Positions 1 to 57,363 of a stretch of DNA of 57,363 nucleotides are shown here, one piece after another. Each line of letters opens with the position of its first letter. The first letter of the stretch is position 1. Below the pieces are notes generated by a model. It was not told where the DNA came from. It saw nothing but the letters and a program-made list of their open reading frames with translations, and made no database searches. Source of the DNA: Verrucomicrobiota bacterium (GTDB lineage: Bacteria > Verrucomicrobiota > Verrucomicrobiia > Verrucomicrobiales > DEV007); the NCBI GenBank assembly GCA_030625775.1, contig DAOUQC010000021.1, positions 1-57,363 of the forward strand, read 5' to 3'. The translations under genes were made by a program, and so were the position numbers.

Positions 1-881
1 GACGGTTTATCTGCACGCTCTTTACGGGAGATCAAATGATTCAATATCCGCGATAGCGACTCCCTTGAATTCGGGTCAATCTCATAGATCCGGTTATAAG
101 GTGTCATTTTTTCCTCTGCCCACTGATGACTGTGGTGGGGTTTCAACAAATAACGTGTGGCCACGAAGTCATTCTCATCCAATGCATGCAATCCCATCTG
201 CTCACTCACCGGCGGCATGTGGGTCCACTGATTATATATGTGCGCCACCCCATGCCTTTTGAGCGTGGCAAAGTACTCGGGGTGCAAGAGATTTGGATTG
301 CGGATCTCCACCCCATACTGCCAGCCTTTGGGCAAATCAGCAAAAAACTTATCCAACTCTGCAACAAAATCCTGACCATGGGCAAAATCCTCCTTGGTGA
401 AATGTGAGAACTCAAAAATCAATATCCCTATTTTTCCCCGGAAGGGCTCGAGGTAGCGAAGGAATAAATACTGTAGTGTCAGTGCATTGAGAAAACTCTC
501 ATTTGGCTGTCCCGCTCGATCTCCGAAAGCTTTCATCTTGGGAAAGTTTTTGATGGTAATCTCATCCGGCACTTTGAAGGAAAATTTGAATCCCTCCGGC
601 ACCTGATCCATCAAGCCATCAATGTAACCCTCCTTCGGAAAGCGATAATAAGTCGCATCGACACACACCGACCGAAAACAGGCCGCATATTCTTCCAGAC
701 ATGACCTCTCAAAACTCGCCTTGGAAAAAACCTTGTTCCAGAGGTAGCGTTCCTCGTCATAAAGCATGCCACACCAGCCCTGGTACTTCCAGGAACTGGT
801 GCCAAGGTACACCTGGTGGTCATCAGCCAGGCCGTCGAGCAAAGGTTTTAGATTTTCGCGTCGAAACAACATCGCAGGCAT
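1..881 (-). CDS. DUF72 (YecE-like) family protein, C-terminus cut by window edge
   Basis: Translating the minus strand from ATG 881 (or ATG 872; an in-frame TAG lies just upstream) gives 293 residues running off the window start. Seen: YLGTSSWKYQGWCG near residue 21, CVDATYYRFP near 70, PEGFKFSFKVPDEIT near 92, then VEIRNPNLL and YLLKPHHSHQW. These match DUF72/YecE proteins, TIM-barrel-like folds of unresolved biochemical role. The N-terminal GTSSW and the VEIRN block are the usual landmarks. It is the first gene after sufU on the same strand, about 160 bases downstream, so it may be read through from the suf genes but has room for its own promoter. Family certain, function unknown. Confidence 0.85.
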   Translation of the reverse strand, partial: MPAMLFRRENLKPLLDGLADDHQVYLGTSSWKYQGWCGMLYDEERYLWNKVFSKASFERSCLEEYAACFRSVCVDATYYRFPKEGYIDGLMDQVPEGFKFSFKVPDEITIKNFPKMKAFGDRAGQPNESFLNALTLQYLFLRYLEPFRGKIGILIFEFSHFTKEDFAHGQDFVAELDKFFADLPKGWQYGVEIRNPNLLHPEYFATLKRHGVAHIYNQWTHMPPVSEQMGLHALDENDFVATRYLLKPHHSHQWAEEKMTPYNRIYEIDPNSRESLSRILNHLISRKERADKP

Positions 882-954
882 GTTGCCTATCTACGGAGCA
901 CAACGCTAGCAAAAAATAAGCCTCTTTCTCTACCGGAAGAAAATGTTCAGGAGG

Positions 955-1033
955 TTCACCATGAAGCAACTGAAGAATATGAAGGTTAAGAAAGAAGCAG
1001 GTATTTTTATTTCTTCATGAACTTCATGGTGAA
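955..1033. repeat. 12-bp inverted repeat in the sufU-DUF72 gap
   Basis: TTCACCATGAAG (955-966) is repeated in inverse orientation as CTTCATGGTGAA (1022-1033), 55 bases apart. The right arm is preceded by a near-direct copy, giving CTTCATGAACTTCATGG. The arms lie between sufU and the DUF72 gene. There is no U-run typical of a terminator, so it may be a small interspersed repeat rather than a transcription signal. Confidence 0.4.
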
Positions 1034-1044
1034 AAATCCCTCTT

Positions 1045-1515
1045 CTATTTTTTCGCCGCTTCGGTCGACACGGAGGCCTCATCTTTCAGCGCTGCCAACA
1101 GAGCGTGCCAGGCGAGAGTTGCACATTTGATCCGTGCAGGGAATTTTCGTACCCCCGCCAGAGCTGCAAGGTCCCCCATCGTCATCAGATCAATCTCCGG
1201 TTCATCCTGGTCGGTCAACAAGTCCACCACTTCGGCAACTTTTGCCTCGATCTCATCCGCCGACAGACCCTTGACCGCAGAAGTCATGATCGATGCCGAA
1301 GCTTTTGAAATAGCACAGCCTTCTCCGGTAAACGTCACCGCTTCGACATTGCCTTTGCCCTGTTCCGCCTGGCGCAGGTAAACTTTCAATCTGTCACCGC
1401 AGAGCGGATTAAAGCCCTCGGCTTCACCGGTATGCGGATCCAGTTCGCCTTCATTGTGAGGGTGTTTGTTGTGTGACAGAATAATGTCCTGATACAGGTC
1501 TGAAAGATCGTCCAT
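1045..1515 (-). CDS. sufU: SufU-type Fe-S cluster assembly / sulfur-transfer protein
   Basis: 156 residues of the IscU/NifU-N superfamily. Zinc or cluster ligands are visible as C39 and D41 (NPLCGD), C67 (GEGCAIS) and C131 (IKCATLAWH). The insert between the second and third cysteines is the SufU hallmark that separates it from IscU. In this family SufU accepts persulfide sulfur from SufS and passes it to the cytosolic Suf scaffold. The gene lies 24 bases downstream of sufS on the same strand, the normal SUF pairing. sufB, sufC and sufD are not in the window, so the scaffold must be encoded elsewhere. Confidence 0.92.
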   Translation of the reverse strand: MDDLSDLYQDIILSHNKHPHNEGELDPHTGEAEGFNPLCGDRLKVYLRQAEQGKGNVEAVTFTGEGCAISKASASIMTSAVKGLSADEIEAKVAEVVDLLTDQDEPEIDLMTMGDLAALAGVRKFPARIKCATLAWHALLAALKDEASVSTEAAKK

Positions 1516-1539
1516 GGAATTAATAAGAAGTTAGAATCT

Positions 1540-2751
1540 TCAAGCGAACATTTTTTGAACTTTGCAAATCGCAGCAACCAGACTGTCCGCTTCTTGAGTG
1601 GTATTGTAAAAGGCAAATGACGCTCGGGCTGTTCCCGATACTTTCAAGTGATCCATCAGTGGCTGTGCACAATGATGGCCGGCACGAATGGCGACCCCTT
1701 CCGTATCGAGAATGGTCCCAATATCGTGCGGGTGAATACCTGCAAGAGTGAATGAAATCACCCCCACTTTATCCTCAGCCGTACCGTGAATGGTCAGCCC
1801 TTCGATTTCGCCCATCGCTGCGCCGGCATAATCGAGCAGCTCCTTTTCGTAGCTCTCGATCTCTGCGTGCCCGATCCCGTTCAGGTAATCAACCGCAGCC
1901 CCCAGCCCAATCGCTCCGCTGATGTTTGGCGTGCCTGCCTCGAACCGCTCTGGAATCCCGCGGAAAGTCGTTTTTTCAAAACTCACTTGTTCGATCATAT
2001 CTCCGCCGCCCTGATAAGGAGGCATGGAACTTAGCAGCTTTTCCTTTCCCCACAGCACACCAACCCCGTCCGGGCCAAACATTTTGTGACTGGAAAAAGC
2101 ATAAAAATCGCAGCCTATATCCTGCACATCGACACACAGGTGAGGCACTGCCTGAGCCCCATCGACCAGCACCATCGCCCCTTGTTCTTTGGCCAGCCGG
2201 GTCATTTCCTTTACTGGATTGATCGTGCCCAGAGCATTCGATACATGGGTAAAGGCCGCCACCTTGGTTCGGCTGTTCAATTTTGCAGCAAAGTCATCCA
2301 GATCAAGCTCACCCTTTTCAGTGATCCCCGCCACTTGAATCACCAGCCCCCGTTTTTCCGCGAGTAACTGCCAAGGAACAATATTCGCATGGTGCTCCAT
2401 CAAGGTCAGCAAAATCTCATCACCTTGCTGCAAGCGAGTGCCATAACTACTAGTCACCAGATTGATTGCTTCCGTGGTGCCTCGCACAAACAATACTTCA
2501 CGCTCTTCGGGGGCATTAATCATTTTAGCCAGGCGCACCCTCGCCCGGTCATACTGATCCGTGGCGTCCATACTCAGGTAGTGAACCCCACGATGAATGT
2601 TTGAATTTTCGTACTCAAAAAAGTGCGAGATTTTGTCGATCACCGCGCGGGGCTTCTGGGTCGTAGCCCCGTTGTCGAGATACACCAGTGGCTTCCCGCT
2701 CACCTCGCGGGACAAAATTGGAAAATCAGATCGGACGGCAGCAATATTCAT
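1540..2751 (-). CDS. sufS: Cysteine desulfurase SufS
   Basis: 403 residues, the usual SufS length, class V aminotransferase fold using PLP. Seen: the N-terminal block YLDNGATTQKP; the aspartate in VLVDGAQAVPH that pairs with PLP; the PLP lysine in SSHKMFGPDG (about residue 224); and the catalytic cysteine in RAGHHCAQPLM (about residue 361), with RASFAFYNT near the end. It takes sulfur from cysteine as an enzyme persulfide, releasing alanine, and hands it to SufU encoded immediately downstream. ATG 2751 starts directly on the conserved N-terminus. It is a group II (SufS) rather than IscS enzyme. Confidence 0.95.
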   Translation of the reverse strand: MNIAAVRSDFPILSREVSGKPLVYLDNGATTQKPRAVIDKISHFFEYENSNIHRGVHYLSMDATDQYDRARVRLAKMINAPEEREVLFVRGTTEAINLVTSSYGTRLQQGDEILLTLMEHHANIVPWQLLAEKRGLVIQVAGITEKGELDLDDFAAKLNSRTKVAAFTHVSNALGTINPVKEMTRLAKEQGAMVLVDGAQAVPHLCVDVQDIGCDFYAFSSHKMFGPDGVGVLWGKEKLLSSMPPYQGGGDMIEQVSFEKTTFRGIPERFEAGTPNISGAIGLGAAVDYLNGIGHAEIESYEKELLDYAGAAMGEIEGLTIHGTAEDKVGVISFTLAGIHPHDIGTILDTEGVAIRAGHHCAQPLMDHLKVSGTARASFAFYNTTQEADSLVAAICKVQKMFA

Positions 2752-2822
2752 GAACTAAACAGGCTGAAAGGCCTGTCTATCCCTAGCACGTATCCTGCAC
2801 TTGTGCTGCCAAAATTTACCAA

Positions 2823-3341
2823 CTAACGAGCTTCTCCAAGCATCGCCACCGTCGGTCTGACCACCACTGGCTTCAGAGTGCCCCGGCTGTCTTTTGGCCA
2901 GTCTGCCCCCTGCTTGATCCATCGGTAAATCAGCTCATGCTCTTCTTTTGTCATCCGATGCTTTTCAGGCGGCATCGCCTCTTTGCTGCCATACTGCAAT
3001 TTTAATACCAAATAAAATTTACTGGTCTCAGGGTGTTTGGGAATAATGAAGGGGCCAGCCTCCCCCGGAGTGAACGCCAACTTGCGCGTCTCCAGATTCA
3101 AATCTCCCAATAACAGCCCCGTATTGTGACAACGCAGACAATAATTCTCCAGCAAGGGTTTCACATCCGTCAAAAAATTTACTTTTTTGTCCCCAGCCTT
3201 CTTATCCTCCTTCTTAGCTGGCGCACCGCCTTCGCCTGCCTCGCCACCCGGCTTCGTGCTTTCGCAGCCCGCCATCATCAAGCCCGCCATCATGCCCACG
3301 GCACTGATGCCCCCCATTTTCTGTAGCCAATGTTTTATCAT
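2823..3341 (-). CDS. Planctomycete-type cytochrome c domain lipoprotein
   Basis: 172 residues. A hydrophobic N-terminus ends in a lipobox (LMMAGC, Cys 26), followed by a Gly/Lys/Glu-rich linker, so it is probably an outer-membrane or periplasmic lipoprotein. The body has one heme-binding CLRCH and a candidate Met ligand in KEAMPPE, within the pattern DVKPLLENYCLRCH ... LNLETRK ... PEKHRMTKEEHELIYRWIKQGADW. That order matches the PSCyt1 (PF07635) domain common in Planctomycetes and Verrucomicrobia. It stands alone, without the PSD1 domains it is often fused to, so its redox partner is unknown. Confidence 0.85.
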   Translation of the reverse strand: MIKHWLQKMGGISAVGMMAGLMMAGCESTKPGGEAGEGGAPAKKEDKKAGDKKVNFLTDVKPLLENYCLRCHNTGLLLGDLNLETRKLAFTPGEAGPFIIPKHPETSKFYLVLKLQYGSKEAMPPEKHRMTKEEHELIYRWIKQGADWPKDSRGTLKPVVVRPTVAMLGEAR

Positions 3342-3454
3342 AATTCTTATCCTATGTAAAAAGTTTAACGGTATTCCCCTCCACTGACCATAGCCAATTC
3401 AAAAAAAATGCTGTGCAGGAATTATTCTTATTCATTCGTGGGCTCGACTATCAA

Positions 3455-3886
3455 CTAGCCCAGTTTTTTCTCCATCAAGCGATGGAAAATCCCTGCTTCA
3501 ATAAACTCCTTAGTGTCCGTCACTATAAATCCAATGCTTTCATAAAACGGAATCGTCCAAGTCTGCGAATGCAATACTAGGCTGGACAAGCCTTGCCTCC
3601 GAGCGTCTTCCTCTAGCTCAGCGACCAGAGCCGCCCCAACTCCACATCGCCGCCACGATTTCAAGACCGCAACTCGTCCGACTCTGCCTTCTGGCATCAA
3701 ACGCGCCGTACCGATCACCACGCCCTCTTCATCTTCTGCCAACACCTGCACACATTGATCATCCAAACCATCCACTTCCAATTCCTCCGGCACTTGCTGC
3801 TCTGATACAAACACCTCATGCCTCACCTGCAACAGGCTTTCTCTGCACTCATCCCAATCAGCCACTCTAATAAAAAACCTTTTCAT
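3455..3886 (-). CDS. GNAT family N-acetyltransferase
   Basis: 143 residues from ATG 3886. This start is chosen because AGGGAG sits about 5 bases upstream; the longer open frame runs back over the divergent DksA gene. Acetyl-CoA-binding motif A is seen as VGRVAVLKSWRRCGVGAALVAELEEDARRQG, followed by LVLHSQTWTIPFYESIGF, the usual beta4-alpha3-beta5 path of GNAT enzymes. The early segment VRHEVFVSEQQVPEELEVDGLD resembles the ElaA/YjdJ-like group. Substrate unknown. Only 34 bases separate its start from the divergent dksA-like gene. Confidence 0.88.
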   Translation of the reverse strand: MKRFFIRVADWDECRESLLQVRHEVFVSEQQVPEELEVDGLDDQCVQVLAEDEEGVVIGTARLMPEGRVGRVAVLKSWRRCGVGAALVAELEEDARRQGLSSLVLHSQTWTIPFYESIGFIVTDTKEFIEAGIFHRLMEKKLG

Positions 3887-3920
3887 TGCTCCCTTCTTTT
3901 GATTATAACCCATTTTTAAA

Positions 3921-4259
3921 GTGGTGTTGAGTATTGACGACATTATTAAACTAGAGCAAATCGCCTCGGAAGAACTTGAGCGTTTGCAAAAAGAGATCGC
4001 CGGCTCGGGTGACGAGGTGGCCGCCATTTCTCCCGATAAGGCAATCGGGCGTTTGTCACGGCTTGATGCCATGCAGATGCAGCAGGTTGCCAAGGCTGCC
4101 CAACGGCGACGCGAAGACCGGGTTACTGCCTTGCAAAATGCCCTCGACCGTATTGATTCCGGGCGTTTTGGCCAGTGCGAGCTCTGCAAGGAATGGATCT
4201 CTCTCGACCGTTTGAAAGCTCAACCCGAAGCCTCCCGTTGCGGAGATTGCGCTGGCTAG
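3921..4259 (+). CDS. DksA/TraR-type C4 zinc-finger protein
   Basis: 112 residues with a coiled-coil-like N-terminal half (IASEELERLQKEIAG ... AKAAQRRREDRVTALQNALDRI) and a C-terminal four-cysteine finger, CELC ... CGDC, spaced as in DksA/TraR. Such proteins bind the secondary channel of RNA polymerase and alter promoter response, often with ppGpp. It is shorter than E. coli DksA (151 aa), closer to the small DksA-like group. The start is uncertain: tandem GTG codons at 3921 and 3924, no good ATG and no clear Shine-Dalgarno. Expression may be linked to the divergent GNAT gene because the shared intergenic space is so small. Confidence 0.82.
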   Translation: MVLSIDDIIKLEQIASEELERLQKEIAGSGDEVAAISPDKAIGRLSRLDAMQMQQVAKAAQRRREDRVTALQNALDRIDSGRFGQCELCKEWISLDRLKAQPEASRCGDCAG

Positions 4260-4319
4260 GACTTCTCCTATATTACACACAACACCTTCCTTCCACGTTG
4301 CTTTTTTGACCCATCCTTT

Positions 4320-5459
4320 ATGAAACCCGAAGACAATCCCTATGCAGAACTCATCCGCCAGACCAGACAACTCAGCCAGGCCTCACGAAAGGATCTCGCA
4401 GAAGCAGTAAAAAATGCGCGATCAACTGTAGGACGACAAGTCGATCAACTAGTCTTGGCCAATTACCTCGTTGAGCTCGGACCCGAGTCCATGTCCTCTG
4501 CAGGACGCCCCCGAATTCTTCTCGAACTCAACCCCGAGGCAGGCTGTTTTTTCGGAGTTGATTTCGAAGCACGATCCCTGTTCGGGGTCGCCGTTGATTT
4601 TGCCCAGAATACCATCGCCCGCCACACCATCACCCACCAGTGTCCGCCTTCAGCAGACCAACTGATCCACTCTATCAAACTGCTGCTCCGTCACCTACAT
4701 GACGAAGTGGGCAAACGCCCTCCGCTCGCAATTGGACTCGGCGTCCCGGGGCACGTTGATCCCAACAGGGGGCTGGCGCTTCATTACGAGCACATTTCTG
4801 CCTGGCACAACATTCCCCTCGCCGAGGAGATGAAATCCACCTTTAAGGTGCCCGTCTTCCTCGAAAACAATACCCGTACAATGATCTTGGCTGAACGCTG
4901 GTTTGGCAACGCTTCAGGTTGCGATCATTTGATCTGTCTCAATGTGCGCACCGGGCTTTCAGTCGCCGTCATTTCAGGGGGCCAACTGTTACGAGGTTCA
5001 CACAATCTCGCTGGAGAAATCCGCGGTTGGCCGGCCCCTCAAAATCATGAGACGCAGGAGCAAAAATCACTGGAAGAAGTCGGCGCCTTATCCGCCATTC
5101 TAGAACCCTATGTAGGAGAAGGTAATGATCTGACTTCAGCCTGGACTCGTTTCAGGGATCAGCTCGAGTTCAAGGACCCTGTAGCCATGAAAAAGCTAAC
5201 AGATATCGCCTGTGTTCACGGTGAGACAGCCGCTATTCTCACGCAGCTTCTCAATCCTGAAAAAATCATCCTCACCGGCCCACTGAGTGAAATCGGTGAC
5301 AACTATCTTGATCTGGTGAAATCAGCCTCCGCAGCCGCTTTGCAAGGACTTCACTACACACCTCCTTCGATTCAGCTATCCACCCTGGGACAGTATTCCG
5401 GGGCTATCGGAGCCGCCGCCCTTGCCCTGCAACAGTGGACTCCGGATATTCAAGCCTAG
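4320..5459 (+). CDS. ROK-family transcriptional regulator
   Basis: 379 residues. An N-terminal winged-helix HTH (about residues 10-60, SRKDLAEAVKNARSTVGRQVDQL) is followed by GRPRILLELN and a ROK sugar-sensor domain (FFGVDFE, IGLGVPGHVD, LENNTRT, GEIRGWP). ROK kinases have END in the third motif; here it is ENN, so the catalytic Asp is lost. The CxCGxxGCxE zinc motif that normally follows GEIGH is also absent. The protein therefore looks like a pure sugar-responsive DNA-binding sensor. It precedes a perfect palindrome and the oxidoreductase/transporter genes it probably controls. Confidence 0.88.
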   Translation: MKPEDNPYAELIRQTRQLSQASRKDLAEAVKNARSTVGRQVDQLVLANYLVELGPESMSSAGRPRILLELNPEAGCFFGVDFEARSLFGVAVDFAQNTIARHTITHQCPPSADQLIHSIKLLLRHLHDEVGKRPPLAIGLGVPGHVDPNRGLALHYEHISAWHNIPLAEEMKSTFKVPVFLENNTRTMILAERWFGNASGCDHLICLNVRTGLSVAVISGGQLLRGSHNLAGEIRGWPAPQNHETQEQKSLEEVGALSAILEPYVGEGNDLTSAWTRFRDQLEFKDPVAMKKLTDIACVHGETAAILTQLLNPEKIILTGPLSEIGDNYLDLVKSASAAALQGLHYTPPSIQLSTLGQYSGAIGAAALALQQWTPDIQA

Positions 5460-5483
5460 ACGATGAATTTCTCACGTAATCAC

Positions 5484-5523
5484 GCCAATTGAATTAATTT
5501 CGTTTGAAATTAATTCAATTGGC
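5484..5523. promoter_or_regulatory. Perfect 18-bp palindrome, probable ROK repressor operator
   Basis: GCCAATTGAATTAATTTC (5484-5501), a GTTT spacer, then the exact reverse complement (5506-5523). It is very AT-rich with an AATTTC...GAAATT core, similar in style to known ROK operators (Mlc, NagC, XylR). It lies directly after the ROK gene and 38 bases before the Gfo/Idh/MocA start, overlapping a candidate -35 element. There is no U-run, so a terminator is less likely than an operator. Confidence 0.6.
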
Positions 5524-5547
5524 TTTACTTTGTTATGATATTAAAAT
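5519..5547 (+). promoter_or_regulatory. Candidate sigma70-like promoter for the oxidoreductase operon
   Basis: TTGGCT (5519-5524), 17 bases, TAAAAT (5542-5547), ending 13 bases before the ATG at 5561. The -35 falls inside the right arm of the palindrome, which would suit repression by steric block. It rests on consensus resemblance only. Confidence 0.3.
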
Positions 5548-5560
5548 AAAACAGGCCTGC

Positions 5561-6883
5561 ATGATGAAAAAATCCCCTTCTCCTGAACCCCCCGCCAGTC
5601 GTCGGCACTTTTTGAAAAGCTCTGCTGCTGCCAGCACTCTGGCTCTTTTGCCTCAAGCCGTGCATGCGGCGGCAAATGATACGATCAAACTCGGCGTGGT
5701 AGGTTGTGGAGGGCGTGGCACCGGAGCCGCCGCCCAAGCTATGACCGCTGACGACGGGGTCAAACTGGTTGCCGTCTGTGATGTCGATCGGGACATGGCC
5801 CAACAGAAAGTCGAGCTGTTGAAAAAACAAAAAAGCAATCAGGTCGACGTACCAAGCGATCAGATTTTTTCCGGTTTTGAGGATTATAAAAATGTCATTT
5901 CTGCTTGCGACGTGGTGATCCTTGCCACCTCCCCCGGTTTCCGGCCACAGCATTTTGAAGAAGCGGTGAGACAAGGCAAGCATGTTTTCATGGAGAAACC
6001 GGTCGCCACCGATGTGCATGGCATCAAACGTGTGCTCGAAGCGGCCAGGGTCGCCAAGAAAAAAAATCTCAAGGTTGGCGTCGGACTTCAACGACGCCAC
6101 CAGCCCACTTACCAGGACTACATCAAACGGATTCAGGACGGCGCGCTGGGTGACATCATTTATATGCGCGCCTTCTGGGATGGTTCGGCCCGCGCAGGAA
6201 AGGAAAAACTGGCTGGAGAAACAGAGTTGCAATACCAGATCCGCAACTGGTACTATTTTACCTGGCTATCGGGTGACCACAATGTTGAGCAACATGTCCA
6301 CAACCTCGATGTGTGCAACTGGGCGAAAGGCAATGTTCATCCGGTTCGTGCTCAGGGAATGGGCGGCCGTGAGGTTCGCGACAAAAAAATTAACGGCCAG
6401 ATCTTCGATCATCATTTCATCGAATACGAATACGCTGACGGCTCACGAATGTTTTCCCAGTCACGCCAGATCCCTAAATGCTGGAGATCAGTCAGTGAAT
6501 CGATCACCGGCACCAAAGGCGAAGCTCATTTCGAACGTGGACGTTTTTCCATCACTGGTCCGAATGCCACGGCCAAAAGATTGCGCAAAGGCGAAGACGG
6601 ACATCAGCTCGAACATTACCCGTTGTTTGATGCCATACGGAAAAATATTCCCTACAACGAAGCCGAACACGGCGTCAACGCCACGATGACCGCCATACTC
6701 GGGCGCATGTCCAACTACTCGGGCCAAGCCGTCACCTGGGATGAAGCAATGGCTTCCGACATGACCCTGGTGCCCGACGATCTCACCAATTTTGATTCCC
6801 CCGCCCCCGTGCAACCCGATGCCGAGGGCTGGTATCCGGTAGCCGTCCCCGGTATCAGCAAACCCTACGAAGTCTGGTATTAA
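5561..6883 (+). CDS. Tat-exported Gfo/Idh/MocA family oxidoreductase
   Basis: 440 residues from ATG 5561. The open frame extends to a TTG at 5504, but that lies within the palindrome and the signal peptide argues for 5561. A twin-arginine signal SRRHFLK plus hydrophobic stretch ends near VHAAAND. Then the NAD(P)-binding GVVGCGGRGTG, CDVDRD, and the family EKPVATDVHG motif, with a C-terminal substrate domain (HNVEQHVHNLDVCNW). The family oxidises or reduces sugars or cyclitols. Tat export implies folding with cofactor in the cytoplasm and action in the periplasm, as for many Planctomycete/Verrucomicrobial members. It is the first gene after the probable ROK operator. Confidence 0.92.
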   Translation: MMKKSPSPEPPASRRHFLKSSAAASTLALLPQAVHAAANDTIKLGVVGCGGRGTGAAAQAMTADDGVKLVAVCDVDRDMAQQKVELLKKQKSNQVDVPSDQIFSGFEDYKNVISACDVVILATSPGFRPQHFEEAVRQGKHVFMEKPVATDVHGIKRVLEAARVAKKKNLKVGVGLQRRHQPTYQDYIKRIQDGALGDIIYMRAFWDGSARAGKEKLAGETELQYQIRNWYYFTWLSGDHNVEQHVHNLDVCNWAKGNVHPVRAQGMGGREVRDKKINGQIFDHHFIEYEYADGSRMFSQSRQIPKCWRSVSESITGTKGEAHFERGRFSITGPNATAKRLRKGEDGHQLEHYPLFDAIRKNIPYNEAEHGVNATMTAILGRMSNYSGQAVTWDEAMASDMTLVPDDLTNFDSPAPVQPDAEGWYPVAVPGISKPYEVWY

Positions 6884-6924
6884 ATAAAACTCGACCAACC
6901 GCAGACGAAACCTACATTCTCCAT

Positions 6925-6990
6925 TCTTAATCCCTAATCCCTAATTGCCTCAGGCTGTCTCGGCTTCGCCTCGGCTCCTAATTCTAAAAT
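6925..6990 (+). other. Repetitive leader DNA before the MFS gene
   Basis: The 116-base gap before the transporter contains ATTCTTAATCCCTAATCCCTAATT, a direct repetition of a TAATCCC unit, followed by the GC-rich CTGTCTCGGCTTCGCCTCGGCTCC and then CTAATTCTAAAATTAAATC. The composition differs sharply between halves. No clear promoter or terminator was recognised. It may be an interspersed microrepeat. Confidence 0.35.
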
Positions 6991-6999
6991 TAAATCACT

Positions 7000-8394
7000 A
7001 TGAGCGACCTCGATAACAAACCCTGGTATGATGGAATAACCCGCTATCAATGGCTCGTCCTGACCGTCGCCTGCCTAGGCTGGATTTTTGATGTGTTTGA
7101 AGGACAGGTTTTTGTCGCCTCGATGCAGGACGCCATGCCTGATTTGCTGGGGACCTCGCCGGATGACCCGAAGGTCAGCGGATGGAACAACTGGGCTTTT
7201 GGCTCCTTCATGCTTGGCGGTGCAGTGGGAGGTATCTTTTTCGGTATGATGAGTGACCGCGTCGGTCGCACCAAAACCATGATGATCACCATCCTGTTTT
7301 ACTCAGCCTTCACCTGCGTCACTGCCTTTGCTCAACAGCCCTGGCACATGGTGGTGTTACGCTTTTTTGTCGCTATGGGAGTTGGTGGAGAATGGGCCGT
7401 GGCTTCAGCCATGGTTGCAGAAGTCATGCCCAAACGAGCACGGGCGATCACCAGTTCCATCTTCCATGCCTCCAGTGTTTTTGGAACCCTGCTGGCAGTT
7501 GCCGCCATCTCTTTACTGATCGGCAACCAAGAATTAAACGCCAGCCTTGCAGAAAAAGGTATCGACGGATGGCGAATCGGTTTTGCCATCGGCGCCCTGC
7601 CCGCCCTGCTTATTCTCTGGATCCGCTGGAAACTGAAAGAACCCGACTCATGGAAAGCGGCACGCGAACGGGCCAAGAACGATCCCACCCAAAAGCAGGG
7701 CCGACTGGGAGAACTGTTTGCCAAACCACAACTCCGGAGCACCCTCGTCGGCGTCACCCTAGCCACCGTTGGTCTGGTGACTTTCTGGGGAATTCACATC
7801 TATGGAAAAAACGCCTTGATGCGCAATACCCAGGCAGAAGTTTTACGAATTGAAAATATCCCCACCGATGCTGACAAGGCAGTGAAAGCTGTCGCTTATG
7901 AGAAACACAAATCAAAGATTAAATCATCGGAAATGCTAAGCATGACCTTTAATACCATCGGCGGTGGACTGGGGCTCATTCTATTTGGAGCCATTTCTAA
8001 CCGTATGGGAAGGAAGGGGGCCTTCATTATGTATCATGCCGTCGCTTTTGTGATGGTTCTCATATTATTCAAGGTTCTCATACCCGATCCGGAAACCTCG
8101 AATCTAACCTATATGATATTCCTACCCGTATTCGGTTTTTTCACCCTGGGTATGCATGCGGGTTACGCAGTTTATTTTCCCGAGCTTTATCCGACCCGCC
8201 TGCGTGGCACCGGAGCTGGTTTTTGTTTTAATATGGGACGCCTGGGAACAGCCGCCGCCTTTTTCTTTTTTGGTAGCCTGGCAACTCCCTTACTTCCCGA
8301 GCAACAAGCGCTGTGGCTCTCGCCCCTCTACATCGTCGGACTGGTCGTCGTGCTGTTCGGCAAAGAAACGCGCGGAGAAGAACTGCCGGATTAA
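7000..8394 (+). CDS. MFS transporter (sugar / sugar-acid type)
   Basis: 464 residues with about 12 predicted membrane segments. The MFS signature between helices 2 and 3 is GMMSDRVGRTKTMM, and a matching SNRMGRKGAFIMY occurs in the second half. The GGEWAVASAMVAEVMPKRARA block in TM5 resembles the metabolite:H+ symporter/AAHS-like branch. A soluble insert of about 60 residues (LMRNTQAEVLRIENIPTDAD...) sits between TM7 and TM8. Placed 116 bases after the Tat oxidoreductase on the same strand, it probably imports the oxidised product or substrate of that enzyme. Direction and substrate are inferred from context only. Confidence 0.88.
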   Translation: MSDLDNKPWYDGITRYQWLVLTVACLGWIFDVFEGQVFVASMQDAMPDLLGTSPDDPKVSGWNNWAFGSFMLGGAVGGIFFGMMSDRVGRTKTMMITILFYSAFTCVTAFAQQPWHMVVLRFFVAMGVGGEWAVASAMVAEVMPKRARAITSSIFHASSVFGTLLAVAAISLLIGNQELNASLAEKGIDGWRIGFAIGALPALLILWIRWKLKEPDSWKAARERAKNDPTQKQGRLGELFAKPQLRSTLVGVTLATVGLVTFWGIHIYGKNALMRNTQAEVLRIENIPTDADKAVKAVAYEKHKSKIKSSEMLSMTFNTIGGGLGLILFGAISNRMGRKGAFIMYHAVAFVMVLILFKVLIPDPETSNLTYMIFLPVFGFFTLGMHAGYAVYFPELYPTRLRGTGAGFCFNMGRLGTAAAFFFFGSLATPLLPEQQALWLSPLYIVGLVVVLFGKETRGEELPD

Positions 8395-8428
8395 TTCGCT
8401 TATCGTGCCTGCTTGATTACTGTCCCCA

Positions 8429-9184
8429 GTGTCTCCGGAAATCACCGCCCTCATCCTCGTTGCGCTGTTCATGGCAGCAGCAGCTTTTGTCCAGTCAGTC
8501 AGCGGCTTTGGCATGGCCATCGTCGCGGTGGCACTGCTACCGCTGGTGATGGACTTGAAGGACGCTATTGCCCTCATCGCAGTTTTTAATCTTTTTGTCA
8601 GCACCCTCACCCTGTTCTGGAATCGCTCTGGCTTCTCTTGGAGTATCGCCCGCCCACTGGTAATAGGCATGATAGTCGGCATACCTGTCGGTTACTATTT
8701 TCTTCAAAATACCGATTCCACCATCCTGATCAGGGTGCTTGGTATCGTGCTCATTCTAATTGCGATCAGTGATACCATTCTGGCCCGCAAACACCATTAC
8801 TCCCTACCCACCTGGTCGGCCTGGCCTTTTGCAATTTTTGGGGGTGTGATCGGCGGAGCCTTCAACGTCGGAGGACCACCAATCGTCGCTTACACCTATT
8901 CCCAAAGTTGGAGCAAAACCCAGATCGTCGCTACACTGCAAATCGTCTTCCTCATTGCCGGTTTTTTCCGCAACGGTCTCATGATCAGTCATGATCTCAC
9001 CACCTCCGGCAGAACCGATTGGTCATGGGCTCTCGCGACCAATCTGCTCGCCTCCATCCCACTCGCCATCCTCGCCATCTGGATGGGGAAAAAATGCCTC
9101 GATCGCATTCCTCAAAGTATTCTGCGCGCCACTGTCTTCACCTTCATCTTCATCATGGGCACTAAATATTTGTTCTTTCCGTAA
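8429..9184 (+). CDS. TauE/SafE family membrane anion exporter
   Basis: 251 residues starting at GTG 8429, nearly all hydrophobic, with about eight membrane segments. The N-terminal repeat has QSVSGFGMAIVAV and the second repeat IGGAFNVGGPPIVAYTY, the paired G-rich motifs of TauE/SafE (PF01925). Members export sulfite, sulfoacetate or other organic anions. It lies 34 bases after the MFS gene and is probably co-transcribed. The pairing suggests that the pathway served by this cluster releases a small anion, but which anion cannot be read from the sequence. Confidence 0.88.
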   Translation: MSPEITALILVALFMAAAAFVQSVSGFGMAIVAVALLPLVMDLKDAIALIAVFNLFVSTLTLFWNRSGFSWSIARPLVIGMIVGIPVGYYFLQNTDSTILIRVLGIVLILIAISDTILARKHHYSLPTWSAWPFAIFGGVIGGAFNVGGPPIVAYTYSQSWSKTQIVATLQIVFLIAGFFRNGLMISHDLTTSGRTDWSWALATNLLASIPLAILAIWMGKKCLDRIPQSILRATVFTFIFIMGTKYLFFP

Positions 9185-9260
9185 TATTATACCTCGACAA
9201 TACAGCTACACCATTTGCCCTTGTAGCCTTTCAATATAAGTTATTGCACAAGCCCCCACT

Positions 9261-9815
9261 ATGAAAAGCCCACACTTGATTCTATTCACTGCTTTTTCCT
9301 TCATCGCCACTCAAGTAACCGCTGGCGACACCAAACCTTACCAGGGCAAGATTCACTCCATCCCCGGATTGATTGAAGCCGAGCACTGGGACGAAGGCCA
9401 AGCGGAGACCGCCTATCACGACATCGACGAACAAAATCGCGGTGCAGACTATCGGGAGAAAACCCAGGTCGACATCGAAAAGCGACCAGATGCTTCCAAT
9501 GGCCATGGCATCGGCTGGACAAAAAAAGGTGAGTGGCTGGCCTACACCGTAGAGGTGAAAGAAAGCGGACTCTACAGCATCATAATCCCTGTGGCCTCAA
9601 AGAAAAAGGGAGGTGTGTTTCACATCGAAATGGACGGCAAGGATGTGTCCGGCCCGATCACTGTGCCTGACACCGGTAGCTGGCAGACTTTGAAACTTAT
9701 CACCCACAAAAATGTCAAACTGGAAAAGGGAGTTCACCTCATGAAAGTCATCATGGATAGTGAAGGCGATTCAAAGAGCATCGGTGACATTGATTATTTC
9801 AAATTCGTGAAATGA
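9261..9815 (+). CDS. Secreted CBM6-like carbohydrate-binding protein
   Basis: 184 residues with a Sec signal (LILFTAFSFIATQVTAG, cleavage near residue 22). The mature part is a single beta-sandwich-like domain: GLIEAEHWDEG, then GIGWTKKGEWLAYTVEVKESGLYSI, VFHIEMDGKDVSGPI, and a final SIGDIDYFKFVK. The IEAE start, GEWLxY and DYF end are typical of CBM6/CBM35-type modules. No catalytic domain is attached, so it probably binds glycans in the periplasm or on the surface. It sits 76 bases after the exporter on the same strand. Confidence 0.75.
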   Translation: MKSPHLILFTAFSFIATQVTAGDTKPYQGKIHSIPGLIEAEHWDEGQAETAYHDIDEQNRGADYREKTQVDIEKRPDASNGHGIGWTKKGEWLAYTVEVKESGLYSIIIPVASKKKGGVFHIEMDGKDVSGPITVPDTGSWQTLKLITHKNVKLEKGVHLMKVIMDSEGDSKSIGDIDYFKFVK

Positions 9816-9961
9816 AAATCCAGAAGTAAGCAGGGTGGAGTTAGAATATAACAGCAACTGTCCTGACTACTTAATTTTGAATCCTGATTTCTACCCTAAG
9901 TATTGCTTTGCATATTAAATATAGTCTTGACTAAGTTTCTTTTGATGGCAGAAATGTCTCC

Positions 9962-10828
9962 ATGAAATTGTCTGTCTGCAAAACTACAACCTGCCTCTCA
10001 ATTGCCCTGTTGGTCACTCTGTCGCTTTCAGTGACTCAGCCGACGAAGGCTGACGGTGGGAAAATATCATCGCCAGCTCACGCCAAGCATGGAACACTTT
10101 TCCAATGGAGCTCTGACGTTTCCGGGGGGGCTGATCTCAGCAGCCCCTTGATCACTGACCGCCCTGACTTTACTGAATCCACTGTCACCGTTGGCCAAGG
10201 TATTACCCAGATTGAATTTGGTTACACTTACATCCATAGTGGCGACTCGGATGTGTATTCACTCGGCGAACCTCTCTTGCGTTATGGAATTCTGGCTGAA
10301 TGGCTGGAGCTACGTCTCGGCATTTTTCCACTCGAAGCAGACGGAGAACCGGGGTTTTCCGACCTCTACTTCGGTTTCAAAATTGCGCTGACTCCACAAG
10401 ACGGCCTACTCCCCGAAATGGCGCTCATCCCGCAAACCTTCGCCCCGACCGGCAGTGACGTTTTTACAGACGGTGGATGGCAGCCGGGCCTCAACTGGAC
10501 CTACGGATGGCAGGTCAACGATCTCCTTTCCACCGCAGGCTCGACCCAGATCAACCGACGCTTCACGGACAGCGATGATGACTTCCTCCGACTCGCCCAG
10601 TCATGGACCGTCTCTCTTTCACTGAGCGAAAAAGCAGGTGTCTACACCGAGTGGTTTGCTTTTTTCCCAGTAGACTCAGGCGCTGCTGAAAACGAACACT
10701 ACCTCAACGGAGGCCTCACCTACCTGATCAATAACGACATGCAATTTGATGTCCGGGTCGGATGGGGTCTCAACGAAGCCGCTGAAGATTTCTTTGCAGG
10801 TGCCGGTCTTTCTGTCAGATTCCAATAA
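9962..10828 (+). CDS. Outer-membrane barrel, phenol MetA-pathway (PF13557) type
   Basis: 288 residues with a signal peptide (about residues 1-30) and then ITDRPDFTESTVTVGQGITQIEFGYTY, the recognisable opening of the Phenol_MetA_deg transporter family. Alternating polar and hydrophobic beta strands follow, and the chain ends in an aromatic-containing strand (GLSVRFQ). Members are thought to be outer-membrane channels for small compounds. Its stop codon overlaps the start of the downstream SDR gene (TAATG at 10826-10830), implying translational coupling. A 146-base AT-rich gap upstream could hold a separate promoter. Confidence 0.75.
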   Translation: MKLSVCKTTTCLSIALLVTLSLSVTQPTKADGGKISSPAHAKHGTLFQWSSDVSGGADLSSPLITDRPDFTESTVTVGQGITQIEFGYTYIHSGDSDVYSLGEPLLRYGILAEWLELRLGIFPLEADGEPGFSDLYFGFKIALTPQDGLLPEMALIPQTFAPTGSDVFTDGGWQPGLNWTYGWQVNDLLSTAGSTQINRRFTDSDDDFLRLAQSWTVSLSLSEKAGVYTEWFAFFPVDSGAAENEHYLNGGLTYLINNDMQFDVRVGWGLNEAAEDFFAGAGLSVRFQ

Positions 10829-11622
10829 TGGAACTCGGACTCAAAGATAAACCCGTTCTCGTTATGGCCTCCTCAGGGGGCATCGGACGTGGCACCGCAC
10901 TCGAATTTGCCAGGGAAGGCGCTCGCGTCATGCTCTTCGCACGATCCGAGGAAAAGCTCATCAAGACTCAGGGAGAGATCGCCAGCCAAACGGGCAACAA
11001 GCCGTCCTACACTGTCGGCGACATTTCTGATCCCGATGCCATCTCGAAAGTTATCGATCGCACCGTAACCAAATTCGGTGGTTTGTGGGCCCTGTTCAAC
11101 AATACCGGTGGCCCCCCGGCAGGAACTTTCGATTCTTTCAATGGCGACGATGCCTGGCAATCAGCCTTCGAACTTACCCTGCTCTCATACATTCGTGTGA
11201 TCCGCACCGCCCTTCCCCACATCCGCAAATCAGGCAAAGGCGGACGCATCGTCAACAACACTTCCATTTCAACCAAACGTGTGATCGACAATCTCATTCT
11301 GTCCAACACCTTTCGAATGGGCATCGTCGGTTTGTCAAAAACCCTCGCCCGGGAACTCGGGCCAGAAAAAATCCTCGTCAACGTCGTCGGACCCGGACGC
11401 ATCGACACAGACCGCATCGGCCACCTCGACTCCGTCATTGCCGAAAAGCAAGACTGCGCTGCGGAAGAGGTTCGCGCCGCAGCCGAAGCCAACATCCCTC
11501 TCGGTCGGACAGGAACACCGGAAGAGTTCGGTAAAATCGTCGCTTTCCTCTGCTCCGAAGCCAATACTTATCTCACCGGCCAAAACATGCTTATCGACGG
11601 TGGTGCCGTCGACGCCTATTGA
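10828..11622 (+). CDS. SDR family oxidoreductase lacking the usual YxxxK
   Basis: 264 residues, Rossmann fold. Cofactor loop VMASSGGIGRGTALEFAREGA near residues 12-32, NNTGGPP where classical SDRs have NNAG, a serine-containing NTSISTK strand, and C-terminal YLTGQNMLIDGGAVDAY. At the expected YxxxK position the chain reads LSNTFRMG, so both catalytic Tyr and Lys are replaced. This matches a known FabG-like subgroup with SNxxR, not random decay. Start ATG 10828 overlaps the preceding stop. The gene ends exactly where the convergent RAYT gene ends. Substrate unknown; probably a sugar or keto-acid step in this cluster. Confidence 0.85.
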   Translation: MELGLKDKPVLVMASSGGIGRGTALEFAREGARVMLFARSEEKLIKTQGEIASQTGNKPSYTVGDISDPDAISKVIDRTVTKFGGLWALFNNTGGPPAGTFDSFNGDDAWQSAFELTLLSYIRVIRTALPHIRKSGKGGRIVNNTSISTKRVIDNLILSNTFRMGIVGLSKTLARELGPEKILVNVVGPGRIDTDRIGHLDSVIAEKQDCAAEEVRAAAEANIPLGRTGTPEEFGKIVAFLCSEANTYLTGQNMLIDGGAVDAY

Positions 11623-12654
11623 TCACTTCACCAGTATGCTCTTCCTCAAATCTCGTAGCGTTCGCAACTTGCCCCATTCTGCAGCACGCATTTTTCTTCC
11701 TCCATCACTCCGACGACAGCCAAAATGTGCCCTCTTTTGCTCAAAAAATTCATCTACATAACGCTGCCCTCCCAACACCGCACCATCCGAAAAATACCTC
11801 ACCCGGCACCGCAAAGCTTCAGCTAGAGATAGTTTTCCTCCCGCGGCCCAAACCTCTTCGATCCGCTGCTGGGTAACCCCCCCTTTCCAACGAACTGTGC
11901 CATCGACTGTCTCTCCCCCTAACCGTTCTTCACCCGAGCCAAACAACAGGCAACGATATTCCGCCACCACCGCCCTCCATGCTACCCCTTGTTTGCTCAT
12001 CACGGCAAAGGTCAGGCCCTGGCGCGCGCCTTTCACTCCCGCCACTGCTGCAGCGTAGCTGCACCAACGGTAATCTGCCGGATCCTCCACCAGGCCCGCT
12101 CGGATCGGATTCAGATCAATATACGCCGCCACCGACCGCACCGCATCCCCACACTCCAGCAACACACTCTTGAAACGCCCTTCCCACAAAGCACCGCGGC
12201 GCTCATGTGCGTTATTATAAGCCAAGGTCATCTTCATTTTCAATTCCTTCATAAACTTCGAGAGATCAAACATCCGGGTTTTCACTCGCTCTGCGATTTC
12301 ACTGACCCCTTCCGTATGCCCATTCTCCCGATACATCGCCACCTCCCCCAGCAACTGATGTGTACTCCACTCAGAGCGCAGCACCCCCAGACGCTTGATG
12401 TAGTCCTCATCCTTCCAACCCTTCGTCGCAGCCTCTTTATCCGGCACCTCTAATAATAGGTGAAAATGATTCCCCATGAAACACCACGCCAGAGCCCGCA
12501 AACCACTGAATTCCAGCTGTTTGAGCAAAACAATATGGAAAATTTCCTTATCCTCATCCCCGAACAACAGTTCCCTGCCCGCCACTCGGCTCACCACATG
12601 GTAAAAATTCGTCTCTCCCTCCGGTCCCAACAAAAATTTACGCGTTTTCCTCAT
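11623..12654 (-). CDS. RAYT: REP-associated Y1 (IS200-like) transposase
   Basis: 343 residues. The HUH motif is HFH in CFMGNHFHLLLEVP (about residues 60-72). A candidate catalytic Tyr lies in MTLAYNNAHERRGALWEGRFKS (about residue 145), followed by AAYIDLNPIRAGLVEDPADYRWCSY. This order is standard for TnpA-REP/RAYT proteins, single-copy domesticated Y1 transposases that process REP hairpins. It is longer than short RAYTs, with an extra C-terminal region of about 100 residues (residues 240-343) of unknown role. Two GGGGTCTGTCCCC-type repeats lie just upstream of its start. Its stop abuts the SDR stop with no gap. Confidence 0.9.
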   Translation of the reverse strand: MRKTRKFLLGPEGETNFYHVVSRVAGRELLFGDEDKEIFHIVLLKQLEFSGLRALAWCFMGNHFHLLLEVPDKEAATKGWKDEDYIKRLGVLRSEWSTHQLLGEVAMYRENGHTEGVSEIAERVKTRMFDLSKFMKELKMKMTLAYNNAHERRGALWEGRFKSVLLECGDAVRSVAAYIDLNPIRAGLVEDPADYRWCSYAAAVAGVKGARQGLTFAVMSKQGVAWRAVVAEYRCLLFGSGEERLGGETVDGTVRWKGGVTQQRIEEVWAAGGKLSLAEALRCRVRYFSDGAVLGGQRYVDEFFEQKRAHFGCRRSDGGRKMRAAEWGKLRTLRDLRKSILVK

Positions 12655-12673
12655 AATTTATCTTGTAGCATCC

Positions 12674-12778
12674 TCAACCCAAAAACACAATAACTATTTA
12701 ACATGGGGTCTGTCCCCTTATACCTTATACTCTCGAACCAAAAATACAATAATTGCTTATAAGGAGTCTATCCCCTTA
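12674..12778. repeat. Two degenerate REP-like repeats upstream of the RAYT
   Basis: Copy 1 (12674-12720) has an A/C-rich segment CCAAAAACACAATAA, then GGGGTCTGTCCCCTTAT. Copy 2 (about 12735-12778) has CCAAAAATACAATAA, then GGAGTCTATCCCCTTAT. In copy 1 GGGG/CCCC forms a 4-bp stem with a 5-base loop. Copy 2 has decayed at two positions. Position next to a Y1 transposase and the shared layout identify them as its likely substrates. Confidence 0.7.
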
Positions 12779-13005
12779 TTTTTTCCTGGCCCAAAAAAAT
12801 CGAGGCAATGAGGAGTGAGGGGATTTTGTATGTTTTTACCGAAGTACCGAAAATACGGTATTACACAGTATATTCTTGGTTGAATAGCTCTGAAATGATA
12901 CTGCTTTTTATGGTGAATCGATGTGTCTTGTTATAGTTTTCGCTACTGATCGGTTGCTGTATTGTGGTAACTCCACCCCTCCTATTCTTTCCTCCCTAAA
13001 AGACC
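12779..13005. other. AT-rich intergenic DNA before the VWA-like gene
   Basis: No gene is seen. A small inverted repeat TACCG-AAAATA-CGGTA lies at 12845-12860. The segment must contain the promoter of the gene starting at 13006, but no convincing -35/-10 pair was identified. A CTCCTATTC pyrimidine stretch rather than a Shine-Dalgarno precedes the ATG. Confidence 0.35.
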
Positions 13006-14727
13006 ATGGCAAGCTTACATGAAATGGTGGCAAACGTTGAAGCCATGCCCGATAATTGGGATGCACGATTGAATTTGGCTCAAGCTTATAAGGGGCTGGG
13101 AATGACCGACGAAGCCTTGATAGCCTTGCGAGGCAGTCCAATGGATCCAATGACCATGGAGCAGTCCCGCTTGGTGAGCGAGCTCCGCTTGGAGCTTGAT
13201 CCCGATGGGAGGCAGAATATGAGCAAACCAGCGCATCCTGTTACGGGCATAGTAGTGGAAATACAGGAACCAGAAGGGGAAGCGGTCGCTGTAGCGACTG
13301 TTGTTGGAGAAAAAAATGAGGAAGAGGTTTTGTTGGCAGTTGAGATTGTCGAAGACGGTTCAGAGAGTGCACTGGTAATTCCAGCGGAATGGGATGAGAA
13401 AGGAGATGCTCGAGCCATCGTAATGGCAGGAGAAGTGCATGGGGAAGCGATAAAGGTACACGAAAAGGAAAGTGATGCGGCTCAGAAGGCTTCTGCATTG
13501 ACGGTAGCGATTCTGGTGCATGTGGGGATCGCTCTCTTACTTGGACTCGTGGTGATGACAATGCCCCCTCCCAATCCGCCTCAAATTGTGGCAACCTCTT
13601 ACACTGAAGAAGATGCGGAAGATATCGAGGATGTAAAGATTCAGAAAATAGCGAACGCACAGGCGGCGAGTGCTGCATCAAAGCCGACTTTTGCGATCAG
13701 TTCGATGGCTTCGTCACCGATTGCGATTCCCGAGTTTGACGAAACCCAGAGTGTGGATGTGACCCTCGGAATGACTGCTCAGAATGTGGGTATGGACATG
13801 AGCTTTGACGATGGCAAGGGAGACACATCAGAGGTTAAATTTTTTGGGATTCGGGCTTCGGGCAATCGAATTGTATTCATTATCGAGGCGTCCCGCTATA
13901 TGTTGACTGATCAAAAAGGAGGGATTCCCGCTTACAACAAGGTCAAGGACGAGATCGCACAGATGATGGCGGGCCTGAACCGGCAGACTGCTTTTAACCT
14001 CATTATATACGACGGAAAAAGAGTGGCAACCTATCAGGATGAATTGGTGGCTGCAACCCCATCCAACATCCGTCTGGCAATTGAGTGGTTTTCTCCGATC
14101 AACAAAAAATTTGAAAATATAGGCCTTCAAAAAGGTTATTCTTCCAAACCTGTGCAGTCTGGGATCGAGCCATTTGAGGTTAATGATCTGACCAATTATA
14201 TTAAAGCGTCGCAATTGGCACTGGAAATGGATGTCAGTACGATTTTTCTGCTGAGTAACGGTTGGGGGTGGCACGGGAAGCCCATGGAGAAGCTTGAGTA
14301 TGAAAAATTCATGAAAAAAGCGAAGTGGAAGGAGAAGGATGAAATCGCATGGAGGGAAAGTGTCAAGAAAGCCCAAGCCTGGTTGAAACAGGAAAATGCA
14401 AATCGCTTAAAAAAGAGAATCCCCAGAAAGGTAGTGGTCAGTTTGAGCAGAATTATCAGTCAGACTTCACCTGGGTTGAGGCATAAGCCCGGCCCTCCGG
14501 GATACACAATGGAGGATGTAGAGGATCAGTTGAAAAACGCTGTATCTGTTTATTATCGGACGAAAAGTAAGCCCAGACCGAAATTTAACGTGGTTTGGTT
14601 TGTCGGGGAAGATGAAAATCCGAGTGTTAGGGTCGAGGAGCATTTGAAGCATCAGACCAAGAGGAACCGGGGTAAGTTAAAAATTTTGAAAGGCATGGCA
14701 GGCTTGAAAAATGTCACGGGAGGCTGA
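13006..14727 (+). CDS. Membrane protein with TPR-like N-terminus and VWA-like C-terminal domain
   Basis: 573 residues, not a recognised named family. Seen: a TPR-like helix pair at residues 1-45 (DNWDARLNLAQAYKGLGMTDEALIAL); an acidic linker; one transmembrane helix at about residues 165-185 (VAILVHVGIALLLGLVVMTM) followed by PPPNPPQ; and a VWA-like fold from about residue 280 (GNRIVFIIEASRYML ... TAFNLIIYDGK ... STIFLLSNGWG). The MIDAS DxSxS is altered to EASRY, so metal binding is doubtful. The rest is Lys-rich. It may be an envelope scaffold or a component of a motility or secretion apparatus, but no function can be assigned. Its DNA is AT-richer than that of its neighbours. Confidence 0.75.
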   Translation: MASLHEMVANVEAMPDNWDARLNLAQAYKGLGMTDEALIALRGSPMDPMTMEQSRLVSELRLELDPDGRQNMSKPAHPVTGIVVEIQEPEGEAVAVATVVGEKNEEEVLLAVEIVEDGSESALVIPAEWDEKGDARAIVMAGEVHGEAIKVHEKESDAAQKASALTVAILVHVGIALLLGLVVMTMPPPNPPQIVATSYTEEDAEDIEDVKIQKIANAQAASAASKPTFAISSMASSPIAIPEFDETQSVDVTLGMTAQNVGMDMSFDDGKGDTSEVKFFGIRASGNRIVFIIEASRYMLTDQKGGIPAYNKVKDEIAQMMAGLNRQTAFNLIIYDGKRVATYQDELVAATPSNIRLAIEWFSPINKKFENIGLQKGYSSKPVQSGIEPFEVNDLTNYIKASQLALEMDVSTIFLLSNGWGWHGKPMEKLEYEKFMKKAKWKEKDEIAWRESVKKAQAWLKQENANRLKKRIPRKVVVSLSRIISQTSPGLRHKPGPPGYTMEDVEDQLKNAVSVYYRTKSKPRPKFNVVWFVGEDENPSVRVEEHLKHQTKRNRGKLKILKGMAGLKNVTGG

Positions 14728-15049
14728 AAATTAAAGCATGGTGCAGTTGATCTAAAACGGCTTTTCACGATGGAGCTCAACTAGAACTGGCATGGTTTAT
14801 CTCAAACAATGTGATTCCGATCATGAGCGGAATCAGTGCTAATGCCCGGCACCAGGTGAACTCGGGAGATTCCGAAATAACTGAATCGTGAAGCTAAACA
14901 CGTGAAGCTAAACACATAAGGAGCATTGCTGGAATGCCTGCCATCAAAATTTGTAACCCGGGCATGCAAGAACGGGCTGGAAATCTAGTTCGAACATCGA
15001 GTTGAGAGATTGTCTCTTTAGCTGAACGATAAAGACTGACTCACCTCTC
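14728..15049. other. 322-base gene-free region with a 14-bp tandem repeat
   Basis: No coding frame with support. GTGAAGCTAAACAC occurs twice in tandem (14888-14901 and 14902-14915). The region separates the end of the VWA-like gene from the convergent end of the DUF1080 gene. No strong terminator hairpin with a U-run was found. Confidence 0.4.
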
Positions 15050-15823
15050 TCACCGCTTCTCAATCAAGGCTGCGGTATTGCTTTCATTGGCAAGTCCGCT
15101 GGGCAGTTCCATGATGCGGATTTTACGAAAATGAATTTCACCGCCTTCGGATTCAAGGCAGAGATAACCTTTTCTCACCGAGGCTTTCTGGAAACCGTTG
15201 ACGAATTTTCCGTTCACCGAAAGTTTCACCGTTCCATCCACAGCGACCACCACATAGCGGTTCCATTCGCCGCGGGGTTTGCAACGATTTTCGATCGACT
15301 TGCTGCGCTTGCCGCGAGGGTTGTCGGGAACCCCGGTGAGATTGCCCGCACCAAAAAGCTCGCCGTGCACATAAGCAACGGGAGGCAGCGTACCGTCTTT
15401 CTTTTTGTGCAACTTCGGCCAGTCAAGTTCGAGCATCTGCACCTCCATGCCGTTGGGCAGGGTGTCTTCCCTGTCCGCAATCGCATCGCTCCACAGAAAA
15501 ACCCCCGAATTGCCGCCAGCCTCCATGTGCCTCCATTCAACAATGAGAATAAAATTCTCGTATTGTCGATCCGAACGCATCACTCCAATCGGACGACCGC
15601 TGCAGATCAACATGCCGTCTCTAACCGACCAGGTCTCCGGCGAGGTATTCACGTCAACCCAGCCCGAGAGATCAACCCCGTTGAACAGGTCGACAAATCC
15701 CGGATCGGTGATGTGTTCTTCACTTGTTTCAGCCGTTTCAGCCGTTTTGGGATCTTTGGCAAGGCTGAACAACGCTCCTGAAGCAAAAGCTATTGCAGTG
15801 ATAAACAGTAGAGGGGTTTTCAT
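15050..15823 (-). CDS. Secreted DUF1080 (3-keto-disaccharide hydrolase-like) protein
   Basis: 257 residues with a Sec signal ([18 protein letters not shown]). The mature chain has the DUF1080/PF06439 pattern: [93 protein letters not shown] and [19 protein letters not shown]. It is a concanavalin-like beta sandwich; some members cleave 3-keto-glucosides. It acts in the periplasm or outside. It is separated by 47 bases from tyrS upstream on the same strand. Given Gfo/Idh/MocA oxidoreductases in the genome (one at 5.5 kb), a 3-keto-sugar role is plausible but unproven. Confidence 0.88.
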
Positions 15824-15870
15824 AAAAACGTGGGGGTTCGCCGGCAGAGCCAGAAGCTGGGATAGGTGAT

Positions 15871-17043
15871 CTACTTCAAACGCACAAACCTCTTCTTGTC
15901 CAGCTTCAGCACATCACCTGACTTCCAATCGGGTTCGCTCTTGAGATCGGTCACCTTCTCTCCATTCAGCTGCACACTACCCTGTTGAATCAATCTTCTC
16001 AAGTCCGAGCCCGAACGTTTGCTATCAAAGGCGGTTTCATAGGCGTGCCCCACCACTCCAAGCAAATCACGTCGCTCACCCAGCATCAGCTCCGGCAGGT
16101 CAGCGGCTTCGTGATCGCGCTTGCTGAATTTGACTTCCCAGTTTTTCAAGGCTTCGCTCGCTTCACCGGGGGTGTGAAAACGGGTCACCACTTTTTCCGC
16201 CAACTGTTTTTTAGCGTCCATCGGGTGCGCTGAAGCATCAAGTTCGGCCCCCAGCAACAGCGTATAGTACCTTCCCATCAGCTCATCGGAAATACTCATT
16301 AGCTTACCGAACATCTCATCCGGGGCTTCGGTCACTCCAATATAATTACCCAGGCTTTTGCTCATCTTCTGCACCCCGTCCAGGCCCTCGAGGATCGGCA
16401 TCAGCATGACCACCTGTTGCTCCATGCCTTCACTTTTCTGCATATCGCGGCCCACCAGAATATTGAACAACTGATCGGTCGCACCTAATTCAACATCAGC
16501 CTTCACCATGACTGAATCCCAACCCTGAACAATCGGGTATTGAATCTCATGCAGCCGAACCTCCTGGTCTGCAGCGATGCGTGCCTTGAAATCTTCTCGC
16601 TGCAACATCTGCTGCATCGTGACTCGGGCATTGAGCCGGATCACATCCTCAAAAGTCATCTTCTTGAACCACTCACCGTTAAAACGCAGTTCGGTTTTAT
16701 CCTTATCCAGAATCTTGAATGCCTGGTCGGTAAAAGTGCGCGCATTCTCCTGCACTTCCTCGCTGCTCAACTGCGGCCGGGTTTTTGAGCGTCCACTGGG
16801 ATCACCAATCAAGGCCGTGAAATCCCCAATGATCAAAACTGCTGTATGACCGAATTCCTGAAACTGCCTCAGCTTTTCCAAAGGCACCGCATGACCCAAA
16901 TGAAGATCCGGTGCGGTAGGGTCCACCCCGAGCTTGGCACGCAGGGGTTTACCTCTCTGCAATTTTTTGAGCAATTCTTTTTCGCTGATCACCTGGGCGG
17001 TGCCCCGCATTAAAGCTTCAAGCTGGTCGGATATGGAACTCAT
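15871..17043 (-). CDS. tyrS: Tyrosyl-tRNA synthetase
   Basis: 390 residues, class I aminoacyl-tRNA synthetase. Seen: the HIGH-like [11 protein letters not shown] near residue 47, [16 protein letters not shown], a tyrosine-binding region with [20 protein letters not shown], and [11 protein letters not shown] (about residue 230). A C-terminal S4 RNA-binding domain begins near [21 protein letters not shown]. The length and [11 protein letters not shown] block point to the TyrZ-like bacterial branch. It charges tRNA-Tyr in the cytosol. The start ATG 17043 precedes the conserved N-terminus by about 45 residues, as usual. Confidence 0.96.
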
Positions 17044-17140
17044 GAATAAATAGATCGATAAGGTTGCGCCCGAAGAAAGCCGAGGGCGAGGTGAAATTCA
17101 AGCGCTTTAGCCCTGTCTCTAAGCTCGCCGGAAAATCCAA

Positions 17141-19840
17141 CTAGTCATTGAAACGGATCGGTGCCGGACGACCTATTTTCACCCGGTTTGCATTCCTTGG
17201 CGGCGGAAAAACCCCACTAGGCCGGGGACGTTCCTTCTTAACCGGCTGAACCGGCTTCGCAATGATGGCCGGCTCCTCTTCCGCCCCTTCCTGCATGATG
17301 ACAGGCAGCACCACAGGCACCGCTTTCAATCCTCCGGTGGGAACGGCTACAGGAACAGCAATTGGCACGGCTTTGAGAGTTGTTTTCCCCTCTTCATCCC
17401 CCGCTTCGCTTGCATCATTTTTACTCGCCTTGGGAATCGCAACTGCTATCGCTTTCAAACTTGGGATAACAGAGTTGTAAGGATCGGATCCCAGCAGTAT
17501 GGGACTGAGGGGACGGATGGGTTCTGCGTGCGCCACTTGCGCTCGCAAAGCGGCCGAAGAGCTGAACGGAAACGAGGGATCAAAAGGACGCGGCCCCTGA
17601 GTCATACTGCTAGGCGAAACACTGCCGCCATGCACCGTGCAGGAAGTATGTACCTCTGTGCCGGGGCGAAGGTATTCGATATATGTGGTACGAACATTTT
17701 TCGGAGGTTTGCCAGGTGCTCCTGGCACCAGATCGGAACATTGGTCCGTCGCACGCTCTCCGGAAATCCGGCACAACTCAACCTGGGTCGATCCCTTAGG
17801 CGGCTTGAAGGGCTCCGGCGGAAAATACTCAGCGGCATCATTCATCACCTGGGTCCAAATTGGCAGCACCGTGTCGTTACTGAAAGCATCGGGATAAATC
17901 GGTGAAGGGGTATCAAAACCCGCCCAGACTGCACAGGTGATTTCACTGGTATAACCAATAAACCAATTATCCGTATAACCGTATTCCGTGCCCGTTTTTC
18001 CTGCAATCGGCATGCCCTTCTTCAGGCCGTAGTTTTTGTAGGCTTTGCGCCCGGTGCCGTCCTTCATCGCATCGGTCAGACAAGAGGTAATCTGCCAGGC
18101 AGTAAACTTGTCGATCAAAGGTTCTTTGAGGCGACGAATCTGGGTCGAGTAGATGATCTTGTCCTTGGAGTCACGAATGCTGGACAAAATATGTGTTTGC
18201 TCTGCTCGAACTCCCTGATTGGGAAAAATCGAATAGGCCAGACACATCTCCGGCATCGAAACCGGAGAACGGCCCAGCATCGCCGCATTGAAGTTTTTGA
18301 TCTCACCGTCAAAACGCATCCCCGATCTTTCCGCCAGGCCGATCACTTTCGACAAACCAGTCAAAATGCCTAAACGAACAGTCGCAGCGATTTTGGAAAG
18401 CGCCATAGCCCGCCTCGCTGGTAGGCTGCCCACATGCACATTGGTGAGGCTCTCCGTTCCCCACTCTCCAAGAATACCACTCATACCCCCGATCATAACC
18501 CTGCGATTATCGATGGGAATATCTTCTACCGGTGTACCCGGAAAGCGGCCACTTTGAAAAGCGGCTGCATACACAAAAGGAATGAAAGCGGTTCCAGGCG
18601 GACGCCGGCTCAACACCGCACGATCGAACATACTGTCATTGAAATCACGGCCACCCACCAGGGTTACAATGCCACCTGTCTCATTATCGATCGCCAGCAC
18701 GGCTCCCTGCAAATAAGTCGGCTTGGGCAGCTTGGCTTGAATCTGCAACAAAGAGCCCCCTTCTGCCGACCCTTCTGCGATAACCTTCACCTGTGTTTGT
18801 TTTTGCTTGGCATGAAACTCGCTCTTCAGTGCTTTGTAATCCGCCAGGGTCTGATGCTCGAATCCCTTATGCTTTTCGATCTCATCCAGTTGCTTTTTCA
18901 AACTGGCTTCCGCCTTGAGCTGAAGTCGATTATCAATAGTGGTATGAATGTGGAAACCTCCCTGGAAAGCCAGTTCATAACCAACCACTTCGATCACCCG
19001 CTGGCGGACTTGTTCGTAAACATATTTTGATTTGGCAAAAGCCGAGCTTTTGGTGATCGTCACCAGGGGCTCTTGCTGGAATTCGAGCATCTTCTTTTTG
19101 CTGATCATCCCTTCCGCTTTCATTCGCTGAAACACGTAGTTGCGCGTTGTACGGGATTTTTCGGGATTGTTAAAGGGCGATAAACGATTCGGGCTCTTGA
19201 TGAGCCCCACCAGGGTTGCCGCTTCCGGTATCGTCAGATCGCTAGGCTCTGTACCAAAATAACCATTGGAAGCCGCTGCAATACCGTAGAAACCACTGCC
19301 AAAATAAATGCGATTCAAGTAAAGCTCTAGAATCTCACGTTTGCCAAATTTTTCCTCGATCCTCTGAGCAAGAAAAATCTCAGTAACTTTACGACTGATA
19401 CTGCGCTCCCGCATTTCAAAAGCATTACGACCCAGCTGCTGGGTGATGGTACTGGCACCCTGGGTCACCCCCCCCGCTCTGAAATTGCTAATGGCTGCCC
19501 GGAAGATACCCATATAATCAACCCCCTTGTGGCTGAAAAAGCGGGCGTCCTCGGTGGCCACCAGGGCATTCACCACATTCTCCGATACCTCGTCAATCGA
19601 AACCGGGCGGCGATTCTGAACAAAAATCCGCCCCAATTCCTCCCCATTGCGGTCAAAAATGATGCTGGCAACTTCCAAATCATGGATTTGTTCCAGATCG
19701 AAGGTCTGGGCCAGCTCGTAGCGTGGTTTGGCATAAAGATAAGCAATGCCCGCACCAATGCCTGCCGCCATTATTCCCATGAAAAAGAGAACAATGAACA
19801 GCTTCAGAAAAAATCTGGAGAATCTCCGGCGGCGACGCAT
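17141..19840 (-). CDS. PBP1A-like peptidoglycan glycosyltransferase with degenerate transpeptidase domain
   Basis: 899 residues from ATG 19840 (an upstream ATG at 19897 would add 19 residues; neither has a clear Shine-Dalgarno). Basic N-terminus plus a TM helix (about 11-36). The GT51 domain is complete: catalytic E97 in ATEDARFFSHKG, GASTITQQLGRN, and KREILELYLNRIYFG. The penicillin-binding domain is altered: the SxxK position reads T417-A-F-I420 within RPPGTAFIPF, the SxN position reads S482-K-I, and only K615TGT is intact. A proline/valine-rich tail follows (about 760-899). It probably polymerises glycan strands without cross-linking. It is alone on the strand, divergent from the methyltransferase gene. 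Confidence 0.88.
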   Translation of the reverse strand: MRRRRRFSRFFLKLFIVLFFMGIMAAGIGAGIAYLYAKPRYELAQTFDLEQIHDLEVASIIFDRNGEELGRIFVQNRRPVSIDEVSENVVNALVATEDARFFSHKGVDYMGIFRAAISNFRAGGVTQGASTITQQLGRNAFEMRERSISRKVTEIFLAQRIEEKFGKREILELYLNRIYFGSGFYGIAAASNGYFGTEPSDLTIPEAATLVGLIKSPNRLSPFNNPEKSRTTRNYVFQRMKAEGMISKKKMLEFQQEPLVTITKSSAFAKSKYVYEQVRQRVIEVVGYELAFQGGFHIHTTIDNRLQLKAEASLKKQLDEIEKHKGFEHQTLADYKALKSEFHAKQKQTQVKVIAEGSAEGGSLLQIQAKLPKPTYLQGAVLAIDNETGGIVTLVGGRDFNDSMFDRAVLSRRPPGTAFIPFVYAAAFQSGRFPGTPVEDIPIDNRRVMIGGMSGILGEWGTESLTNVHVGSLPARRAMALSKIAATVRLGILTGLSKVIGLAERSGMRFDGEIKNFNAAMLGRSPVSMPEMCLAYSIFPNQGVRAEQTHILSSIRDSKDKIIYSTQIRRLKEPLIDKFTAWQITSCLTDAMKDGTGRKAYKNYGLKKGMPIAGKTGTEYGYTDNWFIGYTSEITCAVWAGFDTPSPIYPDAFSNDTVLPIWTQVMNDAAEYFPPEPFKPPKGSTQVELCRISGERATDQCSDLVPGAPGKPPKNVRTTYIEYLRPGTEVHTSCTVHGGSVSPSSMTQGPRPFDPSFPFSSSAALRAQVAHAEPIRPLSPILLGSDPYNSVIPSLKAIAVAIPKASKNDASEAGDEEGKTTLKAVPIAVPVAVPTGGLKAVPVVLPVIMQEGAEEEPAIIAKPVQPVKKERPRPSGVFPPPRNANRVKIGRPAPIRFND

Positions 19841-19984
19841 ATATGTGTTGGCTGTAATATCAGGGATATGATAGCAGGAAAGATGCCGATGCATCATCTA
19901 GCTGGATATCCGAGTGGGAATATGGACTGAATCATGCAAGGGGGCAAGTACCAGAAAAACGCTTTTTTACTTAAAAATTATTAG

Positions 19985-21124
19985 ATGAAGCATGAGAACA
20001 CAGGTGATACGGCCCTGAAAGAGCGAATCTTTCAAAAAATCGATGTGAACCCGTCCCAAGCCATCTCTTTTGCGGAATTCATGGATCTGGCGCTCTATGA
20101 GCCGGAACTTGGTTATTACAGTCAGCCGGGCCGGGCTATTGGCAGGGAGGGCGGGGATTTTTATACCAGTGTCAGTGTGGGGGAGTGCTTTGGTTTACTC
20201 CTCGGATACGCCATCGAGGCTGAGTGGAAAAAAGCCGGACAAACAAGAAAATGGCTGGTCGTAGAACAAGGTGCCCATGACGGCCAGCTGGCACTCGACA
20301 TCCTCGAAGGCTTGAAACAACGCGACAGCCCATTGCTAAGCAGCTTGTCTTATGTGGTGATCGAACCTCATCCGGGCAGACGTGCATTTTTGGCCAGGCT
20401 CCTTGGTGAAGCAGGGCTAATAAGCATCGTGAGCTCTGTTGACGATATTCAAAATACAGCAGAATACCCTGCCGCCGGAATTTTTCTGTGTAACGAATTG
20501 GTCGATGCCTTCCCTGTTCACCTTGTCAGATGGAAGAATGAACAATGGAAAGAACTCTGGGTAAAACGTGCTGACACAGAGAGTGGCTTTGATTACCAGT
20601 CTCGCAAAATTGCCGGATCGGATCTTTTAGATGAAGTGGCAAGGATTGACACCGAGGGATTTTCACAAGGCTACACTACGGAAATCAACCTGGAGATGTA
20701 CACCTGGTTGAAATCCATCACTGGAATATTTGGCAAGCAAAAGGGAATCTGGTGGCTGATCGATTACGGCCACCGGGAAGAAGATTACTATTCACCCGAA
20801 CGCGGGCAGGGCACTCTGCGTTGCTACCGTGAGCACCGCGCATCTGATGAGCCCTTCGAAGGACTCGGTGAAAGCGATATCACAGCCCATGTTAATTTCA
20901 CACGTCTTGCGGAATTCGCTGCACAAGCCGGTCTCTTCAGCGAAGCATTGCAGGATCAACACGACTTCCTGATCCACGCAGCAAGACCCTGGTTGTTGTC
21001 TATGGAGACGGACGAAACGACTCAAAACCCGGAGAACAAAAAACTGCTGCGCCAGTTCCAAACCCTGACTCATCCCGGCATGATGGGCAGAGCGTTCAAA
21101 GTGCTCAGGTTGAGCTCTCCCTGA
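19985..21124 (+). CDS. MidA/NdufAF7-type SAM-dependent methyltransferase
   Basis: 379 residues. Seen: ISFAEFMDLALYEPELGYYSQPG at residues 28-50, GDFYTSVSVGECFGLLLG, the SAM loop VVEQGAHDGQLALDIL (about 93-108), SYVVIEPHPGRR, IFLCNELVDAFPVH, and LIDYGHREEDYYSPERGQGTLRCYREH. These blocks define PF02636, whose mitochondrial member NDUFAF7 dimethylates an arginine of a complex I subunit. Bacterial targets are not known. GAHDGQ replaces the usual GxGxG but is typical of the family. It is divergent from the PBP gene, so regulation is probably independent. Confidence 0.9.
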   Translation: MKHENTGDTALKERIFQKIDVNPSQAISFAEFMDLALYEPELGYYSQPGRAIGREGGDFYTSVSVGECFGLLLGYAIEAEWKKAGQTRKWLVVEQGAHDGQLALDILEGLKQRDSPLLSSLSYVVIEPHPGRRAFLARLLGEAGLISIVSSVDDIQNTAEYPAAGIFLCNELVDAFPVHLVRWKNEQWKELWVKRADTESGFDYQSRKIAGSDLLDEVARIDTEGFSQGYTTEINLEMYTWLKSITGIFGKQKGIWWLIDYGHREEDYYSPERGQGTLRCYREHRASDEPFEGLGESDITAHVNFTRLAEFAAQAGLFSEALQDQHDFLIHAARPWLLSMETDETTQNPENKKLLRQFQTLTHPGMMGRAFKVLRLSSP

Positions 21125-21181
21125 AGGGGGCCAGGATCTTTACAGAGTGCTTAGCCAATCTTGAAATACCTTGTTTCGCTG

Positions 21182-23254
21182 TCACTTCTTATTCAGCAAG
21201 GCCCGATTACCATCCTCCTGCAAACCTATTTTCTGAATGGGAATTTCCTTAAAGCCAATTTTCCAGGCCGGTGAGTCTTTTTGTAAACGGAAGTCCTGTT
21301 TGGCTGCATCCACAAAACGAAAATCCAGCTTATCAAGATTGTTTTCCATCTTCACATAAGGACGGGAAGTTTTGTTAATATCGTCCCAGTTTTTTCCTTT
21401 GAACAAATTTTTTGCCACCACGTTACCCTTCGGAGCTGCCGCTTCGTCCTGCCACAAACCCGGCAAATGCGGGTAACGCTTTTTCCACAACTCCGAATTG
21501 ACCGGCATCGCATCGAGGCGTTTTTTCATCGTCGTAGGCACCGAAGCGGATGCCCATCCCAGTCCCCGGGCGTCAATGTGCAAAGCTTTGTCACAGTCGA
21601 CAAAAATGTTATTGCTGATTGTAACATTGCGCCCCCCTCCGATGAATGCTGCCCGCGTAACTCGATAGAAAACATTCCCTTCAATCTTCGTGCTTCCGAA
21701 CAGGTCATCCAGATAGACCCCCACACTGCCACGATTTTCAAAACCCGTGATATCATGAAGGTAGTTATGCCTCACCACCGTGCCGCACATGGTCCAATCG
21801 CGACCGGCATAAATTGCACCCGCATCATTGGATTCCAAACAGACGTCGTGGATTTGATTCAATTCGATCACGTGGTCATTGCCGGAAAATGCAATCGCCT
21901 GATGCGGAGCATCATGAATATGGTTATGTGCCACCCGGTTGCCCACACCTGAAACCCACACTCCCGGGGAATACATCCTCACCCATCGCCCAAAATCGTA
22001 AATGTGATTATTGCTCGCTTCGTGTCCCGCGGGCTTGAGTGCCTTACGCTCACCGCCCTGAATTGAAATCCCACCATTGCCCAATGCGTATAGATCGCAG
22101 CCTAGAATGCGATGCTTTTCCCCGCCCTTGACGACCACTCCATAATCCCCCGTATTGCGAATCTCACAGCCAATGACTTGAACATGCTTGCCGCCGCTTA
22201 CTTTGATTGCTGTCCCCCGGGACATCTCAAACTCAATTCCGCGAAAGGAAACGTTCTCCACATCCTTCATGCTCAGCAAAGACGGCAAAACAGATACCAC
22301 CACCCCGTCTCCTGCTTTACCCAGTTCCTCCGGGGGCCAGAAATACAAAATGCCCTGCTCTCGATCCGCATACCATTCACCCGGCGAATCCAGTTCAGCC
22401 AACAAATTCAAAGCATAATACCACTGCCCTTTGCGATAACCATAACTGTGCTGCGGTGATTTCAGAGTGATCTGATGATTTTTGACATCGATCGATTCAA
22501 TCGCCTGACGACTGTCCGACCAGTCCCAGAACCAATATCCATGCAACCACCCATGACTCTCGCCTGACCAGCGCGAAGGCCGCTCTCCAGCATAAATCAA
22601 CTTGCCTGATTTATTCCCCTTGGTACCACGAACATCAACCGGCTGATCCCCGGTCACATCGACAATTTTTACAAAACCTTCATTCGGCCAGCGTGCCAGA
22701 GTCATCGCCTTGTCTTTAAAAAACACTTCCATGCCGCCCTTGACGACCGGCCCGAAATCAGTCAGTCCTTTCGCCTTCAAATCCACCTGCAACACCTTGC
22801 CCCGGGCTTCCGGCAACAAGCGCTGCAACACCCCTGCATCTGTCACCGACTCAAATCCCGAGACATTTTTCCCCCCCGTCAGAATCACCCGCTGCCCCTC
22901 TGCCGCCTGATACACTATGCCCGCCCCCGGCGTGCCTGAATCCTCTTTCGCTAACTCAAAAGTTTTCTCCAACTCATAGCGCCCACCGGCGATCCAAACC
23001 CTGACACCCTCTTTCGGTAAACCTCTCTTTTTTATCAAGCGGATCTCCTGCCTGGCCCGCTCCAAGGTCGCAAAGGGGCCGTCCTTTCGATACTTTCCCG
23101 TCTCTGCCAACTTGCCCGACCAGGCATCATTGCCCTGGCTCGCCACATGCAAGTCAATCGCCTGGGCTTGAAACAGAAATGAAATGAAAACCAGATACAA
23201 AGCTGGCAATATCCTCACAGAATACAATGTCCACATGCCAGACAAAGCATTCAA
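21182..23254 (-). CDS. Secreted right-handed beta-helix protein, GH141-like
   Basis: 690 residues with a signal peptide (ILPALYLVFISFLFQAQA); the start may be ATG 23254 or ATG 23236. The N-terminal block has DLHVASQGNDAWSGK, GPFATLERARQEIR, GVRVWIAGGRYEL, EDSGTPGAG and VILTGGKNVSGF, the opening typical of GH141 enzymes. A beta-helix follows with repeated rungs such as FRGIEFEMSRGTAIKVSGGKHVQVIGCEIRNTG and IEGNVFYRVTRAAFIGGG. GH141 members characterised so far cleave fucosidic or xylan links. Catalytic residues were not assigned. It acts in the periplasm or outside, and is divergent from the sulfatase gene, suggesting joint attack on a sulfated glycan. Confidence 0.78.
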   Translation of the reverse strand: MNALSGMWTLYSVRILPALYLVFISFLFQAQAIDLHVASQGNDAWSGKLAETGKYRKDGPFATLERARQEIRLIKKRGLPKEGVRVWIAGGRYELEKTFELAKEDSGTPGAGIVYQAAEGQRVILTGGKNVSGFESVTDAGVLQRLLPEARGKVLQVDLKAKGLTDFGPVVKGGMEVFFKDKAMTLARWPNEGFVKIVDVTGDQPVDVRGTKGNKSGKLIYAGERPSRWSGESHGWLHGYWFWDWSDSRQAIESIDVKNHQITLKSPQHSYGYRKGQWYYALNLLAELDSPGEWYADREQGILYFWPPEELGKAGDGVVVSVLPSLLSMKDVENVSFRGIEFEMSRGTAIKVSGGKHVQVIGCEIRNTGDYGVVVKGGEKHRILGCDLYALGNGGISIQGGERKALKPAGHEASNNHIYDFGRWVRMYSPGVWVSGVGNRVAHNHIHDAPHQAIAFSGNDHVIELNQIHDVCLESNDAGAIYAGRDWTMCGTVVRHNYLHDITGFENRGSVGVYLDDLFGSTKIEGNVFYRVTRAAFIGGGRNVTISNNIFVDCDKALHIDARGLGWASASVPTTMKKRLDAMPVNSELWKKRYPHLPGLWQDEAAAPKGNVVAKNLFKGKNWDDINKTSRPYVKMENNLDKLDFRFVDAAKQDFRLQKDSPAWKIGFKEIPIQKIGLQEDGNRALLNKK

Positions 23255-23255
23255 A

Positions 23256-23283
23256 AGCTAAAGTCTGCAAGCAAACTTTAGCT
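23256..23283. repeat. 9-bp inverted repeat between divergent beta-helix and sulfatase genes
   Basis: AGCTAAAGT (23256-23264) and ACTTTAGCT (23275-23283) are exact reverse complements with a 10-base spacer, CTGCAAGCAA. It sits immediately upstream of the beta-helix start and about 130 bases from the sulfatase start. It could be an operator shared by the two genes or a small mobile palindrome. Confidence 0.4.
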
Positions 23284-23414
23284 ATTAAGGCCTCTTGTAG
23301 ACACAGGCTCTTCACCATGGAAAACATGCGCCGACAGGCTTGTGATGAAACATGGGCGCAAAAGAAAAGCTTATTTTCCTTGTGTCCTGCTCTGATTGAG
23401 TCAGCTTTTCAGGC

Positions 23415-24845
23415 ATGAAACGACCAACCCTCTTCGTCTCTATTGCTGCAATTTTTATTCTTGCGGCCAGCCTCCCACCGGCTTTTGGCAAACCCAATGT
23501 CATCATAATTTACACCGATGACCAGGGCAGCGTGGATGCCAATTGTTACGGTGCCCGGGATTTGATCACTCCCAATATAGATCGCCTCGCAGCGACGGGC
23601 GTACGCTTCACCCAGATGCTGGCACCATCGGCTATTTGCTCGGCCTCGCGGGCGGGAATGATGACCGGACGTTTCCCTGCGCGGGCAGGCGTACCGGGCA
23701 ATGTCTCTTCTGCCCACGGCAACGCGGGCATGCCAGTAGAGGAGATCACCATCGCCGAAATGCTGAAATCGAATGGATACGCTACGGGTCACGTCGGGAA
23801 GTGGCACCTTGGTTACACCCCGGAGACGATGCCTAACAGTCAGGGTTTTGAATACAGTTTCGGCCACATGGGTGGTTGCATCGATAACTACTCACACTTT
23901 TTCTACTGGAACGGCCCTAATCGGCATGACCTTTGGCGGAATGGAAAAGAGGTCTGGCACGACGGAGAATATTTCGGCAGCCTAATGGTGGACGAAGTAA
24001 AAGGTTTCATCGACAAAAACAAGGAGCAGCCCTTCTTCCTCTACTGGGCGATCAATTGGCCTCACTACCCACTCCAGGGAACTGACAAGTGGCGGAAAAA
24101 ATATGCTGACCTGCCTCATCCGCGCGACAAGTACGCCACCTTTGTATCCTCCTGTGATGAAATGATCGGCGAGCTTCTCGATCATCTCGAACAACAAGGT
24201 CTACGCGACAACACTCTGATCATTTTTCAATCGGATCACGGCCACTCGGTGGAAGAACGCACCTTTGGCGGCGGCGGCAGTGCCGGACCTTATCGCGGCC
24301 ACAAAGCAAGCCTCTTCGAAGGCGGACTTCGTGTGCCCTCCGTTGTGTCGTTGCCCGGCAAACTTCCGCAAGGAGCAGTGCGCAATCAACTGGTCACCGG
24401 TTGTGACTGGTTCCCGACCATTGCGGAGATCACGGGATCAAAGATAAATACCGAACGCCACCTCGACGGCAAATCAATTTTGAAAGTGATCGAAGGTCCG
24501 AAGGCCCCCTCCCCGCATAAACGTTTTTACTGGCAGTTGGGCGGTAATCCCAAAAAAGCCCAGTGGGTGGTTCGCGAGGGTGACTGGAAACTCTATGCCA
24601 ATGTGCGAGAAAACGTCCGGCCGGAAGGAACGCCGGAACTAAGCACTGAAGACAAAAAATTATTCCTCTCCAATTTGAAGGATGACATTGGCGAGACGAA
24701 AAACCTGGTAGGCAAACACGCAGATGTGGTCGAGCGACTAAAAAAATATGCAGCCGAATTTCAGAGCAGTATTGTCATAGAAAATAGCACTGCAATTAAG
24801 GCATATAAACGAACCACTAAAAAAAATAACAGCTCCAAAAAATGA
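23415..24845 (+). CDS. Secreted S1-family (arylsulfatase-type) sulfatase
   Basis: 476 residues with a Sec signal (about 1-25). Metal-binding D35 and D36 are in IIYTDDQG. The formylglycine signature is C75-S-A-S-R79, followed by AGMMTGRFPARAG, then GKWHLGYTPE, WAINWPHYPLQG, and the second metal site FQSDHGHS. Cys75 must be oxidised to formylglycine by a maturase not encoded here. The family hydrolyses sulfate esters, often on marine polysaccharides. Located in the periplasm or outside. The Lys/Asn-rich tail (RTTKKNNSSKK) is unusual. Divergent from the GH141-like gene with 160 bases between. Confidence 0.94.
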   Translation: MKRPTLFVSIAAIFILAASLPPAFGKPNVIIIYTDDQGSVDANCYGARDLITPNIDRLAATGVRFTQMLAPSAICSASRAGMMTGRFPARAGVPGNVSSAHGNAGMPVEEITIAEMLKSNGYATGHVGKWHLGYTPETMPNSQGFEYSFGHMGGCIDNYSHFFYWNGPNRHDLWRNGKEVWHDGEYFGSLMVDEVKGFIDKNKEQPFFLYWAINWPHYPLQGTDKWRKKYADLPHPRDKYATFVSSCDEMIGELLDHLEQQGLRDNTLIIFQSDHGHSVEERTFGGGGSAGPYRGHKASLFEGGLRVPSVVSLPGKLPQGAVRNQLVTGCDWFPTIAEITGSKINTERHLDGKSILKVIEGPKAPSPHKRFYWQLGGNPKKAQWVVREGDWKLYANVRENVRPEGTPELSTEDKKLFLSNLKDDIGETKNLVGKHADVVERLKKYAAEFQSSIVIENSTAIKAYKRTTKKNNSSKK

Positions 24846-25002
24846 ATTTTTCCGACTAATTCTTTGTTTCCTATCCCTGCCCCTCCAGCAGAGATGCATG
24901 CCCAGGGTTCGGAGCGGCTGAACATAAGCCCCGAAATTACGAGCTATAATTCAGAGGTTTCAGTCGCCACGAATAACAAAGGCAGTATCTGGACTACTTG
25001 GC

Positions 25003-25173
25003 ATGCAAATTTTAGGGGAAAGAAAAAAATCAATTGTGACGGGTGAGGAGTGGCAAGCGCGAGCCATTGTATACGGTTCGGGAAAAAGGCACGATCCGTT
25101 TTTCGTCGTAGATTTTCTGCTCATGGCGATTCGCTTCGGGTGGTGGTGGAATAAGTACCACCCGAAGAAATGA
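25003..25173 (+). CDS. Possible small ORF or gene remnant (56 aa)
   Basis: ATG 25003 opens a 56-residue frame, MQILGERKKSIVTGEEWQ..., ending in an aromatic-rich GWWWNKYHPKK. There is no Shine-Dalgarno, no recognised family and no signal peptide. It overlaps the fragment frame ending at 25046 and could be its frameshifted continuation. Its last codons coincide with an 11-bp hairpin. Real expression is doubtful. Confidence 0.2.
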   Translation: MQILGERKKSIVTGEEWQARAIVYGSGKRHDPFFVVDFLLMAIRFGWWWNKYHPKK

Positions 25174-25268
25174 GAGCCACTCGGTGAAGCAATTAACACA
25201 GGCACATTCATCAATACTCTCGTATTGTTGAATAAGATCTCTCCATTTCTTATTTCTTATTCGTGTAT

Positions 25269-25298
25269 ATTAGTGTCCATTAGTGTCCATTAGTGGTT
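25269..25298 (+). repeat. 10-bp tandem repeat leader (TAGTGTCCAT)
   Basis: TAGTGTCCAT at 25271-25280 and 25281-25290, then the partial copy TAGTGGTTCA. It ends 10 bases before the ATG at 25306. It does not contain a Shine-Dalgarno or a recognisable promoter. Confidence 0.5.
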
Positions 25299-25305
25299 CA
25301 AACCG

Positions 25306-26196
25306 ATGCTCAAAAAACTCACTCTTACTCTCTGCTTTACCGCCCTTCTCTTCCCTGCAATGGCCAAGGACGAACCGACTCCCTCCCGTTTGTACGATGA
25401 AGGCATCCCGGAAAACGGATTCCTGACATTAAAAACCGGTAAGTACACCCTGCCCATCGATGCGGCGAGCGGCTGGACAATCGAGAAGATGTTCTACGGA
25501 GACCATCAGTTTGGTTTGAGTAACGGTCATTATGGCACGGTGCTCACGCCCAAGGGCGGCAAGTGGTGGGGAACCGGACACAAGGAAGGTGGCCGGGAAG
25601 TGGTTCACTTCCTCAAACTGACGGTTGATGGCAAACAGGTTCCAATCCAGCAAGATGAAACAGTTTCAGGCAAACGCATCGAACTGATCAAGGACTCCAC
25701 GATTTGGAAATTCAAAACCCAGGTCAAAATCATACTCACCGATGATTATATTTTTGAGCACACTCAAATCGAAGCGCTCGAGGACTGCGAGCTTTCAGTC
25801 TTGTATTATTTCATGCATATCTTTCCCACCACAACTACCCGATGGATGGCCCAACTGCCTGATGGGAGCACAGAAACCGGGCCACTCGAACATGCGGGCA
25901 ATCACCAGATTCAAAAAAATACCCGCTGGGTTGCCCAATTCGATCCCCCTGCACAACAGGCTTATGTATGCTATACCCCCAAAGTGATCACCGGCTCGCA
26001 AAGCGCCAGTATGATCTGGGATCTGGATCGCTACCACAAATATTACCTGCGCCAGAACAAGGGCGAAAAATTCACCAAGGGACAGAAACTCGATTTTACA
26101 GTTCTGGTCAAAGCGGTGCCGAATGAAAATGGGGACTGGAAAGCTACGCAAAAAGCGGCCAAACAACTGATGACCCGGTTTCCACCGGTGGATTGA
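25306..26196 (+). CDS. Secreted protein of unknown function
   Basis: 296 residues; signal peptide at 1-20 (LTLCFTALLFPAMAK). I do not recognise the family. The mature chain is rich in beta strands and aromatics (GKWWGTGHKEGGREVVHFLKL, DDYIFEHTQIEALEDCELSVLYYFMHIFP, ASMIWDLDRYHKYYLRQ), a layout that would suit a galactose-mutarotase-like or glycoside-associated beta sandwich, but no diagnostic motif was found. It follows the sulfatase on the same strand after a 460-base gap and may belong to the same glycan-related set. It ends 39 bases before the convergent efflux permease gene. Confidence 0.7.
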   Translation: MLKKLTLTLCFTALLFPAMAKDEPTPSRLYDEGIPENGFLTLKTGKYTLPIDAASGWTIEKMFYGDHQFGLSNGHYGTVLTPKGGKWWGTGHKEGGREVVHFLKLTVDGKQVPIQQDETVSGKRIELIKDSTIWKFKTQVKIILTDDYIFEHTQIEALEDCELSVLYYFMHIFPTTTTRWMAQLPDGSTETGPLEHAGNHQIQKNTRWVAQFDPPAQQAYVCYTPKVITGSQSASMIWDLDRYHKYYLRQNKGEKFTKGQKLDFTVLVKAVPNENGDWKATQKAAKQLMTRFPPVD

Positions 26197-26235
26197 TTCA
26201 CCTGTATCGATTTTACCTGGCGCTTGCCCTGCCCA

Positions 26236-29200
26236 TCATTTTGATTTCTGCCGTTTGGCGACTATGGCTTCGACTCCGCTGTACAAAGTGGGCAGGAGCA
26301 GAAGAGTAAGCAAAGTCGAAGAGACCGTTCCGCCGATCACCACCACGGCCAGTGGTTTCTGAATTTCTGATCCCGGACCCGTGGCGAGTAGCAGTGGAAC
26401 CAGACCTAGAACCGTCAGGATGGCGGTCATGAGAACCGGTCGCAAGCGATTGCTTGCTCCCCTTTGGGTAGCCGTATCAATGTCGAGGCCTTCAAGCTCC
26501 CGCAGTTGATTGAAATGGTTGACCATCACCACGCCGTTCATGATCGCCAGACCAATCAGAGCGACAAAGCCGATTGAAGCAGGAACCGAAAGATAAAAAC
26601 CGGAAAAATACAGGGTCAGGATACCCCCTACTAAAGCAAAGGGAATGTTCAACAGGATCAATAAAGCCTGCCGGACGGTACCGAAGGTCAGGAACAGAAT
26701 GATAAATATGATGAACAACGATACCGGGACCACGACTTGCAAGCGGGCGGAGGCACGGGCCTGGTTTTCAAACTGACCGCCGTAGTCGATGAAATAACCA
26801 GGTGGCAGATCAATTTTTTCCTCAATGAGCTGCCGCAGCTCCATGACAAAACCCACCACATCACGATTCTGCACATTGGCCTCCAGAACCACCACCCGAT
26901 TCCCGTCCTCGCGATCAATCTGGGTTGGACCATCGACTTCAGTGATTTCCGTTACGTCGCCAAGGTAAACGGGGTGCCCGTCAGCAGTGGTGAGACGAAG
27001 ATCACGGATTGCGTCTGCTGAGCTGCGCTGGGACTTGGGGTAGCGCACCAGTACCGGAATGCGTTTATTTCCTTCGATCACTTCCGTAACAACTCGCCCA
27101 CCGACCGCCTGGCTAACTAGGTTGTTAATTTGCTCCACGGTGATTCCCAGCCGGGCGGCCTCTGCATGCCGCATTCCAATATTAAGATATAGTTGCCCTT
27201 CAAGCGGTGTTCGTTGCACATCAATCGCTCCGGTCACCGTATTGACCAGGGTTTCAATCTCCTTGGCTTTCTGATCGAGAGTCGTCAGATCTTCGCCGGA
27301 GAGTTTGATCGCCACCGCCGAGGTAACTCCCGATATCATTTCAGATACACGCATGTCAATCGGTTGGGTGAAACCGTAGATCACCCCTGGAAAGGTATCG
27401 AGCACCTTGCGAATCTTGTTTTGCAAACCCTCGACACTAACACCGCCCCACTCTGCTCGCGGCTTGGTGATAAGGAAAACATCACTTTCATTGAGGCCCA
27501 TGGGGTCGAGTCGAAGCTCGTCGGAGCCAAGGCGAGAAACCAGGCCGGTGATTTCGGGCAATTCGAGCAGTTTTTGTTCTATCTGGTTATCAATTTCGAT
27601 CGAATGCTCCAGTGAAATCGTCGGCAGCTTTTCAAACTGCACCAGAAGGGTGCCTTCGTCGAGGAAGGGCAGGAACTCACTGCCAATCCGGGTGCCGAGC
27701 AAGAGGCTGAGCAATACGATGACCGTTCCCGTAATAATCGAAAGCTTTCTTCGCCGCATGACGAGATTTAACAAGGGGCTGTATGCAGCTTGCAGAGCGC
27801 GAACCGCTATGTTGTCCTTCTTGTTGGAAGGTTTCATCAGCAACGAAGCAAAAACCGGGATGACGGTCAGACTGAGGATCAATGATACCAACAGTGAAAT
27901 GCCGATCGTCTGAGCAAGCGGGCGGAACAGTTTTCCTTCAATACCAGTGAGCGCCAGAATTGGAAACAAGGAAACCGCAATGATCAAAACGCCGGCAAAA
28001 ATAGGCGGTGCAACTTCTTTGGCTGCATGCAGCACGATTTTCGGTTTGGAATGTTTGTGATCCTGGTGCAATTCCCGGTGAATATTTTCAACCATGACCA
28101 CCGCAGAATCGACCAAAATCCCAACCGCTATCGCAATCCCTCCCAAGGACATCAAGTTGGCCGTTAGGCCTGCAAAATGCATCGCAACAAAGGTTCCCAG
28201 CACCGTGAGAGGCAGGATGATTCCAACTGAAAGTGCTGAACGCAAATTGCCCAAGAAGAGGATCAAAACGATGAGCACCAATACCACAGCCTGGATCAGC
28301 GCATTGCGCACGGTGGTAACGGAAGCGGTGATGAGTTCCGAACGGTCATAAAAAGGAACGATGCGAACTCCGTCTGGCAATGCCGGTTTGATGTCTTCCA
28401 GTGCAGCCTTGACCGCCTCAACGGTTTTTCTTCCGTTGGCCCCACGGCGATTAAGCACCAGACCCTCGACCGCTTCACCCTTGCCGTGCGCCGTTACGGC
28501 ACCGTAGCGGGTGAGCGCACCGAGTTTTACGTCGGCAAGATCCGTAACGAGAATGGGACGCTGACCCCGGACAGCCACTGAAGTGGCCGCAATATCCTCA
28601 AGTGTGCGCAGTTGCCCGATAGTGGTGACCAATAGCACTTCGTCATTGCGCACAAAACGATCCCCGCCGGCATTAGCGTTATTTTTTTTCAAGGCAGAGC
28701 TCAGATCATCTATCGTGAGACCATAAGCTTGAAGCGCTTCCGGCCGCGGTATCACATGAAAACTACGGACCTCCCCGCCAAGGGCATTGACGTCGGCCAC
28801 CCCGCTGACTGATAACAAGCGCGGGCGAATGATCCAGTCGAGCACCGAACGCAGTTCCATATTGCTGTATCCGTCACCTTCCACCAGGAACATATAAATA
28901 TCAGAGAGTGGCATCGTGATGGGAGCAAGCCCCCCTTCAACCCCTTCGGGCAATCCCGCCAACACCTGGGTAATGCGTTCCGAGACCTGTTGCCGGGCCC
29001 AGTACATATCCGTACCGTCGGCAAAATCGATCGTGATCACCGAGAGAGCATACTTGGTGATAGAACGCAGAACGGTCTGTTTGGGGATACCCCGGACCTC
29101 GATTTCCAAAGGCCGGGTGATGCGCTGCTCGACTTCGGTGGGGGTCATACCTGCCGCCTTCACGATGACTTGCACCTGGGTATTTGATATATCCGGGAAA

Positions 29201-29313
29201 GCATCGATGGGCAGTTCCTTCCACGAATAAATCCCCCCAACAGTTAGAACCCCGGCAAAAATGACAAACAAAAAACGTTGTGCAAGGGCAAATTGTATTA
29301 ATTTGGAAAGCAT
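26236..29313 (-). CDS. CusA/CzcA-type heavy-metal RND efflux permease
   Basis: 1025 residues, normal for the HME-RND family. Seen: N-terminal TM then WKELPIDAFPDISNTQVQVIVKAAGMTPTEVEQRITRPLE, the porter-domain hallmark of CusA/CzcA; TM4 GGIAIAVGILVDSAVVMVENIHRELHQ with the proton-relay Asp and Glu; and a second half ending in GLAIMNGVVMVNHFN and LLLPTLYS. It sits in the inner membrane and exports metal cations (Cu/Ag or Co/Zn/Cd) using the proton gradient. It is the third gene of the set TolC (30594), adaptor (29359), permease. Metal specificity was not resolved; the conserved Met residues of CusA were not checked. Confidence 0.93.
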   Translation of the reverse strand: MLSKLIQFALAQRFLFVIFAGVLTVGGIYSWKELPIDAFPDISNTQVQVIVKAAGMTPTEVEQRITRPLEIEVRGIPKQTVLRSITKYALSVITIDFADGTDMYWARQQVSERITQVLAGLPEGVEGGLAPITMPLSDIYMFLVEGDGYSNMELRSVLDWIIRPRLLSVSGVADVNALGGEVRSFHVIPRPEALQAYGLTIDDLSSALKKNNANAGGDRFVRNDEVLLVTTIGQLRTLEDIAATSVAVRGQRPILVTDLADVKLGALTRYGAVTAHGKGEAVEGLVLNRRGANGRKTVEAVKAALEDIKPALPDGVRIVPFYDRSELITASVTTVRNALIQAVVLVLIVLILFLGNLRSALSVGIILPLTVLGTFVAMHFAGLTANLMSLGGIAIAVGILVDSAVVMVENIHRELHQDHKHSKPKIVLHAAKEVAPPIFAGVLIIAVSLFPILALTGIEGKLFRPLAQTIGISLLVSLILSLTVIPVFASLLMKPSNKKDNIAVRALQAAYSPLLNLVMRRRKLSIITGTVIVLLSLLLGTRIGSEFLPFLDEGTLLVQFEKLPTISLEHSIEIDNQIEQKLLELPEITGLVSRLGSDELRLDPMGLNESDVFLITKPRAEWGGVSVEGLQNKIRKVLDTFPGVIYGFTQPIDMRVSEMISGVTSAVAIKLSGEDLTTLDQKAKEIETLVNTVTGAIDVQRTPLEGQLYLNIGMRHAEAARLGITVEQINNLVSQAVGGRVVTEVIEGNKRIPVLVRYPKSQRSSADAIRDLRLTTADGHPVYLGDVTEITEVDGPTQIDREDGNRVVVLEANVQNRDVVGFVMELRQLIEEKIDLPPGYFIDYGGQFENQARASARLQVVVPVSLFIIFIILFLTFGTVRQALLILLNIPFALVGGILTLYFSGFYLSVPASIGFVALIGLAIMNGVVMVNHFNQLRELEGLDIDTATQRGASNRLRPVLMTAILTVLGLVPLLLATGPGSEIQKPLAVVVIGGTVSSTLLTLLLLPTLYSGVEAIVAKRQKSK

Positions 29314-29358
29314 GATGATTAGGATGTTGACTTATTTATGCAGAACGCGTGCCAGGGG

Positions 29359-30534
29359 CTATTGCTCACCCTGCATCAGATAGTGACCTTTCAGCTGAAC
29401 CACATTTTTTGTGACGACGGTGTCACCTATCTTCAGGCCTGCGAGAATACGGACGTGTTTGCCATCATTGACCCCTATTTTCACAGGCGCCAGTCGGAAG
29501 CTGTCTTGCGACACTTTGATAAAAACGGCTTTGGCTCCCTCAATGTCGAACACGGCACCACTGGGGACAGCTAAAGAAGAGGAAGAAGGCCGCAGTGATG
29601 GATCGCCCGAATCTCGAAGCTGAACCGTCACGGCTGTGCCTGGCCGCCATGATTTGTCCTTGTTCTCAAGCACCGCCCGAACCAGGATCGTTCGTGTTAT
29701 GTCATCAGCAACAGGAGCGACGTAAATCACCTTGGCGCTGGCTGAGCGCTGATCTATCGCTGTCGACAGGCCTACCATCGCCCCTGACCCCAGAGAGCTT
29801 GCCGCACGAATCGGCACCTGAATATCCACCCACAGACGGGAAAGATCAGCAATGGTAAAGAGGACTTGATCCGGTTTCACATCAGAGCCCAACCGAACCT
29901 CCTTCTTAATGATGATTCCGTCAGCCGGGGAAGTGAGTTTAAAGCCGGTGAGATTAGCGTGATCCATTTGGTTAAGCAAACGGTGCAATTCCGCTTCAGG
30001 ATAATGAAGCAGTTTCAGCAATTGCAGGGACGCCGTGTGATTGATTCGTGAAATCCGGAAATCGTGCTCCGCTGTAAGCAGGAGTTCGGATGAACTCACT
30101 TTTTTCTCTACCAGGGTTTTTTCCCGTGAGTAGGATTCCGTGGCGTGTTCCATTTCATTCTCAGCCTCAAAATATCTGATCAGAGCCGAGGCGAGTTCCT
30201 GACTTTCCAAATCCAGCAGCGCATCACCGGTCTTCACCACATCTCCCAATGAACGATGATCCTTCGCCACAATTCCGGAAATTCGTGGCACGACATCATA
30301 CACTCTGCTTGCATCCAATTGGATGGTTCCCGTCACTGGTGTGGAAGCAGAGACAGGTCGGGATTCCACCTGACCATATTCAAGCCGTAAGTTGGCCACT
30401 GCTTCTGCAGTAATCTGAAAGCTCGGATTATTTTTCTCTTCAGTTTTATCTGCAGCGGTAATGCCTGCTGGCAAATATACACCGAGCAGAAGCAAGGGTA
30501 ATATCCAATAGGCTGGGATTGATGTGTGTTTCAT
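29359..30534 (-). CDS. RND periplasmic adaptor (CusB/CzcB-type membrane fusion protein)
   Basis: 391 residues from ATG 30534, chosen because it begins directly with a signal peptide (YWILPLLLLGVYLPAGITA). An earlier ATG at 30594 overlaps the tolC stop as ATGA and would add 20 polar residues, so coupling from that codon is possible. Domains: barrel-sandwich hybrid (VVPRISGIVAKDHRSLGDVVKTGDALLDLES), a helical hairpin (about 110-190), the second lipoyl half (FKLTSPADGIIIKKEVRLGSDV), a beta-barrel with LWVDIQVP, and a membrane-proximal domain. It bridges the permease at 26236 and the TolC at 30594. Confidence 0.9.
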   Translation of the reverse strand: MKHTSIPAYWILPLLLLGVYLPAGITAADKTEEKNNPSFQITAEAVANLRLEYGQVESRPVSASTPVTGTIQLDASRVYDVVPRISGIVAKDHRSLGDVVKTGDALLDLESQELASALIRYFEAENEMEHATESYSREKTLVEKKVSSSELLLTAEHDFRISRINHTASLQLLKLLHYPEAELHRLLNQMDHANLTGFKLTSPADGIIIKKEVRLGSDVKPDQVLFTIADLSRLWVDIQVPIRAASSLGSGAMVGLSTAIDQRSASAKVIYVAPVADDITRTILVRAVLENKDKSWRPGTAVTVQLRDSGDPSLRPSSSSLAVPSGAVFDIEGAKAVFIKVSQDSFRLAPVKIGVNDGKHVRILAGLKIGDTVVTKNVVQLKGHYLMQGEQ

Positions 30535-30593
30535 AATATTAAAATGACAGTTTTTGTTTAGATGGGTTTTTTTGAAAGGAACCTGTTCCGGCA

Positions 30594-31880
30594 TCAGAGT
30601 GACTTGCCAATGAGTGCTTCAATAGTGATCCGAGCCTGATGAAATTGCGCGAATGCTTCGGTTCTGCGTTCAATCATGGTGGTGAGGTTTTCGCTGGCCT
30701 CAAGCACTTGCAGATAAGAAGCACGCCCCAGACGGAGTGACTCCTTACTGGCCTTGAAGCCCTCTTCCGCTTTCGGGAGAAGTTCACTTGCAATAATCCG
30801 ACTCGCCATATGGGCAGTGGACAATTCTGAATAAGCTTCGCTTAGCTCAACCTGCAGGGTCAGCAGGGTGACTTCCCGCTGTTTGCTTTCACGATCAATC
30901 GAAGCCCTGGCTTCAGCGATACCTCCCTGATTGCGATTGAATAGCGGAAGTGGCAAAGAAAAGCCCAGCACCAAAGCACTTTCCCCCAGGGAGGCATCAT
31001 GACGATAGGCGAGTGCAGCTTGCAGATCGGGAACCCGTTGTGCTTTTTGATTACCTAGCCCGCTTTTAGCAACCTGAAACACAGCTTCAGCCAGGTGGAT
31101 CTTGGGATGACTTTGCAACAATCCTCCATACTCCCTTATCAACGGCAAATCGGAAGGCGGGGCTTGCAGAGAACCCAGGGCTCTATTGAAATCCGGATTA
31201 CTGCTATTCCATAAGGAGGCAAGCTCAATGCGTGTGGTTTTTGTTCGGCTCACTGCTGTCTGATACGCCAAGCGGGATTCCATCACCGCCAGCTCTGCCT
31301 GGGTCAAATCGATAGACGAACCTCTGCCGCCATCAACTTGCGTTTTAATCGTTTTGGCGCTCTCACTGGAAATTTCGACAATTTTTTTCCTATTGAGCTC
31401 AATTTGCTGTGCTTTCAATACTTCGATAAACCGGCGCCCGACTACTTCTGAAACGCTTCTTTTGCGTGCTTCATAGGCAACTTCCAGAGCATTTTTTTCA
31501 GCATTTTTTTTCGTAATTCCTGCCCGCCGCTTCCCACCCAGACGGAAAAGCTGGCTCAACCCGACATTATAGGTTGCGCTGTCCGTTCCTCGGTACACCC
31601 CCGAGCCACCAAAATCCTCCAGTTCTGTTACCAATGCCGGATTTGGCAACAAGGAGGCGGTCAAAATCCGTGCTTCGGCAATTCGCAAGTCCTTGTCGAA
31701 TAATATCAAAGAAGGGTGGTTGAGAAGAGCACGGGCCAGAGCCTGATTGATGGTAATGTCCTGGGTAGGAGCTTTCTCTGCTGCCTGCACGGGGATAACT
31801 ACGAGCAAACACAGAATAAGGCTGTATCTCCATAAATGATGCCTCAATCGAGGGCCTGAACTTGGTTTTTGTTTTTTCAT
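30594..31880 (-). CDS. TolC-family outer-membrane efflux protein (CusC/CzcC-like)
   Basis: 428 residues from ATG 31880, where a signal peptide begins (RYSLILCLLVVIPVQAAE); the open frame extends further upstream without support. It has two OEP repeats: INQALARALLNHPSLILFDKDLRIAEARIL early and, in the second half, LPLFNRNQGGIAEARASIDRESKQ, ending with SLRLGRASYLQVLEASENLTTM and a short helix. The LFNRNQG motif is characteristic of CzcC-type members. It forms the trimeric outer-membrane tunnel for the adaptor and permease encoded just downstream. Its stop overlaps an ATG in the adaptor frame. Confidence 0.9.
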   Translation of the reverse strand: MKKQKPSSGPRLRHHLWRYSLILCLLVVIPVQAAEKAPTQDITINQALARALLNHPSLILFDKDLRIAEARILTASLLPNPALVTELEDFGGSGVYRGTDSATYNVGLSQLFRLGGKRRAGITKKNAEKNALEVAYEARKRSVSEVVGRRFIEVLKAQQIELNRKKIVEISSESAKTIKTQVDGGRGSSIDLTQAELAVMESRLAYQTAVSRTKTTRIELASLWNSSNPDFNRALGSLQAPPSDLPLIREYGGLLQSHPKIHLAEAVFQVAKSGLGNQKAQRVPDLQAALAYRHDASLGESALVLGFSLPLPLFNRNQGGIAEARASIDRESKQREVTLLTLQVELSEAYSELSTAHMASRIIASELLPKAEEGFKASKESLRLGRASYLQVLEASENLTTMIERRTEAFAQFHQARITIEALIGKSL

Positions 31881-32073
31881 GGTTTGATAATTTAAAATGA
31901 GAACTTGAATTTTTAGAAGTGCCTGCCCTGGAGATCCTTGGTTCCCAACAAAGGCAAATTCTGCAGACGACCACACGCATTTACGCCATAGTTCAGCGAT
32001 AAAAAGAGCCCTGCAGGACAAGATTCATCAGGTACAAGCAGTCGTAACCGACCTGACAAATGATCAGACGAAA

Positions 32074-32502
32074 TCAGACGAGCATGACACCGAGAAGTGT
32101 CTGCAGCGGACGTTTGAAAGGATACGCCTGAAAATCCGGGGGTGCCCGACTGACCAATTGATCAGTATGCCGGGGGTGATTGAACGAAAGAGCATGAACA
32201 TCTGCCCAGGGACAAGTTGCGGCAATTTTATAAATATCCTGCTGATAAAAAACGCTGGAAACCGCACACTGCTCAGCTGTTTTCAGGGTCACATCATCAC
32301 AATTACAATCAACCGGACCAGAGCAATCTATGGGCAGAGTGATTGTCGCCACCGGGGGCCCGCTGCGGCTTGGATCAACTGATCCATCCGGCGGTGCGTG
32401 CAATACTTGAATCCCAAACGGCGCCAGTATCTGGCACAGGCAGCCCGGCAATATCAGAAATACACCGATGTAGAGGCTAAATATGGATTTCAGGAAAACC
32501 AT
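32074..32502 (-). CDS. Small Cys-rich lipoprotein upstream of the metal-efflux operon
   Basis: 142 residues, family not recognised. The N-terminus is hydrophobic with a lipobox-like LPGC (about residue 21). The mature chain has a cysteine/aspartate cluster, DCSGPVDCNCDD (about residues 59-70), plus EQCAVSS, ATCPWADVHALSFNHPRH and further His residues. Such composition suits periplasmic metal binding. It is on the same strand, 193 bases before the TolC start at 31880, so may be the first gene of the efflux operon. A metal-chaperone role analogous to CusF is only inference, since there is no CusF homology. Confidence 0.65.
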   Translation of the reverse strand: MVFLKSIFSLYIGVFLILPGCLCQILAPFGIQVLHAPPDGSVDPSRSGPPVATITLPIDCSGPVDCNCDDVTLKTAEQCAVSSVFYQQDIYKIAATCPWADVHALSFNHPRHTDQLVSRAPPDFQAYPFKRPLQTLLGVMLV

Positions 32503-32613
32503 GGGGTAACTGCATATTCACATGCAGTGATTAGAGAATATTATGACCATTGAATCCGCTTGTCAAATATAAGCAAATTGATCCCCCCCCATTCACTTTC
32601 ACTGACTCCACCA

Positions 32614-34554
32614 TCAACCTGCCACAACCTTTTGATTGTTGGATCGTTTGAGATGTTTCAGCACTTTCTCAACCACTGCCTCGACACTGAGGCCATGTTT
32701 TTCGCGTAATACCGGCACGCTGCCATGTTCGACAAATTCATCAGGCCAGCCGATGCGCTCGACCGGAGTATGAAGCCCCTGACTGTACAAATGCTCCATC
32801 ACCCCACAACCAAAGCCGTTGACCAACACATGGTCTTCCAGGGTGCAGATCACTTTGCATTTGCCCGCATAAAGTTCCAGGCAGGACTTGTCCATCGGCT
32901 TGATCCAGCGGGGGTTGATCAGTGCCACAGAATAACCAAGTTGCTCCAATTTGCTTTTGGCTTGCTCTGCAATTTCAAACATGTTGCCCAAACCGAACAG
33001 AGCTACATCCGTGCCATCCTGCACCACCTCGGCTTTCCCGATTTCCAATACCAGGGGCTGCTGCTTTAGTTTTGCTCCGGTGCCTGCACCTCGCGGGTAA
33101 CGAATGGCTATCGGCCCGCCTTCGTATTGGGCCATGGTCCAGAGCATGTCGACAAATTCATCTTCATCCCTGGCCTGCATCAAAACCCAATTCGGAACAT
33201 GGCGCATATAACCGATGTCGAACAGGCCGTGATGAGTCGGACCATCGTCACCGCTCAGCCCGGCACGATCCATGCACAAGCGCAATGGCAGGTTCTGAAT
33301 ACCGGCGTCATGCACCGCCATGTCATAAGCCCGTTGGAAAAAGGTCGAATAGATCGCTAGGAACGGTTTCAGCCCCTGAGTTGCCAGGCCACAGGCAAAC
33401 ACTGCTGCGTGTTCTTCAGCGATGCCGACATCAAAATAACGATCAGGCACCCCTTGCTGAAAAGGCACCAAGCCGGTTCCCGTTGGCATCGCCGCTGTGA
33501 TCGCAGTGATTTTTTCATCCTCCAGGGCAAACTTAGTCAGACTTTCGCCGAAGACCTGTGAATAAGTCGGGGAAGATGCGGCTGCTGTTTCCCCGGTTTT
33601 GCTGGCGTAGGGCCCGAGGCCATGAAATTTTTGCGGGTTGTCCAGGGCCGGTTCATAACCACGCCCTTTTTCGGTAATGATATGCAGGATGACAGGCACC
33701 TCTTCATTTTTCAAATGCTCAAAGGTTTTCACCAGCAAATTTACGTCATGGCCATCAATGGGGCCATAATAGCGTAGTCCGAACTCCTCAAAAATCACAC
33801 TGGGCAGCAAGAGATTTTTCGCCCCCTCTTCCACTTTGCTTGCCAGACGCCTAACGGTATGTCCTGCGATTTTTTCAACAAATTCTGCTGCTTTGTCGTG
33901 CAAATGTGAGTAGGTCGGGCTGGTTTGAAGCGCATTAAAAATATTCGCAATGGCTCCCACATTGCGGTCGATCGACCACTCGTTGTCATTCAGCACAACA
34001 ATCAGTTTTTTTGTTGTGGTCGCTATATTGTTCAGGGCCTCATAACTAACCCCGCAAGTGAAAGCCGCATCCCCGGCCACGGCGACCACGTGATTGTCCT
34101 CACCTTTCAGGTCGCGGGCCGCTGCCATTCCAAGTGCTGCTGACAAAGCCGTGCCCGCATGACCCGCTCCAAAAGCATCGTGCTCGCTTTCTGTGCGCAG
34201 TAAAAATCCATTCAGGCCTTCGTATTGGCGGATCGTATGAATCGAATCCCAGCGGCCTGTCAGCATTTTGTGCACATAGCCTTGATGACTGACGTCAAAA
34301 AGAAATTTATCCTGTGGAGTTTCGAATACCCGGTGCAAAGCAATACTCAATTCCACCACCCCCAGATTCGGCCCTAGGTGTCCGCCCGTTTTGGAGAGAC
34401 AATCGATCAGGGTACGCCGAATGTTCTCAGCCAACAAAGGCAGCTGATCCTCATCCAAAGCCTTCAGTTCAGCACCCGATTGCGCTTTAGGCAATACAGG
34501 CTCGGAATCTGCAGGCGGGCTCGATTGATTTTCGCTGTCAGAAGAGTTCACCAT
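32614..34554 (-). CDS. dxs: 1-deoxy-D-xylulose-5-phosphate synthase
   Basis: 646 residues. A thiamine-diphosphate transketolase-type enzyme of the MEP isoprenoid pathway, joining pyruvate and glyceraldehyde 3-phosphate. Seen: GGHLGPNLGVVELSIALHRVF, DVSHQGYVHKMLTGR, GAGHAGTALSAALGMA, the ThDP-binding GDAAFTCGVSYEALN...LNDNEWSID, the second-domain FDVGIAEEHA with its catalytic Glu, and DRAGLSGDDGPTHHGLFD. The ThDP motif has GDAAF where many Dxs have GDGAM. The start overlaps xseB by 17 bases, and the pair is probably co-transcribed; ispA, often between them in other bacteria, is absent. Confidence 0.94.
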   Translation of the reverse strand: MVNSSDSENQSSPPADSEPVLPKAQSGAELKALDEDQLPLLAENIRRTLIDCLSKTGGHLGPNLGVVELSIALHRVFETPQDKFLFDVSHQGYVHKMLTGRWDSIHTIRQYEGLNGFLLRTESEHDAFGAGHAGTALSAALGMAAARDLKGEDNHVVAVAGDAAFTCGVSYEALNNIATTTKKLIVVLNDNEWSIDRNVGAIANIFNALQTSPTYSHLHDKAAEFVEKIAGHTVRRLASKVEEGAKNLLLPSVIFEEFGLRYYGPIDGHDVNLLVKTFEHLKNEEVPVILHIITEKGRGYEPALDNPQKFHGLGPYASKTGETAAASSPTYSQVFGESLTKFALEDEKITAITAAMPTGTGLVPFQQGVPDRYFDVGIAEEHAAVFACGLATQGLKPFLAIYSTFFQRAYDMAVHDAGIQNLPLRLCMDRAGLSGDDGPTHHGLFDIGYMRHVPNWVLMQARDEDEFVDMLWTMAQYEGGPIAIRYPRGAGTGAKLKQQPLVLEIGKAEVVQDGTDVALFGLGNMFEIAEQAKSKLEQLGYSVALINPRWIKPMDKSCLELYAGKCKVICTLEDHVLVNGFGCGVMEHLYSQGLHTPVERIGWPDEFVEHGSVPVLREKHGLSVEAVVEKVLKHLKRSNNQKVVAG

Positions 34555-34891
34555 CGTCTGTGCTAGTATTCGCTTGCGATTCTACACTTCTTTCAAGTGA
34601 TGCGCTATTTTCGTCAAAAGGCTCCAGTTTTTTTCCATCAGCAGCACCTTCACGGATCAAATCAACCCGCTGCTGGGCATCATCCAGATGCTGCTGACAC
34701 TTTTTGTAAAGATGTGTGCCTTTTTCATAATTCTCAATCAGTTCTCCCAAGGGAGCTTGGTCACTTTCCATGGCCTCTACCAGACTTTCCAGCTCCCCGA
34801 GAGCCTGTTCGAAAGTGGCCGCATCACCCAGACCCGAATTTGCCTCGGAATTCGTGGGAGATTTGGATGCTGTCGATTTTGCTTTGGCCAT
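34538..34891 (-). CDS. xseB: Exodeoxyribonuclease VII small subunit
   Basis: 117 residues. The core TFEQALGELESLVEAMESDQAPLGELIENYEKGTHLYKKCQQHLDDAQQRV (about 26-75) is the standard XseB three-helix motif with the GELIENYEKG centre. XseB binds XseA to form the single-strand-specific nuclease. It is longer than the usual 70-80 residues because of a Ser/Ala-rich head and an acidic tail, TSTDDGELF, which overlaps the dxs start. xseA is not in the window. Confidence 0.93.
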   Translation of the reverse strand: MAKAKSTASKSPTNSEANSGLGDAATFEQALGELESLVEAMESDQAPLGELIENYEKGTHLYKKCQQHLDDAQQRVDLIREGAADGKKLEPFDENSASLERSVESQANTSTDDGELF

Positions 34892-35081
34892 CGTTTCTGC
34901 TCTGGGACTCGCTATTAGTCCATGTAGACAGAGCGTTATTCAAGTGCTTTTGCACCTTCACCCCAAATCAGCCGCCCGAAAACCCGAAAGTTACAGGTAA
35001 GCACAAAAAACCAGCTTTCTGAACACCTCTCCCTTGAGTCGGCAAAGCAGCAAAACAACTCATACCCCCAGAACGGTCCGC

Positions 35082-35426
35082 TCAAATTTGATAGTGATTT
35101 TCGGCCCCCGCTTGAGCACTGCGGTTGAGTTTGTCACAAACAATGCAACAGAGATCAAAGACCATGTCTTCTTTGATCGAATAAAAAACCTGATTCCCTT
35201 TTTGTTCCCGGGTCAGGAGATCTGCATCATAGAGTATGCGCAGTTGTTTGGAAATATTTGCCTGCGAGGTTTCCAAAGCTTCTACAATCTCGTTCACCGA
35301 AGTCGAGCGCCCCTTGAGAAATTGCAAAATGCCTAGGCGAGTAGGTTCGGAAAAAACCCGAAACAATTCGGCAATTTTTTGCAGCGAAGCCCGGTCCAGT
35401 TTTTGGGGAAGAGTGGTTGTGGCCAT
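35082..35426 (-). CDS. ArsR/SmtB-family repressor with C-terminal Cys cluster
   Basis: 114 residues from ATG 35426. A longer frame to 35510 includes two extra cysteines but lacks start-site support. Winged helix: LQKIAELFRVFSEPTRLGILQFLKG, STSVNEIVEALETSQANISKQLRILYDADLLTREQKGNQVFYSI. Helix 5 carries CCIVC in FDLCCIVCDKL, placed where metal- or thiol-sensing ArsR proteins keep ligands. No Cys occurs in the recognition helix, so a classic alpha3 ArsR site is absent. It is divergent from the second RND operon and probably represses it; the inducer may be a metal or reactive sulfur/oxidant. Confidence 0.88.
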   Translation of the reverse strand: MATTTLPQKLDRASLQKIAELFRVFSEPTRLGILQFLKGRSTSVNEIVEALETSQANISKQLRILYDADLLTREQKGNQVFYSIKEDMVFDLCCIVCDKLNRSAQAGAENHYQI

Positions 35427-35563
35427 ATCGTTGTATAAGGGGGTAGAGCATTTTACTCTTTTTGGGTTACTCGCACAAGACTGGAATCCAGAATTATTCA
35501 TATTATCCATAAGTCAGATTAATCCACCTAGCCAAGTTGTTATTTGACTAACAATATTCCTAC

Positions 35564-35579
35564 ATTACGTTATTGTAAT
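35564..35579. promoter_or_regulatory. Candidate ArsR-type operator
   Basis: ATTAC-GTTATT-GTAAT, an imperfectly palindromic AT-rich site in the gap between the ArsR gene and the divergent TolC gene. It sits 64 bases before the TolC ATG at 35643. AT-rich interrupted palindromes are usual for ArsR/SmtB proteins. Confidence 0.35.
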
Positions 35580-35642
35580 ACGAAAGCTAGTATTTTTATT
35601 ATTACCAAATGAAATTAATCTAAGCCTAGCCTAACCTTTTTT

Positions 35643-36974
35643 ATGTTTCTACGTTTCATAGCAATAATCCTTCTGTCGGTTGTAGCACATAGCCTGGCGG
35701 CCAAAGACAATGAAAGCGCTCTGTGGACTTTGGACCGTTCTCTATTGCAAGTTCGTACTGGCAATCCCGATGCTCGCTCAGCTGCCATAAGGATAGAGAA
35801 AGCCCGCGCTCAATTAGCCGAAGCCCGGGCCCAGCTCTGGCCAAAAATATTTGCTGAAACCGGTTATGCCGCCACGGACAATCCGGTCAATGCCTTCATG
35901 ATGCAGCTCAACCAACGCCAATTTGGATTTGGCTCGAATTTCAACGATCCCGATACCACGGACAACTGGGCCAGTGAGCTGCGGGTCGAATACCTGTTTT
36001 ATACCGGGGGAGCCCGGAGGGCCGCTATCGATGGAGCCATGTTGGGAATCGAGGCAAGTGAACACGAAAAAAGCGCCACTCTGGCGCAGCTGGAGCTAGA
36101 GGTCGCCCGCGCTTGGTTCCAAATTTACCAAAGCGGAGAAATCGTGATCGCAGCCAAGGCCTCCTTGGATAATCAACAATCCAATCTCAAACTGGCCCGC
36201 AATCGCGTCGATGCCGCTACAGCCCTGCAAACAGCCGTGTTGGATATAGAAACCAAGGTAGCAGAAGCTGAAGCCAATCTGGCCTATGCCAGCAATTCCG
36301 GGCAAATAGCGACGGCCTTTCTTAAATCATTGCTGGGACTCGAAGATTCCGCTTCCTTTCGGGTGGCGAGCGGATTGACCAACATAGAGGAACCCCGGGG
36401 CAAAGGCGTGGAGCGGCCGGAATTGATGGCACTGAAAAAAAGAGAATTACAGGCCCAGACGGGCATTGACCAGGCTAAAGCCGAACGTATGCCGGTGGTA
36501 TCCGGTTTTGCTTCGGGACGACACGATGAAGGTTTCATTGAACGCGGAGCCGGAGACAGCTGGATGGTGGGATTGATGGTGCGCTTGAAAGTCTGGGGAG
36601 GGGGAGAAACCAAGGCAAAAATAGAAAGTGCCCGGAAAAATGCTGAACTGCTTGGCGAAGAGCAACGCAAACAAAATCTGGCGATCACCTTGCAAGTCAA
36701 AACAGCCCGCCTGAATCTGAATACAGCACGCAAGCGCATCATTCTGGCCAACAAAGGCATCCGAAGTGCTGAGGAAAGTTTGCAACTGACACGCCAGCGA
36801 TTCAAAGAAGGGCTGGCATTGTCTGCCCAGTTGATCGATGGCGAAGCAGCCCTGACGGGCGCCAGGGTAAGATTGGCGAAAGCCCGGGCGGAAGAACAGC
36901 TCGCTCTGGCATCCCTGCGCTGTGCTTTGGGTTTACCGATTCGTAACCTCAGCAAAGAAAGTTCATCGAAATGA
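35643..36974 (+). CDS. TolC-family outer-membrane efflux protein
   Basis: 443 residues with a clean signal peptide (FLRFIAIILLSVVAHSLAA). Two OEP repeats: ARSAAIRIEKARAQLAEARAQLWPKIFAETGYAATDNPVNAFM in the first and VGLMVRLKVWGGGETKAKIESARKNAELL in the second, with the closing GLALSAQLIDGEAALTGARVRLAKARAEEQLALASLRCALG. It is not of the CzcC LFNRNQG type found at 30594, so the two systems are unlike each other. Its stop overlaps the adaptor start by ATGA. It forms the outer-membrane tunnel of the second RND pump. Confidence 0.9.
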   Translation: MFLRFIAIILLSVVAHSLAAKDNESALWTLDRSLLQVRTGNPDARSAAIRIEKARAQLAEARAQLWPKIFAETGYAATDNPVNAFMMQLNQRQFGFGSNFNDPDTTDNWASELRVEYLFYTGGARRAAIDGAMLGIEASEHEKSATLAQLELEVARAWFQIYQSGEIVIAAKASLDNQQSNLKLARNRVDAATALQTAVLDIETKVAEAEANLAYASNSGQIATAFLKSLLGLEDSASFRVASGLTNIEEPRGKGVERPELMALKKRELQAQTGIDQAKAERMPVVSGFASGRHDEGFIERGAGDSWMVGLMVRLKVWGGGETKAKIESARKNAELLGEEQRKQNLAITLQVKTARLNLNTARKRIILANKGIRSAEESLQLTRQRFKEGLALSAQLIDGEAALTGARVRLAKARAEEQLALASLRCALGLPIRNLSKESSSK

Positions 36975-38098
36975 TAGCTCCTGACTCAAAATTTAAAATC
37001 ATCACTGTTCCTGCATTGCTGCTTTCGCTAGCATGTCTGACAATTTCCTGCAAACCGCAGCACGAGGCGACGTTTGCGCTTGAGTCAAGCCAGCCGCCGG
37101 TCGCTGTCCAAACGGTGATTTTGCAGAGTAAGCAAGTAGCGGTTTTCGAGGAAGTCGTAGGTACAGTGCGACCGCACATGGAAGCCCGGGTCTCGGCAAA
37201 AGTGACTGGGCGCATTCTTCGTATGTCTGCTGTTCCTGGCATGAAGGTTAAAAAGGGTGCGGTGCTTGCAGAAATTGAAGTGGAGGAAATGAAAGCATCA
37301 TTGGAGCGAGCACAGGCAGCAAAAGAGAATGCTGACAGTGATCTGCAGCGTTACAGCAAATTGTTGTCTGCCGGTGCTGCCACGCAGGCTGAATTTGATG
37401 CCGTGCAATCACGTCAGCGCATGGCCATCGCTACCGTAAAAGAAACTGAAGTGATGATCGGCCATGCCAGTGTGCAGGTACCTTTTGATGGCACCATTAC
37501 ACAAAAATATATGGATATCGGTGATTTGGCCTCCCCTCAACGCCCCCTGTTCAGTGTGGAAGACTCCGAACTGTTACGCTTAGAGATTCATGTAGCAGAA
37601 ACCCTGGCCAATCAAGTTGAGCTGGGGCAGAAATTCCGGGTTGTCGTCGATGGCGCCGTCGCTGATCTTATTGGTAAGGTCGCAGAAATTTCGCCATCAG
37701 CTGATACCGGTAGCCGGACTTTTTTGGTGAAACTCAATCTGCAAAAAAATGAAGCCCTACGGGCAGGCCAGTTTGGCCGGGCGTTCCTGCCACGAAGCAA
37801 GCGCAAAGCCCTGAAGATTCCTGTAACCGCCCTCATTCAACGTGGACAGATGGACTACGTTTTTGTTGTTTCCAATGACTCTGCTCACTTGCGCATCGTC
37901 CGTACCAATGATGAGAAAGCCCACTCGAGTGCTGATTCGGGATCGAAGAGTGAAGACAAACTAAGGGAGATTCTAGCAGGACTCGAAGACGGAGAGACCG
38001 TAGTGCTGTCACCTCCACCGGAACTGCGTGATGGTCAGCGAGTAATCACCGGCAAGTCACCAGCTGCAGCCAAAGACTCAGCTCAAAAAACCAAATGA
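36971..38098 (+). CDS. RND periplasmic adaptor lipoprotein
   Basis: 375 residues. N-terminus is a lipoprotein signal ([14 protein letters not shown], Cys 27). Lipoyl halves: [42 protein letters not shown] and [26 protein letters not shown]; a hairpin about residues 100-150; a barrel with [18 protein letters not shown] and [12 protein letters not shown]. It couples the permease encoded next to the TolC before it. Both gene junctions are ATGA overlaps, indicating tight translational coupling of the three pump parts. Confidence 0.92.
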
Positions 38099-41000
38099 GC
38101 GACCAACACCCAACTGAAGCGCACGGCATCGCCGGGCGACTAGCAGAAGGCTTTATCAATTCAAAGCTGACACCGCTATTGATCCTGACCTCCATTTTGC
38201 TCGGGATTTTTGCCATCATCAATCTGCCACGCGAAGAGGAGCCACAGATCAAGGTGCCGATGATCGATGTGATGGTCGCCATGCCTGGGGCTTCGGCTAA
38301 AGAAATCGAGGAAAGAGTGACGACACCGATGGAACAACTGCTGTGGGAAATCCCAGGGGTTGAGTATGTTTACAGCACCTCCAGTCCTGGTCAGAGTCTG
38401 GTGATCGTCCGATTTAAAGTGGGCGAAGACGAACAGTCTGCGCTGGTGAGACTGAATCAACAGCTACAATCTAATTATGACCGCATTCCCCAAGGCGTTT
38501 CCTTTCCCCTGATCAAGTCCAAGTCGATCGACGATGTGCCCATCCTTGCACTTACCTTACACAGTCAGCGCTACGACCCGATTACCCTGAGACGCCTGGC
38601 TGCTGAATTGGAAGGAACGATCAAAGCCATTCCCGACGTTGCACAAACAGAATTGATCGGCGGACAAAAGCGCGTGTTTCGCGCTTTGATTGATCCCGCC
38701 AAGTTGGCTGCCCGAAATCTCAGCCTGGCAGGGATTGTCCCGGTCCTGCAACAAGCCAATCGCCAATATCGCGCCGGCGAAGTGACTGCTCATAATCGGG
38801 AGGTGCTGATTGAGAGCGGTGCTTTTTTGCATTCTACCAGGGAAGCAGGAGATGTGGTGCTGGGGGCTTTTAATGGCAAACCCATTTACTTGCGTGAAGT
38901 TGCCGAGGTCACTGATGGTGGTGATGATCCAACTAGTTATGTACTTTACGGTGCGGGAGCAGGTGCCCACAGCGGAGTGAACGCAACACCAGACGGTGAA
39001 GAGAATGCCGTCACTATCACCGTCGCCAAACGCCCCGGAACGAATGCTGTCACTCTGTCTGAAACCGTACTGACCAAAGTGGAGGCCATGAAGGGGCGGG
39101 TGATTCCCGATGAGGTTGGAGTTGCAATCACACGGCACTATGGGGAAACGGCAGCTGAAAAATCGAACGAGCTTCTCTACCACATGGGCATCGCCGTGTT
39201 CAGCGTCACCCTGTTGATCTTTTTGATGTTGGGCTGGAGGGAGTCCTTTGTCGTTGCGATTGCCATTCCCTCGACCCTGGCACTGACGCTGCTGACTTTT
39301 TACCTCTACGGATTCACCCTGAATCGCATCACACTTTTTGCCCTGATTTTCTCGATCGGTATTCTAGTGGATGACGCTATTGTGGTCGTGGAGAACATTG
39401 TACGCCACCAGCGCTTACCAGAAAACAAAGACAAATCGATCACTTTGATTGCTTTGGAAGCAGTCAGTGAAGTAGGCAATCCAACTGTTCTAGCCACCTG
39501 GGCGGTGATCGCAGCCATACTTCCGATGGCCTTTGTCGGTGGTTTAATGGGCCCCTATATGCGCCCCATTCCAATTGGAGCCAGTGCAGCGATGATCTTT
39601 TCATTGCTGATCGCTTTTATCGTCACCCCTTGGGCGGCAGTTCGTTTTCTCAAGGGGAAAAAAACAGCAGATCATGGATCTGCCAGTCATGAAAAAGAAG
39701 GCTGGATGACTCGTGCTTATCGCCGTTGGATGACTTTTCTTCTGGGCAAACCTTCCCACCAATGGGGTTTTCTTATCGTCGTAGTCTTGCTACTGCTCGG
39801 CAGCATGGGATTGGTCGGCATCGGTTATGTAAAAGTCAAAATGCTGCCTTTTGATAACAAAAGCGAGTTTCAGGTCATTCTCGATATGCCCGAGGGCAGC
39901 GCCTTGGAACAAACCACTCGAGTCGCCCGCGAAATGGCCGCGGTGATAGCCAAGGAGCCTGAAGTGGTTAATTACCAGGTTTACGCAGGCACGGCATCAC
40001 CCTTTAATTTTAATGGCTTGGTTCGCCATTATTTCATGCGCCGGGGGGCGAATGTTGCTGATATTCAGGTCAATCTACTACCCAAACACGAACGCACGGC
40101 TTCAAGCCACGACATCGCCAAAAGGGTACGCCCAAAACTTGAGCAGATCACCAAACGATATGATGCCTCTCTAGCGGTAGCCGAAGTGCCCCCCGGGCCG
40201 CCAGTGTTGCAGACCTTGGTTGCCGAAGTCTATGGCCATGATCGCGAGCAACGCGAAGCCCTGGCAAGCAAGATCAAGAGCATCTTCGAATCGGTCGATG
40301 GAGTCGTAGACATCGATTGGTATGGCGAGCATGATCAGAAACGCCTGCGTTTTAGAATTGATAAAGAAAAAGCAGCATTGAACGGGATCACCGCTGAAAC
40401 CATTTCACAGACCCTGCGTATTGCTCTGGATGGACTTGACGTGGAGCTGGTTCATTTACCACGCGAAAAAGAACCTGTCATGCTAAGACTCAAATTACCG
40501 CGCCAAGACCGCACGGATGCACAGCAATTGCTTGGCCTTCGAGTACGTTCCGGTGATGCCAACGCGCTACCCGAGCAAGGAGGGCAAACGGCAGCAGCAC
40601 CGCCCCTGGTACCTTTGGGTGAATTGGTAACTGTAGAGGAAGATGTCATCGACAAGAGTATCTATCACAAGAACCTCATGCCAGTCACCTACATCATCGG
40701 AGATGTGGCGGGTGTCAAAGAAAGTCCGGTTTACGCCATACTTGAAATGAATGAAAAAATTGCCGAACTCGATGCACGGAAATTTGGTGCTTCGGATGCA
40801 AAACTGCAAGTGCTCAACGCAAAAATGCCCTTTCTCGACATGGAACCCTCGATGAAGTGGGATGGAGAGTGGCATATCACCATCGAAGTGTTCCGTGATC
40901 TGGGCCTGGCATTTGCCGTGGTATTGATCTTGATCTATGTGCTCATGGTCGGCTGGTTCAAGTCCTTCATTACCCCCTTGATCGTCATGGTCGCCATTCC

Positions 41001-41376
41001 CTTTTCTTTGATCGGCATTATGCCCGCCCACGGAATGATGGGTGCATTTTTCTCCGCCACCTCTATGATCGGATTCATGGCAGGCGGAGGAATTGTTATT
41101 CGCAACTCCATCATCCTGGTCGACTTCATCCACTTACGCGTGTCTCAAGGCATGCCACTGCACGATGCTGTGATTGACGCGGGCGCCGTTCGCTTCCGGC
41201 CGATGCTGCTCACCGCCATGGCCGTTGTGGTCGGGGCTTCAGTGATTCTGATGGATCCGATCTTCCAAGGCCTAGCCATTGCTCTGATGGCAGGTGAAAT
41301 TGCCTCCCTGCTCATCAGCCGCATCGCCGTACCGGTGATTTATTATATGGTCTACCGCCACGCAGATGACGCTTAA
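38095..41376 (+). CDS. RND efflux permease (AcrB/HAE-like)
   Basis: 1093 residues, 12 TM segments with two large periplasmic loops. Seen: [59 protein letters not shown]4 [21 protein letters not shown] with the proton-relay Asp pair as in AcrB; and a final [19 protein letters not shown]. The lack of the CusA-type TM4 sequence and the DD motif place it outside the metal class. It probably exports organic or toxic compounds rather than cations. It is controlled together with the TolC and adaptor genes, presumably by the ArsR repressor divergent at 35082. Confidence 0.92.
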
Positions 41377-41389
41377 TTATTAGCAACCA

Positions 41390-42397
41390 TTAAATCACCA
41401 GCACTTGAGCGAACTCCCGGTTCTGCAAGTACCACTCTACCGCCTGGTCGAGTCCATCCTCCAGACTCACCTCGGGCTCCCAGCCCAACAGACGTTTCGC
41501 TTTTGAAATATCCGCCCAGGTGTCCTTCATGTCCGCTGCATGGAAAGGCTTGTTTTCGATCACAGCCTTTTTACCCAGGCGCTCCTCCATACCCTCAATC
41601 AAAACATTCATCGAAGTCGGCTGGTTGCCACCCCCAAGGTTGATTACTTCATAACCCAGCGGTTTGGCAGCGAGAATGGTACCGCGGGCAATATCTTCGA
41701 CATAGGTGAAATCCCTTGCCTGACTGCCATCGCCGAACATCTCGATTGGGGTACCTTCATCAATCCAACGAATAAAGCGAAACACCGCCATGTCCGGGCG
41801 ACTCGCCGGCCCGTAAACGGTGAAATAGCGTAAGACCGAAACATCCAGATCAAACAAATGATGATAGGTAAAAGCCAGAACCTCAGCCGCCTTTTTTGAA
41901 GCTGCATAAGGGGACAAGGGTTCATTAACTGGCAGATCTTCTTTAAATGGCATCGGCAGACCGGCGTAGAGAGAAGACGTGGATGCGATCACCAGTTTTT
42001 TCACACCATTGGCGCGCATAGCCTGCAAAATATTCAGCGAACCCGTTACGTTGGTGGAAAAATATACATGGGGATCCTCGAGACTGTAACGCACACCTGC
42101 CCTCGCCGCGAGATTGAACACGCAGTCGAATTCGTTTTCTGCAAACACCCGGTTCACTAATTCTTCGGATTCGATGCTTCCTTCTATCAGTTGCAGGCCA
42201 GACTGACCGTCAAATTCTTTGATGCGCAAATGTTTCAAGCGTGCATCATAGGCATCGTTGTAGTTATCGATGGCAACCACTTCCACTCCCGCATTTAAAA
42301 GCTGTGTGCACACACGCGACGCGATAAAACCAGCGGCCCCCGTAACGAGTACTTTGCGCAGCTTCGGCGAGTCAATATTGGATTCCTGGTCGGACAT
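41390..42397 (-). CDS. NAD-dependent nucleotide-sugar epimerase (UDP-glucuronate 4-epimerase-like)
   Basis: 335 residues, extended SDR. Cofactor loop VTGAAGFIASRV (third glycine of GxxGxxG replaced by Ala), IDNYNDAYDARLKHLR, VFNLAARAGVRYSLEDPHVYFSTNVTGSLNIL, Ser in IASTSSLYAG, Tyr/Lys in YAASKKAAE, RYFTVYGPASRPDMAVFRF, and DGSQARDFTYVEDIA. The RYFTVYGPxxRPDMA block is that of UDP-glucuronate or GalE/Gae epimerases. It probably supplies UDP-galacturonate for cell-surface glycans. It converges on the RND permease with 13 bases between stops and no obvious terminator. Confidence 0.9.
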   Translation of the reverse strand: MSDQESNIDSPKLRKVLVTGAAGFIASRVCTQLLNAGVEVVAIDNYNDAYDARLKHLRIKEFDGQSGLQLIEGSIESEELVNRVFAENEFDCVFNLAARAGVRYSLEDPHVYFSTNVTGSLNILQAMRANGVKKLVIASTSSLYAGLPMPFKEDLPVNEPLSPYAASKKAAEVLAFTYHHLFDLDVSVLRYFTVYGPASRPDMAVFRFIRWIDEGTPIEMFGDGSQARDFTYVEDIARGTILAAKPLGYEVINLGGGNQPTSMNVLIEGMEERLGKKAVIENKPFHAADMKDTWADISKAKRLLGWEPEVSLEDGLDQAVEWYLQNREFAQVLVI

Positions 42398-42567
42398 AGT
42401 CTGAAAAGTTTAATTAATATGCCAAGTGCATGTTCTAAGCGTCACGTCTATTTCTTCTTGATGAAGGTTACTCGTGGTAATTACATACGTTACCTGTGTT
42501 GCACAAGAAGGCGGCTGGTTAATATGTTGGCTTACTAAATCCAGTCAATGACTAAGGTATAAGAATA

Positions 42568-42596
42568 AAAGGCTCCCCATATTATGGGGAGCCTTT
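42568..42596 (-). terminator. Rho-independent terminator downstream of the first porin
   Basis: Perfect 13-bp stem AAAGGCTCCCCAT / ATGGGGAGCCTTT with an ATT loop. On the minus strand it is followed by TTTTATTCTTA, and it starts about 30 bases past the porin stop at 42627. Also symmetric enough to work on the plus strand, though no plus gene ends there. Confidence 0.85.
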
Positions 42597-42626
42597 TTGA
42601 AGGTTGAAAATAGAGTTAAATACAAC

Positions 42627-43439
42627 TCAGAAGCTCACAGCAAGGCTGATACCGTAAAAAACTTCATTGTCACCAATAGATGCGGCGTTACCCCGCTTAC
42701 GAGCACCTCCAGAAAAGTTAGCGCTTACATGCGGTCTAAGAACAACGTTCTCAGCCAGCTGGATTGGCAAACCGAGGCTAATCAAGATGTGCGTAAAATC
42801 GTCAGAAGAGTCACCCGAGAGGGCTTGCGAGTAATAATCGTTCAGTCCGTAACCAACCGCGAAAGATGCGTCAAGGCCAGTGCTATCACACAACTTCCAA
42901 CTTTTGTTAAGGCCAAGTTCAAAATATTGAGCATCGATTTTGAAATCATATGCAGCCAGAAGCGACAGATTGACCCCATAGAAAAGCTCACGACTGTATG
43001 AAATATTAAGTTCGAATGCATCCGACTGAGCGCCTGGTCCAGAAGCAAGGTTATCACCGGCAAATCCGTCGAAGAATCTGTAGTAAATCGCACCCAACGC
43101 GAATGTGCCGTAATCGCTTTCGTGAGAAAGATTGGCATAAAAGTCTGCTTCAGAGTATGCAAGATCGTTATCGGGAATATCGATGTAGAAGGCACCTGCT
43201 GAAAAGGTTAACTCCGGGGATATTTGTTTAGTGACAGAGAGGTCGCCCCAAACGCTGTTATCACCGAACCAGAGGCCCCGGTAAATATAGCGGGTGTCAT
43301 ATCCGGCAGACAGTTCTCCGCTCCAAGTGTCCGGGCTAGCTTCTTCCACCACCGCTTTGGTGGCCGGGGCTTCTCCAGCGTTAACGCTTGCAACAGCAAA
43401 CGCTCCAATGGCAGTGATCAGTAATGTTTTTAATTTCAT
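42627..43439 (-). CDS. Outer-membrane beta-barrel protein (porin-like), copy A
   Basis: 270 residues. Signal MKLKTLLITAIGAFAVASVNAG, then alternating strands: ELSAGYDTRYIYRGLWFGDNSVWGDLS, FALGAIYYRFFDGF, SYSRELFYGVNLSLLAAYDFKIDAQYFELGL, closing with VFYGISLAVSF, a C-terminal phenylalanine as in outer-membrane barrels. The YDTRYIYRG block resembles the TIGR02001/Gcw_chp type of predicted barrels. It is paralogous to the barrel at 43689: same signal peptide, same YIxRG motif, same ending. A terminator follows. Substrate unknown. Confidence 0.8.
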   Translation of the reverse strand: MKLKTLLITAIGAFAVASVNAGEAPATKAVVEEASPDTWSGELSAGYDTRYIYRGLWFGDNSVWGDLSVTKQISPELTFSAGAFYIDIPDNDLAYSEADFYANLSHESDYGTFALGAIYYRFFDGFAGDNLASGPGAQSDAFELNISYSRELFYGVNLSLLAAYDFKIDAQYFELGLNKSWKLCDSTGLDASFAVGYGLNDYYSQALSGDSSDDFTHILISLGLPIQLAENVVLRPHVSANFSGGARKRGNAASIGDNEVFYGISLAVSF

Positions 43440-43631
43440 AGTATTGAGTTTCTAGGTAATGTTAATAAATGCTTAACTTTTCTTAATCAGTCGTCAAGAT
43501 TAGTTTACAATTAAATTTGTAGCAATTAGTGTGCCAATCTTTATCAGGCTAATTTTTCTATCTACGAAAAATTACTGCCTCACTGCCAATTGGGATTACT
43601 TCGTAAGCCCCTTCTCAAATCCAGTCAACAA

Positions 43632-43661
43632 AAAACCTCCCGGCTTTCACCGGAAGGTTTT
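43632..43661 (-). terminator. Rho-independent terminator downstream of the second porin
   Basis: AAAACCTCCCGG (43632-43643), loop CTTTCA, CCGGAAGGTTTT (43650-43661), with one mismatch. On the minus strand it is followed by a run of T. It lies about 30 bases past the stop at 43689, the same spacing as in the first porin. Confidence 0.75.
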
Positions 43662-43688
43662 CGAAGTTTTCTTTTAAGCAAGAGTGAC

Positions 43689-44438
43689 TTAGAAAGTCAC
43701 GCTCAAGCTGATTCCTCCATAGACTTGGTCATCCTGGAAGCTGTCGATCGCACTGAGGGCGAAGTTGCCAGCTACGTAAGGAGTAAGCGTTGCTGTGTCT
43801 GTCAGTTTGATAGGCAAAGACGCCATCACCAGCACACTGTTGAAGTCACTTCCACCAGTATTGTAGTCAATCTGATAGGAAATTCCAGCAGCCAGATCCA
43901 AGCTGACCATGTCATTAATTTCAAAAGAATGGCCTGCAGTGAGGTCAAAGTAGTAACCACCGATATCGAAATCGTAGTAGGCAGCCAAAGCCAGATCGAT
44001 TGGGCCTACAGCCGAACCGATTCCTGTTCCAATTTCATTAGTAGAAGTTTGACCTAAGCGGCCACCACCTGTTTCAGGGTAGAGGTAAGCGGTGTATCCC
44101 AACCAAGCATCGACTGTGCCGAAAGAATGACTAAGAGTCGCATAGAGATCCAATTCGTCTTGACCTCCTGGATTCTGACCACGCCCATCAGTTGGATTGC
44201 CGTACCATGCACCCACTGCAAGCGGGGTGCCTTCGATTGCGTAATCGATCTGAGCGGTGACTTGATTGTCTCCGTAGTTAACACCGCGGAAGATGTAGCT
44301 GGTATTGTAACCAACTGCAACGGACGCGTTGTCTTCTTCTACGACGATCACCTCTTCGATGACGGCTTTGTCTCCTGCATTGACATTTGCAATAGCAAAG
44401 GCCCCGATAGCTGTAATGAGTAGAGTTTTGATTTTCAT
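43689..44438 (-). CDS. Outer-membrane beta-barrel protein (porin-like), copy B
   Basis: 249 residues from ATG 44438, preceded by AAGGGAG about 10 bases upstream; a longer frame to 44498 would run through the 5'-leader. Signal MKIKTLLITAIGAFAIANVNAG is nearly identical to that of the barrel at 42627. Body: VAVGYNTSYIFRGVNYGDNQVTAQIDYA, ELDLYATLSHSFGTVDAWLGYTAYLYP, LAAYYDFDIGGYYFDLTAGH, ending QVYGGISLSVTF. It is an outer-membrane barrel with a terminal Phe. Strong promoter-like element, strong Shine-Dalgarno and terminator suggest a highly expressed single-gene transcript. Confidence 0.82.
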   Translation of the reverse strand: MKIKTLLITAIGAFAIANVNAGDKAVIEEVIVVEEDNASVAVGYNTSYIFRGVNYGDNQVTAQIDYAIEGTPLAVGAWYGNPTDGRGQNPGGQDELDLYATLSHSFGTVDAWLGYTAYLYPETGGGRLGQTSTNEIGTGIGSAVGPIDLALAAYYDFDIGGYYFDLTAGHSFEINDMVSLDLAAGISYQIDYNTGGSDFNSVLVMASLPIKLTDTATLTPYVAGNFALSAIDSFQDDQVYGGISLSVTF

Positions 44439-44485
44439 CAACTGTTTTCTCCCTTGGTTAGTTTTGTTGTTTTGGTAATGGTTAA

Positions 44486-44514
44486 GCGCCTCTTTCAAGA
44501 ATTAAAAGAGGCGC
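44486..44514 (-). promoter_or_regulatory. 5'-leader hairpin of the copy B porin
   Basis: GCGCCTCTTT (44486-44495), 9-base loop, AAAGAGGCGC (44505-44514): a perfect 10-bp stem starting a few bases after the expected transcription start of the promoter at 44523-44552, and 47 bases before the ATG. A stem-loop at the very 5' end of a porin mRNA recalls the stabilising ompA leader; the role here is inferred. Confidence 0.6.
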
Positions 44515-44522
44515 AGTGCGAT

Positions 44523-44552
44523 ACTCTAAACGCATCTTCCCCTACGCGTCAA
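44523..44552 (-). promoter_or_regulatory. Sigma70-like promoter of the copy B porin
   Basis: On the minus strand TTGACG (44552-44547), 18 bases, TAGAGT (44528-44523). The expected start falls near 44516, just before the hairpin. A similar TTGACG is present upstream of copy A near 43490, with a weaker -10. Confidence 0.45.
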
Positions 44553-44807
44553 ATTAAAATGTAAATAACTTTAAAATTTTCATAATTTATACATTTACCA
44601 AATTTTTGGAGTAATTACAGTGTTTCCTATACCTATTTAGGCTCAGATTATAGGACTATTTGCCTGAACATCAGCTTGAAATCGCAAAAGCCTCCTCCTT
44701 GTTCTCCCAATTTAGTGTGCTCCGGGATGAACGCTTACAAGCCTTGTTGACGATATGATGCACAGCAACGCAAATGAGCATTTCTCCGCCAGCTTCTCCG
44801 TCTTGCC
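44553..44807. other. AT-rich gene-free spacer
   Basis: Between the porin promoter and the zinc-ribbon gene. The first 80 bases are strongly AT-rich (TTTAAAATTTTCATAATTTATACATTTACC), which could act as an UP-element for the porin promoter. No coding frame, tRNA or strong hairpin was found in the rest. Confidence 0.35.
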
Positions 44808-45044
44808 TTACAGCAAATCTTCACTCAGCACAGTTTGCTGCTCCCGCTGGGAAAGAGCCTTGGCCTGCTTGATGACATGCTCACGATCATTGTCAAAACG
44901 ATAACCGTGGCAATTGGGACACAAATTGACCTTGGCAGCTACAATAGAATCGCACCCACAACAGACTTTATACTGTGTAGGGTTGCGTGCTATTCTTCGC
45001 GCCCGCTTTGCTCGTTCAATCAATGTAGGGTCTTCTTGTCCCAT
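44808..45044 (-). CDS. Small zinc-ribbon protein of unknown function
   Basis: 78 residues. A basic helical start (TLIERAKRARRIARNP) is followed by a CxxC pair in VCCGCDSIV and a second in NLCPNCHGYRF, a classic zinc-ribbon arrangement of about 30 residues, and a helical C-terminus. Such tiny proteins occur widely in Verrucomicrobiota as hypotheticals. They may bind nucleic acid or protein, but no function is known. It is upstream of rpsT's terminal end on the same strand with a 292-base gap, so is probably separately expressed. Confidence 0.75.
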   Translation of the reverse strand: MGQEDPTLIERAKRARRIARNPTQYKVCCGCDSIVAAKVNLCPNCHGYRFDNDREHVIKQAKALSQREQQTVLSEDLL

Positions 45045-45121
45045 CGGATCAGTAGGCTATCAAAAACGAAACTCGGCGGCAAGAACGAAAACACTTTCCC
45101 GCCAATTCTATTACCTCAACA

Positions 45122-45235
45122 ATGAGAATACCCCTTCTCCGTATCCTGATTGGAACTGCACTCTTGTTGGTGCCCCTTGCTGCTTTTTCTGCAAAAATGG
45201 ATGCATGCCCCCGGATTCGGATAGCCGGAAAATAG
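45122..45235 (+). CDS. Possible 37-aa exported peptide or truncated gene
   Basis: ATG 45122 opens a frame that begins with a convincing Sec signal (LLRILIGTALLLVPLAAFSAK) and ends only 13 residues later. In another frame the sequence continues as IDGLPFLLTPEAIRQ before a stop. It may be a frameshift-truncated secreted protein or a chance ORF. There is no Shine-Dalgarno. Confidence 0.25.
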   Translation: MRIPLLRILIGTALLLVPLAAFSAKMDACPRIRIAGK

Positions 45236-45336
45236 ACGGATTACCCTTCCTCCTTACTCCAGAGGCAATAAGGCAATAACCTTGAGAGGCTCCCGACAAG
45301 CTGTTGGAGCACACACGGAAAGTTCCTGGAAAGAAC

Positions 45337-45609
45337 TTAAGAAGCCGCAGCAATCGAACTGACCCGCTTGGACAGTTTGCTTTTGGAACGAGCTGCAGCG
45401 TTGGGGTGGATCACATTAGTCTTGCTGGCCTTGTCCACTTCTGAATTGAACGTGTTGAGAGAGCTGCTTGCCGCGCTTTGGTCTCCAGCCTGCACTGCAT
45501 CCAGAACCTGCTTACGAATAGTTTTCACTTTCGTTTTCAGTGCTCGGTTGAGTTCGGTCTTGCGTGCTGCCTGGCGAGCACGTTTTGCGGCTGATGCGAT
45601 GTTGGCCAT
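45337..45609 (-). CDS. rpsT: 30S ribosomal protein S20
   Basis: 90 residues, the standard length. Begins MANIASAAKRARQAARKTELNRALKTKVKTIRKQVL, with the usual Lys/Arg-rich helical hairpin, and carries the C-terminal helix DKASKTNVIHPNAAARSKSKLSKRV, whose HPNAAARxKSxL block is diagnostic for bS20. It binds 16S rRNA early in 30S assembly. It stands alone, as commonly observed for rpsT. A short leader of about 50 bases separates it from the divergent plus-strand region. Confidence 0.96.
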   Translation of the reverse strand: MANIASAAKRARQAARKTELNRALKTKVKTIRKQVLDAVQAGDQSAASSSLNTFNSEVDKASKTNVIHPNAAARSKSKLSKRVSSIAAAS

Positions 45610-45796
45610 GATGCGTTTGGTAAATAGTCACTGCTCCTTCGGCAGCGGGCGTGGAAAATACGGAAAAATGTAAGCTTGTCAAGCGGGACTTCTGAGATGC
45701 TGTCAAGGGTTTGAAACTGAAGGCTAAGCGCGCTGTGAAGCCATTAAAGGCTTGATCCCGACAGCTCTACTTACGATAGTCTGCGAACCTGCTGTT

Positions 45797-46729
45797 ATGA
45801 ACATCCTTATTTCCCATATTACCACCAGCTGTGCCCTTGGCTCAGCATTTTTTCTTTTGATAGCTTTTCCCATTATGGGCGAAGAGGCCGCAATAAAAAG
45901 AGCAACAAAAACAGCCGCCCCTAATCCTGCTGGAATTCACCTTGATCAAAAATGCGGTAAGATAACTTTGAATGCTGCAAGGGGTCAGTATGAAGAAAAG
46001 AACCATTTTGCCTACTGGAACTGGGATTTTGAGACAATAAGACCGGGCAGCTATGAAGTGAAGGTGATTTACACTTCGGTCAGGCTCAAAAAAATGGGCC
46101 TCCAGTTTCGACTTGATGATACCACGGTACTCAAGTCCTACGTTTACAGAAGCCGCAAGCCCGATGCCGCTGACGAATATGCGATCGGGCGCGTCCGCAT
46201 CGCCACTAAAGGCAAACATCACATCACTTTATTGACTGCCGACAAATCCAAGGATCCGCCTTTCTCCATCAAAGGCATCAAGCTGGTTCCGGTTCAGGAA
46301 AGCAAAGAGCAACTCGGACAGGGCCTGGACGGTACGCTTGAGCTGCACGCCGGCGATGCGATCACTCACTCCGAAAAAATGCACTATGAACACAAAGCAG
46401 AAAAAAACTGCCTGGGCTACTGGGTGCAAGCAGAAGACTGGGCGGAGTGGGATTTTCATGTATCGATGCCCGGTAAATTCAACGTTTCCCTGATCTACGG
46501 CTGTGGCGATAAAAGCGGGGGCAGCGAAGTAGCCTTGTTGACCAGTAATGACCAGGTTTTAAAATTCAAGGTGAAGGAAACCGGAGGATTCCAGAATTGG
46601 GAAACACTTGCACTGGGTACTGTGGAATTGAGCGAAGAAGGCTCTCACCGCTTGGCAATTCAGCCCCTCAGCAAACCCGGAGCGGCGGTGATGGATGTGC
46701 GTAAAGTCATTCTCACTCCAGTGAAGTAA
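45797..46729 (+). CDS. Secreted protein with two CBM6-like modules
   Basis: 310 residues from ATG 45797, with a TTG further upstream rejected because the signal peptide begins at 45797 (ISHITTSCALGSAFFLLIAFPIMG). Two related beta-sandwich modules, about 35-160 and 170-310: the first with YEEKNHFAYWNWDFETIRPGSYEVKVIYTS, the second with CLGYWVQAEDWAEWDFHVSMPGKFNVSLIYG, each ending in a conserved KGIKLVPV or DVRKVILTPV strand. WxWDF/WAEWDF with PGxxxVxxIY is the pattern of CBM6-like or DUF5077 domains that hang on alpha-fucosidases. No catalytic domain. Probably a surface glycan-binding protein. Confidence 0.72.
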   Translation: MNILISHITTSCALGSAFFLLIAFPIMGEEAAIKRATKTAAPNPAGIHLDQKCGKITLNAARGQYEEKNHFAYWNWDFETIRPGSYEVKVIYTSVRLKKMGLQFRLDDTTVLKSYVYRSRKPDAADEYAIGRVRIATKGKHHITLLTADKSKDPPFSIKGIKLVPVQESKEQLGQGLDGTLELHAGDAITHSEKMHYEHKAEKNCLGYWVQAEDWAEWDFHVSMPGKFNVSLIYGCGDKSGGSEVALLTSNDQVLKFKVKETGGFQNWETLALGTVELSEEGSHRLAIQPLSKPGAAVMDVRKVILTPVK

Positions 46730-46809
46730 TTGAACTCAGATGCTAGTTGCGAAAAATCGTTTTTCCACGTCTATTGGCTAACAGATTTTTAATCGATTTT
46801 TGAGCATAG

Positions 46810-47895
46810 ATGAGTTCTTCATTCGGCAAACTTTTTCGTATTTCCACTTGGGGAGAATCCCACGGTGGCGGGGTGGGTGTGGTCATCGACGGCTGCCCAC
46901 CCAATATTAAGATCTCCGCAAGTGATATCCAGGTCGATTTGGATCGACGTAAACCGGGCCAATCAGAGATCGTCACGCCACGTGACGAAGCGGACCAGTG
47001 CGAAATTTTATCAGGAGTATTCGAAGGCAAAACACTCGGCACACCGATTGCCATTCTGGTGCGCAACAAGGACGCACGTCCCGAAGCCTACTCGGAAATG
47101 AAAGATAAATTCCGACCCTCCCATGCCGACTACACCTACCAAGCCAAATACGGCATTCGCAACTGGCAGGGAGGGGGTCGTGCTTCAGCCCGAGAGACGA
47201 TTGGCCGTGTCGCCGCCGCCGCTGTAGCAAAAAAAATCCTGCATTCTCATTTCGCTTCTAATCTGGAAATCATTGCCTGGGTGAAGTCCGTGCGTGACAT
47301 CGTCGCGAAGGTTGATCCTGAAACGGTGGCATTTGATACGGTCGAATCCAATATCGTAAGAACCGGCGACCCACAGGCAGTCGATAAAATGATCGAGCTG
47401 ATTAAAATCATGCGCAGCGAAGGCAACTCTGTTGGTGGGGTGGTCGAGTGTGTGGTGCGGCAAATGCCTGTTGGACTTGGTGAACCCGTCTTCGACAAAC
47501 TCGAAGCAGATCTCGGCAAGGCGATGCTCAGCCTGCCTGCCTGTAAAGGTTTTGAAGTAGGCTCGGGCTTTGCCGGCACCCGGATGACCGGCAGCGAACA
47601 CAATGATCCCTATTATATGGATAAGGATCGTGTGCGTACCCGCGGTAATCGCTCAGGGGGTATTCAGGGTGGCATCTCAAACGGAGAGAATCTCGTATTT
47701 CGACTGGCCTTCAAACCTACGGCGACCATCATGACCGCCCAGGACACTGTGACCACCGATCATGAGAATACCGAACTCACTGGACGTGGGCGACATGATC
47801 CCTGCGTGCTCCCCCGGGCTGTACCCATGGTAGAAGCAATGGCCGCTCTCGTCCTGTGTGACCACGCCCTGCGTCACCGCGCCCAGAATGGCTGA
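46810..47895 (+). CDS. aroC: Chorismate synthase
   Basis: 361 residues, typical length. It converts 5-enolpyruvylshikimate 3-phosphate to chorismate with reduced FMN. Seen: [27 protein letters not shown] at the N-terminus, [46 protein letters not shown], the signature [29 protein letters not shown], and [27 protein letters not shown]. All are canonical. It is followed by the CvpA-like gene after 53 bases on the same strand, while the next shikimate genes are not in the window. Confidence 0.97.
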
Positions 47896-47948
47896 CCACC
47901 CGATTGCCTCTCACCAGGTTTCCCTTTATCCTGAGATTACAGCTCAAT

Positions 47949-48854
47949 ATGCCTTTTCTTTTTGCATTTCTATTTATTCTTCTCATCCTGATCTTTGCAC
48001 GGCAGGCTTGGCACGATGGCGTGCTTACCCAATATTGGGGTATTCTCGGGCTGGCAGGCGGTATCGGCGTAGGTTATCTTTTTTTTCAAAATTCCGCCAT
48101 CCTGCTCGAGCGACTGGCTCCTGAATATTACCTGCCCTTAATTCCTAACGTGATCGTCAGCGGAGTCGTGGGTCTGGTGGCCTATTTCATTGTTCGCAGC
48201 ATCGTCAAATCCATACTCTCCGGCATGTTTAACGAAGACAGCCTGTTGCATGGATGGACCAATGGTTTTCGCGGTGCCATTCTAAGTCTGGTGCCAAGTG
48301 TGATTACGGTTGGCATTCTCGCGTCCGGCATTCGTCTTGGCGGCACCTTGTTGGAATTGCGGCACTTGGAAAACATCTGTCGCCCTGAGATTAATTTTTC
48401 TACTAAGAAATACCCGCACTGGCCGGTTTGGGCTGGCTGGCGGGATTCCGTCGAAGGCATTCCCTACCTTGTAGATGGACTTGCTCCGCTGGATCCTGTC
48501 AGTCGTGTAAAGGAACGCCGGGTTGTCGACTTGCTGGTCGCCAGCAAAAAACCGGAGCTATTGAACTATCTCCGCTCCGCTCCTGAAACGACTGCTATTT
48601 TCAATTCCAAGGCCATGCAGGATGCATTGACTTCGGACGATGTCGCCGTGTTGTTAAGCAAGTATCAACACGTCACCTTGATCACGCACCCTGTGATCCG
48701 ACAGGTTGTTGACGATCCCGATGCTGCAAAAGCTTTGACCGATCTCGAATTGCAGCCATTGATAGATGGATTTATGCTCTCACCCGAGCGGCAGAAACAC
48801 ATAAAAACCAATACGGTTGTGATGACCCGGAGCCCATCTATAAATTTTCCATGA
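47949..48854 (+). CDS. CvpA-like membrane protein
   Basis: 301 residues from ATG 47949; an earlier ATG at 47904 would add 15 residues but lacks signal-like composition. The first 110 residues hold four membrane segments (FLFAFLFILLILIFARQ, GILGLAGGIGVGYLFFQ, IPNVIVSGVVGLVAYFIV, LSLVPSVITVGILASGI), the CvpA (PF02674) topology. The C-terminal 180 residues are soluble and helical and include VSRVKERRVVDLLVASKKPELLNYLRSAPET. Function of CvpA-family proteins is debated (envelope integrity, colicin export). Its stop overlaps gatB by ATGA, so it is probably co-transcribed with it. Confidence 0.7.
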   Translation: MPFLFAFLFILLILIFARQAWHDGVLTQYWGILGLAGGIGVGYLFFQNSAILLERLAPEYYLPLIPNVIVSGVVGLVAYFIVRSIVKSILSGMFNEDSLLHGWTNGFRGAILSLVPSVITVGILASGIRLGGTLLELRHLENICRPEINFSTKKYPHWPVWAGWRDSVEGIPYLVDGLAPLDPVSRVKERRVVDLLVASKKPELLNYLRSAPETTAIFNSKAMQDALTSDDVAVLLSKYQHVTLITHPVIRQVVDDPDAAKALTDLELQPLIDGFMLSPERQKHIKTNTVVMTRSPSINFP

Positions 48855-50323
48855 CCACCGCAACTGCTAATAAATATCTCGTTTCCATCGGACTCGAAGT
48901 GCATGTTCAACTCAAAACGAACAGCAAGATGTTCTGCTCTTGTCCCGTTCGTTACGGAGATGAAGCAAACACACTCACCTGCCCGGTGTGCCTCGGCCTT
49001 CCCGGAGCGATGCCTGTTCTTAATCTCGGGGCAATCAAAAGGACAATCCGATCCGGCCTGATGCTTGGCTGCAAAACTCCCCCCGTCGTCAAGTGGGATC
49101 GCAAAAGCTACTTCTATCCGGACATGCCCAAAAACTATCAAATCACCCAGTTCGATCTGCCCTTGTGTGAGGGTGGCGGAGTACCCCTCTACGATCTCGC
49201 TTACCCCAAGGAAGTGCAGAAGAATATACCGGAGCCCGGCAAGACCATCGCACTGACTCGGATTCACCTCGAAGAGGACGTGGCCAAGTCCACTCACCAC
49301 GCGACATTTTCAAGCATCGATTTCAATCGCGCCGGCACCCCGCTGATGGAAATTGTTTCCGAGCCTGATATCACCACACCCGACGAAGCCTTTGCCTACC
49401 TTAATTCCCTACGTCAAATCCTGGTCTATGCCGGAGTTTCAGATGCCGATATGGAAAAAGGACAAATGCGTTGCGATGTAAACGTTTCGTTACGCCCGCA
49501 AGGGCAGGAGAAACTGGGGTCCAAAGTCGAGCTGAAAAATCTCAACTCCATGTCAGCTGTACGTCGTTCACTTTATTACGAAATCGAGCGGCAGGGCGAA
49601 GCTCTCGACGCGGGAGAACTTATCATCCAATCCACCCGCCGCTGGGATGACTCCATTGGGGAAACCCGGCTGATGCGCACCAAGGAGGATGCACATGATT
49701 ATCGTTACCTGCCGGATCCGGACTTATTACCCCTGCATACTCCCGAACTGGTGGCCGAAGCAAAAATCGATCTACCCGAACTGCCTCACGAAAAAGTCAC
49801 TCGTTTTGAGGAGGATTTTGGCATCACTCATTATGACGCCTCGGTACTGGCATCGGATCAGAACCTGGCTAACTACTACGAGCAGGCAGCTACTGGTGCC
49901 TCATCGGCAAAAAAAGTGGCCAACTGGGTGATCAACAATTTGTTGGGGGTATTGAATGAACAAGGCCTGGACATAACTACATGCCCGCTGACTGCAGAAA
50001 ATCTGCGCGAGCTGGTTGATCTGATCGAAGCCGAACAAATTTCCAATAGCCAGGGCAGGGAGGTTTTTGCTGCGCTGCTTGAATCACCGGATAAAACACC
50101 GTCTGCGATTGCCAAAGAAAAAGGATTTGAGCCCGCCGATTCCAGTGAGATCGACGCATTCATCGATCAAGCGATTTCCGCCAACCCCGGACCCGCCGGA
50201 GAGGTGAGCGAAGGCAACGACAAAGCGATCAATTTTTTGACTGGCCAGGTGATGAAGTTGTCACGCGGCAAGGCCAATCCCAAGCAGGTGGGTGAAGGCA
50301 TCATTGCCCGGCTGCGCGGATAA
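48851..50323 (+). CDS. gatB: Aspartyl/glutamyl-tRNA amidotransferase subunit B
   Basis: 490 residues. Seen: VSIGLEVHVQLKTNSKMFCSCPVRYGDEANTLTCPVCLGLPGAMPVLN with the two zinc-binding CxxC-like pairs, FYPDMPKNYQITQFDLPLCEGG, RIHLEEDVAKSTH, DFNRAGTPLMEIVSEPDI, MRCDVNVSLRP and KVELKNLNSM, plus a C-terminal GatB/Yqey tail domain (about 340-490). Together with GatA and GatC it converts misacylated Glu-tRNA-Gln or Asp-tRNA-Asn. GatA and GatC are not in the window. Start ATG 48851 overlaps the preceding stop. Confidence 0.97.
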   Translation: MTTATANKYLVSIGLEVHVQLKTNSKMFCSCPVRYGDEANTLTCPVCLGLPGAMPVLNLGAIKRTIRSGLMLGCKTPPVVKWDRKSYFYPDMPKNYQITQFDLPLCEGGGVPLYDLAYPKEVQKNIPEPGKTIALTRIHLEEDVAKSTHHATFSSIDFNRAGTPLMEIVSEPDITTPDEAFAYLNSLRQILVYAGVSDADMEKGQMRCDVNVSLRPQGQEKLGSKVELKNLNSMSAVRRSLYYEIERQGEALDAGELIIQSTRRWDDSIGETRLMRTKEDAHDYRYLPDPDLLPLHTPELVAEAKIDLPELPHEKVTRFEEDFGITHYDASVLASDQNLANYYEQAATGASSAKKVANWVINNLLGVLNEQGLDITTCPLTAENLRELVDLIEAEQISNSQGREVFAALLESPDKTPSAIAKEKGFEPADSSEIDAFIDQAISANPGPAGEVSEGNDKAINFLTGQVMKLSRGKANPKQVGEGIIARLRG

Positions 50324-50458
50324 AAAACGCATACCCTTTTTACACCTACCACTTTTGCGGCAGTGCAAATCACCTGATGCGCCTCCTGACTTGCGCAAAA
50401 TCACCACTCATGTTCAGGTCGTGATCGCTGCTGCTGGCAATCTATCCAAAATTCACAA

Positions 50459-53224
50459 ATGACCGACAGCAATCCAACCCGCGTCCGCCTGCGTGATGCA
50501 GGTTTTGACCTTCTTGACGAAAAACTTTCCACCCTCATTGGCTGTCTTGGTGATGCCCTTACCGACCTTAAGGAAGATGAGCTCCTGCCGCATCTTCCAT
50601 GGAGCGGCAACGCCCCCTCGGATCCAGCCCACCTTCCCGAATACCTGCAACAGCTGTATTCGATAGGTTTCGAACTGTTGAACATGGTCGAAGAACGAGT
50701 CTCCTCCTCCGTTCGTCAGGACCGTGAGCGTGAACTCGGAGCGGCATCCATCCGTGGTCTTTGGGAGCAATCGCTGACAGAGATGAAGGCCCTGGGGCTT
50801 GGTGAAGACGAAATACTGAGCCTGCTCGCCGACGTGCATGTAGAGCCTGTGCTCACCGCCCACCCCACGGAAGCCAAACGTGCTACCGTGCGCGAGTGCC
50901 ATCGCGTAATCTATGAGGAACTCGTTCTGAGCGAACACCGGGAATTCACCCCCCGTGAGAAAAAACGTATTAATACCCGGATCACTAGCGCGCTGCAGGC
51001 TCTCTGGCGCACTGGCGAGATTCATGTGACCCGGCCCGACCTCAGCGAGGAGTTACGAACTGCAATTTATTACCTGCGTGACATTTTTCCCAGTGTCGTA
51101 ACGCGCTTGAACGTCCACTTGATGGAAGCTTGGGAAAACATCGGCTTTGATCCTGAAAAACTTCGCCATGCCAGGCAGTTCCCGCGACTCACTTTTGCCA
51201 CCTGGATTGGAGGTGATCGCGATGGCCACCGCCTGGTCACCCCGGAGGTCACCGAACGACACCTGCAACAGCTTCGCCATCATGCCTTTGTGCTCTTGCG
51301 CAAGGAACTGCAGGAAGTCGCTTTTTACCTCACGCTTTCCCAGCACTTTCACCAACCGACCACGGCACTAACTGAGCGCATGGAAGTCATTTCCAAAGAA
51401 ATTGCCAGCAACGATTGGGTGGCCGCCATGAAACGCCGCAATCATGGAGAACCTTGCCGCCATTTCATGTATCTTGTCCGCAGTAAACTCTACGACAATC
51501 TCCATGGCGGCCCGGCCCCTTATTACCAACCTGCTGAGCTGGATGCAGATCTAGCCATCATCGAGGAAAGTCTCAGGCAAGCCAATTGCAGCATGCTCAT
51601 TAACCAGCATATTCGCCCCCTGCGTCAAAAACTTGGCATTTTTGGTTTTCATCTGGCCAATCTGGATATCCGTCAAAATTCGGCCTACCACGATACCGCT
51701 CTTTCCCAGTTGCTTACTGCCGCCGGCGTTGTCGATGGTGAAAGTTTTCCCACCTGGAGCGAGGAAAAACGTTGTGGATTTCTCACCGGGGAACTGGAGT
51801 CCACCCGCCCCTTCATCCACGGTGATCTTTCAGTCGGTCCCGAGGCGGATTCTGTTCTCCGCACCTATCGCGTACTGGCCCGTCACCGGGCGGAACATGG
51901 CGAAGCCGGACTGGGTGCGCTCATCATCTCGATGACCCGTTCACTCTCGGATCTTCTCACGGTTTATGTGCTGGCTCGCGAAGCGGGCCTGATGTGCACC
52001 ACCCCGGATGGCCTCGCCTGCCCGCTTCAGGTAGTTCCCCTCTTCGAAACCATGGAAGACCTGGATGCCTCCCCCCGTCTGCTTGATGCTTTCCTGGATC
52101 ACCCGGCCACCCGGAGAAGTCTCAAACTTCGCCACCCGGACGAGGAAATGCCCTGCCAACAGGTGATGCTGGGCTACTCGGACTCAAACAAGGACTGCGG
52201 CATTCTTTCCGCGCAGTGGGCACTCTTCCGTGCGCAACATGCGATGACAGCTATAGCTGATAAACACAAAATCCGGCTGGATTACTTTCATGGTCGGGGC
52301 GGAACGATTTCCAGAGGAGCAGGGCCCACCCACGCCTTTATGGATGCGCTTCCCCAAGGCTCTTTTTCCGGCACCTTCCGGATGACCGAACAAGGTGAAA
52401 CCATTGCCCAGAAGTACGCCAATCTCACCAATGCGACCTATCATTCCGAACTGCTGGTAGCATCCTCTGCCGAGACTCTGGCCAAACACCTTTATGGCAA
52501 AAAAGAAGATGATCCCTGCATTGCCGTGATGGAGGCCCTGTCCGAACAAAGCCAGCGAGCCTATCAGGACCTCCTGCAAATGCCGGGCTTCATTGAATTT
52601 TATCGCCAGGCCACCCCCATTGATGCCCTGGAAAACTCCCGCATCGGATCCCGACCCCCACGCCGGACCGGCACCAAGGGATTCACAATAGAAGACCTCC
52701 GTGCCATTCCCTGGGTATTCTCCTGGACCCAGGCACGCTTTTACCTGCCCGGCTGGTTCGGGGTGGGAAGTGCCCTGGACAATCTGCAAAAAAATAACCC
52801 TGAATACCTGCAGCAGCTCCGTGATACCATCCCCTGTTCCCCTTTTCTGCGCTACGTACTGACCAATGTAGAGACCAATCTCGCCAGTGCTAATCTTCCC
52901 CTTATGCAAACCTACGGAAATCTTGTGGAAGATCCAGAACTACGCCAGCGCTTCATGAGCATCATCATCCAGGAATTTGAACTCACCCGGCAACGACTGG
53001 TCGATGTGTTCCAAAGCGATATGGAACAACGCCGCCCCCGCATGGTCAAAACCCTTGACCTGCGCGAAGAACCTCTGCGTGTGCTGCATCAACAGCAAGT
53101 CGCCTTGCTTCAGCAATGGCGATCCTTGCGCGCAGAAGATGAAGAGAGCGAAGCCGACAAGGTTTTTTCAAAAATCCTCATCTCCATCACCGCCATTTCC
53201 TCCGGCTTGAGAACGACGGGTTAG
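50459..53224 (+). CDS. ppc: Phosphoenolpyruvate carboxylase
   Basis: 921 residues. Irreversible bicarbonate-fixing step from phosphoenolpyruvate to oxaloacetate, replenishing the TCA cycle. Seen: catalytic His in EPVLTAHPTEAKRATV (about residue 138), WIGGDRDGHRLVTPEV, FHLANLDIRQNS, VLGYSDSNKDCGILSAQWALF-type motif (MLGYSDSNKDCG), DYFHGRGGTISRGAGPTH with the Arg of the glycine loop, and IPWVFSWTQARFYLPGWFGVG. The typical C-terminal QNTG is replaced by ISSGLRTTG. ATG 50459 precedes the conserved region normally. It stands alone, 135 bases after gatB. Confidence 0.95.
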   Translation: MTDSNPTRVRLRDAGFDLLDEKLSTLIGCLGDALTDLKEDELLPHLPWSGNAPSDPAHLPEYLQQLYSIGFELLNMVEERVSSSVRQDRERELGAASIRGLWEQSLTEMKALGLGEDEILSLLADVHVEPVLTAHPTEAKRATVRECHRVIYEELVLSEHREFTPREKKRINTRITSALQALWRTGEIHVTRPDLSEELRTAIYYLRDIFPSVVTRLNVHLMEAWENIGFDPEKLRHARQFPRLTFATWIGGDRDGHRLVTPEVTERHLQQLRHHAFVLLRKELQEVAFYLTLSQHFHQPTTALTERMEVISKEIASNDWVAAMKRRNHGEPCRHFMYLVRSKLYDNLHGGPAPYYQPAELDADLAIIEESLRQANCSMLINQHIRPLRQKLGIFGFHLANLDIRQNSAYHDTALSQLLTAAGVVDGESFPTWSEEKRCGFLTGELESTRPFIHGDLSVGPEADSVLRTYRVLARHRAEHGEAGLGALIISMTRSLSDLLTVYVLAREAGLMCTTPDGLACPLQVVPLFETMEDLDASPRLLDAFLDHPATRRSLKLRHPDEEMPCQQVMLGYSDSNKDCGILSAQWALFRAQHAMTAIADKHKIRLDYFHGRGGTISRGAGPTHAFMDALPQGSFSGTFRMTEQGETIAQKYANLTNATYHSELLVASSAETLAKHLYGKKEDDPCIAVMEALSEQSQRAYQDLLQMPGFIEFYRQATPIDALENSRIGSRPPRRTGTKGFTIEDLRAIPWVFSWTQARFYLPGWFGVGSALDNLQKNNPEYLQQLRDTIPCSPFLRYVLTNVETNLASANLPLMQTYGNLVEDPELRQRFMSIIIQEFELTRQRLVDVFQSDMEQRRPRMVKTLDLREEPLRVLHQQQVALLQQWRSLRAEDEESEADKVFSKILISITAISSGLRTTG

Positions 53225-53291
53225 TCAATGTCCCACAAGGAAATCCCGCCTCTTTCATGCCCATTGCAAAATGGGACATGGAATTAGACGG

Positions 53292-54233
53292 CTACTGCTT
53301 TTTCTGCCTTGATTTAAAATTCCGCTGGTGAAACTGCATCAACTCAAGGCCTCGTTTTCCATACCACCGTAACGCCGAGTGATCGACTCCTTCAGCAATC
53401 AGCTTCTCGTGGGGTACATTCAATTCATCCAGGTAATCAGAGAATTTGAGATTGAACTCATAATTGAATCCCTTGCTGCCCACCCACAATAAAATAGGCA
53501 GCTCCGGCCGGTCCTTCCTCCCGGCATATTTCTCAGCGAGATCCCAAGTATTGTATCCCAGGGGAAGAAAACGAACGGCCTTATTCTCCCATCCTTCATT
53601 CTCCTGAATACGTTTTTCCGGTTCATAGCCTGAGCCCCCGGGTGCCGCTGAGGCGAATAACTCGGGGTAGGCAAACATGATCCGTGTGGTTCCACGCCCC
53701 CCCTGGCTAAAACCCTCAATCGCCCTGCCCGAAGCTTTACCCGTGGTCCGCCATTTTTTATCAATGTGCGGAATCAATTCTTTCACAAAAACATCTTCCC
53801 CCAGACCCTGTTTTTTTTCCGGATAATTATACCAGCTCATCGGTCCACCATTCGGGAAAACATAAATGGTCGGATTGATGTCACCCTTTTTGATCGCTTG
53901 ATCGACAAAAGATGCCAGGCGAATGCTTTTGCTTTCAGAGCCGGGTCGACCGCCGTGAAGATGGTATACCACGGGATAATGCTGGTCTGAGCCGCTGTAC
54001 CCAGGCGGCAGGTAGATGTAGTAACCAATCTCTATTCCCATTGAAGGACTCTGGAAAGTCACGTGTCTGAGCCCCTTTGGCAGGGATAATTTTTCCAACT
54101 TTGCTTCGGCAAGAGGGCTCACCCATGAAAACGGAGCTGCCGTTTTCCGGGGTTTTTTTGTAACCTTCCCCTGCTGGGCTGTGAGGTTTCCGAATGAGAG
54201 AAAAAAGATGGAAAGAATGATGCAAGTCCTCAT
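53292..54233 (-). CDS. Secreted alpha/beta-hydrolase esterase (esterase D / feruloyl-esterase-like)
   Basis: 313 residues from ATG 54233, where a signal peptide starts (TCIILSIFFLSFGNLTAQ); the longer frame to 54269 adds 12 residues. It matches PF00756-type esterases: GYYIYLPPGYSGSDQHYPVVYHLHGGRPG (oxyanion loop), IYVFPNGGPMSWYN, FVKELIPHIDKKW, nucleophile Ser in GFSQGGRGTTRIM, and catalytic His in AEGVDHSALRWYG. Such enzymes remove acetyl or feruloyl groups from polysaccharides or act on other esters. It fits the glycan-degradation theme of the window. It is convergent with ppc, 67 bases apart. Confidence 0.88.
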   Translation of the reverse strand: MRTCIILSIFFLSFGNLTAQQGKVTKKPRKTAAPFSWVSPLAEAKLEKLSLPKGLRHVTFQSPSMGIEIGYYIYLPPGYSGSDQHYPVVYHLHGGRPGSESKSIRLASFVDQAIKKGDINPTIYVFPNGGPMSWYNYPEKKQGLGEDVFVKELIPHIDKKWRTTGKASGRAIEGFSQGGRGTTRIMFAYPELFASAAPGGSGYEPEKRIQENEGWENKAVRFLPLGYNTWDLAEKYAGRKDRPELPILLWVGSKGFNYEFNLKFSDYLDELNVPHEKLIAEGVDHSALRWYGKRGLELMQFHQRNFKSRQKKQ

Positions 54234-54464
54234 GACTACCACTGATACAGGTAAACAGAAGCTTACCAAAGAGAATCTCCCGCCCCAGACAGCACCATGG
54301 CTCTGATCAGCGACATTTTAGGATGTGCTGGTCTCTGTAGCATCCTGACCCTGCTGGCCACCTGCAACATTTGATCCTACTTCGTGCCAGTGCTTTCGGG
54401 AGAAGAGCAGTTCACCGATCTTGCTCCTCTATGTAAAACGATGTTCCGGCTTCTATTCCTTATC

Positions 54465-55226
54465 CTACTTCCGCAGCCACACTGTCGTCTGTGAGGTGCT
54501 GAGTTGAAATTTTCTTGCATGATCTCGAATCAAAAAGGGCAATTCGATCTCTCGTTTCAGCTCAAAGGTTTCATCCAGACTGGCGTGAACAAACTCCAGG
54601 GTACTGCCTTCTGGCTGATTCTCTTTCGGCGTGAACTCTTCCGACCAGCTGCATGGAGTTGCCAGGATCAATTGCCCTCCCGCTTTTACCAATTCAGGCA
54701 AGCGATACAAAAAACGACGAGGCTCCGGCAGGCGGCATAATAAGTTAGCCGCATGAACAATATCAAACTGCCCTAAGGTGCTGGATAAGTTCATCGCATC
54801 GCCAAGCTCAAAATTCACTCGTTCGGGATTCACTGCCTCGGGGCAGGTAATCCTTATCTCTGTTTCTAACTGGCCCTCGTCATAACGCCGCACAGACACC
54901 TCCCGATCTGTTTGCAACAGTCTGGCAGCATCAATGAAGGCCTGCGAATAATCTATCGCCAGCACTTCTGCACACAGGCGGGACAACTCAAAGCTCGATC
55001 GCCCCACCGCACAACCCACATCCAAAGCCCGCAACTCGTCCTGGTCTTTTTCCTCGTAGCGATCAAGCATCAAGGTGCTCCAAACGGTCGCTTCCGGAAA
55101 ATGCAAACCTTCGACCTCTTCTTCTCCATGAAATACCGATGCGCCTTCCAAAATCTGCGCAGGTATGCCGTAGTGAAACAGCAGATACTGATCGAGCAAA
55201 CGCTGACTCTCGTATCCGGAACTCAT
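54465..55226 (-). CDS. Stand-alone OvoA-C-like (4-mercaptohistidine N1) methyltransferase
   Basis: 253 residues. It opens with YESQRLLDQYLLFHYGIP, very like the start of the OvoA C-terminal methyltransferase domain (family TIGR04345, from memory). SAM motif I is ALDVGCAVGRSSFELSR (about 66-82), followed by VLAIDYSQAFIDAA, FELGDAMNLSS, and FDIVHAANLLCRLPEPRRFLYRLPELVKAGGQLILATPCSW. OvoA normally carries an N-terminal sulfoxide synthase; here only the methyltransferase is present. Next to it, 5 bases apart, is the M29-like gene at 55232, so the two are co-transcribed. Substrate is a 4-mercaptohistidine-type compound only by homology. Confidence 0.78.
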   Translation of the reverse strand: MSSGYESQRLLDQYLLFHYGIPAQILEGASVFHGEEEVEGLHFPEATVWSTLMLDRYEEKDQDELRALDVGCAVGRSSFELSRLCAEVLAIDYSQAFIDAARLLQTDREVSVRRYDEGQLETEIRITCPEAVNPERVNFELGDAMNLSSTLGQFDIVHAANLLCRLPEPRRFLYRLPELVKAGGQLILATPCSWSEEFTPKENQPEGSTLEFVHASLDETFELKREIELPFLIRDHARKFQLSTSQTTVWLRK

Positions 55227-55231
55227 AACAC

Positions 55232-56419
55232 TCAGCTCACGCCCAGGGCTTGCAGCAAATATTCACAGGGGCGGTAGTGTTCTATCAGAATCTCCTCCTG
55301 ATCTCCACATTTCATCCGCACTTGGGCAAGGTCGATGCCCGGCGTTTTGTGAGGCGCAAACAGAATATCGTCGTGGGTCGAATTTTCGTGTTTCTTGAAC
55401 ATGCTTGGCTCGATGTCACCGCCAAGATGATCGTCCCGACCAGTCGCGATATGGCAGGTGCCGAGGATTTTTTCATCCTGGATATCGGCTCTGGAAACCG
55501 GTAGCACCTGGGTTCCAAACCCCAACTCCCCAAGCGTTCCCGTCATCGGGTCATCTTTCAATCGAGCATTCTGCTCATCGATCGTCGCCTGGTTTCCTGA
55601 AATCAAAGTCGCACAAATGATATCACGATCCTTCACTTCCATCAGCCCCAGGGTGCCGTCCTCATACTTCATGGGAAACTGCCCGTGAGCATCCACAGGC
55701 ACATAATAAACTTCACCCGCCGGAAGATTGGCAACATCGGGTTCATCCCCCTGACTCAATCCGTGTGATTTCTGAGCCTCCTGCCTGCTTAATATAATAG
55801 TGAGCGTCAATTTCTGTCCGTCTTCGAGTATGAAATCAATTTCGATCTCATCCGCACCGGTCATTGCCAGTCGCACATTTTCCGTGTCCGCGCTAACCAC
55901 ATTATAATCCACCGATAAACCGCTGCCCAGAATGATGTCATTCACTCCGTGCAAAGTTGCCCCACGAAATCCAAAGTCCTTGCATTTTGCTGTCAGCGGA
56001 GCCGTCGCTGAGAAATTCGAAATGCACAGAACGATGTCGTAATTGGTATAAATATCCTTGTCCAGGCTCAGCTCCCTGCCCTCCGCATCCCAACAGGCAT
56101 CTGCAAGATCCAGGTTGGATCCACCGCTTGCTTTGAAGGCATACATCTCGCCCCCCGTCATCCCCAGCTCACCCATCACGCCATCCTTCAAACCGAGATA
56201 AAATTTTTCATGTGCCTTTTTTTGTACCTCATGTCCATCCGCCTGCAGGAATCCAAAACCCTTCATCAGACTCATGTCCTCCAGATCGGTCAGTATGCAG
56301 ATCCGGCAGCCCTCAGTCGGATCGAAAACCGTCCCCAGCAGTCGGGCCAGACTGAACTTGGGAAAAATTCGTTTCTCCGGATCAAAAATAGTTTCGCGGT
56401 CTAATTGGGCTATGCTCAT
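55232..56419 (-). CDS. M29-aminopeptidase-like protein paired with the OvoA-C-like methyltransferase
   Basis: 395 residues. I recall no standard name. The C-terminal half resembles M29 (AmpS/AmpT) metallopeptidases: LPAGEVYYVPVDAHG (metal-ligand Glu), TLGELGFGTQV (second Glu), ILGTCHIATGRDDHLGGD (His), and STHDDILFAP (HxD-like). The N-terminal half (DRETIFDPEKRIFPKF, LLGTVFDPTEGCRICILTDL) is distinct. Motif residues suggest metal binding, but spacing was not checked and activity could be lost. It is translated just before the methyltransferase (5-base gap), implying one pathway. It may trim or open a histidine-derived thiol conjugate; this is speculation. Confidence 0.55.
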   Translation of the reverse strand: MSIAQLDRETIFDPEKRIFPKFSLARLLGTVFDPTEGCRICILTDLEDMSLMKGFGFLQADGHEVQKKAHEKFYLGLKDGVMGELGMTGGEMYAFKASGGSNLDLADACWDAEGRELSLDKDIYTNYDIVLCISNFSATAPLTAKCKDFGFRGATLHGVNDIILGSGLSVDYNVVSADTENVRLAMTGADEIEIDFILEDGQKLTLTIILSRQEAQKSHGLSQGDEPDVANLPAGEVYYVPVDAHGQFPMKYEDGTLGLMEVKDRDIICATLISGNQATIDEQNARLKDDPMTGTLGELGFGTQVLPVSRADIQDEKILGTCHIATGRDDHLGGDIEPSMFKKHENSTHDDILFAPHKTPGIDLAQVRMKCGDQEEILIEHYRPCEYLLQALGVS

Positions 56420-56515
56420 GGTTCAAATAAGATTCGTCTGAAGACGACAGGCGCTTGCAAAGCTTACATCTGAGAGAATCCAGTCAAGAAGGCAGCTTCA
56501 TTTTTATTTCATCTT

Positions 56516-57205
56516 ATGCAAAATTCCAAAATCGTTCTGATCACCGGTTGTTCACGCGGCCTCGGTCGTGCCATGGTCGATGGTTTTATTGCCATGGGAG
56601 ACACGACCGTTGTCGGCTGTGCGCGAAGCGAAGAAGCCATCGAAGAACTGCGCACTCAATACCCCGCACCCCATAGCTTCCAGGCTCTTGATGTTCGCGA
56701 CTCATCTGCGGTGGAGGAATTTGCCCGCACCATCATTGGCAAAACCGGCGCCCCCGATCTACTGATCAACAACGCAGCCATCATCAACCGCAACGCCCCC
56801 CTGTGGGAAATTACCGACGAGGAGTTCTCGGATATGACTGCCATCAATATCAACGGCGTTGCCAACATGATCCGCCATTTTGTGCCGGCCATGATCGACA
56901 ATGGCACAGGGGTTATCGTCAATCTCTCTTCCGGCTGGGGTCGTTCGACCGCAGCCGAGGTCGCTCCTTATTGCGCCACCAAATATGCCATTGAAGGCCT
57001 GACCGCTGCTCTAGCCCAGGAACTGCCCACGGGCCTGGCCGCAATCGCCCTCAATCCTGGCATCATCGATACCGACATGTTGCGCAGCACCTTCGGCGAG
57101 GGATCCTCCGCCTATCCAGATGCGGACGAATGGGCAAAAAAGGCCGTTCCCTACCTGGCGAAGCTCAAGTCCAAGGATAATGGCCGGGCGCTCACTGCAC
57201 CGTGA
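56516..57205 (+). CDS. SDR family oxidoreductase
   Basis: 229 residues, classical SDR. Cofactor loop ITGCSRGLGRAMVDGF, NNAAIINR, Ser in NLSSGWGRS and catalytic Tyr/Lys in YCATKYAIEGL, then LNPGIIDTDML. All catalytic residues are present, in contrast to the SDR at 10828. The C-terminus is short for the family, ending KDNGRALTAP. It lies 96 bases from the divergent M29-like gene and 63 bases before a sugar isomerase start on the same strand, so probably belongs to a sugar or polyol pathway. Substrate unknown. Confidence 0.88.
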   Translation: MQNSKIVLITGCSRGLGRAMVDGFIAMGDTTVVGCARSEEAIEELRTQYPAPHSFQALDVRDSSAVEEFARTIIGKTGAPDLLINNAAIINRNAPLWEITDEEFSDMTAININGVANMIRHFVPAMIDNGTGVIVNLSSGWGRSTAAEVAPYCATKYAIEGLTAALAQELPTGLAAIALNPGIIDTDMLRSTFGEGSSAYPDADEWAKKAVPYLAKLKSKDNGRALTAP

Positions 57206-57268
57206 TACGCAAATCCGCTAACAAGTTCCCCTTGCAACAGAGGCTTCCACTCTGTATTAAATCCAATC

Positions 57269-57363
57269 ATGAAAATTGGTTTTAATCTCCTTCTCTGGAC
57301 CGGCCACGTGGTCGAAGAAAATTTCCCTCTTTTGGAAGCTCTCAAATCTACCGGCTACGACGG
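57269..57363 (+). CDS. Sugar phosphate isomerase/epimerase-like protein, N-terminal fragment
   Basis: ATG 57269 begins MKIGFNLLLWTGHVVEENFP..., followed by LLEALKSTGYDG, and runs off the window after 31 codons. MKIGxNLLLWT...xxLxxLKxxGYDGVE is the usual first beta strand and helix of the AP-endonuclease-2-like (TIM-barrel) sugar epimerase family. It probably acts with the SDR upstream. No more can be read. Confidence 0.75.
   Translation, partial: MKIGFNLLLWTGHVVEENFPLLEALKSTGYD

Follow-up and report, generated by a model that had tools for sequence, protein, structure and literature searches.

A metalloprotein–methyltransferase gene pair of Verrucomicrobiota as a candidate OvoA-independent route to 5-thiohistidines

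Ovothiol producers are usually sought by their ovoA gene. The locus described here raises the question of whether some bacteria could reach the same kind of compound without it. In a Verrucomicrobiota contig, of which a stretch of 57,363 nucleotides was analysed (the window), a gene for a stand-alone methyltransferase (gene M) follows a gene for a metalloprotein (gene B). A first-pass annotation had described the two as a unit, and this is borne out by the reading frames: both lie on the minus strand, five bases apart, with the metalloprotein gene upstream (Table 1). Its sequence observations hold as well, in that the product of M begins, after MSSG, with YESQRLLDQYLLFHYG, and B contains the motifs AGEV, GELGFGT and CHIATGRDDH. 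We propose that the pair constitutes an OvoA-independent route to 5-thiohistidines, a reading whose chances we regard as evenly balanced. B, with its NicX/M29 fold and M29-type E/E/H/H/D metal site, would convert histidine to 5-thiohistidine or a direct precursor, doing the job of the sulfoxide-synthase half of OvoA while being unrelated to that half; M would then methylate an imidazole nitrogen, yielding ovothiol A or a close analogue. The chemistry of B, its metal site, the sulfur donor and the use of oxygen, as well as the substrate of M, are what we infer.

Table 1. The gene pair, predicted metal ligands of B and the divergent neighbour, in window coordinates
Feature	Position	Strand	Description
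Gene B	55232..56419	-	395 aa, ATG start, first gene of the pair; NicX/M29-fold metalloprotein
Gene M	54465..55226	-	253 aa, ATG start, downstream of B; stand-alone methyltransferase
B–M gap	55227..55231	-	5 bases; spacing consistent with a single transcript
Glu236 of B	55712..55714	-	Predicted metal ligand; first of the two E in the M29-type set; aligned with M29
Glu298 of B	55526..55528	-	Predicted metal ligand; aligned with NicX His265 via L251
His323 of B	55451..55453	-	Predicted metal ligand; aligned with M29
His349 of B	55373..55375	-	Predicted metal ligand; aligned with M29 (L253); NicX His318 as putative counterpart by HxD motif
Asp351 of B	55367..55369	-	Predicted metal ligand; aligned with M29 (L253); NicX Asp320 as putative counterpart by HxD motif
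Short-chain dehydrogenase gene	56516..57205	+	Divergent from B; PF00106; lineage-bound neighbour

The pairing is conserved well beyond the window. Among 288 genomes of the phylum, B occurs in 44, each with one stand-alone M and none without; a stand-alone TIGR04345 protein is thus present in 44/44 B genomes, as against 3/244 of the others (Fisher p 8e-49, kinship ignored), and all three of the latter carry OvoA. In 24 of the 44 genomes the matched B and M stretches share a strand and lie no more than 150 bases apart, and in 34 they lie within 3.5 kb; in the remaining 10 they are far apart or on separate contigs, and their joint presence still agrees. A set of 190 relatives gave matches to B in 159, to TIGR04345 in 159 and to both in 155. 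In a 123-genome order set B was found in 49, including 48 of the 52 genomes that have only a stand-alone M. The exceptions, with a stand-alone M but no B and no OvoA scoring above the cut-off, are G479, G490 and G499 (one genus) and G489; three more such cases (G068, G071, G183) and four of B without M (G072, G100, G119, G180) come from the set of 190, these seven genomes being mostly incomplete. The best 80 of 499 relatives of B are all titled Verrucomicrobiota or by genera that we take to be members of the phylum, and the records of Haloferula rosea (L118) and Luteolibacter marinus (L117) contain B with an M nearby. B was found on no phage and no viral contig, and its three plasmid matches are weak and half-length, two being annotated as aminopeptidases. 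Among the open-access PMC titles and abstract openings found, none describes B or the pair.

By its sequence, M is a member by descent of the OvoA-C/OvoM/OvsM methyltransferase family. Residues 5–251 align to positions 1–241 of the 242 of TIGR04345 (putative 4-mercaptohistidine N1-methyltransferase) with 165.2 bits and E 1.8e-48, so that the assignment made in the first-pass annotation is upheld at a score just below the curated cut-off of 170 bits. That cut-off splits the M clade (L188 scores 226 bits, L259 167.3 bits), and it is exceeded in 91 of the 190 relatives, in one case by a fused OvoA. The best PDB match of M is 9bxh (126.6 bits), followed by 9bxl (122) and OvoA 8khq (109.4); by their PDB names, 9bxh is OvsM, a 5-selenohistidine N-methyltransferase, and 9bxl is OvoM, a 5-thiohistidine N-methyltransferase. 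M is related to the C-terminal half of OvoA over its full length and has nearly all of 46 conserved positions in common with it. The 87 stand-alone M rows carry a mean of 1.9 changes at these positions (maximum 8), a descriptive figure in that the columns were picked as common to stand-alone M and intact OvoA-C. Unlike OvoA, M has no sulfoxide-synthase half fused to it, as had been noted from the start, and no protein of the window's genome exceeds the TIGR04344 cut-off of 400 bits; the best (47.6 bits) carries a PF03781 sulfatase-modifying-factor domain. M is stand-alone like OvoM and OvsM, but is paired with B and falls into a clade of its own, apart from OvoA-C and OvoM, with OvsM on the branch between. 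It also has C164 in place of the aspartate of OvoA-C, OvoM and OvsM, and leucine at position 16 where the family has E or D (D in OvsM; the position is not visible in the OvoM match). Identity of M with the N-methyl-bacillithiol synthase NmbA (excerpts of PMC12719100) was considered and set aside.

A B ortholog is present in 0/13 OvoA genomes of the 288-genome set and in 0/21 over all surveys, where the only match to B at E <= 1 covers 34 positions (E 0.62); B+M and OvoA thus do not co-occur in the surveyed genomes. Taken alone, this exclusion is not significant in the 288-genome set (p 0.11) and gives p 0.0027 in the 123-genome set, kinship ignored. Two cases speak for a replacement. Genome G003 lacks both B and a stand-alone M, and the methyltransferase half of its OvoA is intact; B is matched, twice weakly, in 30 of the 33 genomes searched from its genus. 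The second case is the order of G386, where the methyltransferase half is degenerate in each of the 11 OvoAs, with 13–19 of the 46 conserved positions changed, versus 0–3 in 11 intact OvoAs. A stand-alone M accompanies the degenerate OvoA in 10 of 11 genomes and the intact one in 0 of 10 (Fisher p 3e-5). These 10 M proteins are scattered over several positions within the B-linked M clade, and a single clade of them is rejected (AU p 0.0014). The degenerate OvoAs form one group in a tree of OvoA N-terminal parts (SH-aLRT 82), a tree used for this grouping only, with the L204 row in the wrong frame and L210 left out; on the OvoA side, the replacement may therefore be a single event that was passed around. 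OvoA families outside the orders of G003 and G386 show no sign of B having ever been present.

Because M is kept beside degenerate OvoA and absent beside intact OvoA, its substrate is most likely 5-thiohistidine, to judge from these sequence patterns, and B would stand in place of the sulfur-inserting half of OvoA. Likewise, since B and M are conserved together and alternate with OvoA, B is probably an unrelated way to the same kind of sulfur compound. The variant route to ovothiol or another histidine thiol that the first-pass annotation had suggested, with a stand-alone methyltransferase and a dedicated metalloprotein, is accordingly the best-supported reading, resting on the pairing, the absence of B from 21 OvoA genomes and the retention of M beside degenerate OvoAs, with the product as the part that we infer. 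Its alternative wording of a 'split' OvoA has to be given up, as no relation was detected between B and the N-terminal half of OvoA. Gene pairs for 5-thiohistidine N-acetyltransferases, which act beside OvoA (excerpts of PMC12631010), offer a parallel: both they and B+M would extend 5-thiohistidine metabolism and were found via gene neighbourhood, but theirs sits beside OvoA whereas B+M occurs without it.

The changes at positions 16 and 164 in B-linked M could mean another substrate, and they count against the proposed route. They lead to a reading that we hold to be rather unlikely, in which the pair yields some other imidazole or histidine derivative (a selenium analogue, a compound substituted elsewhere on the ring or a thiol lacking the free amino acid portion) for which the product of OvoA can substitute. 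The separate M clade, with the selenohistidine-type OvsM on the branch between, would fit such a product, as would the alteration of E/D16 and D164 in most B-linked M. However, C164 is also found in 9 of the 10 M proteins kept beside OvoA, where the substrate should be 5-thiohistidine, and the 46 positions shared by M and intact OvoA-C argue in the same direction.

The nature of B is less readily seen from its sequence, which has no match in Pfam, NCBIfam or the PDB sequences; a profile of B found nothing among the latter at E <= 10. An AlphaFold model (pLDDT 87.8) places it nearest, among solved folds, to NicX (7cn3, 7cup; Foldseek E 7.1e-14), with 307 residues superposed at Z 25.4, 3.8 A and 13% identity, followed by the M29 aminopeptidases PepS, AmpS and AmpT (Z 17.1–18.1 over 294–297 residues). 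NicX is a 2,5-dihydroxypyridine dioxygenase with the Fe ligands His265, Ser302, His318 and Asp320, and illustrates that oxygen chemistry on a nitrogen heterocycle is possible with this fold (excerpts of PMC7910607). In the alignments, the first two of these places are taken by Glu298 and Ala325 in B, which also has Glu236 and His323; at best two of the four ligands agree, His349 and Asp351 fitting by motif only, as the HxD of L251 falls outside the columns of B. Instead, B has the E, E, H, H, D set of M29 (E236, E298, H323, H349 and D351, invariant in 166/166 rows), and Glu236 has a glutamate counterpart in 9/9 rows of the sister clade (L243–L252). Two proteins of that clade score 20.3 and 26.3 on PF02073 against a cut-off of 27, and its nine regions have no neighbours in common and give no hint of chemistry. 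The 'M29-like metalloprotein' of the first-pass annotation therefore stands as to predicted fold and metal residues and falls as to family: PF02073 does not match B at E <= 1, and the NicX fold is nearer.

Might B then be simply a metallo-aminopeptidase, or an unrelated housekeeping enzyme that lies beside a thiol methyltransferase by chance? Its modelled fold, held in common with PepS, AmpS and AmpT at Z 17–18, would allow it, yet we consider this very improbable. The catalytic motif of M29 is EEHYHD (excerpts of PMC7023490), and the tyrosine, expected between H323 and H349, is absent from B in 166/166 rows; together with the missing PF02073 match, this speaks against an M29 peptidase, a reading that was dropped on these tests. 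Chance neighbourhood is also at odds with the agreement of B and M where they are unlinked or distant (10/44) and with the OvoA genomes, all 21 of which lack B though 10 retain an M belonging to the B-linked clade.

Two properties of B count against its proposed role in sulfur insertion, namely that its metal residues are of the hydrolase type rather than those of NicX and that no invariant cysteine is available to carry sulfur. A persulfide-carrying cysteine (C322, beside H323, among others) had been suggested by 28 sequences and was abandoned, C322 being cysteine in 130 of 166 rows.

We know of no precedent for C–S bond formation on the NicX/M29 fold. Carried further, the proposed route would make B a metalloenzyme of a new class, forming C–S (or C–Se) bonds on this fold and converting histidine to 5-thiohistidine by a chemistry whose origin is independent of the OvoA/EgtB/SenA superfamily. 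Ovothiol would then be made in this way by Verrucomicrobiota-type bacteria, some with streamlined genomes of 1.3–1.7 Mb among them, with OvoA having displaced B several times. We advance this wider claim tentatively and put it a little short of even. If true, the B family, which has no Pfam match, would be a candidate for a new way to put sulfur on histidine and would add a third chemistry to the NicX/M29 fold; and if B replaces the sulfur-inserting half of OvoA, a large part of the phylum has been overlooked as ovothiol makers.

An enzyme of the EgtB type might also be sought as the partner of M. TIGR03440 exceeds its cut-off (360 bits) in 0/18 B+M genomes, but also in 0/14 control genomes; in G042 a single match, nearly full-length, reaches 267.6 bits. 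No EgtB-model match at E <= 1e-5 was found in three 99% complete B+M genomes (G190, G257, G420), in a search with no strong positive control, and hence no OvoA/EgtB-type partner is seen there. This result bears on a further reading, that B acts elsewhere in the pathway, for example in the hydrolytic release of 5-thiohistidine from a conjugate or peptide, with an unlinked enzyme inserting the sulfur. Such a role would suit the M29 hydrolase residues that B has kept, and pairing with M would be expected equally. It still requires an additional sulfur-inserting enzyme, for which the three near-complete genomes offer no EgtB-type candidate, and besides M no gene family recurs in more than 4 of the 21 neighbourhoods compared (19 B loci, the G003 OvoA locus and the window). 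We therefore judge it improbable.

The neighbourhoods revealed no third gene common to the whole phylum. Room for further pathway genes is nevertheless left by two lineage-bound neighbours. Orthologs of the window's short-chain dehydrogenase (49–66% identical) stand in the same divergent order beside B in 20 other places, duplicates counted once, and a gene with a PF02577 bifunctional-nuclease domain directly precedes B, in the same orientation, in many loci of the f2 type. Neither gene is near B in the remaining tested loci; in all, 211 loci contain B, duplicates included, often with short flanks. Single loci show other neighbours: a BesB-like PLP enzyme follows M in L319, the sole copy found in the ORFs of the compared loci; a family-3 solute-binding gene is seen in L073 and L256 only; and in L085/L086 alone a fatty-acid-hydroxylase gene lies between B and M.

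The last two minus-strand genes, at the window's end, encode B, a predicted metalloprotein, and M, a stand-alone methyltransferase (see table). The assembly in which the window is contig C35 has 158 contigs over 4.88 Mb and is 96% complete; the window's B shares 93% identity with the B of L090, a record titled Verrucomicrobiota bacterium. The kinship of M with the C-terminal half of OvoA, proposed in the first-pass annotation, is borne out by a full-length match to TIGR04345 (ovoA_Cterm; 165.2 bits, 5 bits under the curated cut-off). The PDB relatives of M are, best first, OvsM (126.6 bits), OvoM (122) and OvoA (109.4), the next match scoring 22.4. In a tree of 62 sequences, with stand-alone rows sampled every second one, the stand-alone methyltransferases form one clade (100/96) separate from OvoA-C and OvoM (100/98), and the OvsM branch attaches between the two. 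At 46 positions that stand-alone proteins have in common with intact OvoA-C, the mean number of differences in 87 stand-alone rows is 1.9. Position 16 is E or D in most OvoA-C but L in most B-linked M, and position 164, in the NLIDRL motif, is D in most OvoA-C but C in most B-linked M.

Coordinates of the genes discussed (L, fetched loci or sequences; G, surveyed genomes; C, contigs)
Feature	Location	Strand or orientation	Remarks
B	window 55232-56419	minus	395 aa, ATG start
M	window 54465-55226	minus	253 aa, ATG start; 5 bases downstream of B
Short-chain dehydrogenase gene	window 56516-57205	divergent from B	
Esterase gene	window 53292-54269		downstream of M
RND (AcrB-type) efflux pump genes	window 36971-41376, 26236-29313		two genes
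573-aa ORF	window 13006-14727		
PF02577-domain gene	L081:7246-7710		example
PF02577-domain gene	L079:9274-9759		example
PF02577-domain gene	L077:10000-10521		example
Sister family of B	L244:853-1929, L249:918-1994		examples
B gene with in-frame TAA	G443:C1:170715-171872		
B, hydroxylase-family gene, M	L085:7936-11066, L086:7546-10696		family f4
M and PLP enzyme gene	L319:561-3006		G489
M and ABC transporter genes	L256:5120-8217		G386

As a single sequence, B gave no family match and no match among PDB sequences, and a 28-sequence B profile likewise matched no PDB sequence. An AlphaFold model built from 28 orthologs, a narrow alignment, has a mean pLDDT of 87.8; its closest solved fold is NicX (Foldseek E 7.1e-14; Z 25.4, 307 residues, 3.8 Å, 13% identity), followed by M29 aminopeptidases (Z 17-18) and the crocagin proteins CgnE (Z 13.0) and CgnB (Z 11.5). 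In an alignment that took in a sister clade and the true M29 protein L253 (PF02073, 263.5 bits), B residues E236, E298, H323, H349 and D351 align on M29 residues, and all five are unchanged across 166 rows of B and 9 of the sister clade, in which some genomes are counted twice. The motif of M29 enzymes is given as EEHYHD (PMC7023490); B keeps the E/E/H/H/D residues but lacks the motif tyrosine, no tyrosine being found between H323 and H349 in any of the 166 rows. The Fe ligands described for NicX are His265, Ser302, His318 and Asp320 (PMC7910607). Aligned via the sister protein L251, whose PDB matches include NicX (E 3.2e-10), B has Glu298 and Ala325 where NicX has His265 and Ser302. By their common HxD motif, H349 and D351 would be the counterparts of NicX H318 and D320; the HxD of L251 sits outside these columns in the alignment with L253. 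Since the defining residues of each differ in B, the modelled protein looks like a metalloenzyme of the NicX/M29 fold that is neither NicX nor an M29 peptidase.

The sister family (L243-L252) comprises proteins of roughly 350-365 aa (23-28% identity with B for the seven compared) with the motifs INLPSGE, AELGLGCN and HWAYGRSEHLGG. PF02073 scores below threshold in the two members scanned, and the family has no recurring neighbour genes. Residue 222 is Ser in the window's B and Cys in 162 of 166 B rows; the search output shows a single in-frame TAA in the B gene of G443.

The surveys were all confined to one phylum, and many genomes are fragmentary. Among 190 relatives, B and TIGR04345 were each matched in 159 and, on comparing the two match lists, both in 155, the B matches of G051 and G052 being weak. 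The four genomes with B and no TIGR04345 match (G072, G100, G119, G180) are 53-86% complete, and the four with the reverse are G003, which has a fused OvoA, G068 (77% complete), G071 (63%) and G183 (91%, 760 contigs). In genus g19 (family f2; genomes of 2.2-3.5 Mb; probably Akkermansia), neither was found in any surveyed member. Across 288 genomes of the phylum of at least 85% completeness, the B profile matched 56, 44 of them at E < 1e-140 and 12 weakly (best E 6e-30 to 2e-6); the latter are taken as other superfamily members. TIGR04345 was matched in 57, namely the 44 B genomes, each with one such protein and no match to TIGR04344 (the sulfoxide-synthase half), and 13 with fused OvoA. Among the 44 pairs, 24 have matched stretches of B and M no more than 150 bases apart on one strand; in 6 the distance is up to 600 bases and in 4 up to 3.5 kb, 3 share a contig at a greater distance, and 7 are split between contigs. 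Because some pairs are thus distant or separate, the co-occurrence rests on more than linkage. Among the titles and abstract openings listed by searches of open-access papers, none describes B or the pair.

OvoA is present in 21 genomes in total (1/190, 13/288 and 11/123, the last set being the order of G386 and sharing four OvoA genomes with the 288), and none has a B ortholog; when the 21 were searched again at E <= 1, the sole match covered 34 positions (E 0.62, in G505). Within the 123, stand-alone M only was found in 52 genomes, 48 of them with B; B occurs in 49, a count that includes a fragment at the end of a contig in G466. M without B, and without OvoA over the cut-off, occurs in G479, G490 and G499 (one genus) and in G489. 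The exclusion of B and OvoA has p 0.0027 in the 123 and p 0.11 in the 288; these values carry no correction for the relatedness of the genomes and overstate the significance. The EgtB model (TIGR03440) at E <= 1e-5 had no match in three near-complete B+M genomes, with no control genome over the cut-off, and hence an OvoA/EgtB-type partner was not seen in those three.

TIGR04344 exceeded its cut-off in 13 of the 288 genomes, and three of these 13 (G336, G386 and G391) additionally carry stand-alone M. In the 11 OvoAs from the order of G386, much of the conserved core of the methyltransferase half is gone: NLIDRL is replaced by, for example, NLLERS, CLLERS, TSLEKA or DIIDRI, and SPYTW by STNDW, CTNEW or SNYDW. 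Changes affect 13-19 of the 46 positions in 11/11 degenerate OvoAs and 0-3 in 11 intact ones (ten genomes and PDB 8khq), for columns picked on the intact and stand-alone sets and so favouring them; among stand-alone M rows of OvoA genomes, three that played no part in the column choice have 2-5 changed. The TIGR04344 halves score alike (655-695 bits in degenerate OvoAs versus 647-692 in others). Stand-alone M is retained in 10/11 degenerate-OvoA genomes versus 0/10 intact-OvoA genomes (p 3e-5, a significance inflated by relatedness). In the one exception, G302 (L210/L258), where no stand-alone M was found, OvoA is divided between two frames, of 561 and 428 aa, reflecting either pathway decay or sequencing error. 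All 10 retained M proteins fall inside the B-linked M clade at several places (beside families f14 and f7, and with G021, G034 and G221), and a single clade for them is rejected (AU p 0.0014); the degenerate OvoAs cluster together in their tree.

The simplest scenario has B+M as an ancient pair in the phylum; an OvoA whose methyltransferase half was failing would then have reached several lineages carrying the pair, which lost B and kept M. For G003, whose genus g2 has B matches in 30 of 33 genomes searched (two weak), the scenario is that an OvoA with an intact methyltransferase half replaced both; the nine other intact-half OvoA genomes show no sign of past B. M persists alongside B or alongside an OvoA whose methyltransferase half looks spent, a pattern that suggests a common substrate in the two cases. 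The OvoA pathway is described as passing through free 5-thiohistidine (PMC12631010), and with a single M substrate B would take the position of OvoA's sulfoxide-synthase half. The analysis itself shows the genes and their pairing, the exclusion of B and OvoA, the degeneration of OvoA, the phylogeny, and the predicted fold and conserved residues of B; the substrate of M, the reaction and metal of B, the sulfur donor, the role of oxygen and the identity of the product are inferred from these.

Orthologs of the window's dehydrogenase (49-66% identity) stand in divergent orientation to B at 20 further places, and many f2-type loci have a same-strand gene with the PF02577 bifunctional-nuclease domain directly upstream of B; both neighbours are restricted to some lineages. 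The dehydrogenase may be a further pathway gene or may have a promoter region in common with B. In two genera of family f4, a fatty-acid-hydroxylase-family gene lies between B and M. In G489, the gene after M encodes a BesB-like PLP enzyme, a member of the Cys/Met metabolism family. Genus g217 (L316-L318) has M mostly without B, in a conserved block with genes that read as ribonuclease-like, FtsW/RodA-like and sugar-kinase-like, near which a short CxxC protein looks SelW-like from its sequence. Elsewhere in the window, the 573-aa ORF has no Pfam match at E <= 1e-5, and an HlyD-type adaptor gene precedes one of the two efflux pump genes. In G386, stand-alone M is followed by a family-3-type ABC transporter (solute-binding, permease and ATPase genes), whose cargo is possibly histidine or a thiohistidine.
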